From Pseudomonadota bacterium (lineage in GTDB: Bacteria; Pseudomonadota; Gammaproteobacteria; Xanthomonadales; Xanthomonadaceae), in assembly GCA_018242465.1 (NCBI GenBank), contig JAFEBY010000037.1, positions 1 to 47,861 of the forward strand: a stretch of 47,861 nucleotides of DNA, given 5' to 3'. The position numbers and the translations under genes were made by a program. Below the pieces are notes generated by a model. The model saw only the letters and a program-made list of their open reading frames with translations, ran no database searches and was not told the DNA's origin. How positions within the stretch are numbered: the stretch's first letter is position 1; the number at the start of each line of letters is the position of its first letter. This document shows, one piece after another, positions 1 to 47,861 of the stretch.

Positions 1-900
1 GACTACCAGCCCGATCCTTCCGCGCGCAGCCTGCGCAGCGCGCAGTCGTACGCGATCGGCCTGATGTACGACAACCCCAACCCGTATTACGTCATCGCGG
101 TGCAGAACGGCGTGCTGTCGGTCTGTCGCGAGAACGGCTACGGTCTGCAGATCCATCCCTGCGATTCGTCTTCGCCGACGCTCGCCCAGGAACTGATCGG
201 GATCGCACAACACGCGCGCCTCGCCGGCATCGTGCTGGCGCCGCCGATGTCGGAACGCCTCGAGTTGGTAAAAGAACTGGTCGCCCACGGCATCCCGCTG
301 GTGCGCATCGTCTCGGCGACGGCGGATCCGCATGACGGCAGCGCCTGCGTCTTCGTGGACGATCGCGACGCCGCCTACGAAATCACCGAATACCTGATCC
401 AGCTCGGGCACACCCGCATCGGCTTCCTGTGGGGCGGCAAGTCGCACGGCTCGTCATGGGAACGCTACAAGGGATATGAGGATGCATTGCACGATTACGG
501 CATCGCCCTCGACGACGCGCTGGTGATCGAAGGCGACTACTCCTTCGATGACGGTTTCCGTGGTGCGCGACGATTGCTGGCACTGGCCGATCGTCCCACC
601 GCCGTGTTCGGCAGCAACGACGAAATCGCCGCTGGCGTACTCGCGGCCGCGCGCTCGAGCGGCATGAACGTCCCCTACGATTTGTCGATCGCCGGTTTCG
701 AGGACAGTCCGTTCTCGAAACAGAGCTGGCCGGCGCTGACCACCGCGCGCCAGGCGACGGAGGACATCGCGCGCCACGCCGCGCAGCGTTTGCTTCAGGA
801 GTTGCGCGACGACGCGCCGAAGCCGACATCTTCGAACGAAGGCTTCAGCCCGGAACTGGTGGTGCGCGGGTCCACCGCGCCGCCGCGGCCGAAGTCGTAG
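1..900 (+). CDS. LacI-family transcriptional regulator, 5' end cut off (possibly nagR)
   Basis: The reading frame is open from base 1, so the start and the DNA-binding helix-turn-helix lie outside the window. The first visible codons read YQPDPSARSLRS, which is the hinge helix that follows the LacI headpiece. The next 280 or so residues are a periplasmic-binding-protein-like effector domain, with AIGLMYDNPNPYY at its start, GIVLAPP, and the C-terminal signature FGSNDEIAAGVL then DLSIAGFEDSPFS. About 40-60 N-terminal residues are missing compared with a normal 340-residue member. It lies next to nagQ-nagB-nagA. Xanthomonas GlcNAc loci often carry a LacI regulator called NagR, so it may be NagR, but this is inferred from position only. 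The stop at 898-900 is followed 6 bases later by a structured repeat. Confidence 0.9.
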   Translation, partial: DYQPDPSARSLRSAQSYAIGLMYDNPNPYYVIAVQNGVLSVCRENGYGLQIHPCDSSSPTLAQELIGIAQHARLAGIVLAPPMSERLELVKELVAHGIPLVRIVSATADPHDGSACVFVDDRDAAYEITEYLIQLGHTRIGFLWGGKSHGSSWERYKGYEDALHDYGIALDDALVIEGDYSFDDGFRGARRLLALADRPTAVFGSNDEIAAGVLAAARSSGMNVPYDLSIAGFEDSPFSKQSWPALTTARQATEDIARHAAQRLLQELRDDAPKPTSSNEGFSPELVVRGSTAPPRPKS

Positions 901-906
901 CGCAAC

Positions 907-1098
907 AGCATCGCACGCGCTGGCGCGTGTTGTTGCTTCAAGGACAAAATGCGAAAGACTCGCCACCGGCGGCGCCTGTGCGGTTCGTCCGTATGCCGAC
1001 CGTGCGAGCCATGGATGGCGAGCCCGAGCCTCCATGGATGGATTCACGGCGTGTCGGCGATACGGATAACCGCAGCGGGCGCTCAGCCGGGCGATGCT
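907..1098 (+). repeat. Structured 3' intergenic repeat, copy 1 (right hairpin only)
   Basis: This copy starts 6 bases after the lacI-type stop codon and ends just before the 3' end of the convergent HAD gene. Its ends are an 8-bp inverted repeat, AGCATCGC and GCGATGCT. Inside is a linker (TGTTGTTGCT, then GCGAAAG, then CCACCGGCGGCGCC). A long imperfect hairpin follows, with arms at about 972-1000 and 1053-1082, including the perfect pair TCCGTAT/ATACGGA. Its loop holds the shared core: ATGGAT, then CGAGCCTCCATGG, then ATTCACGGCG. Related copies lie at 4886-5068 and 9564-9843. Confidence 0.75.
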
Positions 1099-1107
1099 CT
1101 TCGCGAC

Positions 1108-1785
1108 TTACGGCCGCGAACACACCTCGTCGATGTGATGCAACAGGTCGGCGGGATCGTCGTAGACGCGGAAGCCACCAGCACGCTCCAGTTCCTCGCG
1201 GCCATAGCCGCCGCTGAGCAGGCCGATGCCCAGCGCATTCGCACGCTGCGCCGCCAGCAGGTCCCAGATGCTGTCACCGACCACCAATGCGTTGCGGATA
1301 TCCACGCCCAGACGGTGCGCCGCGGCGAGGAAAAGATCAGGATCAGGCTTGGCGTGCGCCACCATGTCGCGGGTGATCACCGGCACCTTGCCGGGATCGA
1401 CGCCGAGCGCATCGAGATTGACCTTCGCGGTTTCCATGCGCCCACTGGTGGCGATCGCCCAGGCGATGCCGGCTTCGTCGAGATAGCGCAGTAGTTCGAC
1501 CGCGCCCGGCAATGGGCGCACCGCGACCGACTGGCGCACATAGGCGGCGGCATGCAGGCGGCGCAGGCGATCAAGGCGCGCTTCGTCCAGCTCGAGTCCG
1601 GTTTCGCGCAACAGCATGCGCGCGAACAAGCCGCCACTCATGCCGATCTTGCGGTGGATGCGCCAGACCGATAGCGGGATACCTTCGGCGTCGAGCGCTT
1701 CTTTCCACGCCATCACGTGCTGGTAAACGCTGTCGACGAGGGTCCCGTCGAGGTCGAACAGGAAACTGCTACGGACGGAGGGCAT
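1108..1785 (-). CDS. HAD-superfamily hydrolase (phosphatase of the phosphoglycolate phosphatase type)
   Basis: A 225-residue protein with all four HAD motifs. Motif I is DLDGT (Asp11 and Asp13), motif II is the Thr-Ser of IATSGR (about 113), motif III is Lys146 in HAKPDPD, and motif IV is VVGDSIWD (about 168-175). A helical cap lies between motif I and II, as in subfamily IA enzymes such as Gph. The substrate cannot be told from sequence. The frame extends upstream to 1836, but ATG 1785 is chosen because AGGAG sits 5 bases before it and DLDGT then falls near the N-terminus as usual. It is divergent from nagQ. The shared spacer holds two NagQ-type boxes, one overlapping this gene's probable promoter, so a role linked to amino-sugar metabolism is plausible but inferred. 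Confidence 0.88.
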   Translation of the reverse strand: MPSVRSSFLFDLDGTLVDSVYQHVMAWKEALDAEGIPLSVWRIHRKIGMSGGLFARMLLRETGLELDEARLDRLRRLHAAAYVRQSVAVRPLPGAVELLRYLDEAGIAWAIATSGRMETAKVNLDALGVDPGKVPVITRDMVAHAKPDPDLFLAAAHRLGVDIRNALVVGDSIWDLLAAQRANALGIGLLSGGYGREELERAGGFRVYDDPADLLHHIDEVCSRP

Positions 1786-1813
1786 CTGGGCTCCTGTTGG
1801 CGACCACGGCATC

Positions 1814-1842
1814 ATTCTAGCATAAATTAATACCAATCAAAT
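1814..1842 (-). promoter_or_regulatory. Probable promoter of the HAD hydrolase gene
   Basis: On the minus strand TAGAAT (1814-1819) is preceded by TGC, an extended -10 element, with a weak -35 (TTGATT or ATTTGA) 15-17 bases further upstream. The predicted start of transcription is near 1807, giving a leader of about 20 bases that contains the AGGAG ribosome site. The NagQ box at 1829-1846 overlaps the spacer and -35, a position expected to repress. Confidence 0.55.
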
Positions 1843-1846
1843 ACCA
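1829..1846 (-). promoter_or_regulatory. NagQ-type operator, box 1
   Basis: On the minus strand this reads TGGTATT-TGAT-TGGTATT, a perfect direct repeat of TGGTATT with a 4-base spacer. This form is described for the GntR-type regulator NagQ of Xanthomonas GlcNAc regulons, as I recall it. It lies over the probable promoter of the HAD gene. Confidence 0.8.
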
Positions 1847-1868
1847 ATAATCCAAAATACAACTTTAT

Positions 1869-1897
1869 TTGCCATTCTGGTATCTAATTGGTATTGT
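1869..1897 (+). promoter_or_regulatory. Probable nagQ promoter, leaderless
   Basis: TTGCCA (1869-1874) and TATTGT (1892-1897) are separated by 17 bases. Transcription would begin at or next to the A of the nagQ ATG (1904), so the mRNA would be nearly leaderless. This agrees with the lack of a Shine-Dalgarno sequence. NagQ box 2 fills the spacer between the two elements. Confidence 0.5.
1878..1895 (+). promoter_or_regulatory. NagQ-type operator, box 2
   Basis: Reads TGGTATC-TAAT-TGGTATT, one mismatch from the perfect box at 1829-1846 and pointing the opposite way. It lies between the -35 and -10 of the nagQ promoter and ends 8 bases before the ATG. That position predicts tight autorepression of nagQ and its operon. 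Confidence 0.8.
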
Positions 1898-1903
1898 TCG
1901 AAG

Positions 1904-2647
1904 ATGGAGTCTTATCTCGCCGCCGAATTCCAGCGCCAGCGCGACGCCCGTCGTGCGCCGGCGTACCAGCACCTGCGGCGAACCCTGCAGCACGCGATCG
2001 AGAACGGCGAGCTGGAGCCCCGGCAGGCGCTGCCCGGCGAACGCGATCTGGCGAAGCTGCTTGATGTCTCGCGCGTCACCGTGCGCAAGGCGATTTCGGG
2101 ATTGGTTGTCGAAGGCCTGCTGGTGCAGCGCCAGGGCGCCGGCACCTTTGTTGCCGAACGCATCGTCAAATCGTTCTCGCTGCTCACCAGTTTCACCAAC
2201 GACCTGCGTGCGCGCGGCCTCGATCCGCACTCCGAAGTGATCGAACACGGCATCGGCGAAGTCACGCCGGAAGAAGCGATGGCGTTGAACCTGTCGCCCG
2301 GCGCCCTTGTGGTGCGCAGCTACCGATTGCGGACCGCATCCGGGCAGCCGCTGGCGCTCGAACGCACCACGGTGCCGCAATCGGTGCTGCCCGATTCCGC
2401 CGAAATCGGCCTGTCGCTGTACGAAGCCTTCGCCGCGCGCGGCATCCGACCGATGCGCGCATTGCAGCGCCTGCGCGCGATCGCCTTCGATGCCGAGCAG
2501 GCGCGCCTGATGCAGTTGCCGGAAGGCAGCCCGGGATTGTTCATCGAACGCCGCGCCTTCCTCGCCGATGGCCGCGTGGTCGAGTTCACCCGCTCCTTCT
2601 ATCGCGGCGATGCCTACGACTTCGTGGCCGAACTGCACGCCGAATGA
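1904..2647 (+). CDS. nagQ: GntR/HutC-family regulator of GlcNAc genes, NagQ-like
   Basis: A 247-residue regulator. Residues about 15-80 form a winged helix-turn-helix of GntR type (LPGERDLAKLLDVSRVTVRKA, then QRQGAGTFV at the wing). Residues about 95-240 are a UTRA ligand domain (GALVVRSYRLR, FIERRAFLADGRVVEFTRSFYRGD). HutC/NagR-type proteins of this family bind amino-sugar phosphates. It is the first gene of a nagQ-nagB-nagA operon, 31 bases ahead of nagB-II. Two TGGTATT-N4-TGGTATT boxes lie in its upstream spacer, one inside its own promoter, so autoregulation is likely. There is no Shine-Dalgarno sequence before the ATG, consistent with leaderless translation. The name rests on family, operon and boxes together. 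Confidence 0.88.
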   Translation: MESYLAAEFQRQRDARRAPAYQHLRRTLQHAIENGELEPRQALPGERDLAKLLDVSRVTVRKAISGLVVEGLLVQRQGAGTFVAERIVKSFSLLTSFTNDLRARGLDPHSEVIEHGIGEVTPEEAMALNLSPGALVVRSYRLRTASGQPLALERTTVPQSVLPDSAEIGLSLYEAFAARGIRPMRALQRLRAIAFDAEQARLMQLPEGSPGLFIERRAFLADGRVVEFTRSFYRGDAYDFVAELHAE

Positions 2648-2678
2648 TTCCTCTTTCTTCTTTTCAGAATTGACACAA

Positions 2679-3722
2679 ATGCGCCGACTGCCTGATTCCG
2701 ACACCACGAAGATGCACGCCGAGGCCGCGGAAGCCGCTGATGCCGTCGCCCACCAATTCGCCGCAAACGCCGCGACGATCGAAGCGCTGGCTTCGCGCCT
2801 GCGTGCGCAGCCGCCGCGCTTCATCGTCACCTGTGCGCGCGGCAGCTCCGATCACGCCGCGACCTATGGCAAATACCTGTTCGAAACCACGCTCGGGCTC
2901 GTCACCGCGTCGGCATCGCCATCGGTGGGTTCGGTGTACGCGGTGGCGCCGAAACTCGAGGGCGCGCTGTTCATCGCCATCTCGCAATCGGGCAAGAGCC
3001 CCGACTTGCTGCGCAACGCCGAGATCGCCAAGTCCACGGGTGCGATGGTGGTCGCACTGGTCAACGTCGCCGATTCGCCACTGGCCCAACTCGCCGACAC
3101 CGTGATCCCGTTGCACGCCGGCCCGGAAAACAGCGTCGCCGCGACCAAGAGCTATCTGTGCTCGCTGGCGGCATTGCTGCAACTTGCCGCGCACTGGAGT
3201 GATGATGCCGAATTGCTGGCGGCCACCCAGTCGTTGCCCGATGCATTGCGTGATGCATGGCGCGAGGATTGGTCGTCGCTGGTCGGCGGCCTGCGCCTGG
3301 CGCGCAGCCTGTTCGTGATCGGGCGCGGCCTCGGACTCGCCGCCGCGCAGGAAGCCGCGCTCAAGTTCAAGGAAACCTGCGGTCTGCACGCGGAAGCGTT
3401 CTCGTCGGCGGAAGTGAAGCACGGTCCGATGGCGATCGTCGGACCCGATTTCCCGGTGCTGGTGTTCGCGCAGGATGACGACACCGGCGCCAGCACCGCG
3501 GCGGTCGCCGAGGAGTTCCGCACGCGCGGCGCACCGGTGTGGCTGGCGCGACCGGGCGCGGCCGGCGATGGCGTGCTGCCAATGCCGAAATCACCACATC
3601 CCGCCGTCACGCCATTGTTGACGGTGCAGGCGTTCTATCGTGCGGCGAACGCATTGGCGATCGCGCGCGGCCACGATCCCGATGTACCACCCCACCTCAA
3701 CAAGGTGACGGAGACTGTGTGA
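2679..3722 (+). CDS. nagB: Glucosamine-6-phosphate deaminase of the SIS type (NagB-II)
   Basis: A 347-residue protein with two SIS sugar-isomerase domains, resembling the isomerase half of GlmS but lacking its glutaminase half. The phosphosugar-binding loops read CARGSSDHA (about 52) and ISQSGKSPD (about 100), and the second domain has GRGLGLAAAQEAALKFKE and SAEVKHGPM. The C-terminus HLNKVTETV matches the catalytic tail of this family. It should convert GlcN-6-P to fructose-6-P and ammonia. ATG 2679 gives the usual N-terminus with MHAEAAEAADAV at residue 12. No strong ribosome site is seen, and ATG 2712 is an alternative. The gene overlaps nagA in TGATG, so the two are probably translationally coupled. 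NagB-II replaces classical NagB in Xanthomonadales and Shewanella. Confidence 0.88.
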   Translation: MRRLPDSDTTKMHAEAAEAADAVAHQFAANAATIEALASRLRAQPPRFIVTCARGSSDHAATYGKYLFETTLGLVTASASPSVGSVYAVAPKLEGALFIAISQSGKSPDLLRNAEIAKSTGAMVVALVNVADSPLAQLADTVIPLHAGPENSVAATKSYLCSLAALLQLAAHWSDDAELLAATQSLPDALRDAWREDWSSLVGGLRLARSLFVIGRGLGLAAAQEAALKFKETCGLHAEAFSSAEVKHGPMAIVGPDFPVLVFAQDDDTGASTAAVAEEFRTRGAPVWLARPGAAGDGVLPMPKSPHPAVTPLLTVQAFYRAANALAIARGHDPDVPPHLNKVTETV

Positions 3723-4849
3723 TGGCGACGCTCTTTCGCAATGGACAGGTTCTCACCCCGCGCGGCTTCGAACGCGGCCTCGACATGCTGGTCGAAGATG
3801 GACGCATCGTCACCCTCGCACGCGGCCTGCATGTCGCCGCTGCAACGGTGATCGATCTCGACGACGGTTTCCTCGTCCCCGGCTTCATCGACACGCAAGT
3901 CAACGGCGGTGGTGATGTCTTGTTGAACGACACGCCGACGGTCGCCGGAGTGCGTCGCATCGCCGAAGCGCATCGCAAGTTCGGCACCACCGGACTGATG
4001 CCGACGCTGATCAGCGATGACGTGTCGGTGATGCGCGATGCGATCACGGCCGTACACGATGCCATCGAACAAGGCGTGCCCGGCGTGCTCGGCATCCATC
4101 TCGAAGGCCCGTGGTTGGCCGAAGCGCGCAAGGGCGTGCATGATCCGCACAAGTTCCACACCCCGGATTCCTCGGAACTCGATCTGGTTGCCTCGCTTGG
4201 CAACGGCGTCACCATGGTCACGCTGGCGCCGGAACGCTTCGCGCCGGAAACGTTGCATGCACTGGCCGAACGTGGCGTTCTCCTCTGCGCCGGGCACACT
4301 GCGGCGACCTACGAACAGCTCCGCGATGCCTTCGCCGCCGGCGTCCGCGGCGTCACCCACCTGTTCAACGCGATGGCGCCGATGGGCAGTCGTGCACCGG
4401 GCGGTGTCGGCGCGGCGATCGACGATCACGACAGCTGGTGCGGGATCATCGCCGACGGCTATCACGTCGACGACGCGCCGCTGCGCATCGCCATCGCGGC
4501 GAAACCGCGCGGCAAGATGATGCTGGTCACCGATGCGATGCCGCCGGTGGGCGGTGAACGCGAGGCGTTCACCCTCTACGGCATCCCGATGACTTGCCGC
4601 GACGGCAAGTGCACCACCGCCGAAGGCGGACTCGCAGGCTCGGCGCTCGACATGGCCAGCGCCGTGCGCAACACCGTGCAGCGCCTCGGCCTGCCGCTGG
4701 ACGAGGCCTGCCGCATGGCGTCGCAATATCCGGCGGAATTCCTGCGGCTGGGCGACGAGCTGGGCAAGATCGCGCCAGGCTATCGCGCCGATCTGGTATG
4801 GCTGGACCGCGATCTGCAGGTCAAAGGGACGTGGATCGGCGGGCGCTAA
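3722..4849 (+). CDS. nagA: N-acetylglucosamine-6-phosphate deacetylase
   Basis: A 375-residue amidohydrolase-fold enzyme that removes the acetyl group of GlcNAc-6-P in the cytoplasm, feeding NagB-II. Visible family motifs, in order, are PGFIDTQVNGGG (about 58-69), the metal-binding Glu in GIHLEGPW (about 130), the metal His in CAGHTAATY and in GVTHLFNAM, substrate-binding ADGYHVDDAP, and the catalytic Asp in LVTDAMPP (about 270). The tail IAPGYRADLVWLD is typical of amidohydrolases. The ATG at 3722 shares its first base with the nagB stop codon. The length matches the family norm. No intrinsic terminator follows. The gene faces parA across structured repeat copy 2. Confidence 0.95.
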   Translation: MATLFRNGQVLTPRGFERGLDMLVEDGRIVTLARGLHVAAATVIDLDDGFLVPGFIDTQVNGGGDVLLNDTPTVAGVRRIAEAHRKFGTTGLMPTLISDDVSVMRDAITAVHDAIEQGVPGVLGIHLEGPWLAEARKGVHDPHKFHTPDSSELDLVASLGNGVTMVTLAPERFAPETLHALAERGVLLCAGHTAATYEQLRDAFAAGVRGVTHLFNAMAPMGSRAPGGVGAAIDDHDSWCGIIADGYHVDDAPLRIAIAAKPRGKMMLVTDAMPPVGGEREAFTLYGIPMTCRDGKCTTAEGGLAGSALDMASAVRNTVQRLGLPLDEACRMASQYPAEFLRLGDELGKIAPGYRADLVWLDRDLQVKGTWIGGR

Positions 4850-4885
4850 CGCACATGCACTGGCTTGACGAGTTCACACGCCAAA

Positions 4886-5068
4886 AGCATCGCCCGGCGC
4901 CGCCGGTGGTGCCTTTCACGCCTTTGGAAAGCCACAACACGCGCGCTCAGTGGATCGACGGTCCGGTAAGCGGGCGTTGCGCGTCATGGATGACGCGCAC
5001 GAGCCTACATGGCCGTATTCACGGCGTCCCGCGCATCGGACTGGCGACCCACTGAGACAGCGCGTGCC
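4886..5068 (-). repeat. Structured 3' intergenic repeat, copy 2 (left hairpin only)
   Basis: Read on the minus strand, this copy begins directly after the parA stop codon with GGCACGCGCTG and ends in GGGCGATGCT, the same end as copy 1. It carries the left hairpin (4946-5056), closed by the perfect 8-bp arms CTCAGTGG and CCACTGAG and continued by GTCCGGT/ATCGGAC. A 7-bp hairpin sits inside it (4979-4998) with loop ATGGAT on the plus strand. The linker GCGTGTTGTGGCT and CCACCGGCGGCGCC is kept. The right hairpin of copies 1 and 3 is cleanly missing between GGCGCC and GGGCGATGCT. Confidence 0.75.
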
Positions 5069-5701
5069 TCAACGCGCGCGATTCAACCACTGCAACAACG
5101 GTGCCCAATCCGCCTGGTGTTCGCGGATCTGCGCCGAGTTGTAGTCGAAGAGGCTGCGGCCGAGGCCTGCCATCATCACGTAAGCCTGGCTGTCGCGTAG
5201 CTGGCCGACCACCGGGATCGACCAGCCCTGCATCACCTCGACCGCCTGCTGCGAGGCATTGGTCCACGGCCGCAGGCGGTTGGCGACGACGCCGACAGGC
5301 ACCTTGCCCTTCTTGATCTGCGGGTGGCCGGCAAGGTCGTTGAGGAAATGCACGGTCGCTTCGATGTCGAGCGCAGACGGGCCGATCGGCACCACCACGG
5401 CGTCGGCGGTTTCGAGGAATTCATCGAGCAGGTCGCGGTGGGAACCGGCCGGGGTGTCGATCACCACCCGCTGGGTATCGTCGGGAATGCGCTTGTTCCA
5501 CTGCTTGCGGGTGCCGTCGACCGGCAACACCGCGTGGTCGAGATGGGCGCGGCGTTCGGCCCAGCGCATCCCGGAATGCTGCGGATCGGCGTCGATCAGC
5601 ACGGCATGCCTGCCGTGCACGGCCGCGTGGGCGGCCAGGTTCGTTGCGAGTGTCGTCTTGCCGACGCCACCCTTGGAGCTTGCCACCAGTACGGTCTTCA
5701 T
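5069..5701 (-). CDS. Orphan ParA/MinD-family ATPase
   Basis: A 210-residue cytoplasmic P-loop ATPase. The deviant Walker [10 protein letters not shown], is at residues 9-17 with the signature lysine. Walker A' ([13 protein letters not shown]) is at about 36-48 and the switch region (VVIDTPAG) at about 100. It is short, without the N-terminal DNA-binding extension of plasmid ParA. No ParB gene or parS-like cluster is near, so chromosome segregation proper is unlikely. Such solo ParA proteins often position cell-surface or cytosolic complexes, but the cargo is not visible here. It is divergent from the indolepyruvate ferredoxin oxidoreductase gene (168-base spacer). ATG 5701 starts directly at the conserved [12 protein letters not shown]. 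Confidence 0.85.
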
Positions 5702-5869
5702 CCACCAACACCTGTCATGGGCTCTGGCCGGAGCTTAGCATCGGCCCCGCCGAGCAGGCTTGGCAGGCCGCCTCCGGAGCGTCGAAAGGTCGCAGGCTGG
5801 TAAAATTGCGTTTTCCATCACGCCCGGCCCCGCCTCACGGCGCGCCCGGGCCTGCGCGAGGCCGCACGC

Positions 5870-8800
5870 ATGACCAGCACCGCAGAGCTTTCCTCCCCCG
5901 AATCCGCCAAAGGCACCCTGACCCACGGCGTGAACGACCGCGACTACACGCTGGACGACAAATACGTCCGTACCGAGGGCCGCATCTACCTGTCGGGGGT
6001 CCAGGCACTGGTGCGCCTGCCGATGATGCAGCACCTGCGCGATGTCGCCGCCGGCCTCAACACTGCCGGCTTCATCAGCGGGTATCGCGGTTCGCCGCTG
6101 GGTGGTTTCGATCTCGAGTTGTGGCGCGCCAGCAAATATCTCGCGAAGAACGACATTCGCTTCCAGCCCGGCCTCAACGAGGATCTCGGCGCGACGATGG
6201 TCTGGGGCACCCAGCAAACCAACCTGTTCCCGGGCGCCAAGGTCGATGGCGTGTTCGGCATGTGGTACGGCAAGGGTCCGGGCGTCGATCGCTGCGGCGA
6301 CGTGTTCAAGCACGCCAACGCCGCCGGCACCTCCAAGCATGGCGGCGTGCTGGCGCTGGCCGCCGACGACCACGCCTGCCGCTCGTCCACGTTGCCGCAT
6401 GGCAGCGAGCATGAATTCGTCAGCGCGATGATGCCGGTGCTCAATCCGGCCGGCGTGCAGGACATCCTCGAAATGGGCCTGCTCGGCTTCGCGATGTCGC
6501 GCTTCACCGGGCGCTGGGTCGGTTTCAAGACCATCGCCGAGACGGTGGAATCGTCGGCGTCGGTCGACGTCAATCCGTTCGCGCAGCAGATCCTCCTGCC
6601 GGGCGACGACGAATTCGAAATGCCGCCGGGCGGCTTGAATATCCGCTGGCCGGATCCGCCGCTGGACCAGGAAATGCGCCTGCATCGCTACGCGGTCAAG
6701 GCCGCGCAGGCGTTCGCGCGGGTCAACAAGCTTGATCGCGTCGTCATCGATTCATCGAACGCGCGCCTTGGCATCGTCACCACCGGCAAGAGCTATCTCG
6801 ACGTGCTGCAGGCGCTGGAATACCTCGGACTGGATACCCGCGCCTGCGCCGATCTCGGCATCCGCGTCTACAAGGTGGCGATGACATGGCCGCTGGAGCC
6901 GCAAGGCATCCGTGCCTTCGCGCGCGGCTTGCAGGACATCCTCGTGGTCGAGGAGAAGCACAGCTTCATCGAGTCGCAGATGAAGGAACTGTTCTACAAC
7001 TTCGATGGCCAGCGTCCCAGCATCGTCGGTAAGTTCGACGAATCCGGCGAATGGATCCTGCCCTCCACCGGCGAACTCACGCCTGCCACCATCGCCGGCG
7101 TGATCGGCAAGCGCTTGCAGCGCTTCCACGACTCCGAACAAATCCGCAACGTGCTGGCATGGATGGAAGGCAAGGAAGGCGAGCTCGCCTTGCCGCGCGC
7201 CAACTTCCCGCGCGTGCCGCACTACTGCTCTGGTTGCCCGCACAACACCTCGACCAAAGTCCCGGAAGGTTCGCGCGCATCCGCCGGCATCGGCTGTCAC
7301 TACATGGTGACGTGGATGGACCGCAATACCGACACCTTCACCCACATGGGCGGCGAAGGCGTGACGTGGGCGGGCCAGGCCAATTTCACCGACACCCCGC
7401 ACATCTTCCAGAACCTCGGCGACGGCACCTATTTCCACAGCGGTTCGCTGGCGATCCGCCAATCGATCGCGGCCGGCGTCAACATCACCTACAAGATCCT
7501 CTACAACGACGCGGTGGCGATGACTGGCGGCCAGCCCGTCGATGGCACGCTCACCGTGCCGCAAATCGCGCACCAGATGCTGGCGGAAGGCGTGCACACC
7601 ATCGCGCTGGTCTCCGACGACATCACCAAGTGGTCGCGCCAACGCTATCTGTTCCCGAAGGAAGTCGAGTTCCACGATCGTCGCCAACTCGAAGCCGTGC
7701 AGGAACAGCTGCGCACGGTCAAGGGCGTGTCAGTGCTGATCTATGACCAAACCTGCGCCACCGAGAAGCGCCGTCGTCGCAAGCGCGGCAAGATGGTCGA
7801 CCCCAACAAGCGCGTCGTCATCAACTCGCTGGTCTGCGAAGGCTGCGGCGACTGCGGTGAAAAATCGTTCTGCGTCTCGGTGCTGCCCAAGGAAACCGAA
7901 TTCGGCCGCAAGCGCGACATCGACCAATCGAACTGCAACAAGGACTTCAGCTGCGTCGAAGGCTTCTGCCCGAGCTTCGTCACCGTCGAAGGCGGCCAGT
8001 TGAAGAAGGGCAAGCGCGCCAATGTCGCGCATCGCCTCGAAGACCTGCCGGCGCCGCAGTTCGCGACCGACCTCGACAAGCCGTGGAACATCCTGATCAC
8101 CGGCGTCGGCGGCACCGGCGTCGTCACCATTGGTGCGCTGCTCGGCATGGCCGGACACCTCGAAGCCAAGGGCGCGACGGTGCTCGACCAGACCGGCCTT
8201 GCCCAGAAGGGCGGCGCGGTCACCACGCATATCCGCATCGCGCGCACGCCCGACGATCTCCATGCCGTGCGTATTGCGGCAGGCGAGGCCGACCTCGTGC
8301 TCGGCTGCGACATGGTGGTGGTCAACGACTATTGGGCGTTGTCCAAGATCCGGGCTGGCCGCACATCGGTGGTACTGAACACCTACGAAGCAATGCCGGG
8401 CACCTTCACCACCCGCCCCGACATGCAGTTCCCGGCCGCCGACATCGTTGCCGCCGTGCGCACCGCGCTCGATGGCGCAGCGCCGCTGACCATCGATGCC
8501 ACCGAGCTCGCCAACGCCCTGATGGGCGACGCGATCGCATCCAATCTCTTCATCCTCGGCTATGCCTGGCAGAAGGGCCTGGTGCCGATCTCGTTCGACG
8601 CATTGATGCGCGCGGTCGAACTGAACGGCGCCGCGGTGACGATGAACAAGACTGCGTTCGCCTGGGGCCGCCTCGCCGCGGTCGACATGCCGGCCGTGAT
8701 CGAAGCTGCCGGCATCGTCCGCAATGCACCGACCAGGGCCGAAGCGACGCCGCACAAGTTGCAGATGCTGGCCGCAACCGCCAACGAAGGCCTGGAATCG

Positions 8801-9562
8801 GGGCTGTCACCGATCGCGACCCATGATGAAAGCGAAATCCGTCGCGTGCCTGCGCACTTCGACGAAGGCGTCGCCTTCCTTCCCCTGGATGATGCCCGCT
8901 TGTCGCGTTCGCTCGATGAAGTGATCTCGCGTCGTGTCGGCTTCCTCGTCGACTACCAAGACAAGGCTTACGCCGAGCACTACCGCAGCTTCGTCAACAA
9001 CGTCCGCGATTTTGAACATCGCCATGCGCCGGGGTCCACCGTGCTGACCGAGGCCGTCGCCCGCTATCTGTTCAAGCTGATGGCCTACAAAGACGAATAC
9101 GAAGTCGCCCGCCTCTACACCAGCGGTGATTTCCAGCGCCGCATCGCCCAGCAGTTCGAAGGCGACGTCACCCTGAAATTCCATCTCGCGCCGCCGCTGT
9201 TCGCGAAGAAGGACGCCAAGGGTCGCCTGATCAAGAAGCAGTACGGCCCATGGATGATGAAGGCGTTCAAGCAGCTGGCGAAACTGAAACCGCTGCGTGG
9301 CGGGACCTTCGACGTCTTCGGCTATACCGAAGAACGCAAGATGGAACGCAAGCTGATCGCGGACTACCGAGCGACCATCGAGACGCTGCTGAAGACGCTC
9401 GATGCCGGCAACGTCGGCCTCGCCGCCGAAATCGCCAGCGTGCCGGAACACATCCGCGGCTACGGCCACGTCAAGGAAGCGAACTTCGCCAAGGCCAAGG
9501 CGCGCGAAGCGGAATTGCTGAAGGAATGGAACAACCCGTTGCGGGTGGTGCAGGTGGCGTAA
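5870..9562 (+). CDS. Indolepyruvate ferredoxin oxidoreductase, fused alpha-gamma type
   Basis: A 1230-residue single-chain 2-oxoacid:ferredoxin oxidoreductase of the aerobic type that joins the IorA- and IorB-like parts. The N-terminal third is the pyrimidine-binding region (GYRGSPLGGFDLELW, about 67-81). The middle has the TPP-binding core (CSGCPHNTS, GIGCHYMVTW, then GGEGVTWAGQ at about 500). A cysteine-rich Fe-S segment follows at about 660-705 (CEGCGDCGEKSFC, then NCNKDFSCVEGFCPS). The gamma domain starts at GVGGTGVVTIGALLG, about 745. It should oxidatively decarboxylate aryl pyruvates to aryl-acyl-CoA in aromatic amino-acid breakdown. The length matches fused proteobacterial homologues. 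A TAAAAT at 5801-5806 may be a -10 element. The stop is followed one base later by structured repeat copy 3. Confidence 0.93.
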   Translation: MTSTAELSSPESAKGTLTHGVNDRDYTLDDKYVRTEGRIYLSGVQALVRLPMMQHLRDVAAGLNTAGFISGYRGSPLGGFDLELWRASKYLAKNDIRFQPGLNEDLGATMVWGTQQTNLFPGAKVDGVFGMWYGKGPGVDRCGDVFKHANAAGTSKHGGVLALAADDHACRSSTLPHGSEHEFVSAMMPVLNPAGVQDILEMGLLGFAMSRFTGRWVGFKTIAETVESSASVDVNPFAQQILLPGDDEFEMPPGGLNIRWPDPPLDQEMRLHRYAVKAAQAFARVNKLDRVVIDSSNARLGIVTTGKSYLDVLQALEYLGLDTRACADLGIRVYKVAMTWPLEPQGIRAFARGLQDILVVEEKHSFIESQMKELFYNFDGQRPSIVGKFDESGEWILPSTGELTPATIAGVIGKRLQRFHDSEQIRNVLAWMEGKEGELALPRANFPRVPHYCSGCPHNTSTKVPEGSRASAGIGCHYMVTWMDRNTDTFTHMGGEGVTWAGQANFTDTPHIFQNLGDGTYFHSGSLAIRQSIAAGVNITYKILYNDAVAMTGGQPVDGTLTVPQIAHQMLAEGVHTIALVSDDITKWSRQRYLFPKEVEFHDRRQLEAVQEQLRTVKGVSVLIYDQTCATEKRRRRKRGKMVDPNKRVVINSLVCEGCGDCGEKSFCVSVLPKETEFGRKRDIDQSNCNKDFSCVEGFCPSFVTVEGGQLKKGKRANVAHRLEDLPAPQFATDLDKPWNILITGVGGTGVVTIGALLGMAGHLEAKGATVLDQTGLAQKGGAVTTHIRIARTPDDLHAVRIAAGEADLVLGCDMVVVNDYWALSKIRAGRTSVVLNTYEAMPGTFTTRPDMQFPAADIVAAVRTALDGAAPLTIDATELANALMGDAIASNLFILGYAWQKGLVPISFDALMRAVELNGAAVTMNKTAFAWGRLAAVDMPAVIEAAGIVRNAPTRAEATPHKLQMLAATANEGLESGLSPIATHDESEIRRVPAHFDEGVAFLPLDDARLSRSLDEVISRRVGFLVDYQDKAYAEHYRSFVNNVRDFEHRHAPGSTVLTEAVARYLFKLMAYKDEYEVARLYTSGDFQRRIAQQFEGDVTLKFHLAPPLFAKKDAKGRLIKKQYGPWMMKAFKQLAKLKPLRGGTFDVFGYTEERKMERKLIADYRATIETLLKTLDAGNVGLAAEIASVPEHIRGYGHVKEANFAKAKAREAELLKEWNNPLRVVQVA

Positions 9563-9563
9563 C

Positions 9564-9843
9564 AGCATCGCACGCGCTGGCTTGGCGGGAGGCCAGCTCC
9601 GGTGCGTGGGCCGCCGCAAGTACGTCCATGTAGGCTCGTGCGCCGCATCCATGCGGCGCAACGCCCACGCGCCGGACTGGCGCACCCGCCGCCGCGCGCG
9701 TGTTGTTGCTCTCTGAGAGAGAAGCGAAAAGTCCGCCACCGTCAGCGCCTATGCGGTTCGTCTGCAGAGCCGACCGTATGGACGTATTCACGGCGTGTCG
9801 GCGGCTGCAGACAACCGCGATAGGCGCTCAGCCGGGCAATGCT
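9564..9843 (+). repeat. Structured 3' intergenic repeat, copy 3 (both hairpins)
   Basis: This copy fills most of the 323-base gap between the oxidoreductase and the convergent L,D-transpeptidase gene. It starts one base after the stop codon with AGCATCGCACGCGCTGG, as copy 1, and ends in GGGCAATGCT. The left hairpin (9584-9690) has arms CCGGTGCGTGGG and CCCACGCGCCGG and an inner 7-bp stem with loop ATCCAT (9640-9659). The right hairpin (9745-9827) has the perfect pair TCTGCAG/CTGCAGA where copy 1 has TCCGTAT/ATACGGA. No coding sequence or other signal was seen in the gap. Confidence 0.75.
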
Positions 9844-9885
9844 TTCGCGAAGATGCCAAGCCGGCGCGTGCCTTTAGATGCTCGA

Positions 9886-10725
9886 TTACGGTGCAGCAAC
9901 CGCCACGCGTTGTGCGCCACCACCCCGCAACGCACGCGCGGCGGCCACGATCTGCTGGGCGCTGCGACCATCACAGGCGAAGGACTGCCCGTGCTGCAGC
10001 CACGCGGCATCGTTGGCGTAGGAGAACAGCAATTGCTTGCCCTTCATCGTGTCGATCACCCGGCGTGCGATGCCCTGGCTCAACGCCGGGCAGCCATGGC
10101 TGCGGCCGATGCGACCCTTGCTTGCGGCCATTTCCGGATTCACGTACCACGCGCCGTGCATGACGATCGCGCGTGATCGCGCATTGTCGTTGAAGCCGTG
10201 CTCGACACCATCGAGCTTGAGCGAATAGCCATTGTTGCCGATATAAGTCTCGGCCGTCAGGAACAGCCCGAGACTGGTCTGGTGGCTGTTGTCCCGGTTG
10301 GAGAAACGCGTCGCGTAGTTGTCGCCGCTGCCTTGGCCGTGGGCCACCAGTTCGCGGAACAGCAACTGGTCACGGGCGACGTCGAACACCCACAGGCGCT
10401 TGTCGGTCGACGGCCTCGAGTAATCGATCACTGCCAGTTTGGCGTCCTGGTCGACCTCGCCGCTGCGGACCGCGCAGTTGCGTGCTTCCAGCGCCAGCGC
10501 CAGCACGCCGGGATCGGCTTCCGGGGCCAGCATCTCCAGGCGCGCCAGGGTGGCGGCATTGGGGTCGAGCTGGGTGCTTGATGTCTCGGGCTGCGGCTGG
10601 ATCGAGCGCTCCACCCGCGGCACGACAACGGATGACGACGCGGTCGTTCCATGGTCAGGCACAGTGGAGCAGCTCACCAACGTCGAAGCTGCCAGCGAGA
10701 TGAAGACCGCGTGAAGTTTCCTCAT
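9886..10725 (-). CDS. Lipoprotein with murein L,D-transpeptidase-like catalytic domain (PF13645 type)
   Basis: A 279-residue protein starting MRKLHAVFISLAAS, with lipobox LVSC (Cys19), so it is probably a lipid-anchored envelope protein. Residues about 100-260 match the YkuD-related catalytic family: KLAVIDYSRPSTDKRLWVFD, FLTAETYIGNNGYSLKLDG, an IVMHGAWYV histidine and the SHGCPALS motif with the nucleophilic cysteine. It should act on peptidoglycan stem peptides. The frame stays open to 10797, but ATG 10725 gives the signal peptide at the very N-terminus and is preferred. It lies 91 bases downstream of a second, unrelated L,D-transpeptidase on the same strand, so the pair may be co-transcribed. 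The exact reaction, cross-linking or hydrolysis, cannot be read from the sequence. Confidence 0.88.
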   Translation of the reverse strand: MRKLHAVFISLAASTLVSCSTVPDHGTTASSSVVVPRVERSIQPQPETSSTQLDPNAATLARLEMLAPEADPGVLALALEARNCAVRSGEVDQDAKLAVIDYSRPSTDKRLWVFDVARDQLLFRELVAHGQGSGDNYATRFSNRDNSHQTSLGLFLTAETYIGNNGYSLKLDGVEHGFNDNARSRAIVMHGAWYVNPEMAASKGRIGRSHGCPALSQGIARRVIDTMKGKQLLFSYANDAAWLQHGQSFACDGRSAQQIVAAARALRGGGAQRVAVAAP

Positions 10726-10816
10726 GTGCGTGACAATACACGCACAAGCTCTTGATTTGTCTGAATGCGTTACCCGGAACGACTTCCAGACCCGCATTCA
10801 TGCGTTTGGAAACGGC

Positions 10817-11743
10817 TCAGCGCGCGGGCTTGGCCGGGGTCGGGGTCGCCGGAACTTCCTGATTCTTGGCGTTGTCGGCCGGCTTCTGGACTTTCAGGGC
10901 CGGGTCCTCGATCGGGGTTGGCAATGGTTCAGGCACTGTCTCCGTCGCAGGCGGGGCGGCGGCACTCGCATCGGTCGTTGTCGCGCTAGTCATCGAAGCC
11001 TGGTCGGCGTCTTCGGTGTCCGGTTTCGCCTTCTTGCCAGACTTGGCGTCATCCTTCTTCGCCAGTTGCTTCGGCGATGGCAGTACCCCCGCTACAGCAT
11101 CGAGGATCGGCAAGCCGCTGACCGCGTCGATCGGTGCATCCGGTCCCGGGTGCACCAGGTTGTCGAGATCACCGAGTCCGCTGTCCTCGCTGATCACCAC
11201 CCGTGCGCCCAGTTTGGTGATGCCATAGAGCTTCTCGGCGAAGGCGCGCGGCAGGCGTACGCAACCGTGGCTGGCGGGATGGCCAGGCAGGCGGCCGGCA
11301 TGCAACGCGAGCCCGTCCCAGGTGATGCGCTGCATGAACGGCATCGGCGCATCGTCATACAGGTTGGAATGGTGCATCAGCTGCTTTTGCAGGATTTCAT
11401 AGCTGCCCGGCGGGGTATCGCGCCCCTTGATGCCGGTGCTGACGGTGGAGACGGCAATGCGCACGCCATTGCGATACACGTGGATGCGTTGCTCGGGCAG
11501 ACTCACCACCAGGACCACGGGGCCGCTCGGCGAACGTTCCGGTGCCCAGGAAAAACTGCCGGGCTGCAGGATCGCGGCATCGGCATCGATGTCCTGCTGG
11601 GTTGCAGGAACGGGCACGGCGCTGGCCTTGGCCGCCGTCGCCGGTTTCGTCTTCGCCTTCGGTGCTGCCTTCTGGACGTCCGCCTGAACACCGGCAGCAG
11701 CCAGTGCCAACCCGATCGCCAACCACCACGTTCGCATCTTCAT
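10817..11743 (-). CDS. L,D-transpeptidase (YkuD domain) with signal peptide
   Basis: A 308-residue secreted protein. The signal peptide is MKMRTWWLAIGLALAAAGVQA, with probable cleavage at VQA-D. An Ala/Lys/Pro-rich stretch follows, then a YkuD domain at about 70-190 (VVLVVSLPEQRIHVYRNG, STGIKGRDTPPGSYEIL). The catalytic block HAGRLPGHPASHGCVRLP holds the histidine and cysteine nucleophile. The C-terminal 110 residues are low-complexity, rich in Ala, Pro, Thr and Lys, without a recognised domain. The enzyme should form 3-3 peptidoglycan cross-links or attach proteins to stem peptides in the periplasm. ATG 11737, six bases in, has better spacing from GGGGA and may be the true start. It precedes the PF13645-type gene on the same strand. 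Confidence 0.9.
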   Translation of the reverse strand: MKMRTWWLAIGLALAAAGVQADVQKAAPKAKTKPATAAKASAVPVPATQQDIDADAAILQPGSFSWAPERSPSGPVVLVVSLPEQRIHVYRNGVRIAVSTVSTGIKGRDTPPGSYEILQKQLMHHSNLYDDAPMPFMQRITWDGLALHAGRLPGHPASHGCVRLPRAFAEKLYGITKLGARVVISEDSGLGDLDNLVHPGPDAPIDAVSGLPILDAVAGVLPSPKQLAKKDDAKSGKKAKPDTEDADQASMTSATTTDASAAAPPATETVPEPLPTPIEDPALKVQKPADNAKNQEVPATPTPAKPAR

Positions 11744-11854
11744 TTCCCCGGAGATTGCCGTTACCACGGTAGCAGTCCGCGCGTGAATGCCTGATTGAGA
11801 CAGGCTAGACCAACTCCACGCACGGACCGCCTCGGTGGGCCCCTCCGGCCGAGA

Positions 11855-13765
11855 TTACTTCTTCGGCGAGAAGATGTCCGTCAGATAATCCTGAGTGTTG
11901 GGGATGCGCTCCAGGGCCGGGTAACGCAGGCCACCGTGGTAGTCGAGGCTGACGCTGCGGTACTGGTTGAAATCCTTGACCAGCAGGCGAATCGGTGCCT
12001 TGTCGGTCTTGGCGGCCTTGATTGCATCTTCCAGTGCGCCCTTGCTGTATTCGACATCGTTCACCGCAACGATCGTGTTGCCGGTGCCGATGCCGGCGTT
12101 GAAGGCCGGGCCATCCCAGCGCGCTTCGCCAACCTTGCCATCCTTGTCCAGCGCCAGGCCGATCGAATAGACGAAGTCGCCACCACCGCCACCACCGCGA
12201 CGGCCCCCCGCCTTGGCGGCAGCGTTCGGCTCATCCTTGTAGACCAGCTTCCAGCCGGTCGATTCGATCGTGTTGGCGAACGGGACGCGGCCATCGAGGC
12301 GATCACGCAAGTAGCTCGACCAGTCGTAGGGCACGACACTATTGAGGGTGGCGACCACATCCTCGAACTTGTAGAGATTCTGCTTGCGCCATTCGCCGTC
12401 GTTGACGCCGAAGAAGGCCTTGGCGAAATCGTCGAGCGATTTCTGGTTGTTGGTCTTCTGGCGGATGATGGCGTCGGCACCCAGCCAGATCAGCTGGCCG
12501 GCGGAATAGTAGTCCTCGCTCATCTGGTAACCGCGATACGGCTTGGGACGGCGCTGGGCGATGGTCGGATCGTTGGTGGTGTCCTGCACGCTGCGCCACT
12601 GCAGGCCGGGACGATTGTCCTGGTAGGTCGCGACGACCATGGCAAGGGTGTCCCGCGAACGGTCCATCGGGCGCAGGCCGGAACGCGCGGCGAGCACATT
12701 GCCCCAGTACTGGGTCTGGCCTTCGTACACCCACAGCAGCGAATCCTGCATCGGGGTATTGAGGTTGGGCACCCACAGGTCGGCGCCACGGCGGTACTTG
12801 CCGTTCCAGGAATGGGTGTATTCGTGCGGCAGCAGGTCGTAGCTGCCGTCCTTCTCGTTCCAGTCCTTGAAGTAGCCGGTATCGACGCCGTTCTCGCTGG
12901 ATCGCTGGTGTTCCAGTCCATTGCCGGTCAGCTGTTCCGACAGCGAGAACAGCAGGTTGTAGTGATCGTAGTGCTGGGCGCCGTAGAGTTTGAGCGCTTG
13001 GCGCACCAGTTCCTTGTGCTGCTCGAGGTGCTTGGGCTTGGCGATCAGTTGATCCGGTTCATCGGCGACCACGCTCAGGTGCACCGGGACCTTGCTGCCC
13101 GCGGGCGTCAGGTCGTAGTCCTTGGCGTAGCGGCCGGCGAACACCGGCGAATCGACCAGGATGTCGAACGGTTCCTGCTTGTAGGTCACGACGTCGCCGG
13201 CCTTGGATGCGACATCGAGCGCGGTGAACGCGGTCCAACCGGTCGGATATCGGACCTTGGCGACGTAGGGGATGCGAGCGCCGTAGTAGCCGGCCGGATA
13301 CAACAGCACGGTGTTCCACTTGAGGTTGAGCAGCTTCGGCGTCATCTGCGCACCGCCTTCTGCGCTGGTCGCCGGCGACAGGTATTGGTATTCGGCGGTG
13401 ATGCTCGATGCGCCCGCCGGCACGTCGACGTGGAAAGCGTAGACGTTGGCGGGATCGCGCTTCCAGGTCAGGCGCTTGCCATTGGCGGTGAATACGAAGC
13501 CGGCCATCTTGTCGATCGGGCCGCTCGGGCTGTGCTGGCCCGGGATCCACTGCGAATACAGCAGGGTCAGCGTGCCCTGGCTGGCGGGGATGATTTCCTT
13601 GACCTTGAAGATGCGCTGCGAAAGATCGGTGGCGTCGACTTCGATGGTGACGGGGCCACCGGGGAAATCGACGTCCTTGGGCTCGGGGACCGTCTGCGCC
13701 GAAGCGAGGGCGGATGCGAGCGCGAGGGGGAGGATGGCGAGGACGGGCAGGCTGCGACGCAACAT
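11855..13765 (-). CDS. M61-family metallopeptidase with PDZ domain (glycyl aminopeptidase-like)
   Basis: A 636-residue secreted protein with signal peptide MLRRSLPVLAILPLALASALASA. An N-terminal beta domain (about 30-230) is followed by the gluzincin catalytic core. The zinc motif HEYTH is at 314-318 within LLPHEYTHSWNGKYRR, and a downstream helix LLWVYEGQTQYWG (about 345) supplies the third zinc-ligand glutamate. A PDZ-like domain lies at about 510-600 (GLALDKDGKVGEARWDGPAFNAGI). The insertion AGGRRGGGGGG at about 527 is a glycine run that is probably a flexible loop. M61 enzymes such as that of Sphingomonas release N-terminal Gly or Ala. Expected in the periplasm, it may act on peptides or peptidoglycan remnants. 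ATG 13765 has GGAG about 10 bases ahead. Confidence 0.92.
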   Translation of the reverse strand: MLRRSLPVLAILPLALASALASAQTVPEPKDVDFPGGPVTIEVDATDLSQRIFKVKEIIPASQGTLTLLYSQWIPGQHSPSGPIDKMAGFVFTANGKRLTWKRDPANVYAFHVDVPAGASSITAEYQYLSPATSAEGGAQMTPKLLNLKWNTVLLYPAGYYGARIPYVAKVRYPTGWTAFTALDVASKAGDVVTYKQEPFDILVDSPVFAGRYAKDYDLTPAGSKVPVHLSVVADEPDQLIAKPKHLEQHKELVRQALKLYGAQHYDHYNLLFSLSEQLTGNGLEHQRSSENGVDTGYFKDWNEKDGSYDLLPHEYTHSWNGKYRRGADLWVPNLNTPMQDSLLWVYEGQTQYWGNVLAARSGLRPMDRSRDTLAMVVATYQDNRPGLQWRSVQDTTNDPTIAQRRPKPYRGYQMSEDYYSAGQLIWLGADAIIRQKTNNQKSLDDFAKAFFGVNDGEWRKQNLYKFEDVVATLNSVVPYDWSSYLRDRLDGRVPFANTIESTGWKLVYKDEPNAAAKAGGRRGGGGGGDFVYSIGLALDKDGKVGEARWDGPAFNAGIGTGNTIVAVNDVEYSKGALEDAIKAAKTDKAPIRLLVKDFNQYRSVSLDYHGGLRYPALERIPNTQDYLTDIFSPKK

Positions 13766-13798
13766 GGATGAAGTGCTCCGGCTGATAACCCTCCCATC

Positions 13799-15067
13799 CT
13801 ACGCAGCCGTGGCAGTCGCACCCGTGCCGGAAGTCATCGCCTGCGTGCTGCGCCACACCACCACCAGTGCCATCGCCACCAGCAGGGCGGAGAGCAGGAA
13901 GGGCGATCCCGGGATCTGCAGCGGCGTCTTGGGATCGATGAAGTGGGCGAACACCCGGGTGAACAGCAGCGGTCCGATCATCCCGGCAACGCTCTGCAAC
14001 GAGGCCAGCGCACCCTGCAGCCGTCCTTGCTCGTGGGGATCGACCTGGCGCGTCATCACCGACTGCACCACCGGGCCGGCCATGCCCATCAACGCACCGA
14101 TCGGCATCAGCGCAAGGAAGATCCAACCATGCGAGGTGAGGCCGTAACCGGTGAGCGCGACCAGCCCGCACAACGTGCCGAACAACAGTGCGCGGCGTTC
14201 ACCCAGCTTCGGAATGATCTTGCCAACCAGATATCCCTGGACGAGCGCGGTGAGCACGCCGACCAGTCCGAGCACGTAGCCGACTTGCTGTTCATCCCAA
14301 TGGAAGCGGTAATCGACATTGAGGACGAACGTGGCGTTGTAGGCGTACTGTGCCAACGCGAACAGGAAGACCACCAAGGCCAGCGCGGACACCTGCGGGT
14401 AGCGCTTGAGCAACTTCGCCGAACCGATCAGGGCGCCGACCGGATTGGCCTGCTTCCAGTTGGTGGCGACGCGCCTGTCCTTCGGCAACGATTCCGGCAA
14501 TACGAACAGGCCGTAGCAGAAATTGGCGAGCGAGAGGATCGCCGCCGCCCAGAACGGTACGCGCGCGCCCCAATGCGCCAGCGCGCTGCCCAGCGCCGGG
14601 CCGATGACGAAGCCGAGGCCGAACGCCGCACCCATCATTCCGAACGCGGCAGCGCGCTTGTCGAATGGCGTGACATCGGCGATGTAGGCGTTCGCGGTGC
14701 TGAAACTCGCTGAAGTGATGCCGGAAATGATGCGTCCGATGAACAGCAGAGGCAGCGTGTTGACCAACGCCATCAGCATGAAGTCGAGGCCGAGCCCGAG
14801 GTTCGACAGCAGGATGATCGGGCGGCGGCCGAAGTGGTCGGACAATGCGCCCTGTACTGGCGTGAACACGAACTGCATCACCATGAAGGCGGTGCCGAAC
14901 CAGCCACTCCAGCGCGTGGCTTCGATGAAGCTGCCGCCGGCCATGTCCTTGATGATGTGTGGAAGCACCGGGATGATCACGCCGATCGCCAGCACGTCGA
15001 GCATCACGGTGATGAAGATGAAGGCGACGGCGGCGCGGCGCGCCTGCGGTTGTGTGGTTGCGTCCAT
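13799..15067 (-). CDS. MFS transporter, TetA/Bcr-like drug exporter family
   Basis: A 422-residue inner-membrane protein with about 12 hydrophobic segments. The family signature is in loop 2-3 (GALSDHFGRRPIILLSN, about 70-86), with ITSASFSTANAYIADVTP at helix 4-5 as in TetA(A/B)-like antiporters. The substrate is unknown; TetA-like MFS proteins are widespread as housekeeping exporters and resistance cannot be inferred. The start at 15067 (MDATTQPQARRAAVAF) is chosen because the upstream ATG 15100 would overlap the DUF2239 gene by 17 bases. No strong ribosome site is seen at either. It lies 16 bases after the DUF2239 gene and may be co-transcribed with it. Confidence 0.9.
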   Translation of the reverse strand: MDATTQPQARRAAVAFIFITVMLDVLAIGVIIPVLPHIIKDMAGGSFIEATRWSGWFGTAFMVMQFVFTPVQGALSDHFGRRPIILLSNLGLGLDFMLMALVNTLPLLFIGRIISGITSASFSTANAYIADVTPFDKRAAAFGMMGAAFGLGFVIGPALGSALAHWGARVPFWAAAILSLANFCYGLFVLPESLPKDRRVATNWKQANPVGALIGSAKLLKRYPQVSALALVVFLFALAQYAYNATFVLNVDYRFHWDEQQVGYVLGLVGVLTALVQGYLVGKIIPKLGERRALLFGTLCGLVALTGYGLTSHGWIFLALMPIGALMGMAGPVVQSVMTRQVDPHEQGRLQGALASLQSVAGMIGPLLFTRVFAHFIDPKTPLQIPGSPFLLSALLVAMALVVVWRSTQAMTSGTGATATAA

Positions 15068-15083
15068 GTGAGGGCCTTTTGGC

Positions 15084-15680
15084 TCAGTGGTGCAGGGCAT
15101 CGGCCGCCAGCATCAAGGCATGCTCGCGGATGTCATCGGGCCAACCGGCCATGTGCTGTTCGAGTCCGGTGACATCCTGCGCGAACAACGCGCGCGTCGC
15201 TTCCTCGAAGCCAGGCTGGTTGCCGGCCATCGCGTGCATGAAGCGATACGCCGCTTCCTGACAGCCGCGGGCGTGATCGGATTGCGCACGATTGCGGCGC
15301 GCATCCTCGACCAGTTTGCGCAGGGCCACCGATGCACCGCCCGGCTGTGCGTTCAGCCACTGCCAATGGCGCGGCAACAACGTGACTTCGCGTGCGACCA
15401 CGCCCAGGCGCGGACGGCCGCGCCCACGGCGTGCCGGCGTCTCATCCTGTGGCGCCGCGATCGGCGCCTCGCCGCTGAGGCGCTGCATCAGGTCGGACAT
15501 GCTGCCGCGCAGGTCGAGTTCGATCTGGCTGCCATCGCGGTCGTCGAAGACCAACAGCTGGGCGTGGGCGCGGGCGTCGACCGCCTGCTTGGCCTTGATC
15601 GCGACGTGGCGCAATTCGCCGGCGGCGACACGGTGGCCATCAACGAAGGCAGTGCAGCGGGTATGGGGGCTGTAGGACAT
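15084..15680 (-). CDS. DUF2239-family protein of unknown function
   Basis: A 198-residue protein, predicted soluble. Residues 5-60 form a beta-rich N-terminal part (TRCTAFVDGHRVAAG, QLLVFDDRDGSQIELDLRG). A basic linker RRGRGRPRLGV at about 85-95 resembles an AT-hook. It is followed by a helical part (VTLLPRHWQWLNAQPGGAS, AYRFMHAMAGNQPGFEEATRALFA). This matches DUF2239 as I know it, and the RGRGRPRLGV and RHWQWLNAQPGGAS segments are the best-known features of the family. The molecular function is not known; the CopG-like basic linker hints at nucleic-acid contact but this is speculation. ATG 15680 fits the predicted transcript start near 15701, and ATG 15698 is an alternative. Confidence 0.82.
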   Translation of the reverse strand: MSYSPHTRCTAFVDGHRVAAGELRHVAIKAKQAVDARAHAQLLVFDDRDGSQIELDLRGSMSDLMQRLSGEAPIAAPQDETPARRGRGRPRLGVVAREVTLLPRHWQWLNAQPGGASVALRKLVEDARRNRAQSDHARGCQEAAYRFMHAMAGNQPGFEEATRALFAQDVTGLEQHMAGWPDDIREHALMLAADALHH

Positions 15681-15707
15681 GCGCGGATCCGGAAGCATGA
15701 ACCATGC

Positions 15708-15735
15708 ATTATTTATACCCGGATCAAATTGTCAA
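15708..15735 (-). promoter_or_regulatory. Strong sigma-70-type promoter of the DUF2239 gene
   Basis: On the minus strand there is a perfect -35 TTGACA (15730-15735) and, after 16 bases, AATAAT (15708-15713), five of six bases of the -10 consensus. This is the best-matching housekeeping promoter seen in the window. The predicted start is near 15701, directly before a small inverted repeat GCATG-AAC-CATGC (15694-15706) that could be an operator. Confidence 0.65.
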
Positions 15736-15750
15736 GGGTGTCGTCGTTGA

Positions 15751-16356
15751 TCAGCGCCGGCCGGACTGGATGAACCCGAGAAATTCGTTGCGGGTGCGGG
15801 CGTCTTCGCGGAAGGTCCCGAGCATGCTCGACGTCAGCATGCTGACGCCGCGCTTGTGGATGCCACGGGTGGTCATGCACTCGTGCGCGCCTTCCACCAC
15901 GACCGCGACGCCCTGCGGTTGCAGCGCGCGCTGGATGCATTGGGCGATCTGCGCTGTCATCTTTTCCTGCACCTGGAAACGTCGGGCATAGGCCTCGACC
16001 ACGCGCGCGAGCTTGCTGATCCCGACCACGCGCCCCTTCGGCAGGTAGCCGACATGGACGCGACCGATGATCGGCGCCATGTGGTGTTCGCAATGGCTTT
16101 CGTACTCGATGTCGCGCAGGACGATCATCTCGTCGTAGCCCTCGACTTCCTCGAACGTGCGCAACAAGTATTCGTCGGGATCGATGGCATAACCGCTGAA
16201 CCAGTCGCCATAGGCCTTGACCACGCGCTTGGGCGTATCCAGCAAGCCTTCGCGGGCCGGGTCGTCACCGGCCCAGCGCAGCAGGGTGCGCACGGCCGCT
16301 TCGGCATCGGCACGGGCAACGCCGTGGCGGTGGTCGGGAGAGTTGGATTCGTCCAT
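15751..16356 (-). CDS. folE: GTP cyclohydrolase I
   Basis: A 201-residue enzyme that turns GTP into 7,8-dihydroneopterin triphosphate, the first step of folate and tetrahydropterin synthesis. Zinc and catalytic motifs are clear: [21 protein letters not shown] (about 87-107, first zinc Cys and catalytic His) and [10 protein letters not shown] (about 157-166, second zinc Cys). The length is standard for the bacterial type IA enzyme. It is the last gene of the minus-strand recC-recB-recD-AIM24-folE run, 33 bases after the AIM24-like gene. Tetrahydropterin is also the cofactor for the phenylalanine hydroxylase encoded at 37.8 kb. Confidence 0.97.
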
Positions 16357-16389
16357 GCGTGGAATGGTAACGCGCCGGCCGTACCGCGA

Positions 16390-17202
16390 TCAGAACGAAT
16401 TGTCGCCGTCCAGGATGCGCCCAAGGCTGCCGAGCACCGATCCTTCTCCGCGCGACTGCCCGCCGCCCTGGGGGGCCGCAGCGAACATGCGCCCGGCCAG
16501 GCGCGAGAACGGCAACGACTGCAACCAGACCTTGCCCGGACCGGTGAGCGTGGCCAGGAACACGCCTTCACCACCGAACAACATGCTCTTGAGGCCGGGA
16601 ACGCGACGGATGTCCATGTCGACCCCGCCGGTATAGGCAACCACGCAGCCGGTATCGACATCGACGCGTTCGCCCGCGGCCAGTTCGCGCTCGACCAGAG
16701 TGCCGCCGGCGTGGACGAACACCCAGCCGTCGCCCTCGAGCTTTTGCATGAGGAAGCCTTCGCCACCGAACAGGCCGGTGAGGATCTTGCGCTGGAAGGC
16801 GATGCCGAGCGAAACCCCGCGTGCGCCGGCGAGGAAGCTGTCCTTCTGGCAGATCAGGCGACCGCCGAGGTCGGAGAGTTTCAGCGCAAGCACCGTGCCC
16901 GGATAGGGTGCAGCGAAGGCCACCTTGGCCTTGCCGCTGCCGGTATGGGTGTAGACGGTGGTGAACATGCTTTCGCCGGTGACCACGCGCTTGCCCGCCG
17001 ACAGCAGCTTGTCCATCAGGCCACCACCACCCGACGACGAACCGTCGCCGAAGATGGTTTCCATCTGCACGCTGGAATCCTTGAACATCAGCGCGCCGGC
17101 TTCGGCCACCGCGCTTTCGCCGGGATCGAGTTCCACCTCGACGAATTGCATGTCGTGCCCGACGATGCGGAAGTCGATCTCGTCTGCGTTGCGCTGGTTC
17201 AT
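16390..17202 (-). CDS. AIM24 / TIGR00266-family protein
   Basis: A 270-residue protein of the AIM24 family, a beta-rich trimeric fold related to tryptophan-regulated attenuation protein. Characteristic stretches are FVEVELDPGESAVAEAGALM (about 20-39), MFTTVYTHTGSGKAKVAFAAPYPG (about 79-102), FLAGARGVSLGIAFQRK (about 122-138), LFGGEGFLMQKLEGDG and MLFGGEGVFLATLTGPG. The last two repeat a GGEG motif that is conserved in the family. A glycine-serine loop (GDGSSSGGGG) lies at about 52-61. The function in bacteria is unknown. Its ATG overlaps the recD stop codon as ATGA, so it is probably translated with the recombination genes. That link is notable because no role of AIM24 proteins in recombination is known to me. 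Confidence 0.88.
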   Translation of the reverse strand: MNQRNADEIDFRIVGHDMQFVEVELDPGESAVAEAGALMFKDSSVQMETIFGDGSSSGGGGLMDKLLSAGKRVVTGESMFTTVYTHTGSGKAKVAFAAPYPGTVLALKLSDLGGRLICQKDSFLAGARGVSLGIAFQRKILTGLFGGEGFLMQKLEGDGWVFVHAGGTLVERELAAGERVDVDTGCVVAYTGGVDMDIRRVPGLKSMLFGGEGVFLATLTGPGKVWLQSLPFSRLAGRMFAAAPQGGGQSRGEGSVLGSLGRILDGDNSF

Positions 17203-18950
17203 TGTGGTTCCCGGGATGTTGGACGTGTGGAAAGTCTACGGCCCAATCCCGACACGCGGCTGGCGTGGCGCGACAGCGCGGCTTCGATGGCATCCGCACC
17301 GCCGGCGATGTGCAGCACATCGCGGGCACGGGTCATCGCGGTATAGATCAGTTCGCGACTGAGGACGCGGCTGCCGATGCGGGGCAACTGCAGCCAAACC
17401 TCGTCGAACTCGCTGCCTTGCGCTTTGTGCACCGTCATCGCGAACGCCGATTCGTGTGCGGGCAACGCCGCTGGATGGAAGGCACGGACGCCACCTTCGC
17501 CGGCAAACCACGCCAGCGGCACGCCTTGTTCATCCGGCAGGCAAACGCCGACGTCGCCGTTGTACAGCTGTTGCGGATAATGGTTGCGGGTGATCAGCAA
17601 CAAACGCCCCGGGAACCAGGTTGGCGGTGTGCCGATGCGGCGACCGGACAGCGCCGCCTCAATCCGAGCATTGAGGGCGCGGGCGCCTTGGGGACCTTCG
17701 CGCAATGCCGTCAGCAGGCGCAGGCGGTTGGCCTGCATCAACGCGTCAGCAGGATCAGCGCTCGTGGCGAGTGCGCGCCAGTGTTCGAGCAGCTGCGGTC
17801 GCGCCTGCAGCGGGTCGTCGACGCCTTCATGGAAATGTACGTTCGACAGCGTGCCGCCACGCAGCAGCGCCAGTGTTTTGGCGGTTGCGCCTTCACGAAC
17901 GGCCTCCGCCAGCGGCGCCAACTGCAACGCGGCGCTCTGGCGCCAGCCGCGCTGCAGGTGCACGCGATGGTCGTGCAGGCTGTCTGCGGACAGGATCGCT
18001 GCCAGCACGTCGCCGGCTTCCACCGAAGGCAACTGGTCGGCATCACCGAGCAGGATCAGTTGCGCGCCATCGGCAATCGCTTCGACCAGCTTGCACATCA
18101 GTGGCAGGTCGACCATCGAGGCTTCATCCACCACGACGATGTCGAAGGGCAGCGGATTGCCGGCATCGTGGCGGAAACGCGTGGTGTCGGGAATGGTGCC
18201 GAGCAGGCGATGCAATGTGCTGGCACTGGCCGGCAACGCCGCGAGCAGGCCTTCTGCGACATTCGATGCTTCCATCTGTTGTGCGGCGCGACGCAGGCTT
18301 TCGGACATGCGCTCGGCGGCACGACCGGTCGGCGCGGCCAGTGCGATGCGCGGCATTGGCTTGCCGATGGCGATCGCCTGGGCGATGCGCAGCACGAGCA
18401 ATCGGGCAATCGTGGTGGTCTTGCCGGTCCCGGGACCGCCGGTGATCAGCACCAACGCGCGCCGCAATGCCAAAGCGGCGGCGCGGGCCTGGAGATCGCC
18501 GTGCTCGGCGTCGGGGAAGAGCGTGGCGAACATTGGCTGGATGGCGGCGTCATTGCTTTCGAGCGACTGCGCGGCAATGCGCTGCAATCCCAGCGCCAGC
18601 CGGCGTTCGTATTCGCGATAGCGGCGCAGATAGAGCAATCCGTCTTCGAGCACCAGCGGCGCGGCAACGGATTCCGCTTCCATCGTGTCCGGCGAGGCGA
18701 CGAAACGCGATTCCTGCAACATGGACAGCCACACATCGACATCCGGCCATGGCAGGTCGCCATCGACGAATTGCCGTGGTTGCGTCGGATCGAATGCGGC
18801 ATGGCCCTGGGCGACCGCCAGCGATGCCAACGCGGCGGCGGCCAGCACCTCGTCGGGCGTCGATGGGTCGAGGCGACGCAAGCTCTGTGCCAGTGCATCG
18901 TCCAGCGTCCGCAGCGTTCCGCTTTGTCGCAGTGCGCGCAGCAGGCTCAT
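17199..18950 (-). CDS. recD: Exodeoxyribonuclease V subunit alpha (RecD helicase)
   Basis: A 583-residue superfamily 1 helicase, the 5'-3' motor of RecBCD. Motifs seen in order are Walker A LITGGPGTGKTTT (about 163), Walker B VVVDEASMVDLP (about 285), motif III ILLGDADQLPSVEAGDV (about 310), motif V AMTVHKAQGSEFDEVWLQLP (about 515) and motif VI LIYTAMTRARDVLHIAG (about 548). The length is close to the 608 residues of E. coli RecD. It overlaps recB upstream by ATGA (18947-18950) and the AIM24-like gene downstream in the same way. RecD makes the complex processive and, after Chi, is held back; no Chi assignment is possible for this organism from the window. Confidence 0.97.
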   Translation of the reverse strand: MSLLRALRQSGTLRTLDDALAQSLRRLDPSTPDEVLAAAALASLAVAQGHAAFDPTQPRQFVDGDLPWPDVDVWLSMLQESRFVASPDTMEAESVAAPLVLEDGLLYLRRYREYERRLALGLQRIAAQSLESNDAAIQPMFATLFPDAEHGDLQARAAALALRRALVLITGGPGTGKTTTIARLLVLRIAQAIAIGKPMPRIALAAPTGRAAERMSESLRRAAQQMEASNVAEGLLAALPASASTLHRLLGTIPDTTRFRHDAGNPLPFDIVVVDEASMVDLPLMCKLVEAIADGAQLILLGDADQLPSVEAGDVLAAILSADSLHDHRVHLQRGWRQSAALQLAPLAEAVREGATAKTLALLRGGTLSNVHFHEGVDDPLQARPQLLEHWRALATSADPADALMQANRLRLLTALREGPQGARALNARIEAALSGRRIGTPPTWFPGRLLLITRNHYPQQLYNGDVGVCLPDEQGVPLAWFAGEGGVRAFHPAALPAHESAFAMTVHKAQGSEFDEVWLQLPRIGSRVLSRELIYTAMTRARDVLHIAGGADAIEAALSRHASRVSGLGRRLSTRPTSREPQ

Positions 18951-21900
18951 GCGGCGGCTCCCGTGGCGACATGGCCGAACAGGGCGTCGAGCGCGTCCAC
19001 CAGTTCCGGCGCAAACCGCTGGGCGAGGATGCCGGGCGAATCGCTGCGCGCGGCATCGATCCCGCGACAGAACAGATAGCGGATGCCGCCGAAATCGCGA
19101 GCGTAGTCGTAGGCCGCACCGAGCCGGAAGCGCAGCCAGCGGTGCAATGCGAGGGTGTAGATCAGCGCCTGCAGGTCGTATTCGCTGTGCGCCATCGCAC
19201 GCTGCAGCGCTGCGCCGTCATATGCGGGGAGACGATTCGATTTGTAGTCGAGCACGTACCACTTGCCATCAACGCAATACGTCAGGTCGATGAGGCCAGT
19301 CATCAGCCCTTCGAGCCGCTGGCGCAGGCCGAAACCATGGCGATCGCGGACCACGCCGTGGGCATGCAGCAACTCGAGCATCGCGTCGACGCGCACCGGT
19401 TGCAGCGCGAACTGGAACTCGATTTCCGGGCGGCGCTGGTCCGCGGGGACATCGCACAGGCGCACACCTTCCGGCAGATCGACCGTCAAAGTCTGGCCGA
19501 CAAGGCGCGTCGTCAGCGTGATGCCATCGTCGAGTCCCTCGGCGCCATAGCCTCCGTCGCGCAACGACTTCGCGATGATGCCGGTCTCGCCATCGGGCGC
19601 GGCATCGCCCACATTCCAATCGCGCCACGCGGCGAAGTCGGCGTGCTCGAACGCGGCATGCAGGGCAACGCCATAACGATTTCCGGCGAAGCGCGGATCG
19701 TATCCGTCATCCACCACTTCTTCCGCCGCATCGGGTTCGTCGTTGCCGCCACCGGCAGGCAAGGTCGACGCGCTGCTGGCATCGCCGGCATCGGCTTTCG
19801 CCAGCTGGCTGAAGCTGTAGACCCACCAGTCGTTGGCGGGATGGCGTACGACCTCGCGAGCAGCCGGTATTTCGGCGTCGATCTCCGGCGGAAGCCGCGG
19901 CAGGTCATCGGGCGCCAGCGCGGCATCGAAGACGACGCCGGCGGCGCGCAACGCGCCGGCATCACCCAGCATTCCTGCCAATGGCGTCTTGTCGTTGGCG
20001 AAAAAATCGCCGCTGGCGATCCACAACGCATGCTCGGCCCGCGTCAAGCCAACGTAGAGCAGGCGCGCATCCTCGGCGCGCTGCTCGCGCTTCCATGCAT
20101 CGCTTGCGCCCTTCCATCCGGCCTCGGGCAGCGATTCGAACTTCCAGTGCAGGCGCCGACCGTGTTCATCATCGTGCACCGTGCAATACCGGCTCGGCGA
20201 TTTCGCGTTGCCGCCGATACCGACGAAAGGCAGGAACACCAGCGGATATTCCAGACCCTTGCTCTTGTGCAGGGTGATGATCTGCACCCGCTTCGCATCG
20301 GATTCCAGGCGCAGGAGTTGCGCCTCATCGTTTCCATCGGCATTGGCGAGGTGATGCGCGAGCCAATCGACCAGCCCATGCAGGCCGAGCGCATCCTGCG
20401 CTGCCTCCTGCAACAGTTCGGCCAACTGCAGGTAGTTGCTGACGCGGCGTTCGCCATCGAGCAGGCCCAGCAGGCGGACTGCATTTGCGGCGCAGAGATC
20501 GCCGACCAGCGCGAGCGGGCCACCACCACGCATGCGATCGCGCCATTGCTGCGCCCGCAGCTGCCAGCGGCGATGCCCATCGCCATCGTGATCCAGCGCC
20601 TCGATGGCGGCGGCATCCTCTCCGACCAGGACCGTGCCCAGCGCCGCACGCAGGCGGCCATCGTCGCCTCCATGCAACAAGGCGAGCAGCAGCGCGTGGA
20701 GTTCGCGTGCCTCGATCGTGGCGAACAATCCCAACTTGCCGGCGGCGACGGCGGGAATGCCGACCCATGCCAACGCCTGCTGGATCTGGCTGGCCTCGCG
20801 ATGGCTGCGCACCAGCACGGCGATGTCGCCGGGTAGCACCGGGCGCATTGCATTCTTGTCTTTCAGCATTGCGTTGCCGGAACGCGCGTCAATCAGGAGG
20901 GCATGGATTGCGGCGACGCAAGCGCCCGTGGCGAGGTCGCGTGATTCGCCGGCACTCCAGGCCGTCGCCTTGCCTTCCTTGTCGAATTTCCCGGTGGCAG
21001 GCGCCTGCCACACGGTCAGTGCAGTCGCGGGCTGGCCATTGCGCAGGAAGTCGGCATCCGCGCGCTTGCCACCGGACTCGACCCGGTGGAATTCGACGCG
21101 GGGGGCGGTGGACAACACGTTGTCGACATTTGCATACAGCGCGGCGATGGCCGCGAGCACGGCCGGGCGCGAACGGAAATTGTGCGTGAGTGGCGGCGCG
21201 TCCTGCGCGACGTTCCCTGCGGCGAGATAGGTATACACATCACCGCCGCGGAAACCATAGATCGCCTGCTTGGGGTCGCCGATCAGGAAGAGTACGGGCG
21301 CATCGCTACTATCGCCGAACACGCGTTTGAAGATGTCCCATTGGCGCGCATCGGTGTCCTGGAATTCGTCGACCAGCGCGATCGCGTACTGCGCGCGCAA
21401 GCGGCGCGCGAGTGCATTGCCTTGCCTGCCATCCAGCGCATCGGTGACGCCGGCGATCATGTCGTCGTATTCCTGCACACGTCGCTGGCGCTTGAGCATG
21501 GCCATGCGGCTGCGTGCGTCCTCGCGCAGCCGATGCAGCAAGGCAACGCGACGACGGGCGAGGTATTCGTCTCGTGCCTGCAAGGCTTCGAAATAAGGCG
21601 TAATCGCCGCGGACAACGGCGATTGCGGCACCTGTGCCTCTTTGTTCTTGTTGGCCTTGGCGAGCATGGCGGCCGGTGCAAAACGTTCGATTCGGGCATC
21701 GGGCGGCGTGGCGAAATCGCCGGCGTCGCACCATGCCGCCCACGCCTGCCACACGGGTTCGATCCAGTCGAGTTGATAGCTCTTGCCATTGAGCACCTTG
21801 CCCGCCAGCGCAGCGCGCAGGGCATCGAGGAAATCGCCGCCGTGCGCGCCAAAACCGTCGGCCAGCGCCTGCCCCGCCGCCTGCACTCGCGGCAGCGGAT

Positions 21901-22543
21901 CCACGGGCAGCGGTGCATCCGATGGCAACAGCACCGGCTCGCGCAACAATGCCGGCAGGTCTTTCGCAAGCTCCTGGTACCCCCCTTCCCATAGTCGTGT
22001 CAGGTCGTCGGCCGTGGCGGCGTCCTGCCCATGCCGGCGCCACATGTCCGCCGCGACTTCATCATGCAAATCGCGCCCGTTGGCCAACAGCTCGGGAGCG
22101 TCGAACCCTTGACCGGATTCCAGCGCATGCTCGCGCAATATGCGCGCGCAAAATCCGTGGATGGTGAAGATCGCCGCCAAGTCGATTTCAAGCACGGCCT
22201 GGCGCAGGCGTTGGTGCACGGCGGCATCGGTTTCGCCGCTTCCAACGCGATGCTGGCGCAACAATTCACGGGTGAGCTTCGCCTCGTCGCTGTCCTCGTC
22301 CACCGGTGGTGCATCGATCAGGTCCAACGTCAGCTGCAAGCGTTGGCGGATACGCTTGCGCAGTTCCTGGGTCGCCGCCTCGGTGTAGGTCACCGCAAGG
22401 ATTTGCCCGAGACGGAGCCCGCGTTCCACCACCAATCGCGTGACCAGCGTTGCCAGCGTGTAGGTTTTGCCGGTGCCGGCGCTGGCCTCGATCCGTTGCA
22501 CGCCATCCAGCGGGATATCGAGATAGGGATCGTGCCCGCTCAT
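18947..22543 (-). CDS. recB: Exodeoxyribonuclease V subunit beta (RecB helicase-nuclease)
   Basis: A 1198-residue subunit with an N-terminal UvrD-like 3'-5' helicase and a C-terminal nuclease. Walker A is ASAGTGKT (20-27), Walker B ALVDEFQDTDARQW (about 390), motif III FLIGDPKQAIYGFRGGDVYTY (about 425), motif V IITLHKSKGLEYPLVFLP (about 750) and motif VI LLYVGLTRAEHALW (about 825). The RecB nuclease motif is GLIDLTYCVDGKWYVLDYKSN (about 1090-1110), with the metal-binding Asp and the DYKS lysine intact, so nuclease activity is expected. The length matches E. coli (1180). The start overlaps the recC stop by ATGA (22540-22543). Confidence 0.97.
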   Translation of the reverse strand: MSGHDPYLDIPLDGVQRIEASAGTGKTYTLATLVTRLVVERGLRLGQILAVTYTEAATQELRKRIRQRLQLTLDLIDAPPVDEDSDEAKLTRELLRQHRVGSGETDAAVHQRLRQAVLEIDLAAIFTIHGFCARILREHALESGQGFDAPELLANGRDLHDEVAADMWRRHGQDAATADDLTRLWEGGYQELAKDLPALLREPVLLPSDAPLPVDPLPRVQAAGQALADGFGAHGGDFLDALRAALAGKVLNGKSYQLDWIEPVWQAWAAWCDAGDFATPPDARIERFAPAAMLAKANKNKEAQVPQSPLSAAITPYFEALQARDEYLARRRVALLHRLREDARSRMAMLKRQRRVQEYDDMIAGVTDALDGRQGNALARRLRAQYAIALVDEFQDTDARQWDIFKRVFGDSSDAPVLFLIGDPKQAIYGFRGGDVYTYLAAGNVAQDAPPLTHNFRSRPAVLAAIAALYANVDNVLSTAPRVEFHRVESGGKRADADFLRNGQPATALTVWQAPATGKFDKEGKATAWSAGESRDLATGACVAAIHALLIDARSGNAMLKDKNAMRPVLPGDIAVLVRSHREASQIQQALAWVGIPAVAAGKLGLFATIEARELHALLLALLHGGDDGRLRAALGTVLVGEDAAAIEALDHDGDGHRRWQLRAQQWRDRMRGGGPLALVGDLCAANAVRLLGLLDGERRVSNYLQLAELLQEAAQDALGLHGLVDWLAHHLANADGNDEAQLLRLESDAKRVQIITLHKSKGLEYPLVFLPFVGIGGNAKSPSRYCTVHDDEHGRRLHWKFESLPEAGWKGASDAWKREQRAEDARLLYVGLTRAEHALWIASGDFFANDKTPLAGMLGDAGALRAAGVVFDAALAPDDLPRLPPEIDAEIPAAREVVRHPANDWWVYSFSQLAKADAGDASSASTLPAGGGNDEPDAAEEVVDDGYDPRFAGNRYGVALHAAFEHADFAAWRDWNVGDAAPDGETGIIAKSLRDGGYGAEGLDDGITLTTRLVGQTLTVDLPEGVRLCDVPADQRRPEIEFQFALQPVRVDAMLELLHAHGVVRDRHGFGLRQRLEGLMTGLIDLTYCVDGKWYVLDYKSNRLPAYDGAALQRAMAHSEYDLQALIYTLALHRWLRFRLGAAYDYARDFGGIRYLFCRGIDAARSDSPGILAQRFAPELVDALDALFGHVATGAAA

Positions 22544-25500
22544 GCGGCATCCTCGACATCGTCTTCCGGCACCGCCGCACCGCCGATCTCGATCGGTGCT
22601 GCGACACCGTCGCGCGTCGCCCCGAACACGATGCCGGTGACGCGCGCGAATTCGCGCATCGTATTGCCATCAACAAACGGTTCGCGCCCGCGCAATGCCA
22701 ACTGCAGGGCCTCGCCATCGCCTTCGGCCCAACCACCATTGCCGCTGCCGCGCCATTTTTTCGCCGCCGCGCGCAAGCCGCGCGCGACGTCATCGGAATG
22801 GCTGAACAATTCCCATGCGCTGTACGGCGCAAACGGCAATGGCCGGCGCAGTCCCTCTTCGCGCAGTGCAAGCAGCGCGCGCAACGCAGCAACGGCATTC
22901 TCGCGCGAAATCGCGGCGTGCACATGCGGACCGACGCCGTTGTCCTTCGTTTCATGGAACTCGACGAATGGAATGTCGACACCGGCGGCGCGCGCCAACA
23001 GCCAATCCAGGCCATTGCGGATTGTCGAGGGGCCGTTCGTTGTACCGAAGCGCAGTCGCGCGATGCGCCCGGCGAAGATGCCATCGACGCAGCCATGCAC
23101 GCGCACGCCGTCGATGTCGACTTCAAGCGCCAGCGCATCCGCCGCGGCATCGCCACGCCAGCCTGCGAACGCTTCCGCGTACGGCGCGACTTCAGCCATG
23201 ATGACTTCCATCACGTGTCGACCAAGTGGACCGGATGGCAGCTCGCCACGCGCACGCAATATTCGCTGCATCTCCGCCTGGTGGTTGCCCGCCAGCAACG
23301 CATCGAAAACCGCACGCTGCAATCGTGTTCGCGCAAGCCCGCGTTCCGGCGCCTGCAATGGCTCGATGTCCTCGCCGGCCTCTTCGATCCCTGGCAATCG
23401 CAGCTGGAGTCGCTGGTGCAGGAAGGCTTTGGCCGGATCGAGCAGGAAGCGTCGCAATGCCTCGAGCGACAATGCGTTTTCTTGTTCCGACACCGGTGCG
23501 AATTCCGCCGTCGCCTCCATCCACGGCGCCAGTCGCGTGCGTGCAGCCGAAAGGCCGGCCGCCGCCGGGCGCCAGTCGCCGCGATAGCTGAAGAAACGAT
23601 CGTCACCGGCGCCGAACGCCAATGGCGAGAAAGGCTGCAGCGGATGTTGCAGCACCATTTGTACCGATGACACGCCATACGCTTCGGTAGCAGACAGCAA
23701 TTCCGTCACCAGCACCGACGGTTCGCGCGCACTGCCATCGCGCGGGTCGGCGCCCAGCCAGCTCAGGTAGAACACGTCCTGCGCGGAGGCGAACAATTGC
23801 AGGAACAGGAAGCGATCGTCGTCGCGGGTCGAACGATCTCCGCGCCGGCGTCGGTCGCTGCCGAGCTCGGCGGTGAGGCGATTGAGCCCGGCCGCGGGAT
23901 CTCGACGCGGAAAATCGCCATCGTTCATGCCGAGCAGGCAGATCACCCGGAATGGCAGCAGGCGCATCGGCACCATGCGCGCGAAGCTGACACCACCGGT
24001 GAGCAGTGGCGCCCGCGTGTCGGATTCACCCAGTTCGGCAGTGAAATGCGCACGCACGACTTCGCCGGGAATCGCTTCGGCGTAACCGGCGCGTTCGGCC
24101 TGTTCCGCAAACGCATTGATCGCCGTGCGCAGGCGATCGAGCGCGCGTTGCCCCTGCGTGGTCGCAGGCAGGCGCGGCAGGAGTGCGTCGAGCAAAGCCA
24201 ACAGGTGTTCGCGCCACTGCGCGGGCGTCATCGTCTCGCCGAACATGCGTTCGTAGCGGGCGAGCACACGCAACAGGCGCACCACGACATCGAACGCATC
24301 CAATGTGCTGCCTTCCAGTTCCGTCCATGGCGCAACGCCGGCACCACGTTCACCCGGAATGATGTCGTCGCTGCCACTGGCGTGACCGAGCAGCACACGA
24401 TCCAGCGCAAACTGCCAGGTGTAGGCATCATCGGCCGGCGCGCCATTGCGTGCGCGATGCGCAGCGTCGATGCCCCAGCGCGTACCGGCATCGTGCAGCC
24501 AGGCGTGCAGGCGGTCGAAGTCGTTGGCGTCAAGTTGTGCCGCCTCGGCCAGGGGTGCACTCGCCAGCAGGTCGAGGATCTCCCCCAATCCGAAACGCGA
24601 GGTCGGCAACGCCAGCAGGCGCAGGAACACCTCGGCCAACGCTTCTTCCGCGAGCGGGCTGGCATCGGCGACGGCATAGGGAATCGCATCGCCCTGGCGC
24701 TGACCACCGAAAACCGCGTCGAGATAAGGCAAGTAGGGATCGATGTCCGGCGCCATCACCGCGATCTCCCGCGGCTGCAGCGGCGGATCGAAACGCTTGT
24801 CGTCCAGCAGCGCACGTAAGCGATCGTGCAACACCTGCAACTCACGCAGGCGGGTGTGGCAGGCGTGGAACTGCAGGCTGGGATCGTTGTCGATATGCGC
24901 TTCAATCGCGGTCGCGGTGCGACGATGGAAGAGATCGCTCTGCATCCGCCGCAACAGGCTGTCATGCAGATCGCCACCCCCTTGCGCGGGATCGGCGTAG
25001 GCGGTGATCTCGCCCGAGGGATGCACCACTTCGCCACTGCCGAGCAGGGCCATGAAATCGCGGCCGGCCACCCCCCAATCACGCAACAGGGGATTCTCGT
25101 TGGCATCGGCGAAGGGATCCTCGCCCGCGCGCAGGCGCGCACCCAGCGATTGCAAGTCTCCCCAGTATTCGGCGCTCGGCGTCGGCGAATAGAAATGCAG
25201 CGTCCCGACCCGCGCTTGTGTCGCGATCACCCTCAGCACATCGGGCGAGACGTTGAGCGTGGCGAATACGAACAGGCGCGATGGCAACCCGGATGGCAAT
25301 GCATCGCCTGTCGAGTAGCGCGTCAGATAGTCCTGGATCCTCCGCGCGCGATGCGCATGGCCGGACGCCACCTCGCGCCACAGGATGGCCTGCGAATCTT
25401 CGGGATCGGCGCCGTCTTCCCAGCGCAACAGCCAATCCCGGCGCCATGCTTGGTATTTCTCGAACACGTTGGCGAGTTCGCCCGCCAGTGCCCACGGCTT

Positions 25501-25887
25501 CACCGCGTCGCCATCGGCCAGATAGTTGGAGAACTTCACCAGCGCCGGCTGCGCCATCAATCCCGGATCGCGCAGCGCCGCATACAGGCGCCAGCGCAGG
25601 GTCGCTGCATCGAGATCGTCATGGCTCGGACCGAGGTTGGCTTCGAGCGCACGTGCAACGAATTCACCCGGCGCAAGGAATTCCAGATTTGCGGCAATGC
25701 CATGGCGCTGCGCCAGCGTCGCCTGCAGCCAGCGCCGCATCGCCGCCTGCGGGATCAGGATGGTGTCCGGCACCAGCAGCGACTGCCCTTGCGCGGGCGT
25801 CCGCAACGCATCCGCGAGCAATCCCGCCAGCACATCCAGCGCATTCGAGTGATAGAGGCGGAAGTCGGGTGCGGCGGCAAGGTTCAT
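22540..25887 (-). CDS. recC: Exodeoxyribonuclease V subunit gamma (RecC)
   Basis: A 1115-residue protein, close to the 1122 of E. coli RecC. The N-terminus FRLYHSNALDVLAGLLADAL is the family opening. Conserved landmarks are LVPDTILIPQAAMRRWLQ (about 40), VFATLNVSPDVLRVI (about 210), REIAVMAPDIDPYLPYLDAVFGG (about 380) and RVICLLGMNDGDFPRRD (about 655). The helicase and nuclease folds are catalytically dead, as in all RecC, and scan for Chi. ATG 25887 (MNLAAAPDFRLYH) is chosen; in-frame ATGs at 25899 and 25920 would add 4 or 11 residues without a better ribosome site. It heads the recC-recB-recD-AIM24-folE run and is divergent from mlaF. Confidence 0.95.
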   Translation of the reverse strand: MNLAAAPDFRLYHSNALDVLAGLLADALRTPAQGQSLLVPDTILIPQAAMRRWLQATLAQRHGIAANLEFLAPGEFVARALEANLGPSHDDLDAATLRWRLYAALRDPGLMAQPALVKFSNYLADGDAVKPWALAGELANVFEKYQAWRRDWLLRWEDGADPEDSQAILWREVASGHAHRARRIQDYLTRYSTGDALPSGLPSRLFVFATLNVSPDVLRVIATQARVGTLHFYSPTPSAEYWGDLQSLGARLRAGEDPFADANENPLLRDWGVAGRDFMALLGSGEVVHPSGEITAYADPAQGGGDLHDSLLRRMQSDLFHRRTATAIEAHIDNDPSLQFHACHTRLRELQVLHDRLRALLDDKRFDPPLQPREIAVMAPDIDPYLPYLDAVFGGQRQGDAIPYAVADASPLAEEALAEVFLRLLALPTSRFGLGEILDLLASAPLAEAAQLDANDFDRLHAWLHDAGTRWGIDAAHRARNGAPADDAYTWQFALDRVLLGHASGSDDIIPGERGAGVAPWTELEGSTLDAFDVVVRLLRVLARYERMFGETMTPAQWREHLLALLDALLPRLPATTQGQRALDRLRTAINAFAEQAERAGYAEAIPGEVVRAHFTAELGESDTRAPLLTGGVSFARMVPMRLLPFRVICLLGMNDGDFPRRDPAAGLNRLTAELGSDRRRRGDRSTRDDDRFLFLQLFASAQDVFYLSWLGADPRDGSAREPSVLVTELLSATEAYGVSSVQMVLQHPLQPFSPLAFGAGDDRFFSYRGDWRPAAAGLSAARTRLAPWMEATAEFAPVSEQENALSLEALRRFLLDPAKAFLHQRLQLRLPGIEEAGEDIEPLQAPERGLARTRLQRAVFDALLAGNHQAEMQRILRARGELPSGPLGRHVMEVIMAEVAPYAEAFAGWRGDAAADALALEVDIDGVRVHGCVDGIFAGRIARLRFGTTNGPSTIRNGLDWLLARAAGVDIPFVEFHETKDNGVGPHVHAAISRENAVAALRALLALREEGLRRPLPFAPYSAWELFSHSDDVARGLRAAAKKWRGSGNGGWAEGDGEALQLALRGREPFVDGNTMREFARVTGIVFGATRDGVAAPIEIGGAAVPEDDVEDAA

Positions 25888-26050
25888 TGGTGGACGCATT
25901 GTGCCGGAGCGATATCGCATGGATTGAGACCCCGACGTCGATCAAGGCCGACGCGTGCGGTCGAGCCCGTATTCACGGGCACACTGGCTGGGTTCCATTC
26001 AGCTTCTTCCAAGCACTCTGTAACGTCCGGGGAATTCTGTCCATATCCGC

Positions 26051-26839
26051 GTGCGCGATCTTGCCGCCCCTGCCGTCCAGCTGACCGACCTGCGCCTGAT
26101 GCGCGGCGGACGCGTGGTGCTGGACGACATCAACCTCGTCGCGCCACGCGGCAGCATCACCGCCGTGCTGGGTCCATCCGGCAGCGGCAAATCGACCCTG
26201 CTGGCCGCGTTGACCGGCGAACTCGCGCCCAGCGCCGGTTCGGTCGAACTGTTTGGCACGCGCGTGCCGCAGGATCGCCGCGCCCTTCTGGAACTGCGCA
26301 AGCAGATCGGCGTGCTGTTGCAAGGCAACGGCCTGCTGACTGATCTCACTGCCGCCGACAACGTCGCGCTCCCATTGCAGGCACATACCGATCTGCCGGC
26401 AGCGGTGATCGAACGCCTGGTGGCGATGAAGCTTCACGCCGTCGGCCTGCGCCACGCCGCCGACCTGTTCCCGCGCGAACTCTCGGGTGGCATGGCGCGT
26501 CGCGTCGCACTCGCCCGCGCGATCGCGCTTGATCCGCCGCTGATGATCTACGACGAACCCCTGACCGGCCTCGACCCGATCGCGTCCGGCGTGATCATGA
26601 GCCTGATCGCGCGCCTCAACGCCACGCTCGGACTCACCAGCATCATCGTCAGTCATCACGTGCACGAAACGCTGCCGATCACCGACCAGGCCGTGGTGAT
26701 CGCCGATGGCCGCATCGTCTTCACCGGCACCCCGGCGGAATTGCAGGCCAGCAATGATCCCTTCGTGCGCCAATTCCTCGATGGCGCGCCGGACGGCCCG
26801 ATTCCCTTCGATGCCGCGGCGCGGCCGGTGGCGGCATGA
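26051..26839 (+). CDS. mlaF: Phospholipid ABC transporter ATP-binding protein MlaF
   Basis: A 262-residue ABC ATPase. Walker A is GPSGSGKST (about 41-49), the Q-loop is LLQGNGLLTDL, the signature is LSGGMARRVALARAIA (about 143), Walker B is LMIYDEPLTGLDPIA (about 166) and the switch histidine is in IVSHHVHE. It powers the MlaFEDB complex that moves glycerophospholipids between inner and outer membranes. The start is a GTG at 26051, as no in-frame ATG lies near the usual N-terminus, and the ribosome site is weak. It overlaps mlaE by ATGA. It is the first gene of a six-gene mla operon, divergent from recC with a spacer of about 160 bases. Confidence 0.95.
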   Translation: MRDLAAPAVQLTDLRLMRGGRVVLDDINLVAPRGSITAVLGPSGSGKSTLLAALTGELAPSAGSVELFGTRVPQDRRALLELRKQIGVLLQGNGLLTDLTAADNVALPLQAHTDLPAAVIERLVAMKLHAVGLRHAADLFPRELSGGMARRVALARAIALDPPLMIYDEPLTGLDPIASGVIMSLIARLNATLGLTSIIVSHHVHETLPITDQAVVIADGRIVFTGTPAELQASNDPFVRQFLDGAPDGPIPFDAAARPVAA

Positions 26840-27591
26840 CACCGATCGGCAACATCCTGCGTTCGCTGGGACAGGCCGGGCTGTTCGCCGGCAACGTGCT
26901 GCGCGCGTCGTTCCCGCCAACCCGTGACATGTTTGCCGAGTTCGTCCGCGAGATCTACAAGATCGGTGCGCGCTCGCTGCCGATCATCCTCGTCGGCGGC
27001 GCCTTCGTCGGCTTGTCGGTGACGCTGCTCGGCTATCGCGCCCTCGATACCTATGGCGCCAGCAACCAGGTCAGCGCGATGCTCGGCCTCGGCCTCTACC
27101 GTGAACTCGCACCGGTGCTCACCGCCCTGCTGTTCATCGGTCGCGCCGGTTCGTCGATCGCCGCCGAACTCGGGCTGATGCGCGCCACCGACCAGATCAC
27201 CGCGCTCGGGCTGATGGCGATCGATCCGGTGGCAAAAGTGGTGGTGCCGCGTTTCTGGGCCGCGGTGCTGGCGGTGCCGCTGCTGGTCGCGTTCTTCTGT
27301 TCGGCCGCGATTGCCGCCGGCTGGTTCGAATCGGTCCACGTGATCGGCCTCGATGGCGGCACCTTCTGGCAGGTGATGAAGGATGCGGTCGACGTCCGCC
27401 ACGATTTCCTCCCGGCCTTCCTCAAGGCTGCTGTCTTCGGCGCCACTGCCGCGCTTGTTTCGGCCCATGTCGGCTTCCACGCCGAACCGACCATCGAAGG
27501 CACCTCGGTGGCGACCACCCGCGCGGTGGTCAACGCCTCGCTGTTGGTGCTGATGTTCAACTTCGTGCTCTCGGCGTTGATGTTCCGATGA
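26836..27591 (+). CDS. mlaE: Phospholipid ABC transporter permease MlaE
   Basis: A 251-residue inner-membrane permease with five to six hydrophobic segments. The MlaE signature is LPIILVGGAFVGLSVTLLGY (about 48-67). The coupling-helix region that touches MlaF reads TALLFIGRAGSSIAAELGLM, followed by ATDQITALGLMAIDPVAKVVVPRFW. The C-terminal hydrophobic segment is ASLLVLMFNFVLSALMFR. It should form the channel under the MlaD hexamer. The ATG overlaps the mlaF stop codon. A 28-base gap with GGAG separates it from mlaD. Confidence 0.96.
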   Translation: MTPIGNILRSLGQAGLFAGNVLRASFPPTRDMFAEFVREIYKIGARSLPIILVGGAFVGLSVTLLGYRALDTYGASNQVSAMLGLGLYRELAPVLTALLFIGRAGSSIAAELGLMRATDQITALGLMAIDPVAKVVVPRFWAAVLAVPLLVAFFCSAAIAAGWFESVHVIGLDGGTFWQVMKDAVDVRHDFLPAFLKAAVFGATAALVSAHVGFHAEPTIEGTSVATTRAVVNASLLVLMFNFVLSALMFR

Positions 27592-27619
27592 GCGCGCACT
27601 TCACTATGGAGATCCAGCC

Positions 27620-28150
27620 ATGAGCATTCGCGGCCCGCGCCTCGAATTCGCCGTCGGTGCCTTCCTGCTGCTCGCCATGGGCACGTTGTTGGTGCTGGCA
27701 TTCGCATCCACCAACGGCAAGTTCGGCATCGGCGGTAACGCCACGTATCCGCTGAAGGCGCACTTCTCCGCCATCGGCCAGCTGCGACCACAGGCGCCGG
27801 TGAAGATCGGCGGCGTGACCGTCGGCGCGGTCTCCGACATCCAGCTGGATCCGCAGAAGTACGACGCCGTGGTCACCCTTGCCATGCAGTCGAAGTACAA
27901 GGACTTGCCGGTCGATACCACCGCCGGCGTCTTCACCAGCGGCCTGCTCGGCGAGTCCTACATCGGCCTGACTCCGGGCGGCGACCCCAACGTGCTGAAG
28001 GCCGGTGATGAGATCGCCTTCACCCAGCCGGCGGTCGACTTGCTGCAGTTGGTCGGCAAATACATGTTCAGCGGCGGTGGTGCCAAGCCGGGCAATGATG
28101 CGCCGGCGTCGTCCACCGACGCCAAATCCACACAGGAATCCAAGCCATGA
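27620..28150 (+). CDS. mlaD: Phospholipid ABC transporter substrate-binding subunit MlaD (MCE protein)
   Basis: A 176-residue protein with one N-terminal membrane anchor (FAVGAFLLLAMGTLLVLAF, about 10-28) and a single MCE domain (about 40-120: LKAHFSAIGQLRPQAPVKIG, TAGVFTSGLLGESYIGL). The hydrophobic pore-lining helix, with DLLQLVGKYMF, follows. The tail is a short Ala/Thr/Ser/Lys stretch. MlaD hexamers form the periplasmic ring that accepts lipid from MlaC. It overlaps mlaC by ATGA at 28147-28150. GGAG lies 8 bases before the ATG. The length is typical. Confidence 0.96.
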   Translation: MSIRGPRLEFAVGAFLLLAMGTLLVLAFASTNGKFGIGGNATYPLKAHFSAIGQLRPQAPVKIGGVTVGAVSDIQLDPQKYDAVVTLAMQSKYKDLPVDTTAGVFTSGLLGESYIGLTPGGDPNVLKAGDEIAFTQPAVDLLQLVGKYMFSGGGAKPGNDAPASSTDAKSTQESKP

Positions 28151-28818
28151 TCCGCAATGTCCTTGCCGCCGCGACGCTGCTGACCGTCTCTACTGCGACG
28201 CTGGCCCTTGCCGCATTCCCGATGACTGCCACGGCAGCCCAGCCTGCCGCCGCCAGCACACAGCTGGGCGCGCCCAGCCAGCTGGTACTGTCCAACAGCC
28301 AGCGCATCATCACCACGCTGGAACGGCGCCGTGCCGAGTTCACGAAGAATCGTGCCGCGCTGAGCAGCTTCGTCAACAGCGAATTCAACCAGATGTTCGA
28401 TCGCGACTACGCGGCGAAACTGGTGCTGGGCCGCCATGCCCGCGGCGCCTCGCCGGCGGATGTCAGCGCGTTTTCGACCGCTCTAGGCGACAACCTGATG
28501 CAGCGCTACGGCTCCTCGCTGCTCGACTTCAACACCAAACTGACACCGCGTGTGAAGTCGGAAGCGCCACTGCCGAACAACATGGGCGTGCGCGTCAACA
28601 GTGAACTGGTGCGTGGTGGCGGCGACCCGGTGCCGGTGACCTATCTGATGCATCAGGTCGGCGGCCAGTGGAAGGTGTTCGACGTGATGGTCGAAGGCGT
28701 GTCCTTCGTGCAGACCTTCCGCAACCAGTTCGATGCGCCGCTGTCGCAGAAGGGCATCAAGGCGGTGGCGGCGGACCTCGCCAGCGGCCAGATGCAGGCC
28801 AGTACCAAATCGAAATGA
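28147..28818 (+). CDS. mlaC: Periplasmic phospholipid-binding protein MlaC
   Basis: A 223-residue secreted protein of the Ttg2D/MlaC family. The signal peptide is about 1-32 (MIRNVLAAATLLTVSTATLA, with cleavage near TAA-AQ). Family landmarks are FVNSEFNQMFDRDYAAKLVLG (about 76-96), FSTALGDNLMQRYGSSLLDF and KVFDVMVEGVSFVQTFRNQF (about 178-197). It ferries single phospholipids across the periplasm between MlaA and MlaFEDB. It overlaps mlaD upstream and mlaB downstream, each by an ATGA junction, so its expression should be tightly coupled to the complex. Confidence 0.95.
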   Translation: MIRNVLAAATLLTVSTATLALAAFPMTATAAQPAAASTQLGAPSQLVLSNSQRIITTLERRRAEFTKNRAALSSFVNSEFNQMFDRDYAAKLVLGRHARGASPADVSAFSTALGDNLMQRYGSSLLDFNTKLTPRVKSEAPLPNNMGVRVNSELVRGGGDPVPVTYLMHQVGGQWKVFDVMVEGVSFVQTFRNQFDAPLSQKGIKAVAADLASGQMQASTKSK

Positions 28819-29099
28819 CCGACGCGACCGCCCGTGTCGAATTGCAGGATGGACGCCTCGTCTTCGACGGGGCGTTGCTGCGTCCGGCACTGGCGCCAAT
28901 GTGGCCGCGCCTGGCCAAGATCGGCGCGATCTCCACGATCGATCTGGCCCGCGTTTCGCACATCGACAGCGCCGGCATCGCCCTCCTTGGCTGGCTGGCG
29001 GACCAACATCCGCAGGCCGCGATCACCGGTACGCCAACGGGCTACGAAGAGTTGCGGATCGCCTATCGCCTCGACGACCGCTTGCGTTTCGAACGCTGA
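28815..29099 (+). CDS. mlaB: STAS-domain protein MlaB
   Basis: A 94-residue cytoplasmic protein made of one STAS domain. The conserved loop is DLARVSHIDSAGIALLGWL (about 45-63), with the Asp-Ser pair that in MlaB and anti-sigma antagonists sits at the start of the helix contacting its partner. MlaB binds MlaF and stabilises the transporter. ATG 28815 overlaps the mlaC stop codon (ATGA). Sequence identity with E. coli MlaB is low by eye, so the call rests on the fold motif and the invariant position in the operon. Confidence 0.9.
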   Translation: MTDATARVELQDGRLVFDGALLRPALAPMWPRLAKIGAISTIDLARVSHIDSAGIALLGWLADQHPQAAITGTPTGYEELRIAYRLDDRLRFER

Positions 29100-29121
29100 T
29101 CCCCAACTGCATCGTATCGAC

Positions 29122-30135
29122 ATGATCCGCGCCCGCCCCCTGTCCCGACTCCTTGTCGCCGTGTTCGCCCTGGCGTTGTCGGCCTGTGCGCAGCAGGGCG
29201 GCACCCGTACGGATACCGCTTCCACCGGCACCGTGGTCCCGGCACCGGTGGACACCCTTGCGGCAGAGACGGCACAGCCTGCTTCAGTGGAGGCGGCGGC
29301 GCCCATCGCGGCGATTGCTGCCACTGCAGACGCAAAGCCCGCGACGGCCCCCGCTCCGGCACAAAACCCCGCACCCGCCGCCAGCGCCGATGCCGATGCC
29401 GATGCCGATTTCCAGGCGATCTATGGCGATGGTGCCGGCGTCAATGCCGGTGCAGTCGCTCAGGGCGCGTTGCAGCCCTGGGATCCGTGGGAGAAGTTCA
29501 ACCGCAAGATGCACGCGATCAACAGCTCCGTCGATCACGCGATGATCCATCCGGTCGCCGTGACCTATGTGCACGTGGTGCCGCGACCATTGCGTACCGG
29601 CGTCAGCAATTTCTTCCACAACATCACAGGCCCCAGCAACATCGTCAATTCGCTGCTGCAGGGCAAGCCTTCGCAAGCTGGAAATTCACTGTTCCGTTTC
29701 CTGGTCAACAGCACCTTCGGCATCGGCGGCCTGCTCGATGTCGCTACCCAGATACATATCCCTGACAAGAGCAACGATTTCGGCACGACGTTCGCGACCT
29801 GGGGCTGGAAGAATTCGCGTTACCTCGAATTGCCGGTGTTCGGTCCGCGCACCGTGCGCGATGCCACCGGCATGATCGGCGACATTCCGCTGACGCCGCT
29901 GCCAGCCAGCCACAGCGTGGTCGGACAGGTGGCGTTGCGAACCATCAACGTCGTCAACATCCGCGCACAACTGCTGTCCACCGACGCGCTGCGCGAAGGC
30001 GCAGTCGACGATTACCGCTTGCTGCGCGATGCCTGGTGGCAGCGCCGCAATTACCAGATCTGGGGCGACAACGCCCAGGATGCATCGTCGCAATTGCCGG
30101 ACTACCTGCAAACACCGCCGGCCAAGCCCGACTAA
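29122..30135 (+). CDS. mlaA: Outer-membrane lipoprotein MlaA (VacJ)
   Basis: A 337-residue lipoprotein with signal peptide MIRARPLSRLLVAVFALALS and lipobox LSAC (Cys21). A long low-complexity stretch rich in Ala, Pro, Thr and Asp fills about 22-110, including an ADADADAD run. The MlaA domain then begins with DPWEKFNRKMHAINSSVDHA (about 118). Other landmarks are PLRTGVSNFFHNI, FLVNSTFGIGGLLDVAT, FGTTFATWG and VFGPRTVRD. MlaA sits as a ring in the inner leaflet of the outer membrane and pulls mislocalised phospholipids out of the outer leaflet. It ends the operon here, whereas in E. coli mlaA is unlinked. The N-terminal linker is much longer than in E. coli MlaA (251 residues in total). Confidence 0.95.
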   Translation: MIRARPLSRLLVAVFALALSACAQQGGTRTDTASTGTVVPAPVDTLAAETAQPASVEAAAPIAAIAATADAKPATAPAPAQNPAPAASADADADADFQAIYGDGAGVNAGAVAQGALQPWDPWEKFNRKMHAINSSVDHAMIHPVAVTYVHVVPRPLRTGVSNFFHNITGPSNIVNSLLQGKPSQAGNSLFRFLVNSTFGIGGLLDVATQIHIPDKSNDFGTTFATWGWKNSRYLELPVFGPRTVRDATGMIGDIPLTPLPASHSVVGQVALRTINVVNIRAQLLSTDALREGAVDDYRLLRDAWWQRRNYQIWGDNAQDASSQLPDYLQTPPAKPD

Positions 30136-30159
30136 TCAGGCCGCATTGATTCCGCAAGG

Positions 30160-31533
30160 TCATTCGGACCCGGAATCGACGCCATCGAGCCCGAGCAGCG
30201 GCTGATCCTCGCCGTCCTGAGGCAACGCTTCGACGCCACGCAACTTGCGTTCGATCGCGCGGCTGCGCACGCCGGTTTCATCGATCTTGTTGCTGGCCTC
30301 GGCGAGCTTCTTCTTCACCGCATCGAGCGATGCCCCGAACTTGCCGAATTCGCTCTTGACCGCGCCCAGCGTTTGCCACACCTCGCTCGAACGCTTTTCA
30401 ATCGCCAGGGTGCGAAAGCCCATCTGCAGACTGTTGAGCACCGCCAGCAGCGTGGTCGGGCCGACCGGGGTGACACGCAGGTCGCGTTGCAGCAAGTCGA
30501 ACAGGCCAGGGCGGCGCAGCACTTCCGCGTACAGGCCTTCGGTCGGCAGGAACAGCAGCGCAAAATCGGTGGTGTGCGGCGGCTCGATGTATTTGTCGCG
30601 GATCTTCTTCGCCTCGTCGCGGATGCGTCGTTCCAGCGCGGTACCGGCATCGTTCGCCGCATCGGTGTCGGCGCGATCCTGCGCATCAAGCAAGCGTTCG
30701 TAATCCTCGTGCGGGAACTTGGCGTCGATCGGCAACCACACAGTCCCGCCATCATGCCCGCCAGGCAGGCGCACCGCGTATTCCACGCGCTCGCTGCTCC
30801 CCGGCCGCGTCACCACGTTGCCGGCGTACTGCTCCAGCGTCAGCACCTGTTCCAGCAAGGCACCGAGCTGCACTTCACCAAAGGTGCCGCGCGTCTTGAC
30901 GTTGGTCAGCACGCGCTTGAGGTCGCCGACGCCGGTCGCCAGTTGCTGCATTTCGCCCAGCCCGCGCTGGACCGCCTCCAGCCGCTCGGACACCAACCGG
31001 AATGATTCGCCAAGACGCGTCTCCAGCGTACTTTGCAGTTTCTCGTCGACGGTTGCACGCATCTGCTCGAGCTTCTTCGCGCTATCGTCCTGCAGGGCCT
31101 TGAGCTGGGTTTCCAGCGTCACCCGCAACTCACCCAAGACCTGGCTGTTGCGTTCGGACAAGTCGCGCAACCGATCCGACAGTGCCTGCGAGAATTGCTG
31201 CTGCTGGTCGCGCTGCTCCTCGCGGCTCTTGCGTCCGTCTTCGGCGATGGCGTTGCGGAATTCGTCGAGGCGGCGGTCGGTGCGTTCGGTCAGATCGCCG
31301 ATGTTCTGCGCCAAGGCCTGCTGGTAATGCGATTGCGCCACCGTCTGCTTTTCCAGGGAATCACGCAACTCCCCGCGCCCTTCGCGCTGCTCGTCGCGCA
31401 GCGCGCGCTCGAGGCCTTCGCGAAGATTGGAAAGACCGGCGTCGGGCTTGCGCAACAGCAACACGACCAGCAGGACGATCGCGATCGCCACCGCGACCAG
31501 GAGAATGAGAACGAGCGTAGAGACTTCAGGCAT
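30160..31533 (-). CDS. rmuC: RmuC-family DNA recombination protein
   Basis: A 457-residue protein with an N-terminal membrane segment (LVLILLVAVAIAIVLLVVLLL, about 6-26) and a coiled coil of about 190 residues (35-220). The PF02646 nuclease-like domain follows: KTRGTFGEVQLGALLEQVL (about 213), WLPIDAKFPHEDYERLLDAQ (about 267), FALLFLPTEGLYAEV and PTTLLAVLNSLQMGFRTLAIE. RmuC limits recombination at inverted repeats in E. coli; the PD-(D/E)XK-like core (IDAKFP) is intact. A TACACT at 6 bases before the ATG might be a -10. It is convergent with mlaA at a spacing of only 24 bases, without a terminator hairpin. The VIT-like gene lies downstream of its start on the same strand, 37 bases away. Confidence 0.95.
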   Translation of the reverse strand: MPEVSTLVLILLVAVAIAIVLLVVLLLRKPDAGLSNLREGLERALRDEQREGRGELRDSLEKQTVAQSHYQQALAQNIGDLTERTDRRLDEFRNAIAEDGRKSREEQRDQQQQFSQALSDRLRDLSERNSQVLGELRVTLETQLKALQDDSAKKLEQMRATVDEKLQSTLETRLGESFRLVSERLEAVQRGLGEMQQLATGVGDLKRVLTNVKTRGTFGEVQLGALLEQVLTLEQYAGNVVTRPGSSERVEYAVRLPGGHDGGTVWLPIDAKFPHEDYERLLDAQDRADTDAANDAGTALERRIRDEAKKIRDKYIEPPHTTDFALLFLPTEGLYAEVLRRPGLFDLLQRDLRVTPVGPTTLLAVLNSLQMGFRTLAIEKRSSEVWQTLGAVKSEFGKFGASLDAVKKKLAEASNKIDETGVRSRAIERKLRGVEALPQDGEDQPLLGLDGVDSGSE

Positions 31534-31570
31534 GGATGCAGTGTAGTCGTCGCCGTCTCAACGACCGAGA

Positions 31571-32281
31571 TCAACCCGCCGCCGTGCCAAACAGATGACC
31601 GATGCCCGCGCTGGCCGCCATCGCCGCCGCACCCCAAAACAGCACGCGCGCCGCGCCTTTCCAGATCGAAGCGCCGCCCAACCAGCCGGCCAGGCCCCCC
31701 AGCACCGCGAGCAACGCGATCGTCGCACCGGTGAGGATCCAGCCGAAGTTCCCCTGGCCTGCAAACAACCACGACAGCACGATCGGCAACAACGCGCCGA
31801 CGGAAAATGCCGCCGCCGATGCCAGCGCCGCCTGTACCGGGTTGGCCGTCAGATGACCGACGATCCCGAGCTCGTCGCGCAGGTGCGTGCCCAGCGCGTC
31901 GTGTTCGGTCATCGCTTCCGCGACCTGGGTCGCCAGCTCGCGAGACAGGCCGCGCTGCATGTAGATGTGAGTGAGCTCCTTCAATTCGGCGTCCGGCATC
32001 TCGGCCAGTTCACGCCGTTCCTTCGCGGTGTCGGCGCGTTCGGTATCGGCCTGCGAGCTGACCGAAACGTATTCGCCCGCCGCCATCGACAACGCGCCCG
32101 AGACCAATGCGGCCATGCCGGTCGTCAGCAGCACGCGTGGCGTGGCATCGGCGGCGGCAACGCCCATCAACAGTGCGCTGGTGGAAATCAGGCCGTCATT
32201 GGCGCCGAGTACGGTCGCCCGCAACCAGCCGATGCTGTCGCTGCGGTGGCCTTCATGATGGGAACGGGTGAGCTTGGCCAT
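31571..32281 (-). CDS. VIT/CCC1-family membrane transporter (probable Fe2+/Mn2+)
   Basis: A 236-residue membrane protein. The VIT1 signature is in the first helix pair: GWLRATVLGANDGLISTSALLMGV (about 17-40) and LVSGALSMAAGEYVSVSSQAD (about 58-78), which include the metal-binding Asp, Met and Glu positions. A cytoplasmic helical insert (about 80-140) carries Glu-rich sequence (ERRELAEMPDAELKELTHIY) like the metal-binding domain of VIT1. Three further membrane segments close the protein. Homologues export or store Fe2+ or Mn2+; the metal is inferred. ATG 32281 (MAKLTRSHHEGH) fits the family start. Upstream in-frame codons to 32374 would add an unrelated Arg-rich stretch. Confidence 0.92.
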   Translation of the reverse strand: MAKLTRSHHEGHRSDSIGWLRATVLGANDGLISTSALLMGVAAADATPRVLLTTGMAALVSGALSMAAGEYVSVSSQADTERADTAKERRELAEMPDAELKELTHIYMQRGLSRELATQVAEAMTEHDALGTHLRDELGIVGHLTANPVQAALASAAAFSVGALLPIVLSWLFAGQGNFGWILTGATIALLAVLGGLAGWLGGASIWKGAARVLFWGAAAMAASAGIGHLFGTAAG

Positions 32282-32372
32282 GCTGGGGGCGCGGAATCGG
32301 GACGCGCCATTGTGCCTTGCCGTCGGGGTTCCCCGATTGACAGGCATCCCTCGGCATGCGAGTTTTGCCGGC

Positions 32373-33014
32373 ATGGAGATTCGCGACCGCCGTCACATAT
32401 CGTTCTTGGGCCGCCGGGGCAGTCTGTCCGCCATCGCCGCGTTCCTGCTGGCCACACAGGGGTGTTCATCCGCCATGACTGCACCAACCGATCACATGTC
32501 TCCCGGCAGCGCTTCGTCAACGGACGACTTCACCAATACCGTCAAGGACTGGCCGTTGCGGTTTTTACGGCACAACTTCACGGCGCGGTGTTTCAACACC
32601 CAACGCTGCAGCGTCCTCTATGCCGGCATGCCGCATGGTTCGGACGAGGCTACGCCCTCTTGGCAATCCACTGGATTCAAGCACGACGAATTTTTCCAAA
32701 CGTTGCACTTGTCTATCGCCAATTTCCCGCCACCAGCGGTGCTGGACTGGGTATCGAAAGACGGCACCTCGCATCACGCCACCGTCGATATCGGCAACAT
32801 CTTCAAAGACCGGCTGATTCGTCACAACGTACCGCGGGAAGAAGTAAAAGAGGGTGTGAGTATCGGAGACCCTAATATCGCGATCGAAGTCGATGACCGG
32901 ACCGTTAATGTCTACACGCAGGCGCATATTCCTACCAAGCATCTGCAGATTCCCGGCAACAAGTACAGCGACTTTCGCGATGATTTGATCAAGGTCTACA
33001 GCAAGACGTATTGA
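32373..33014 (+). CDS. Putative lipoprotein, candidate immunity protein of the adjacent lipase
   Basis: A 213-residue protein of no family I recognise. The N-terminus has a basic region (GRRGS), a hydrophobic stretch LSAIAAFLLATQ and Cys31 (TQGC), a poor but possible lipobox, so it is probably exported and perhaps lipidated. The mature part has two close cysteines (RCFNTQRCSVLYAG), which could form a disulphide, and a C-terminal region rich in Asp, His and Lys. Codon use and GC content are visibly lower than in the flanking genes, with many A/T third positions. It lies 19 bases before the lipase gene. Lipoprotein partners of antibacterial lipases often neutralise the toxin in the periplasm, hence the candidate role. 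ATG 32373 is chosen so that the signal segment lies near the N-terminus; no clear ribosome site is seen. Confidence 0.7.
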   Translation: MEIRDRRHISFLGRRGSLSAIAAFLLATQGCSSAMTAPTDHMSPGSASSTDDFTNTVKDWPLRFLRHNFTARCFNTQRCSVLYAGMPHGSDEATPSWQSTGFKHDEFFQTLHLSIANFPPPAVLDWVSKDGTSHHATVDIGNIFKDRLIRHNVPREEVKEGVSIGDPNIAIEVDDRTVNVYTQAHIPTKHLQIPGNKYSDFRDDLIKVYSKTY

Positions 33015-33033
33015 GTTCCTGAGGGGGGACAAG

Positions 33034-34440
33034 ATGGGGAGTGTGTTTGGCAAAAACGACGATCAGGTTCACAAGGACCAGGTCACCATGATGGATCTGC
33101 AGCAGTACGAAGCTGCACACAAGCAACTGGCCGGCCTGCAGGCACCCGTGCTGCTGCACGCCGACAATTCACATGAACGCCTGTACGTCGCATCACTCGA
33201 TGGCACCGGCAACAGCATGCGAAGAGATGCACTCGAGCACTGGAGTGCGGTCGCCAAGATTCATTATCAAATTGAAAAGGGGTCCAATCCCAGAATCCAC
33301 AGCGGCTACGTGGAAGGCATCGGCACTCAAGATGGCCTACTTCCCCGCACTGTCGATGGCTGGCGCGCCTACAGTTTTGATGAACGCGTCGAGACCGCCT
33401 ATTTCCAATTCTGCACGCAGGCCAAAAAATGGCTCCAACAAGATCCCCAAGCCCAGATCCGCGTCACCGGTGTCGGCTTCAGTCGTGGAGCAGAAGAAGT
33501 GGCAGCGCTCAATCGTATGATCGAAGAACGCGGCATCCTCGACCCTGACAATGCCACCATTCACAGGAACCATTCTGGTTTGGTCACGTCGGCCAAATAT
33601 TCCGGGGAACCGTTGGTTTCTCCGGGCAAAACTCTGCAGGTCGCGATGCTGTTCGATCCCGTCTCCACGAACAACACCGAGTTTGACCGCCGTCTTGCCC
33701 CATCGACAGTCGGAGCATTCCAGATCCTCTCCACCGACCATCGCGACCAGTTCAAGAGCGATCAGCTGCTGCCACACGGACTATCCGAGGACGGTCGCTT
33801 CCTCAGCGTCACCGTGCCTGGCGCGCACAGCAACATCGGCGATACCTATACCCAGAACGGCCTCGGCGTCCTCAGCGCCAACATGGGCGTGGACTTCCTC
33901 AACAGCCTGTCGGATCGCGATTTCCTGAAGCCGCAGGCGGTGCCGCAGGATCCGGCGAAATACCAGATCTATCACTCCGAAGAGCACATGGCGCTGTACA
34001 CCACGCGCTACTACGACCAGCACCACCAGCGCGGCTACACCGACCAGCTCGGCGCCGATGCGCAATGCCGGGTCGCACAGCCGTTGCCCGACTGCACGCA
34101 CAAGGTGCCGGTCAATCCCGCATTGGCCGGGCAACTCGACTACCGCCCGATCCGGATGCACGCGCAGCAAGCCCCGCCGACGATGCCGGACCAGCCGAAG
34201 CCGCAGGCGACATCCACCCACGACATCTTCCGCTCGATGAGCGATGCCGCGCTACGCGGCGATGCGACGGACATGCGCGCCACCGGCTCCACCTGGCTCA
34301 ACAGCGGCGCCGCGCAGGACTGGCTGCAGCAGGGGCGCGACTACAACGCGCAGCAGCGCGAGTCGGACTTGGCCGCACAACTGGCCCAGCAACAATCGCA
34401 ACAGGCGGCAACACAAGCCGCACCGGTACTGCACCGATGA
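33034..34440 (+). CDS. DUF2235/Tle1-like alpha/beta-hydrolase, candidate antibacterial phospholipase effector
   Basis: A 468-residue protein without signal peptide. The motif LDGTGNS (55-61) is the DUF2235 signature. The nucleophile elbow GVGFSRGAEE places Ser150, LLFDPVS-like sequence places Asp208 (MLFDPVSTNNTEFD), and VPGAHSNIGDTY places His265, so a Ser-Asp-His triad is complete. Tle1-type lipases of this family are type VI effectors that cut phospholipids, and Xanthomonadales also send similar toxins through a type IV system. The C-terminal 80 residues are helical and Gln-rich (AAQLAQQQSQQAATQ), like but not provably the XVIPCD type IV signal. A strong ribosome site GAGGGGGGA lies 5 bases before ATG. 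The first half is lower in GC than the second, a mosaic pattern. No secretion system is in the window. Confidence 0.78.
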   Translation: MGSVFGKNDDQVHKDQVTMMDLQQYEAAHKQLAGLQAPVLLHADNSHERLYVASLDGTGNSMRRDALEHWSAVAKIHYQIEKGSNPRIHSGYVEGIGTQDGLLPRTVDGWRAYSFDERVETAYFQFCTQAKKWLQQDPQAQIRVTGVGFSRGAEEVAALNRMIEERGILDPDNATIHRNHSGLVTSAKYSGEPLVSPGKTLQVAMLFDPVSTNNTEFDRRLAPSTVGAFQILSTDHRDQFKSDQLLPHGLSEDGRFLSVTVPGAHSNIGDTYTQNGLGVLSANMGVDFLNSLSDRDFLKPQAVPQDPAKYQIYHSEEHMALYTTRYYDQHHQRGYTDQLGADAQCRVAQPLPDCTHKVPVNPALAGQLDYRPIRMHAQQAPPTMPDQPKPQATSTHDIFRSMSDAALRGDATDMRATGSTWLNSGAAQDWLQQGRDYNAQQRESDLAAQLAQQQSQQAATQAAPVLHR

Positions 34441-34931
34441 GCGCGCACATGGACAGCAACGATTTGCAGGAGCTTGCGCTGCGGCTGGCCGCGTTCACCG
34501 ACTTGCTGGAACAACGCGCCGATCGCGTCGCCGACATCACCGAAGCCAATGCCCATGCGGTGGAATCGGCGGCGATCACGCTCACCGAGCAGGGGCGCGG
34601 CCTCTCCACTTCTGCCGTCAGCGCCATCCGCGACGAAACCCGCACTGCAATGCAAGCCTTGCACGCCGACATCGCCGCGTCGCGTTCCGCTCAGCGCCGC
34701 TTTGCGACAGTCGCATCATCGGCATTGGTGGTTGCTGCTGTGATTGCAGTCGGCGGCAGCGCATGGATGATCTGGCAGAGCCGCCAGGAAGTCAGGCGTG
34801 CAGAGTTTGCCCAGGCCATCCTGCAAGCGACCCGCAGCGGCGCGATCACGATGTGTGGTGATGAAGTCTGCGTGCGCGTCGGCAACAAACCGAAACGCGC
34901 CAGCGCCGATGGCTACGTCATCGCCGAATGA
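34437..34931 (+). CDS. Single-pass membrane protein with coiled coil, unknown function
   Basis: A 164-residue protein, with no family name I can assign. Residues 5-95 are predicted helical and coiled (ELALRLAAFTDLLEQRADRV, then DETRTAMQALHADIAASRSA). Residues about 101-123 are one membrane segment (ATVASSALVVAAVIAVGG). The tail (about 124-164) has ITMCGDEVCVRVGNKPKRAS, with two cysteines four residues apart that could pair in the periplasm. The ATG overlaps the lipase stop codon as ATGA, so it belongs to the same transcript. It could be an accessory, adaptor or second immunity factor; nothing in the sequence decides. GC content is back to the chromosomal level here, unlike the lipoprotein gene. 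Confidence 0.75.
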   Translation: MSAHMDSNDLQELALRLAAFTDLLEQRADRVADITEANAHAVESAAITLTEQGRGLSTSAVSAIRDETRTAMQALHADIAASRSAQRRFATVASSALVVAAVIAVGGSAWMIWQSRQEVRRAEFAQAILQATRSGAITMCGDEVCVRVGNKPKRASADGYVIAE

Positions 34932-34949
34932 ATCCGGCCCGACAACGCC

Positions 34950-36119
34950 TCAGTCGAGCACGCGGCAGAACACCGCCTTGAGGTAGCGCGATTCCTGCAC
35001 CTGCGCCAGCCACGGATGATCGGGGCCGGCACCAGCCACCTTCAGCACCTGTACGGTGCGGCCGGCATAGAACGCCGCGCGCCGCAGCATGTCGGTGAAC
35101 TGCTCTTCGCTCACCAAGCCGGTGCAGCTGAATGTCGCGAACAATCCGCCCGGCTTGACCACGCCCAGCGCCAGCTTGTTCATGTCGAGGTATTTCTTCA
35201 GTGCCGGGATCACCTGCTCGCGATCGCGGGTCATCTTGGCGGGATCAAGGATCACCACGTCGAATTGTTCGCCATTGGCGGCGGCGTCGCGCAGCCACGG
35301 AAAAATGTCGGCCTGGACGAAGCGCGGCTTGACACCGTTGAGCTTGCCGTTGGCGCGGGCGATGTCGAGCACGGCGGGATCGATGTCGATGCCGACCACA
35401 TCGCTTGCGCCACGCACCGCCGCATACACGCCAAAGCCGCCGGTATTGCAACACAGATCGAGCACGCGCTGGCCCGCGCACAGACGCGAAAGCCATTCGC
35501 GGTTTTCGCGCTGGTCCGCGAAGAAGCCGGTCTTGTGCGCACCCGCGGGATCGGCGCGGAACTTCACCCCATACTCGCTGACGATCGCCGCTTCGGTGCC
35601 GAGGGTGTCGCGGTAATCAAAGCTCTCCTGCTTCTGCACGTGCTCGTCGGCGAAGCTGTGGAAACGGCACCCGGGGAAATGGCTGCGCAACGCGTTGAAA
35701 ATGATTTCGCGATGGCGCCAGGCGCCGGCGCTGAAGAATTCGACCACGATCAAGTCGTCGTAGCGATCGACCACCAGTCCGGAAATGCCGTCACCTTCGC
35801 TGTGGACCACGCGCCAGGCATTGCTGATGTCGTCGAGTTTGAGGATGTCGCGGCGCAGGCGGATCGCCTCACCGATCTTCGCCTCGAACCACGCCTGGTC
35901 GACCACCACGCTGCGGTCGCGCTCAAGGATGCGCACTGCGATCCGCGAATGTCCGTTATAGAAGCCGCGGCCAATCCATTCGCCATCCACGCCCAGCACA
36001 TCAACAATCGAACCCGGTTTCGGGCGCTGTGCCGGCTTTTCGACCAAGCGCTGGAAAATCCACGGGTGCGAGGAGTTCCACGCATTCTTCAGGCGGACAA
36101 CGGGCAGGGCTTCGTTCAT
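34950..36119 (-). CDS. Class I SAM-dependent rRNA methyltransferase, RlmI-like
   Basis: A 389-residue protein. The N-terminal PUA domain (about 5-75) has LKNAWNSSHPWIFQRLVEKPAQ and GSIVDVLGVDGEWIGRGFYN. A linking beta domain follows, then the Rossmann methyltransferase. SAM motif I is VLDLCCNTGGFGVYAA (about 222), motif II is VVGIDIDP, and motif IV is FDVVILDPAKM (about 290). The catalytic region is FATFSCTGLVSEEQF with a Cys, as expected for m5C chemistry. E. coli RlmI methylates C1962 of 23S rRNA, and motif IV is DPAK here instead of DPPK, so substrate identity is only probable. TAAAAT lies 6 bases before the ATG, suggesting a leaderless transcript. It is divergent from the rhomboid gene. 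Confidence 0.85.
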   Translation of the reverse strand: MNEALPVVRLKNAWNSSHPWIFQRLVEKPAQRPKPGSIVDVLGVDGEWIGRGFYNGHSRIAVRILERDRSVVVDQAWFEAKIGEAIRLRRDILKLDDISNAWRVVHSEGDGISGLVVDRYDDLIVVEFFSAGAWRHREIIFNALRSHFPGCRFHSFADEHVQKQESFDYRDTLGTEAAIVSEYGVKFRADPAGAHKTGFFADQRENREWLSRLCAGQRVLDLCCNTGGFGVYAAVRGASDVVGIDIDPAVLDIARANGKLNGVKPRFVQADIFPWLRDAAANGEQFDVVILDPAKMTRDREQVIPALKKYLDMNKLALGVVKPGGLFATFSCTGLVSEEQFTDMLRRAAFYAGRTVQVLKVAGAGPDHPWLAQVQESRYLKAVFCRVLD

Positions 36120-36189
36120 CGCGCCATTTTAGCGGGCGCGGCCCCTTCCACGCCTTGCACGACGCCCGATCCGTCGCCATGTCGGGCAA

Positions 36190-36849
36190 ATGGAACTCCA
36201 GGACATTGCCACCCCCAGCGACCCGCGCCGCCAACGTCGGCTCGATGCCGGTCGCCTGCGCCGGGCGCTCACCTGCAGCCTTGTCGCCATCCTCTTGCTG
36301 CTGGGCATCCACGCCATGGTCGGCAACAACAGCGCGGTGGCACCGTTCACCGTGCAGCCGCATTCGGCCAGCGGACTCGTCGGCATCCTCACCGCACCGC
36401 TGTTGCACGGGTCCTGGGACCACGTGCTGTCCAACGCGATCGCCATCCTCATCCTCGGCACCCTGGCCGGCAGCGTCTATCCGCGTGCCAGCCTGCGTGC
36501 GCTGCCGTTGTTGTGGCTGGGCTCCGGCATCGGCGCATGGCTGCTCGGTCACGTCGGCGAACACCACCTCGGTGCCAGCGGTGTCACCCACGGACTGATG
36601 TACCTCACGCTGACGCTCGGCATCCTGCGCAGGGAACGCTCCGCCGTCGCCGCCGCGATGATCGTGTTCCTGCTCTATGGCGGAATGGTGATGGCGGTGC
36701 TGCCGTTGCAGGAAGGCGTGTCCTGGCAGTCGCATCTGGGGGGCGCGATCGCCGGTGTGTGTTCGGCCTTTCTGTTCCGCCACGCCGATCCGGCCCTGCC
36801 GCGCCGTGTTTACAGCTATGAGCTGGACGAGGAAGAAGAAGAAACATGA
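36190..36849 (+). CDS. Rhomboid-family intramembrane serine protease
   Basis: A 219-residue inner-membrane protein with six hydrophobic segments. The rhomboid motifs are HGSWDHVLSNAIAILILG (about 73-90), the catalytic Ser130 in HLGASGVTHGL, and the catalytic His182 in SWQSHLGGAIAGV, so the Ser-His dyad is intact. It should cleave membrane-spanning substrates near the outer face of the inner membrane. The C-terminus ends in an acidic tail (ELDEEEEET). Just behind the stop is a small perfect hairpin, GGCGAA-TAC-TTCGCC (36859-36873), without a T-run. The substrate is unknown. It is a good match to short bacterial rhomboids, such as GlpG without its N-terminal domain. Confidence 0.92.
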   Translation: MELQDIATPSDPRRQRRLDAGRLRRALTCSLVAILLLLGIHAMVGNNSAVAPFTVQPHSASGLVGILTAPLLHGSWDHVLSNAIAILILGTLAGSVYPRASLRALPLLWLGSGIGAWLLGHVGEHHLGASGVTHGLMYLTLTLGILRRERSAVAAAMIVFLLYGGMVMAVLPLQEGVSWQSHLGGAIAGVCSAFLFRHADPALPRRVYSYELDEEEEET

Positions 36850-37024
36850 ATGGGGCGTGGCGAATACTTCGCCATCCCGATCCACGTTAAATCTGAATGA
36901 AATCTGTCAACCCCGGGGAACTCGAATTTCCTGTACAGGTTCCAGAAACATAGTTAACTCTCTGATTTATAAAAACTTCACAACTCTTCCTTTCCTCGGT
37001 CTCGCATCGCAGCATGGCCTCACC

Positions 37025-37043
37025 GCGCTCCAACGAGCGTTTT
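37025..37043 (+). promoter_or_regulatory. Possible leader hairpin of the outer-membrane barrel gene
   Basis: CGCTC-CAAC-GAGCG followed by TTTT lies directly upstream of the Shine-Dalgarno AAGAGG (37050-37055). The 5-bp stem is short for an intrinsic terminator, but its place between the AT-rich promoter area (about 36950-36985) and the ribosome site would allow control of the leader. The rest of the 214-base spacer 36850-37063 holds an AT-rich tract and the palindrome CCTGTACAGG, but no gene. Confidence 0.35.
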
Positions 37044-37063
37044 AATGTGAAGAGGCAAGACCC

Positions 37064-37684
37064 ATGAAGAAGCTCCAGACCACCCTCGCCCTGACCGCGC
37101 TGGCTGCTGCCTTGGCCGCCCCGGCCGTGTTCGCCCAGTCCGCCACCGACAGTGTTGGCCAGGGCTTCGTCCGTGGCGAGCTGGGCAAGACCAAGCTGAA
37201 GGACACCAGCAGCTCCGACAACGTCAAGGACACCTCCTACAACATCCGCGGCGGTTACATGTTCAACCGCAACTTCGGCGTTGAGGGCTTCTACGGCCGC
37301 TACTACGACAAGAACAGCCACAGCCTCGGCTTCGACCAGAACACCAAGCTCGATGGCTATGGCATCGGCGCGGTCGGAAAGGTGCGTTTCGGTGAACAAG
37401 CCGTCGATACCGGCTTCTACGGCAGCGGCCGCGTCGGCCTGATGCGCGCCAACTACAAGGCCAGCGCCACCAACACCACCGGTGGCATCACCACCAATTA
37501 CTCGGTGTCGAGCAACAGCAACCAACCGTACTACGGCGTGGGCGTCGGCTACGACTTCAACCGCAACATGGGCGTCGGCCTGAACTACGACTACTCCCAT
37601 GGTCGCGTGCGCGTGCCGACCACCGGCAGCAAGGTCAGCTACAACGCTCAGACCCTGGGTGCGGATTTCGAATATCGCTTCTGA
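37064..37684 (+). CDS. Outer-membrane beta-barrel protein (OmpA/OmpX-like, about 8 strands)
   Basis: A 206-residue exported protein with signal peptide MKKLQTTLALTALAAALAAPAVFA cleaved near FAQS. The mature part alternates polar and aromatic residues in strands typical of a small barrel (GFVRGELGKTKL, YNIRGGYMFNRNFGVEGFYG, YGIGAVGKVRFG, FYGSGRVGLMRANY, PYYGVGVGYDFNRNMGVGLNYDY). It ends in FEYRF, a C-terminal phenylalanine that the BAM complex recognises. The strand count is near eight. Polar Ser/Asn/Thr-rich outer loops (TNTTGGITTNYSVSSNSNQ) suggest surface exposure. The function is unknown; such proteins act in envelope stability or adhesion. AAGAGG is spaced 8 bases before the ATG. The gene stands alone, with its own leader and a strong terminator. 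Confidence 0.88.
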   Translation: MKKLQTTLALTALAAALAAPAVFAQSATDSVGQGFVRGELGKTKLKDTSSSDNVKDTSYNIRGGYMFNRNFGVEGFYGRYYDKNSHSLGFDQNTKLDGYGIGAVGKVRFGEQAVDTGFYGSGRVGLMRANYKASATNTTGGITTNYSVSSNSNQPYYGVGVGYDFNRNMGVGLNYDYSHGRVRVPTTGSKVSYNAQTLGADFEYRF

Positions 37685-37701
37685 TTTTAGGTTGTGGAAC
37701 C

Positions 37702-37729
37702 AACGGCCACCTTCGGGTGGCCGTTTTTT
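37702..37729 (+). terminator. Intrinsic terminator after the outer-membrane barrel gene
   Basis: A perfect 10-bp stem AACGGCCACC/GGTGGCCGTT with a TTCG tetraloop is followed by a run of T (the stem's final TT plus four more). It lies 17 bases after the stop codon and is the clearest Rho-independent terminator in the window. Confidence 0.95.
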
Positions 37730-37776
37730 GTTCCTGATCAAACGCCGTGGCAGTTCGCGGGCGTAAAATCCGCGAC

Positions 37777-38667
37777 ATGAACGCCAAACCGCAGCGACTG
37801 GAAAACATCGTCACCGACAAGGGCAAGGTTCCGGTCTATGCCACCGGTATCGTCGAACAACCGTGGGACGATTACACCGCCGCCGACCACGATGTCTGGC
37901 GCCAGCTGTACCAGCGCCAGCGCGAAGTCCTGGTGGGTCGTGCCAGCGACGAATTCCTGCAGGCGCAGGACGCGATGGGGATGACGCCGGATGCCATTCC
38001 GAAATTTTCGGAGCTCAACAAGGTCCTGGAAACCACGACCGGTTGGACCATCATCGGCGTCGAAGGCCTGTTGCCCGAACTCGACTTCTTCGATCACCTC
38101 GCCAACCGCCGCTTCCCGGTGAGCTGGTGGATCCGCCGTCCCGACCAGATCGACTACATCGAGGAGCCCGACCTCTTCCACGACCTGTTCGGCCACGTCC
38201 CGTTGCTGATGCTTCCTGTGTTCGCCGACTACATGCAGGCCTACGGCTTGGGCGGCGTGAAGGCCCACGGCATCGGACCGGACGCGTTGCAGATGTTGAC
38301 GCGCCTGTACTGGTACACGGTCGAGTTCGGTCTGATCCGCCAGAAAGACGGCTTGCGCATCTACGGCAGCGGCATCGTCTCGTCGAGGGGCGAATCGATC
38401 CATAGCCTGGAAAGCGCGGCGCCCAACCGCATCGGGTTCAACCTCGAACGCATCATGCGCACGCGCTATCGCATCGACAGCTACCAGAAGACCTATTTCG
38501 TCATCGACAGCTACGACGAACTGATCGAGGCGACGCGCCCCGATTTCAGCCCGATTTACACACGGCTGATGGCGCACGACTCGATCCCCGCCGGCACCGT
38601 GCTGGACAGTGATGCGGTGATCCACCGCGGGACAGGCGAGGGCTGGGCCACCGACGGCGACGTCTGA
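37777..38667 (+). CDS. phhA: Phenylalanine 4-monooxygenase
   Basis: A 296-residue pterin-dependent aromatic amino-acid hydroxylase making tyrosine from phenylalanine. The iron ligands are clear: two histidines in DLFHDLFGHVPLL (about 137-149) and the glutamate in YWYTVEFGLI (about 183-192). The pterin-binding region FPVSWWIRRPDQIDY and substrate loop YGSGIVSSRGES are present. The length matches bacterial PhhA, without the regulatory domain of animal enzymes. ATG 37777 is chosen over an upstream in-frame ATG at 37747 because the protein starts like its relatives. TAAAAT (37764-37769) lies 7 bases before it, suggesting a leaderless transcript. No phhB (pterin dehydratase) is adjacent. Confidence 0.96.
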   Translation: MNAKPQRLENIVTDKGKVPVYATGIVEQPWDDYTAADHDVWRQLYQRQREVLVGRASDEFLQAQDAMGMTPDAIPKFSELNKVLETTTGWTIIGVEGLLPELDFFDHLANRRFPVSWWIRRPDQIDYIEEPDLFHDLFGHVPLLMLPVFADYMQAYGLGGVKAHGIGPDALQMLTRLYWYTVEFGLIRQKDGLRIYGSGIVSSRGESIHSLESAAPNRIGFNLERIMRTRYRIDSYQKTYFVIDSYDELIEATRPDFSPIYTRLMAHDSIPAGTVLDSDAVIHRGTGEGWATDGDV

Positions 38668-38704
38668 TCCGCGATAATGGCGGCTTCGCCAGCGGAGCCG
38701 CGCC

Positions 38705-39739
38705 ATGTCGCCCAATTCCGAGCCCAGTTCCAAGCCCATCTCCCTCACCCATTACCTGATCGACGAACAGCGCGCCGGCCACGTCAACGCCGACCTGCGC
38801 CTGCTGATCGAAGTGGTGGCACGCGCCTGCAAGACGATTTCCGTCGCGGTGGGAAAAGGCGCGCTGGGTGGCGTGCTCGGCGACGCCGGCACCGGCAACA
38901 TCCAGGGCGAGGCACAGAAGAAGCTCGATGTGATCGCCAACGACGTGTTGCTGGAAGCCAATGCCTGGGGCGGCCATCTTGCCGGCCTGGCGTCGGAGGA
39001 AATGGAACACAGCCAGCCGATCCCGGACATGTATCCGCGCGGCAACTACCTGCTGCTGTTCGATCCCCTCGATGGGTCCTCCAACATCGACGTCAATGTT
39101 TCCGTCGGCACGATCTTTTCGGTGCTGCGCTGCCCGGATGGCGTCACCACCGCGCAGGACCAGCACTACCTGCAAGCCGGCAGTGAACAGGTCGCCGCCG
39201 GTTATTGCATCTACGGACCGTCAACGATGATGGTGTTGACCGTCGGCCAAGGCACCCATGCCTTCACGCTGGATCGCGAACAGGGCAGTTTCGTGATGAC
39301 CCAGCGCGGAATGGCGGTGCCGGAAGAAACGAAGGAGTTCGCCATCAACATGTCGAACCAGCGTCATTGGGATATGCCGATGCAGCAGTACGTCAACGAC
39401 CTGCTGGCCGGCAAGGACGGTCCGCGCGGCAAGGATTTCAACATGCGCTGGATCGCCAGCATGGTCGCCGACGTGCATCGCATCCTGACCCGCGGCGGCA
39501 TCTTCATCTATCCGTGGGACCGCAAGGATCCGGGCAAGGCCGGCAAGCTGCGCCTGATGTACGAAGCGAACCCGATGAGCTTTCTGGTCGAACAGGCCGG
39601 CGGCGCCGCGACCGATGGGCGCACGCGGATCATGGAGATCGCTCCCGAAGGCTTGCACCAGCGCGTCCCGGTGTTCCTGGGATCAAAGAAGGAAGTCGAC
39701 GCGGCGACCAAGTATCACCTCGACCACGATCGCGGTTGA
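38705..39739 (+). CDS. fbp: Fructose-1,6-bisphosphatase, class I
   Basis: A 344-residue gluconeogenic enzyme that turns fructose-1,6-bisphosphate into fructose-6-phosphate. Metal and substrate motifs are seen in order: the acidic [10 protein letters not shown] (about 98), [21 protein letters not shown] (about 121-141), YIYGPSTM-like [48 protein letters not shown] (about 264) and a final region [11 protein letters not shown] possible -10 GATAAT lies at 38669-38675, giving a leader of about 25 bases. It is convergent with the histidine kinase gene, and only 13 bases separate the stops. Confidence 0.97.
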
Positions 39740-39752
39740 TCGCATTTCCTGG

Positions 39753-40424
39753 CTAGTCCGGCAAGCGCACCCGCACCGTCGTTCCGTCGGCATCGGATTC
39801 CGATTCCAGCGTCCCGCCATGTCGCTCGACGACCCGTCGCGCGATCGTTGCACCGATATCGGCATCGCGCGACTCGCGCAATACGGAGAACTCGCTCGCG
39901 GGATCCGTCACACGATGGCCGCTGTCGTGGATGCGCAATAGTGTCGCCGCTGCATCATCTCTGGCGCTGATCGTGATGCAGATCGGCGCCTGCGCAGGCG
40001 CGCGCCGCCACGCCGCCCCGATCAGGCGCTGCATCATCTGCCGCAACAAATGTTCATCGCCGATCGCCTGCATCTCCGGTTGCACGTCGATCCGGACGTC
40101 GCGCCCGGGATGCGCATCGCGCAGATCCATGACCGCCCAGTCGGCCAGCAGGCTGAGGTCGACAGGTGCGCGCTTCGCTTCGGCCGCGTCTACCCGCAGC
40201 CAGTCAACCAGGTCGAGCATCATCTCATCGAGGCGTTCCGCGGCATCGCGGATGCGCGACAAATGCTCGCAATCGCCGAGACCAAGACCTCCGCTGTTGT
40301 CGAGCAGCCGTCCGAACCCCTTGATCGCACGGACCTGCGCACGCAGGTCGTGCGAGACCACACGCGCGAGGTTCGCCCGCAGCGCCTGCAGTTCGTCGCC
40401 GTCGCGATGATTGCTGTCGTCCAT
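39753..40424 (-). CDS. Small histidine-kinase-like protein with degenerate ATP-binding domain
   Basis: A 223-residue protein without membrane or sensor domain. Residues 20-80 are a HisKA dimerisation domain with the phospho-acceptor His25 in VVSHDLRAQVRAIKGFGRLL. Residues about 105-222 follow the HATPase_c pattern but lack key residues. In the N box QRLIGAAWRR the two asparagines of the usual QNLIGNAW are Arg133 and Ala137. The G1 box reads HDSGHR, losing the second glycine of DxGxG. The G2-like region ADIGATIARRVVERHGG is kept. Kinase activity is therefore doubtful; phosphatase or scaffold action is possible. No response regulator is adjacent. It is divergent from the SLC13 permease and convergent with fbp. 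Confidence 0.82.
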   Translation of the reverse strand: MDDSNHRDGDELQALRANLARVVSHDLRAQVRAIKGFGRLLDNSGGLGLGDCEHLSRIRDAAERLDEMMLDLVDWLRVDAAEAKRAPVDLSLLADWAVMDLRDAHPGRDVRIDVQPEMQAIGDEHLLRQMMQRLIGAAWRRAPAQAPICITISARDDAAATLLRIHDSGHRVTDPASEFSVLRESRDADIGATIARRVVERHGGTLESESDADGTTVRVRLPD

Positions 40425-40474
40425 GCCGGACCCATGCTTGCCAGCTTGGGAGTGTAGTACGGCACAATGTCGCC

Positions 40475-42286
40475 ATGGTCATGTCGCAGATCCTGTTCCT
40501 GCTGATCCTCGCCGGCGGCCTGTATCTGTTCGTGAGCGAACGGCTGCGGGTTGATGTCACCGCGATGCTGATCCTGCTGGCATTGGTGCTGACACGGGTG
40601 ATCGGGCCGAAGCAGGCACTGTCCGGATTCTCCAGCGAACCGGCGATCATCATTGCCGCGGTCTTCGTGATTTCCGCTGGCCTCGCAGCCACCGGCATCA
40701 CCGAGCGCATTGGCCAGTGGATCGGCCGCATGTCGGGCGGCAATGAGTGGCGCACGATCGCGGTGGTGATGCCGACGGTCGCGGTGCTCGCGGCGTTCAC
40801 TCATCACGTGATGGTGACGGCGATGCTGATGCCGATCTTGCTGCGCCATGCGCGCCAGAACGACATGCCGGCGTCGCGTCTGTTGATGCCGATGGCGCTG
40901 GCAGCATCGATGGGGACGACGCTCACGCTGGTCAGCGCGCCGGCGTTCCTGCTCGCCGACAACATGCTGCAGCGTGATGGCGGCGAAGGGCTCGGTATTT
41001 TTTCGATCACCCCGATCGGCATTGCGCTGGTCCTGTTTTCGATGATCTATATCCAATTGACGCGCTGGTTGCTGCCACGCCGCAGCGGCGAGCACGGCGA
41101 AGGCGATTACCTGCGCATCGACCGTTATCGCACCGAGCTGCTGGTGATTTCCGGCGGCCGTTGGGCCACGCGCACGCTGGCCGAACTCAAGCGCGCGATC
41201 GGCCCGGAAGTGCATGTCATCGGCTGGCTGCGCGATCATGGGGAACGCAACGATCTCGGCGACGCCAGCCCTCTGCTCGGCGGCGACATCCTGCTGATCG
41301 AAGCGGGCGCCGACGAACTCAAATCGCTGCATGACGATCCCGGCCTTGATCTCTATCCGATCGCGCGTTTCGGTGCGAAAGCCAATGGCGAGGGCGAAGG
41401 CGAACCGCAACTGGTGCAGGCGGTGGTCGCACCGGGCTCAGAATTCATCGGTCGTACCGTGCGCGATCTCGACTTCTCGCGGCAGTTCCGCGCGGTGATC
41501 GCCGGCCTGTGGCGGCGCAGCGGCTCGATTGCAGCACGCCTGGTCGATACCCGCCTGCAGGAAGGCGATGTGCTGGTGCTATGGGGCCGGCCCGCACGCT
41601 TCAGCGAACTTGCCGCGCACCACGGCTTCCTGATGCTGGTGCCGTTCCGCGGTGAAGGCATGCGCCGGCTGCGTGCGCCTTTGGCCTTGCTGATCATGCT
41701 GATCACGATCGTGTGTGCAGCCACCGAATGGGTCGACCCGCCACTGGCGTTCCTGATGGGCGCGGTGCTGATGGTGGTCACGCGCTGCGTCGACCTCAAG
41801 CGCGCCTACCGCGAGATCGACGTGCGCATCTACGTGATGATCGCTGGCGTCATTCCACTCGGCATCGCCATGGAACAGACCGGAACTGCGGCCCTGCTCG
41901 CCGGCGGCCTGATGCACTTGGTCCACGACTGGTCGCCACTCGCCATCCTGGTGATGCTGTTCTCCGCCGGCGCGTTGCTGACGCAGCCGATGTCGGACGC
42001 CGCCTCCACCGCCTTGCTCGGGCCGATCGCGCTATCCCTCGCGCACGCGTTGCACTTGCCACCCACCCCTTTCGTGGTGTGCACGGCACTGGGGGCGGTC
42101 GTCGCGTTCATCACCCCGATCGGACACCACGGCAGCCTGATCATTCTCGGTCCCGGGCAATACAAGTTTTCCGATTTCCTGCGCATCGGCCTGCCATTGA
42201 CCGTCATGGTCGCCTTCGTCTGCGCGTGGATGGCGCGCTGGTTGTGGCTGGGCGGCCCGCTGATCCCGCACTTCATCCACCACTGA
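40475..42286 (+). CDS. SLC13/DASS-type permease with two RCK_C (TrkA-C) domains
   Basis: A 603-residue inner-membrane protein. The N-terminal membrane half (about 5-190) has FVISAGLAATGITERIGQWI, then PTVAVLAAFTHHVMVTAMLMP and ALAASMGTTLTLVSAP, the SLC13/CitT-like pattern where an SNT-type motif is normal (here THH and SMGTTLT). Two cytoplasmic RCK_C-like domains follow: about 205-280 (GGDILLIEAGADELKSL) and about 310-385 (LQEGDVLVLWGRPARFSELA). A second membrane half (about 395-600) follows, with AFITPIGHHGSLIILGPGQY at its substrate motif. Family members carry dicarboxylates, sulfate or other anions; the substrate here is unknown. CACAAT lies 6 bases before the ATG; an internal ATG at 40481 is an alternative start. 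Confidence 0.88.
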   Translation: MVMSQILFLLILAGGLYLFVSERLRVDVTAMLILLALVLTRVIGPKQALSGFSSEPAIIIAAVFVISAGLAATGITERIGQWIGRMSGGNEWRTIAVVMPTVAVLAAFTHHVMVTAMLMPILLRHARQNDMPASRLLMPMALAASMGTTLTLVSAPAFLLADNMLQRDGGEGLGIFSITPIGIALVLFSMIYIQLTRWLLPRRSGEHGEGDYLRIDRYRTELLVISGGRWATRTLAELKRAIGPEVHVIGWLRDHGERNDLGDASPLLGGDILLIEAGADELKSLHDDPGLDLYPIARFGAKANGEGEGEPQLVQAVVAPGSEFIGRTVRDLDFSRQFRAVIAGLWRRSGSIAARLVDTRLQEGDVLVLWGRPARFSELAAHHGFLMLVPFRGEGMRRLRAPLALLIMLITIVCAATEWVDPPLAFLMGAVLMVVTRCVDLKRAYREIDVRIYVMIAGVIPLGIAMEQTGTAALLAGGLMHLVHDWSPLAILVMLFSAGALLTQPMSDAASTALLGPIALSLAHALHLPPTPFVVCTALGAVVAFITPIGHHGSLIILGPGQYKFSDFLRIGLPLTVMVAFVCAWMARWLWLGGPLIPHFIHH

Positions 42287-42289
42287 TGA

Positions 42290-43396
42290 TCAGAACAACG
42301 CGCCCTGCGGCGAATCTTCGCGTGGCGGCGTAAACAAATGCGAGTCGACCGGCGGCATCCCGGGGAATCCGATGCGCTGTTTCGCCTTGCGAAAACGCGT
42401 CGCAATCAGATCGGCGAAGGGTCCCTCGCCACGCCCGCGCACGCCGTAGCGGCTGTCGTAGTCCTTGTTGCCATACATTTGCCGGATCAGGCTCATCACG
42501 TGCGCGGCACGCTGCGGAAAATGCAGCTGCAGCCATTCGCGCCAGACTTCCTTCAGCTCGTGCGGCAATCGCAGCAGGACATACCCTGCCGAGAGCGCAT
42601 CGGCTCCCCGCGCGGCCTCGAGGATGTATTCCAGTTCCATGTCGGTGATCATCGGAATCACTGGTGCCACCAGCACGCCGGCAGGCACGCCCGCCGCACG
42701 CAATTCCGCGATCATTTTGATCCGCATGTGCGGGGCCGCCGCGCGCGGTTCCAGTTTCGACGACAGCGGGTTGTCGAGCGAGGTCACCGAGACCATGACA
42801 TGGACGAGGCGCAGCTTCGCCAATTCCGCCAGCAGGTCGAGGTCGCGCAGGATCGCCGACCCCTTGGTCACGATCGCGACTGGATGGCGCGTTTCCAGCA
42901 GCACTTCCAGGCAAGCTCGGCTGATGCCCTCGTCGCGTTCGATGGGTTGCCAGCCATCGGTATTGATCCCGAGTGCAATCGGTGACGGCACATGTCCCGG
43001 TTTCGCCAGTTCCTTGCGCAGCAGTTCCGCGGCGTTGCGCTTGGCATACAGCTTCGTCTCGAAGTCCAGCCCGGGCGAGAGATCAAGATAGGCATGACTC
43101 GGCCGCGCAAAGCAGTAGACGCAGCCATGCTCGCATCCGCGATACGGATTCACCGATTGCCCGAAGGCGATGTCCGGTGAGTCGTTGCGACTGATGATGG
43201 TGCGCGCCCGCTCCGCGGTCACCGATGTTTGCGGGCGCGATTCGAGATCGGCGGCCTGCTCGTTGGCCAGCGACTCCCAGCCGTCGTCCTCGGCGATCGC
43301 GGTGCGCTTCTCGAAGCGCCCCGGGACCCGCGACGCCGCGCCGCGCCCCTTGATCGCGATGTTCTGTTCAAACCGCACTTTGCGATGGCTGTCCAT
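42290..43396 (-). CDS. PA0069-family radical SAM protein (SplB-related)
   Basis: A 368-residue radical SAM enzyme. The 4Fe-4S motif CEHGCVYC has its cysteines at 88, 92 and 95 and is preceded by the family signature SVNPYRGCEHGCVYCFARP. Later landmarks are ALGINTDGWQPIERD (about 144), VAIVTKGSAILRD, VMVSVTSLDNPLSSKLEPRA and VLVAPVIPMITDMELE. The family is related to spore photoproduct lyase (Rv2578c/PA0069 type), but its reaction is unknown. ATG 43396 (MDSHRKVRF) is chosen; a GTG directly before it would add one residue. It is convergent with the SLC13 gene, where the two stop codons form the 9-mer TGATGATCA (42284-42292). It is divergent from cls. Confidence 0.93.
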   Translation of the reverse strand: MDSHRKVRFEQNIAIKGRGAASRVPGRFEKRTAIAEDDGWESLANEQAADLESRPQTSVTAERARTIISRNDSPDIAFGQSVNPYRGCEHGCVYCFARPSHAYLDLSPGLDFETKLYAKRNAAELLRKELAKPGHVPSPIALGINTDGWQPIERDEGISRACLEVLLETRHPVAIVTKGSAILRDLDLLAELAKLRLVHVMVSVTSLDNPLSSKLEPRAAAPHMRIKMIAELRAAGVPAGVLVAPVIPMITDMELEYILEAARGADALSAGYVLLRLPHELKEVWREWLQLHFPQRAAHVMSLIRQMYGNKDYDSRYGVRGRGEGPFADLIATRFRKAKQRIGFPGMPPVDSHLFTPPREDSPQGALF

Positions 43397-43456
43397 CACG
43401 CTAGCCTAGTCCCCGGGCGTCGCAACGGACGCGAACGGAAACAACGGGCGAACACA

Positions 43457-44911
43457 ATGTGGCATCCCATTCACCAGGCATGGAGCGCGCTTTCGGCCAT
43501 TCCCCACATCGGGATCTGGCTGGCCTTCTTCTGGATCGGCTATGTCATCGCCCTGGGCGTCTACATCATCCTGCAGAAACGCGAACCCGCCGCCACCCTG
43601 AGCTGGCTGTTCAGCCTCGCCCTGCTGCCCTATCTCGGCTTCGCCATCTATTACGTGTTCGGACCGCAGAAGATCAGTCGCCAGCGACTGCGGCGACCGC
43701 GGGCATACAAGATGTACCCCGACAGTGCAGATACCAGCGGCAGCCGCGACGATGCACTCCTGCACACGCTGGCGAATGCCATCACGGGCTATCGCGCCGT
43801 CACTGCGCATGACGTGCGCATGCTGGTGGATGGCAGCGCGACTTACGCCGCCCTGATCGACGACATCGGCAAAGCGCAATCGCACATCCACCTCGAGTAC
43901 TACATCTTTCAACCCGATCGCAGCGGCACCGCCCTGCGCGATGCCCTGATCGAGCGCGCGCGCGCCGGCGTCAAGGTCCGCGTGTTGATGGACGCGGTCG
44001 GCTCTTCGCGGACACCAGCGCATTTCTTCGGCGACCTTGCCGACGCCGGCGGTGAGATTTCGTGGTTCCATCCGATCCGTTTCCGCCGTGTGTGGAAATT
44101 CTGGACACGACCGCCGCTCAACCTGCGCACCCACCGCAAGATCGTGGTGATCGACAGTCGCATCGGCTACACCGGCGGCATCAACATCACCGACGAGGAA
44201 AACGACGGCTTGCGCAGCGACGCCTATCGCGACCTGCACCTGCGACTGACCGGCGACGTGGTGCTGGAACTGCAACAGGTTTTCGTCGAGGACTGGATTT
44301 ACGCCACCGACCAGCGCGATTTCATCTCCGAGATCGCGCGTAACTTGCCACCACTCGCACCCGGGCCGATCTGCGCCCAAGTGTTGAGCTCTGGCCCCGA
44401 TTCCAGCTGGGAGGCGATCCATCGCCTGCACGTCAGCGCCATCCACGATGCGCGCCAGCGCGTGTGGCTGGTCACGCCCTACTTCGTGCCGGGCGAAGCC
44501 GCGTTGATGGCGCTGTCGTCGGCCGCACTGTCGGGACTCGATGTGCGCCTGATGGTGCCGAAGGCGAGCGACAGCCGTTGGGTCACCCTCGCCGCGCGCT
44601 CCTACTACGACCACCTGCTGGACGCCGGGGTCAAGATCTACGAGTACGGCCCGCGCATGCTCCACACCAAGGCGCTGTTGAAAGATGACGACGTCGCCAT
44701 CATCGGCAGCGCCAATTTCGACAATCGCAGCTTCCGCCTGAACTTCGAAGTCTCGGTGTTGTTCGAGGACACCGGCGTCGCCCTCGAGCTGGCACGCCAG
44801 ATCGAAGGCGAGTTCGCCCATGCGCCGCGTGTCCGCACCCCCCGCCCGCAGGCCTTCCTGACCGAACGTCTGCCCGAAGCGCTAGCTCGTCTGTTCTCGC
44901 CACTCCTCTGA
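43457..44911 (+). CDS. cls: Cardiolipin synthase (phospholipase D family)
   Basis: A 484-residue enzyme joining two phosphatidylglycerols into cardiolipin and glycerol. The N-terminus has two membrane segments (IWLAFFWIGYVIALGVYIIL and LSWLFSLALLPYLGFAIYYVF, about 20-67), as in ClsA. Two PLD HKD motifs are intact: HRKIVVID starting at His226 with the following GYTGGINI, and HTKALLKD starting at His403 with IIGSANFDNRSF behind it. The C-terminus ends LARLFSPLL. The length equals E. coli ClsA (486). The start ATG 43457 (MWHPIHQAW) has GAACACA before it and no ribosome site. Clear upstream frame extends to 43229 but overlaps the divergent radical SAM gene. Confidence 0.95.
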   Translation: MWHPIHQAWSALSAIPHIGIWLAFFWIGYVIALGVYIILQKREPAATLSWLFSLALLPYLGFAIYYVFGPQKISRQRLRRPRAYKMYPDSADTSGSRDDALLHTLANAITGYRAVTAHDVRMLVDGSATYAALIDDIGKAQSHIHLEYYIFQPDRSGTALRDALIERARAGVKVRVLMDAVGSSRTPAHFFGDLADAGGEISWFHPIRFRRVWKFWTRPPLNLRTHRKIVVIDSRIGYTGGINITDEENDGLRSDAYRDLHLRLTGDVVLELQQVFVEDWIYATDQRDFISEIARNLPPLAPGPICAQVLSSGPDSSWEAIHRLHVSAIHDARQRVWLVTPYFVPGEAALMALSSAALSGLDVRLMVPKASDSRWVTLAARSYYDHLLDAGVKIYEYGPRMLHTKALLKDDDVAIIGSANFDNRSFRLNFEVSVLFEDTGVALELARQIEGEFAHAPRVRTPRPQAFLTERLPEALARLFSPLL

Positions 44912-44968
44912 CCTCGTGCCGATACACTCCCAGGTCAGGATCAATGAATACGACCCGTGGAGGCTCCC

Positions 44969-45655
44969 ATGTCCTGGCTGTTGCTCGCACTGTCGCTGGC
45001 TGTCTTCTGTGTTGCCTGGAGCGTCCACTCGTCGCTCCTGATGGTGCTGTGCCTGCTGGCTGCGCTGGCGGCATTGGTCGGATTCGCGTGGATGCGCTAC
45101 AAACTCCTGTTTCCCGATCGCGCCGTCGCCATCGACGATACCCCGCTGACGGCGGAAGACGTGCGCCGCATGCGTGATGCCCAACTCTCCGCTGCCACGA
45201 CTGCCACATCTGTCCCGTTGCCCGCCAGCTCGAATCCCGATATCGGCCAATTGCGCGCCGCCGGCGAGCGCGTGGCCGAGCGTGAGGCCTTGCTGCAACA
45301 ACAAGAAGAAACGCAACGCCGGATCGCCGAGATGGAGCGTCGTGCCACCGAGGCTGAACAACGCGCCGCCGACATGGAACAACGCTTGGTTGACCTGCAA
45401 CAGCGCGAAACACAATTGGCAGCCAGCCAGAGTCCCGCCGCGCACACCATGCCAGTGCCTGACGACGCTGCGCCCGCCGTCGCGATCGAACCACCGGCAC
45501 TTCCGCCGAAACCACAGCCGAACCTGCGCGACGAAGGCTGGAATCCTTATGCCGGCGAAGTGCGTGTTCCGGCGAAGCGACCGATCGATCCCAAGGCTGC
45601 TGGCCTCGACGTGCCGATGCTGACGCCCCTGCGCGACGAACCTGATCCGACATGA
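44969..45655 (+). CDS. Membrane-anchored coiled-coil protein, unknown function
   Basis: A 228-residue protein that I cannot assign to a family. Two N-terminal hydrophobic helices ([19 protein letters not shown] and [18 protein letters not shown], about 1-45) form a membrane hairpin. A coiled coil follows at about 90-150, rich in Glu, Gln, Arg and Ala ([21 protein letters not shown]). The C-terminal tail is Pro-rich ([13 protein letters not shown], then [12 protein letters not shown]). ATG 44969 has GTGGAGG five bases before it, the best ribosome site in this area. A GTG at 44957 would add four residues. The stop overlaps pdxJ (ATGA), so the two are translationally coupled. Confidence 0.82.
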
Positions 45656-46410
45656 CCGCACTCAGCGTCAACGTCAACAAGATTGCCGTCCTGCGCAATT
45701 CCCGCGGCGGCGGCGAACCGGATGTCGTGCGCGCCGCCCGCATCTGCCTCGACGCCGGCGCCCTGGGCATCACTGTCCACCCGCGGCCCGATGCCCGTCA
45801 CATCCGCGAAGCCGACGTCCACGCCCTCGCCCGCGTTTGCGCCGACCACCACGTCGAGTACAACCTCGAAGGCAATCCGTTCGCGCCGCCGCGACCCGGC
45901 TATCCGGGGTTCATCGCGCTATGTGCAGCGGTTCGCCCCGCGCAAGCCACGCTGGTCCCGGACGGCGACGGCCAACTCACATCAGACCATGGCTTCGATT
46001 TCGATCGCGACATCGACGCACTCGCGCCGCTGGTCGCGCAACTCAAGGCCCTCGGCTGTCGCGTCAGCCTGTTCGCCGATGCCGGGCACCCGGCCATTGC
46101 GCGCGCACGCGAGTGCGGCGCCGACCGCATCGAGCTCTACACCGGCCCATACGCCGAAGCGCATTCCGCTGGCGATGCTTCCGGTGCATTGACCGCCTGT
46201 GCACAGTCGGCACGAATCGCGCAATCGGTCGGCATGGGCGTCAACGCCGGTCATGATCTTTCGCAAGCCAACCTGACCGATTTCCTGCGCGGCGTTCCCG
46301 GCGTGCAGGAAGTCTCGATCGGCCACGCACTGATCTCGGAAGCCTTGTATGCCGGACTGGATCGCACCATCCACGCCTATCTCGACTGCATAAAAAATGC
46401 CGCCCCTTGA
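45652..46410 (+). CDS. pdxJ: Pyridoxine 5'-phosphate synthase
   Basis: A 252-residue TIM-barrel enzyme that joins 3-amino-2-oxopropyl phosphate and deoxyxylulose-5-phosphate to give pyridoxine phosphate. Landmarks are [21 protein letters not shown] (about 4-24), [13 protein letters not shown] (about 40-52; catalytic His at about 44), EYNLEGNPF (about 65-73), [11 protein letters not shown] and [13 protein letters not shown] (about 197-209), the phosphate site. The length is slightly above E. coli PdxJ (243). The ATG overlaps the stop of the coiled-coil gene. It is convergent with exbD2, and the two share the hairpin region at 46396-46459. Confidence 0.96.
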
Positions 46411-46429
46411 TCAACAAGAAGGCGGCATT
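46392..46429 (-). terminator. Intrinsic terminator of the exbB-exbD1-exbD2 transcript
   Basis: On the minus strand a perfect 9-bp stem AATGCCGCC/GGCGGCATT with a 16-base loop is followed by a T-run (46392-46397). The upstream arm overlaps the last codons and stop of pdxJ (46396-46404). A second hairpin, GGCGAAGAC-AGC-GTCTTCGCC (46439-46459), perfect over 9 bp, lies between it and the exbD2 stop and has no T-run. Together they form a tandem stop for the convergent genes. Confidence 0.85.
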
Positions 46430-46465
46430 GTCGACAAGGGCGAAGACAGCGTCTTCGCCTGAATA

Positions 46466-46873
46466 TCAGTTCTGCACGAAGCCGATCTTTTCCATGTCTG
46501 CGTTCTTGGCAGCCGCCAGTACCTTGGCAAACACGTCGTAAGGCGTGTCGTTGGCGGATTCGATCTGCAACATCGGCGTGTCGGTCGGATCCTCGGCCAC
46601 GGTGTCGCGCATTTGGGCTTCAAGGGCCTTCATGTCGACGATCGTGCCATTCCATGTGACCGTTCCGGCCGCATCGATGCTGAGCTTGATCGGTGCTTTC
46701 TTCGGCGGCGGCGGCGGCTGATTGGTCGCCTGCGGAAGATCCAGTTTGATCGGATAGGTCTGGGTCGGCATGGTCACCATGAAGATGATCAACAACACCA
46801 ACAACACGTCCACCAGGGGCGTGACGTTGATGTCGGACATCGCGCCGCCACCGGAATTGGATGCAAATGCCAC
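46466..46873 (-). CDS. exbD2: Second ExbD-family biopolymer transport protein
   Basis: A 135-residue ExbD-type protein. One membrane helix (VDVLLVLLIIFMVTMPTQ, about 21-38) follows the family signature ISDINVTPLVD-like SDINVTPLVD, with the proton-carrying Asp22 in the helix. A Pro-rich linker (NQPPPPPKKAP) precedes the periplasmic domain (about 65-135). It is 11 bases after exbD1. Xanthomonas carries the same exbB-exbD1-exbD2 order; there exbD2 is reported as not needed for iron uptake but needed for plant hypersensitive response. This is known from Xanthomonas and not shown here. Confidence 0.93.
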   Translation of the reverse strand: MAFASNSGGGAMSDINVTPLVDVLLVLLIIFMVTMPTQTYPIKLDLPQATNQPPPPPKKAPIKLSIDAAGTVTWNGTIVDMKALEAQMRDTVAEDPTDTPMLQIESANDTPYDVFAKVLAAAKNADMEKIGFVQN

Positions 46874-46884
46874 TGTCGGCCTCC

Positions 46885-47322
46885 TTAGTTCTGCTCGCCC
46901 GGCTTCGGCCGGACGGTGACGTAACCGACGTTGAGCATGCCAGCCTGGGTCGCGATGCTGGTCATCTTCTTGAGGATCTGCATCTTGGTGTCGCGGTCGG
47001 CACGGATGTTGAGCACCGGCTGCGGCTTCTTCTGAGCGACCACGGCCAGGCGATCCTGGAGCCCGCCCTCGCTGATCGGTTGATCATCGAGGAGCAGGGC
47101 GCCGTCCGCACGGACGAACAACGTCACCGGCGCGGTCTTCTCTTCCGCGGGCTTGTGCGTCGGCGCGAGGACAACCCGCGGCAATTCAACCTTGGTTTTA
47201 TGGTTCATCAGCGGCGTGGTGATCATGAAGATGATCAGCAGCACCAACATCACGTCCACGAGGGGCGTGACGTTGATTTCCGCCATGGGTCCACTACTGC
47301 TGTTGCCGGTACTGAATGCCAT
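46885..47322 (-). CDS. exbD: Biopolymer transport protein ExbD (first copy)
   Basis: A 145-residue inner-membrane protein with an N-terminal cytoplasmic stretch (SGPMAEINVTPLVD), one helix (VMLVLLIIFMITTPL, about 24-38, proton-site Asp23) and a periplasmic domain (about 50-145: APVTLFVRADGALLLDDQPISE, then LNIRADRDTKMQILKKM). It forms, with ExbB, the proton motor that energises TonB-dependent uptake. It lies 47 bases after exbB and 11 bases before exbD2 on the minus strand. It is closely related to exbD2, which has a shorter linker. Confidence 0.94.
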   Translation of the reverse strand: MAFSTGNSSSGPMAEINVTPLVDVMLVLLIIFMITTPLMNHKTKVELPRVVLAPTHKPAEEKTAPVTLFVRADGALLLDDQPISEGGLQDRLAVVAQKKPQPVLNIRADRDTKMQILKKMTSIATQAGMLNVGYVTVRPKPGEQN

Positions 47323-47369
47323 TCTCGGGCGTCCTTGTGGATCGATGCTTCTGTCGTGCGCGGGCGGGA

Positions 47370-47861
47370 TTAGCCGCCGACGCGCGAGCCGGTCGCGAAG
47401 AAGTCGTGCAGGTCGTGCGCGAACGAATCGAACTTCGCGTTGGTGGTGCGGTTCAGGCGGCTGAAGAAGTTGTACGCCAACACCGCCGGGATCGCCACGA
47501 ACAGACCGATGGCGGTCATGATCAGGGCTTCACCCACCGGACCGGCCACGGCCGAGATCGAGGCGTCGCCGCTGGCGCCGATGCGGATCAGGGCGTGGTA
47601 GATGCCCCACACCGTACCGAGCAGACCGACGAACGGGGCGGTCGCGCCGACGGTGGCGAGCACGGTCAGGCCGGTTTCGAGGGTCATCGATTCGCGGGTC
47701 ACGGCCTGGCGCAGGGCGCGGTCGACGAACTCGGAACGATTCAGCGATTCAGCCAGGCGCGAGCCTTCGCTGCGCTGGTGGTGGGCGGCAGCCTGGGCGG
47801 CGTCGAGGGCGATCTTGGAGAACGGCTCGTTGCGCGGCTGCTCTTCCATGTAGCGGACGGC
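47370..47861 (-). CDS. exbB: Biopolymer transport protein ExbB, 5' end cut off
   Basis: The frame runs off the right edge: before the Met at 47849 four more codons (AVRY) are open. So this is the C-terminal 163 residues of ExbB/TolQ, normally about 250 long. The core is ETGLTVLATVGATAPFVGLLGTVWGIYHALIRIG and GPVGEALIMTAIGLFVAIPAVLAYNFF, with the two helices that bind ExbD. The conserved motifs TAPFVGLLGTVWGI and GEALIMTAIGLFVAIPAV identify the MotA/TolQ/ExbB family. It heads exbB-exbD1-exbD2 as far as seen; in Xanthomonas tonB lies next upstream, beyond the window here. Confidence 0.93.
   Translation of the reverse strand, partial: AVRYMEEQPRNEPFSKIALDAAQAAAHHQRSEGSRLAESLNRSEFVDRALRQAVTRESMTLETGLTVLATVGATAPFVGLLGTVWGIYHALIRIGASGDASISAVAGPVGEALIMTAIGLFVAIPAVLAYNFFSRLNRTTNAKFDSFAHDLHDFFATGSRVGG

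Follow-up and report, generated by a model that had tools for sequence, protein, structure and literature searches.

What kind of element recurs at three gene ends in this DNA, and in which form does it act? The window, that is, the whole stretch of 47,861 nucleotides analysed here, comes from a draft genome of the Xanthomonadaceae. A sequence-only reading had described in it a modular repeat family with compensated stems and a constant loop, each copy starting just behind a stop codon and lying between convergent genes. The three repeats are real and occupy the positions given in that reading; they start 6, 0 and 1 nt behind the stop codons of the upstream genes, and gene calls give convergent neighbours at all three copies. 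The features are as follows.

907..1098, plus strand: copy 1, right module only, between AGCATCGC and GCGATGCT ends.
898-900: TAG stop of the gene 5' of copy 1, which encodes LacI-type sugar-binding domains and is truncated by the window start; gap to the element 6 nt.
907-914, plus strand: start motif of copy 1, AGCATCGC.
996..1059, plus strand: core of copy 1, model R1 76.0 bits, with loops ATGGAT (1011-1016) and ATGGAT (1034-1039).
1089..1098, plus strand: shared end GGGCGATGCT of copy 1, then CTT, a weak T-tract.
4886..5068, minus strand: copy 2, left module only, running from 5068 down to 4886.
5069-5701, minus strand: ParA-like gene 5' of copy 2; the element follows immediately after its stop (5069).
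4971..5034, plus strand (the ANGGAN strand, opposite to the element orientation): core of copy 2, model R1 87.3 bits.
4986-4991 and 5009-5014, plus strand: loops of the copy 2 core, ATGGAT and ATGGCC; the second deviates from ANGGAN.
9560-9562: TAA stop of the gene 5' of copy 3, encoding a 1230-aa POR/DUF6537 protein; gap to the element 1 nt.
9564..9843, plus strand: copy 3, both modules.
9604..9667, minus strand: left core of copy 3, model R1 85.5 bits, with minus-strand loops ATGGAT (9652-9647) and ATGGAC (9629-9624).
9771..9800, plus strand: what is left of the right core of copy 3, without GAGCC and the first hairpin, single loop ATGGAC (9778-9783).
9886-10797, minus strand: YkuD gene opposing copy 3 (gene calls).

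The linker reads GTGTTGTGGCT in copy 2 and CCACCGTCAGCGCC in copy 3, and copy 3 ends with GGGCAATGCT. The fold z-scores are -5.0, -4.1 and -7.5 for copies 1, 2 and 3, and none of 200 shuffles equals the native fold of any copy. The described layout, with the right module in copy 1, the left in copy 2 and both in copy 3, holds for the first two copies, but the right core of copy 3 lacks its first hairpin, and model R1 does not match the remnant at E ≤ 0.01. Inspection by eye confirms the stem swaps TCCGTAT/ATACGGA versus TCTGCAG/CTGCAGA and GCGCCGC versus GCGCGTC. Not every loop in the window is ATGGAT or ATGGAC; copy 2 has ATGGCC as its second loop.

All three repeats are members of a high-copy family found in many gammaproteobacteria. 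The window's genome (G000, a draft, 87% complete) holds 86 matches to copy 1 (E ≤ 10) and 92 to copy 3 (E ≤ 1). On the stretches fetched from this draft they merge to 51 clusters, a partial census, with a further model R1 core at C129:27804 outside these stretches. The conserved heart of the family is a 64-nt core in which two small hairpins stand atop a long outer stem; one bulge and a 5-nt internal loop are kept. The core is spread across Gammaproteobacteria, with 9 to at least 150 copies per genome in 20 distinct genomes; the methanotroph Methylotuvimicrobium buryatense 5G carries at least 150 cores. Our sets from other genomes comprise 118 loci (80 analysed first, 38 added later) and 60 extra loci found by model; one of the 13 extra genomes (G543) duplicates that of locus L120 (M. 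buryatense), already sampled. Copy 3 has no match in the phage collection, and one standalone copy has none in the plasmid collection. A single viral contig matches the core pattern.

Does the structure reflect selection? Across 31 distinct cores of the window's genome, covariation scores 0.370 and shuffles score 0.127, with 0 of 500 shuffles reaching the observed value. The 127 cores (121 distinct) from the first 80 loci of other genomes score 0.535 against 0.157 when shuffled and at most 0.082 when slid, with both-side changes in 18 of 20 pairs. The stems thus compensate across more copies; of the earlier proposal of selection on structure, the part supported is selection for a single strand that folds and keeps its loops. 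The loops are conserved alongside. In the window's genome the second loop is ANGGAN in 52 of 53 distinct cores, and the first loop is ANGGAN in all 39 cores where it has six nucleotides, having another length in 14/53 (25/121, 8/77 and 12/65 distinct cores in the other sets). Second-loop counts from pattern-found sets are biased by the scan pattern. The 60 model-found loci are free of a fixed loop pattern, but their alignment is fitted to model R2; here six-nt loops are ANGGAN in 67/69 (first) and 72/73 (second), positions 2 and 6 vary, and the C-G closing pair is present in 73/77 (first) and 75/77 (second) distinct cores. The pair beneath it differs from the reported U-A in most cores. ANGGAN and its C-G closing pair are kept on stems whose sequence changes freely.

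Quasi-palindrome correction makes long perfect stems of unrelated sequence. Such stems are the expected product if the elements are decaying palindromes that template-switch repair keeps perfect, giving structure without selection. We consider this highly improbable. Repair of this kind would erase bulges, but the bulge and the 5-nt internal loop are retained; it also leaves aside that the loops are conserved and that G-A mismatches cluster at one height of the outer stem, where 39 of 68 A-G mismatches fall at outward positions 7-10 and 11 more at position 6 (117 stem families). It further predicts no strand asymmetry, and a strong one is found: across 146 outer-stem families, G-U pairs on the ANGGAN strand outnumber the mirror-image A-C mismatches by 184 to 28.

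This count draws on 297 of 345 cores, after exclusion of short flanks and stems, and takes one core per stem family (an earlier mismatch count used 240 of 275 cores). By family, 91 are G-U-rich, 8 are A-C-rich and 47 are tied. The G-U excess holds in either gene direction (117 families split by context), and other mismatches are skewed in the same way, with A-G over C-T at 86 versus 11 and G-G over C-C at 28 versus 3. The folding strand is therefore one particular strand, the one carrying ANGGAN. Since the A-G and G-G asymmetries are as strong as that of G-U, the counts identify the strand and do not show that the molecule is RNA; we accordingly rejected the G-U excess as proof of RNA. The mirror count of mismatches offers a simple strand test for any palindromic repeat.

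The sequence-only reading knew of no described family with this layout. Judged by sequence matches, the core itself is already known: it lies within the published YPAL/RU-2 repeat, is matched by Rfam Ysr224, and overlaps TwoAYGGAY hits elsewhere. The Rfam scan of the window gives no match at the gathering threshold, and a scan at lower threshold gives a Ysr224 match. TwoAYGGAY (RF01731; PMC2864571), like the family described here, has two AYGGAY-loop hairpins on an outer stem. Its hits coincide with our cores, on the same strand, at loci L223 (over cut-off), L225 and L227. Of 22 genome entries, which represent 21 distinct genomes, 2 exceed its cut-off, in one case on a model R2 core, and its best score in the window's genome is 22.2 bits against a cut-off of 43, below the gathering threshold. 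Tandem G-A pairs are reported for its outer stem (PMC4333381), and we find G-A mismatches in the outer stem of our family likewise, scored by position. TwoAYGGAY was predicted in 2014 to bind CsrA (PMC4333381), and Rfam clan CL00106 holds both TwoAYGGAY and RsmW. The accessible part of its description gives no account of it as a repeat; in contrast, the window family is high-copy, with cores also in inverted composite units.

YPAL/RU-2 is a palindromic repeat of Yersinia, about 168 bp long and present also in Erwinia (PMC2759123, PMC2229807). Its printed sequence contains the core, and the copy at Y. similis locus L114 matches both models R1 and R2. Like our family, it is reported in the available text as intergenic, palindromic, mobile and located near dyad symmetry. 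The window copies differ in length (183-280 bp), sharing the core but having different stems, an inverted second core and another outer frame. The Ysr224 model (RF02770) spans the same core, but on the opposite, ATCC-loop strand; on that strand it scores 31.1 bits for copy 2 and 29.3 and 17.7 bits for the others, against a cut-off of 70, and it exceeds the cut-off at one Yersinia and one Sodalis locus. In the literature found, TwoAYGGAY, YPAL/RU-2 and Ysr224 are nowhere united as a class-wide repeat reaching at least 150 copies per genome.

How are the elements placed relative to genes? In the window's genome, 39 of 49 clusters with an upstream neighbour come after a same-strand stop and 27 of 51 lie between convergent genes, in agreement with the claimed 3'-end placement. 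All gene calls are from a home-made, uncurated codon-score caller, and the baseline gene pairs, in this genome and in the others alike, are drawn from loci chosen for holding an element. In other genomes, clusters inside called genes number 0/93 (80 loci), 1/79 (60 extra loci) and 0/47 (38 added loci). Convergent placement is found in 28/68 versus 28/262 baseline pairs at the 80 loci and in 15/42 versus 16/147 at the 38 added loci; the enrichment is not significant at the 60 extra loci (11/70 versus 13/126, p = 0.36). Divergent placement is found in 4/68 versus 75/262 and in 1/42 versus 36/147 at the 80 and 38 added loci, respectively. Nearly all members of the family lie outside genes, and they keep clear of divergent promoters. 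The refuting conditions named in the sequence-only reading therefore give a mixed result: the elements are placed non-randomly and their stem changes compensate, but outside the window's genus the core can point either way relative to the gene.

This placement would also suit a bidirectional terminator or 3'-end stabiliser, in which the long hairpin matters and the loops are irrelevant. The shared end, found in 25 of 51 clusters of the window's genome, carries at least 3 T of 5 in 25/25 cases and at least 4 in 15, counting from the last T of the end itself. In two congeners (G248 and G046) the element is absent from the copy 3 site and, by eye, a plain intrinsic terminator stands in its place; this junction comparison covers one site, at which gain and loss are not told apart. 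For Yersiniae, palindromic repeats have been described that act as determinants of mRNA stability (PMC2267715), and YPAL, according to its report, might affect how stable transcripts are (PMC2229807). On the other side, a T-tract follows the stem in 2 of 192 elements in other genomes, and an A-rich stretch precedes it in 14 of 192. A terminator scan of window positions 800-10000 gives 2 hits against a shuffled mean of 6.8, both inside copy 1 and none at the shared ends. A plain terminator is therefore kept only in part. The ANGGAN loops and C-G closing pairs on freely changing stems are also left unexplained, and we regard a terminator or stabiliser in which the loops are irrelevant as rather unlikely.

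The orientation data bear on a further alternative. Among single cores between co-directional genes, 30 are sense and 57 antisense across the three sets pooled (11/14 at the 80 loci, 16/34 at the 60 extra loci and 3/9 at the 38 added loci), so that a fixed sense orientation is unsupported as a general rule. When each stem family of the first two sets is represented by one core, 18 are sense and 30 antisense (p = 0.11). The absence of a sense preference fits a mobile DNA element that folds as single-stranded DNA on its ANGGAN strand, the loops and stems forming a transposase recognition site with no RNA role. On this view the form that moves would be the inverted '-+' pair, as with REPINs, and plain '-+' arrangements are frequent in multi-core clusters (15/25 at the 80 loci, 4/7 at the 60 extra loci, 13/18 at the 38 added loci). 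The equal asymmetry across G-T, G-A and G-G mismatches is consistent with DNA as well.

The family is apparently mobile. Within the window's genus, copy number swings from 77 cores in G106 to none detected in 7 of 17 genomes, own included in the 17; strict filters drop weak matches, and the large genome searches scored 13-17 candidates per genome, hence these absences are soft. For YPAL, duplications of the target of 3-26 bp are reported, as are target sites that show dyad symmetry (PMC2229807), and the element-free copy 3 junction in G248 and G046 resembles its filled and empty sites. REP, REPIN and BIME sequences are, like our family, high-copy intergenic palindromes, often in inverted pairs. 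They have a fixed GTAG/CGTC head, whereas here GGGG and GGAG also occur in place of the GTAG in ATGTAGGC (31 cores).

The transposase search covered the Y1 class (PF01797). At least one Y1 transposase is present in 12 of 16 genome entries searched, with presence scored per genome. It is absent from the window's genome, G106 (77 cores), G865 and G1044, so the REP/RAYT mechanism is unavailable there; for the window's genus we rejected it, with 0 Y1 transposases in G000 (87% complete) and G106 (100% complete). Which loop positions vary and which are fixed also agrees with the Csr/Rsm rule, and nothing would lead a transposase to adopt that pattern. As a competitor of the reading developed below, the strand-specific DNA hairpin deserves to be taken seriously; it is possible but on the doubtful side.

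The loops may point to Csr/Rsm regulation. The decoy RNAs of this system (CsrB, RsmX/Y/Z, RsmW) share with the core ANGGAN-type loops on C-G-closed stems. They are few, dedicated sRNAs, whereas the window family consists of dispersed repeats with one site pair each and without promoter signal. Promoters upstream of the ANGGAN strand show no excess in 180 elements (p = 0.55; strong ones 6 versus 2), and we rejected a self-contained sRNA with its own promoter on this ground. The high-affinity Csr/Rsm site is published as a hexaloop, ANGGAX, placed immediately on a stem that a C-G pair closes (PMC4005645). By analogy, the two core loops resemble docking sites of CsrA, a global regulator, and scattered copies might, as we predict, sequester it.

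We tentatively favour, at somewhat less than even confidence, a MITE-like non-coding repeat with a TwoAYGGAY/YPAL-type core that lodges at terminators and carries a predicted paired RsmA/CsrA decoy. The element would spread by settling at or within terminator hairpins, sites whose interruption may do little harm, and could then take over as the transcript end. In transcripts of the ANGGAN strand, one RsmA/CsrA dimer would be held by the pair of loops; each copy would protect or mark the 3' end at which it lies, and the copies as a whole would form a dispersed decoy. CsrA is encoded in 15 of 15 genomes tested, including the window's, and likewise in all 4 congeners tested in which no cores were detected. 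A decoy in 3'-UTRs should favour sense orientation, and the commoner antisense cores count against it; the antisense lean of the 38 added loci lowered our estimates for the decoy and for the extended proposal below and raised that for the DNA element. The Ysr224 transcript in Yersinia, modelled on the strand opposite ANGGAN, also speaks against the decoy, as do the missing promoter excess, the rarity of T-tracts behind the stem, first loops of other lengths, the ATGGCC loop, the pair beneath the closing pair, the non-significant convergent enrichment at the 60 extra loci and the congeners that encode CsrA but show no cores.

An extended proposal, that a selfish class-wide repeat has drawn this RNA-binding regulator into its own biology, appears unlikely to us. 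With tens to more than 150 paired CsrA sites placed behind genes in a single genome, the repeat would act as a distributed CsrA/RsmA decoy that determines how much regulator is free, and copy gain and loss would shift the regulon between close species. If the family is as we read it, three entities that bear separate names, a candidate RNA of Rfam together with a MITE and an 'sRNA' of Yersinia, would be one repeat family of Gammaproteobacteria. Some annotated 'sRNAs' would then become repeats, the Yersinia 'sRNA' being among the most prevalent in a 2022 survey. It would also be explained what lies at many of the convergent gene ends of the window's genome, and mobile DNA would gain a testable link to the Csr/Rsm system.

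All three window elements are present in the sequence as described in the sequence-only reading:

Copy 1: 907-1098, plus strand, repeat element
Copy 2: 4886-5068, minus strand, repeat element
Copy 3: 9564-9843, plus strand, repeat element

By our home-made gene calls, convergent genes flank each copy, which starts within a few bases of a stop codon. Folded as RNA, copies 1, 2 and 3 are far more stable than shuffled sequence (z = -5.0, -4.1 and -7.5). By eye, the copies are mosaics of an outer frame, AGCATCGC...GCGATGCT(TTT), a start module, GCACGCGCTGG, and a left and a right arm. Each arm holds one core of about 64 nt, and the left core is indeed the reverse complement of the right. The 5' half of the core runs from the outer stem through hairpin 1 (loop ATGGAT) to GAGCC. 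The 3' half comprises hairpin 2 (loop ATGGAY; stem TAC/GTA, CCC/GGG or TCC/GGA), a 5-nt internal loop (TTCAC or CTTGC), GGC and the returning outer stem.

We searched the window's own genome, a draft of 2.52 Mb in 139 contigs that is 87% complete. It contains 86 matches to copy 1 (E ≤ 10) and 92 to copy 3 (E ≤ 1). The 47 fetched stretches hold 51 merged clusters, including the three in the window, and at least one further core lies outside them (C129:27804). The covariance model R1 finds 59 cores (E ≤ 0.01). The claim of compensated stems held up in 31 distinct cores: two-sided changes occur in 10 of 20 pairs, with a covariation score of 0.370 versus 0.127 for shuffles and at most 0.080 for slid alignments. 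Standalone cores cap long hairpins with unrelated stems (e.g. loci L037, L038, L042, L052 and L055). The shared end was located in 25 of the 51 clusters; counted from its last T, at least three of five bases are T in all 25, and at least four in 15. Some cores carry a second palindrome within the first hairpin (L028 3030-3503, L043 3001-3430, L044 2999-3498, L019 3001-3436, L050 2999-3215), roughly 80-100 bp and of the GGGTGAGG... type, which by eye forms a repeat within a repeat at the hairpin tip. In L012 (near 3001, minus strand) the shared end of an element is directly followed by a long GACC tetranucleotide run, and a SAM riboswitch lies near one standalone copy (L037 4065-4188, plus strand).

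The original observation is true and rather striking, and the elements are a composite form of a known, scattered and under-recognised kind. The accompanying remark that no described family with this layout is known is not supported: Rfam matches and the portions of printed sequence available place Ysr224 (RF02770), TwoAYGGAY (RF01731) and the Yersinia palindromic repeat RU-2/YPAL on the cores. On the opposite strand, Ysr224 scores 29.3 bits in copy 1, 31.1 in copy 2 and 17.7 in copy 3 against a cut-off of 70, which it exceeds at one Yersinia and one Sodalis locus. TwoAYGGAY scores at best 22.2 bits in the own genome, below cut-off, and reaches it in 2 of 22 searched handles. Its matches overlie cores of the broader model R2 on the same strand in loci L223, L225 and L227; the best match, in L222, is not an R2 core. 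Several matches in S. maltophilia coincide, such as TwoAYGGAY at C1:1876777-1876894 and R2 at 1876803-1876865, both minus. The core also occurs within the RU-2/YPAL sequence printed in the accessible part of PMC2759123, which by eye is almost identical to the Y. similis locus L114. In the excerpts available, YPAL is described as mobile, with targets of dyad symmetry, and as possibly influencing mRNA stability (PMC2229807), Ysr224 ranks among the most prevalent annotated sRNAs (PMC9029176), and TwoAYGGAY is predicted to bind CsrA (PMC4333381). Neither the union of the three families nor their class-wide repeat nature was found in the part of the literature covered. One Xanthomonas locus also contains the sRNA sX9 (L071 437-512, minus strand).

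Among named genomes, a pattern for the core's second half matched 118 stretches or more, including some in Xanthomonas, Stenotrophomonas, Arenimonas, Marinobacter, Microbulbifer, Rheinheimera, Methylotuvimicrobium, Saccharospirillum, Sodalis, Yersinia similis and others. R1 (E ≤ 0.01) detects 127 cores in the first 80 of these loci; the other 38 add 70. The 127 show two-sided changes in 18 of 20 pairs (score 0.535; shuffles 0.157). Within the family, R1 has a match in 95 of 297 genomes, spread over 16 of 54 genera; within the class, R2 has one in 72 of 369 genomes and 64 of 272 genera. A phylum-wide draw gave 29 matching genomes among 398, all within the class, the share of the 398 beyond the class being unstated. 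At E ≤ 0.001, counts across 21 handles (20 distinct genomes), with a ceiling of 150, range from 9 (G641) and 19 (G865) through 77 in the congener G106, 83 in Y. similis, 111 in one Marinobacter and 134 in S. maltophilia SJTL3 to at least 150 each in two Xanthomonas, M. buryatense and one Saccharospirillum.

Cores also occur in tandem arrays: six same-strand cores recur regularly every 227 bp or so (G837:C1:94437-95636), and four lie on one strand in steps of about 180 bp in a Saccharophagus draft genome (L070 3130-3730). Outward-facing minus-plus pairs 100-300 bp apart, the layout of copy 3, are seen at L104 69-362 and similarly at L107, L085, L128 and L119; among multi-core clusters they account for 15 of 25 in the first 80 loci, 13 of 18 in the other 38 and 4 of 7 in 60 extra, model-found loci. 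A viral-collection contig carries the core pattern (L182 6229-6254, minus strand), possibly in the host flank of a provirus.

Placement was assessed with the same gene caller. Among own-genome clusters with an upstream neighbour, 39 of 49 follow a same-strand stop (gap -8 to 49 nt, median 5), and the neighbour on the other side likewise ends facing the element in 33 of 49. Genes are convergent around 27 of 51 clusters (47 of the 51 have both neighbours) versus 5 of 133 element-free pairs in the same loci, a baseline biased because the loci were chosen for holding elements. All clusters fall outside called genes in the first 80 loci (0/93 inside) and the other 38 (0/47). With both neighbours called, convergent pairs flank 28/68 clusters versus 28/262 baseline pairs in the former and 15/42 versus 16/147 in the latter; divergent pairs flank 4/68 versus 75/262 and 1/42 versus 36/147. 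Of the 79 clusters in the 60 extra loci, one falls within a called gene; the convergent enrichment there is not significant (11/70 versus 13/126). At the copy 3 junction, the congeners G248 and G046 (95% and 87% identity in the final 300 bases of the upstream gene) show, by eye, an ordinary intrinsic terminator and no element, so that at this one site the element stands in a terminator's place. G259 has a different composite that retains the right core; in G106 and G279 the junction is occupied by other DNA.

A G-U mismatch in a stem is A-C on the opposite strand. The outer stem beyond the core is unrelated between families, yet pairs across about 20-32 positions. With one member from each of 117 stem families (240 usable cores), the strand showing the ANGGAN loops has 147 G-U versus 23 A-C mismatches; 73 families are G-U-rich and 8 A-C-rich (p = 3e-14). 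Another 29 families, from the other 38 named loci, gave 37 versus 5 (families 18 versus 0), and the pooled 146 gave 184 versus 28. In the set of 117, the excess between co-directional genes appears in sense (32 versus 5) and antisense cores (50 versus 7), indicating that the ANGGAN strand folds regardless of gene direction. Other mirror mismatches are equally skewed (A-G versus C-T 86 to 11; G-G versus C-C 28 to 3), and the asymmetry is therefore no proof that the folding molecule is RNA. In the 117 families, 39 of 68 A-G mismatches cluster at stem positions 7-10, resembling the tandem G-A reported for TwoAYGGAY in the accessible part of PMC4333381. The 5' arm of this stem is G+T-rich (1451 of 2398 paired positions) and the 3' arm C+A-rich.

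The chief alternative to RsmA/CsrA binding takes DNA to be the molecule that folds, its loops serving a putative transposase. It gains from the indifference, even aversion, of the cores to sense orientation: single cores between co-directional genes are sense versus antisense 11 to 14 in the first 80 loci, 16 to 34 in the 60 extra and 3 to 9 in the other 38, and 18 to 30 when each stem family of the first two of these sets is counted once (p = 0.11). The ANGGAN strand has no excess of promoters upstream of it; a T-tract follows its stem in only 2 of 192 elements. Against a transposase, no Y1 transposase was found in the own genome or G106, and the loop rule also counts.

Loops were counted over distinct cores from structural alignments. 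In the own genome ANGGAN fills 39/39 six-nt first and 52/53 second loops. The first 80 named loci give 94/96 and 119/120 and the other 38 give 49/53 and 60/64, the second-loop counts in both being biased by the scan pattern. The 60 model-only loci, from 13 genomes (one shared with the named set), give 67/69 and 72/73. First loops of other length number 14/53, 25/121, 12/65 and 8/77, respectively. Among the model-found loops, positions 2 and 6 are free to change and positions 1, 3, 4 and 5 are nearly invariant; C-G closes 73/77 first and 75/77 second hairpins. The window's exception is ATGGCC in copy 2. PMC4005645 describes the high-affinity Csr/Rsm site as an ANGGAX hexaloop seated directly on a stem whose first closing pair is C-G and second U-A. 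Most cores share the hexaloop and the C-G pair; their second closing pair varies. All 15 genomes tested encode CsrA, including four congeners with no detected cores, so its presence alone decides nothing.

The cores form one repeat family that is class-wide, structured and strand-specific, lies mostly in 3' regions and at one site stands where relatives have a terminator. That the loops are RsmA/CsrA sites, which would hold the protein while the copies serve as decoys or 3'-end marks, has in our judgement slightly less than an even chance.
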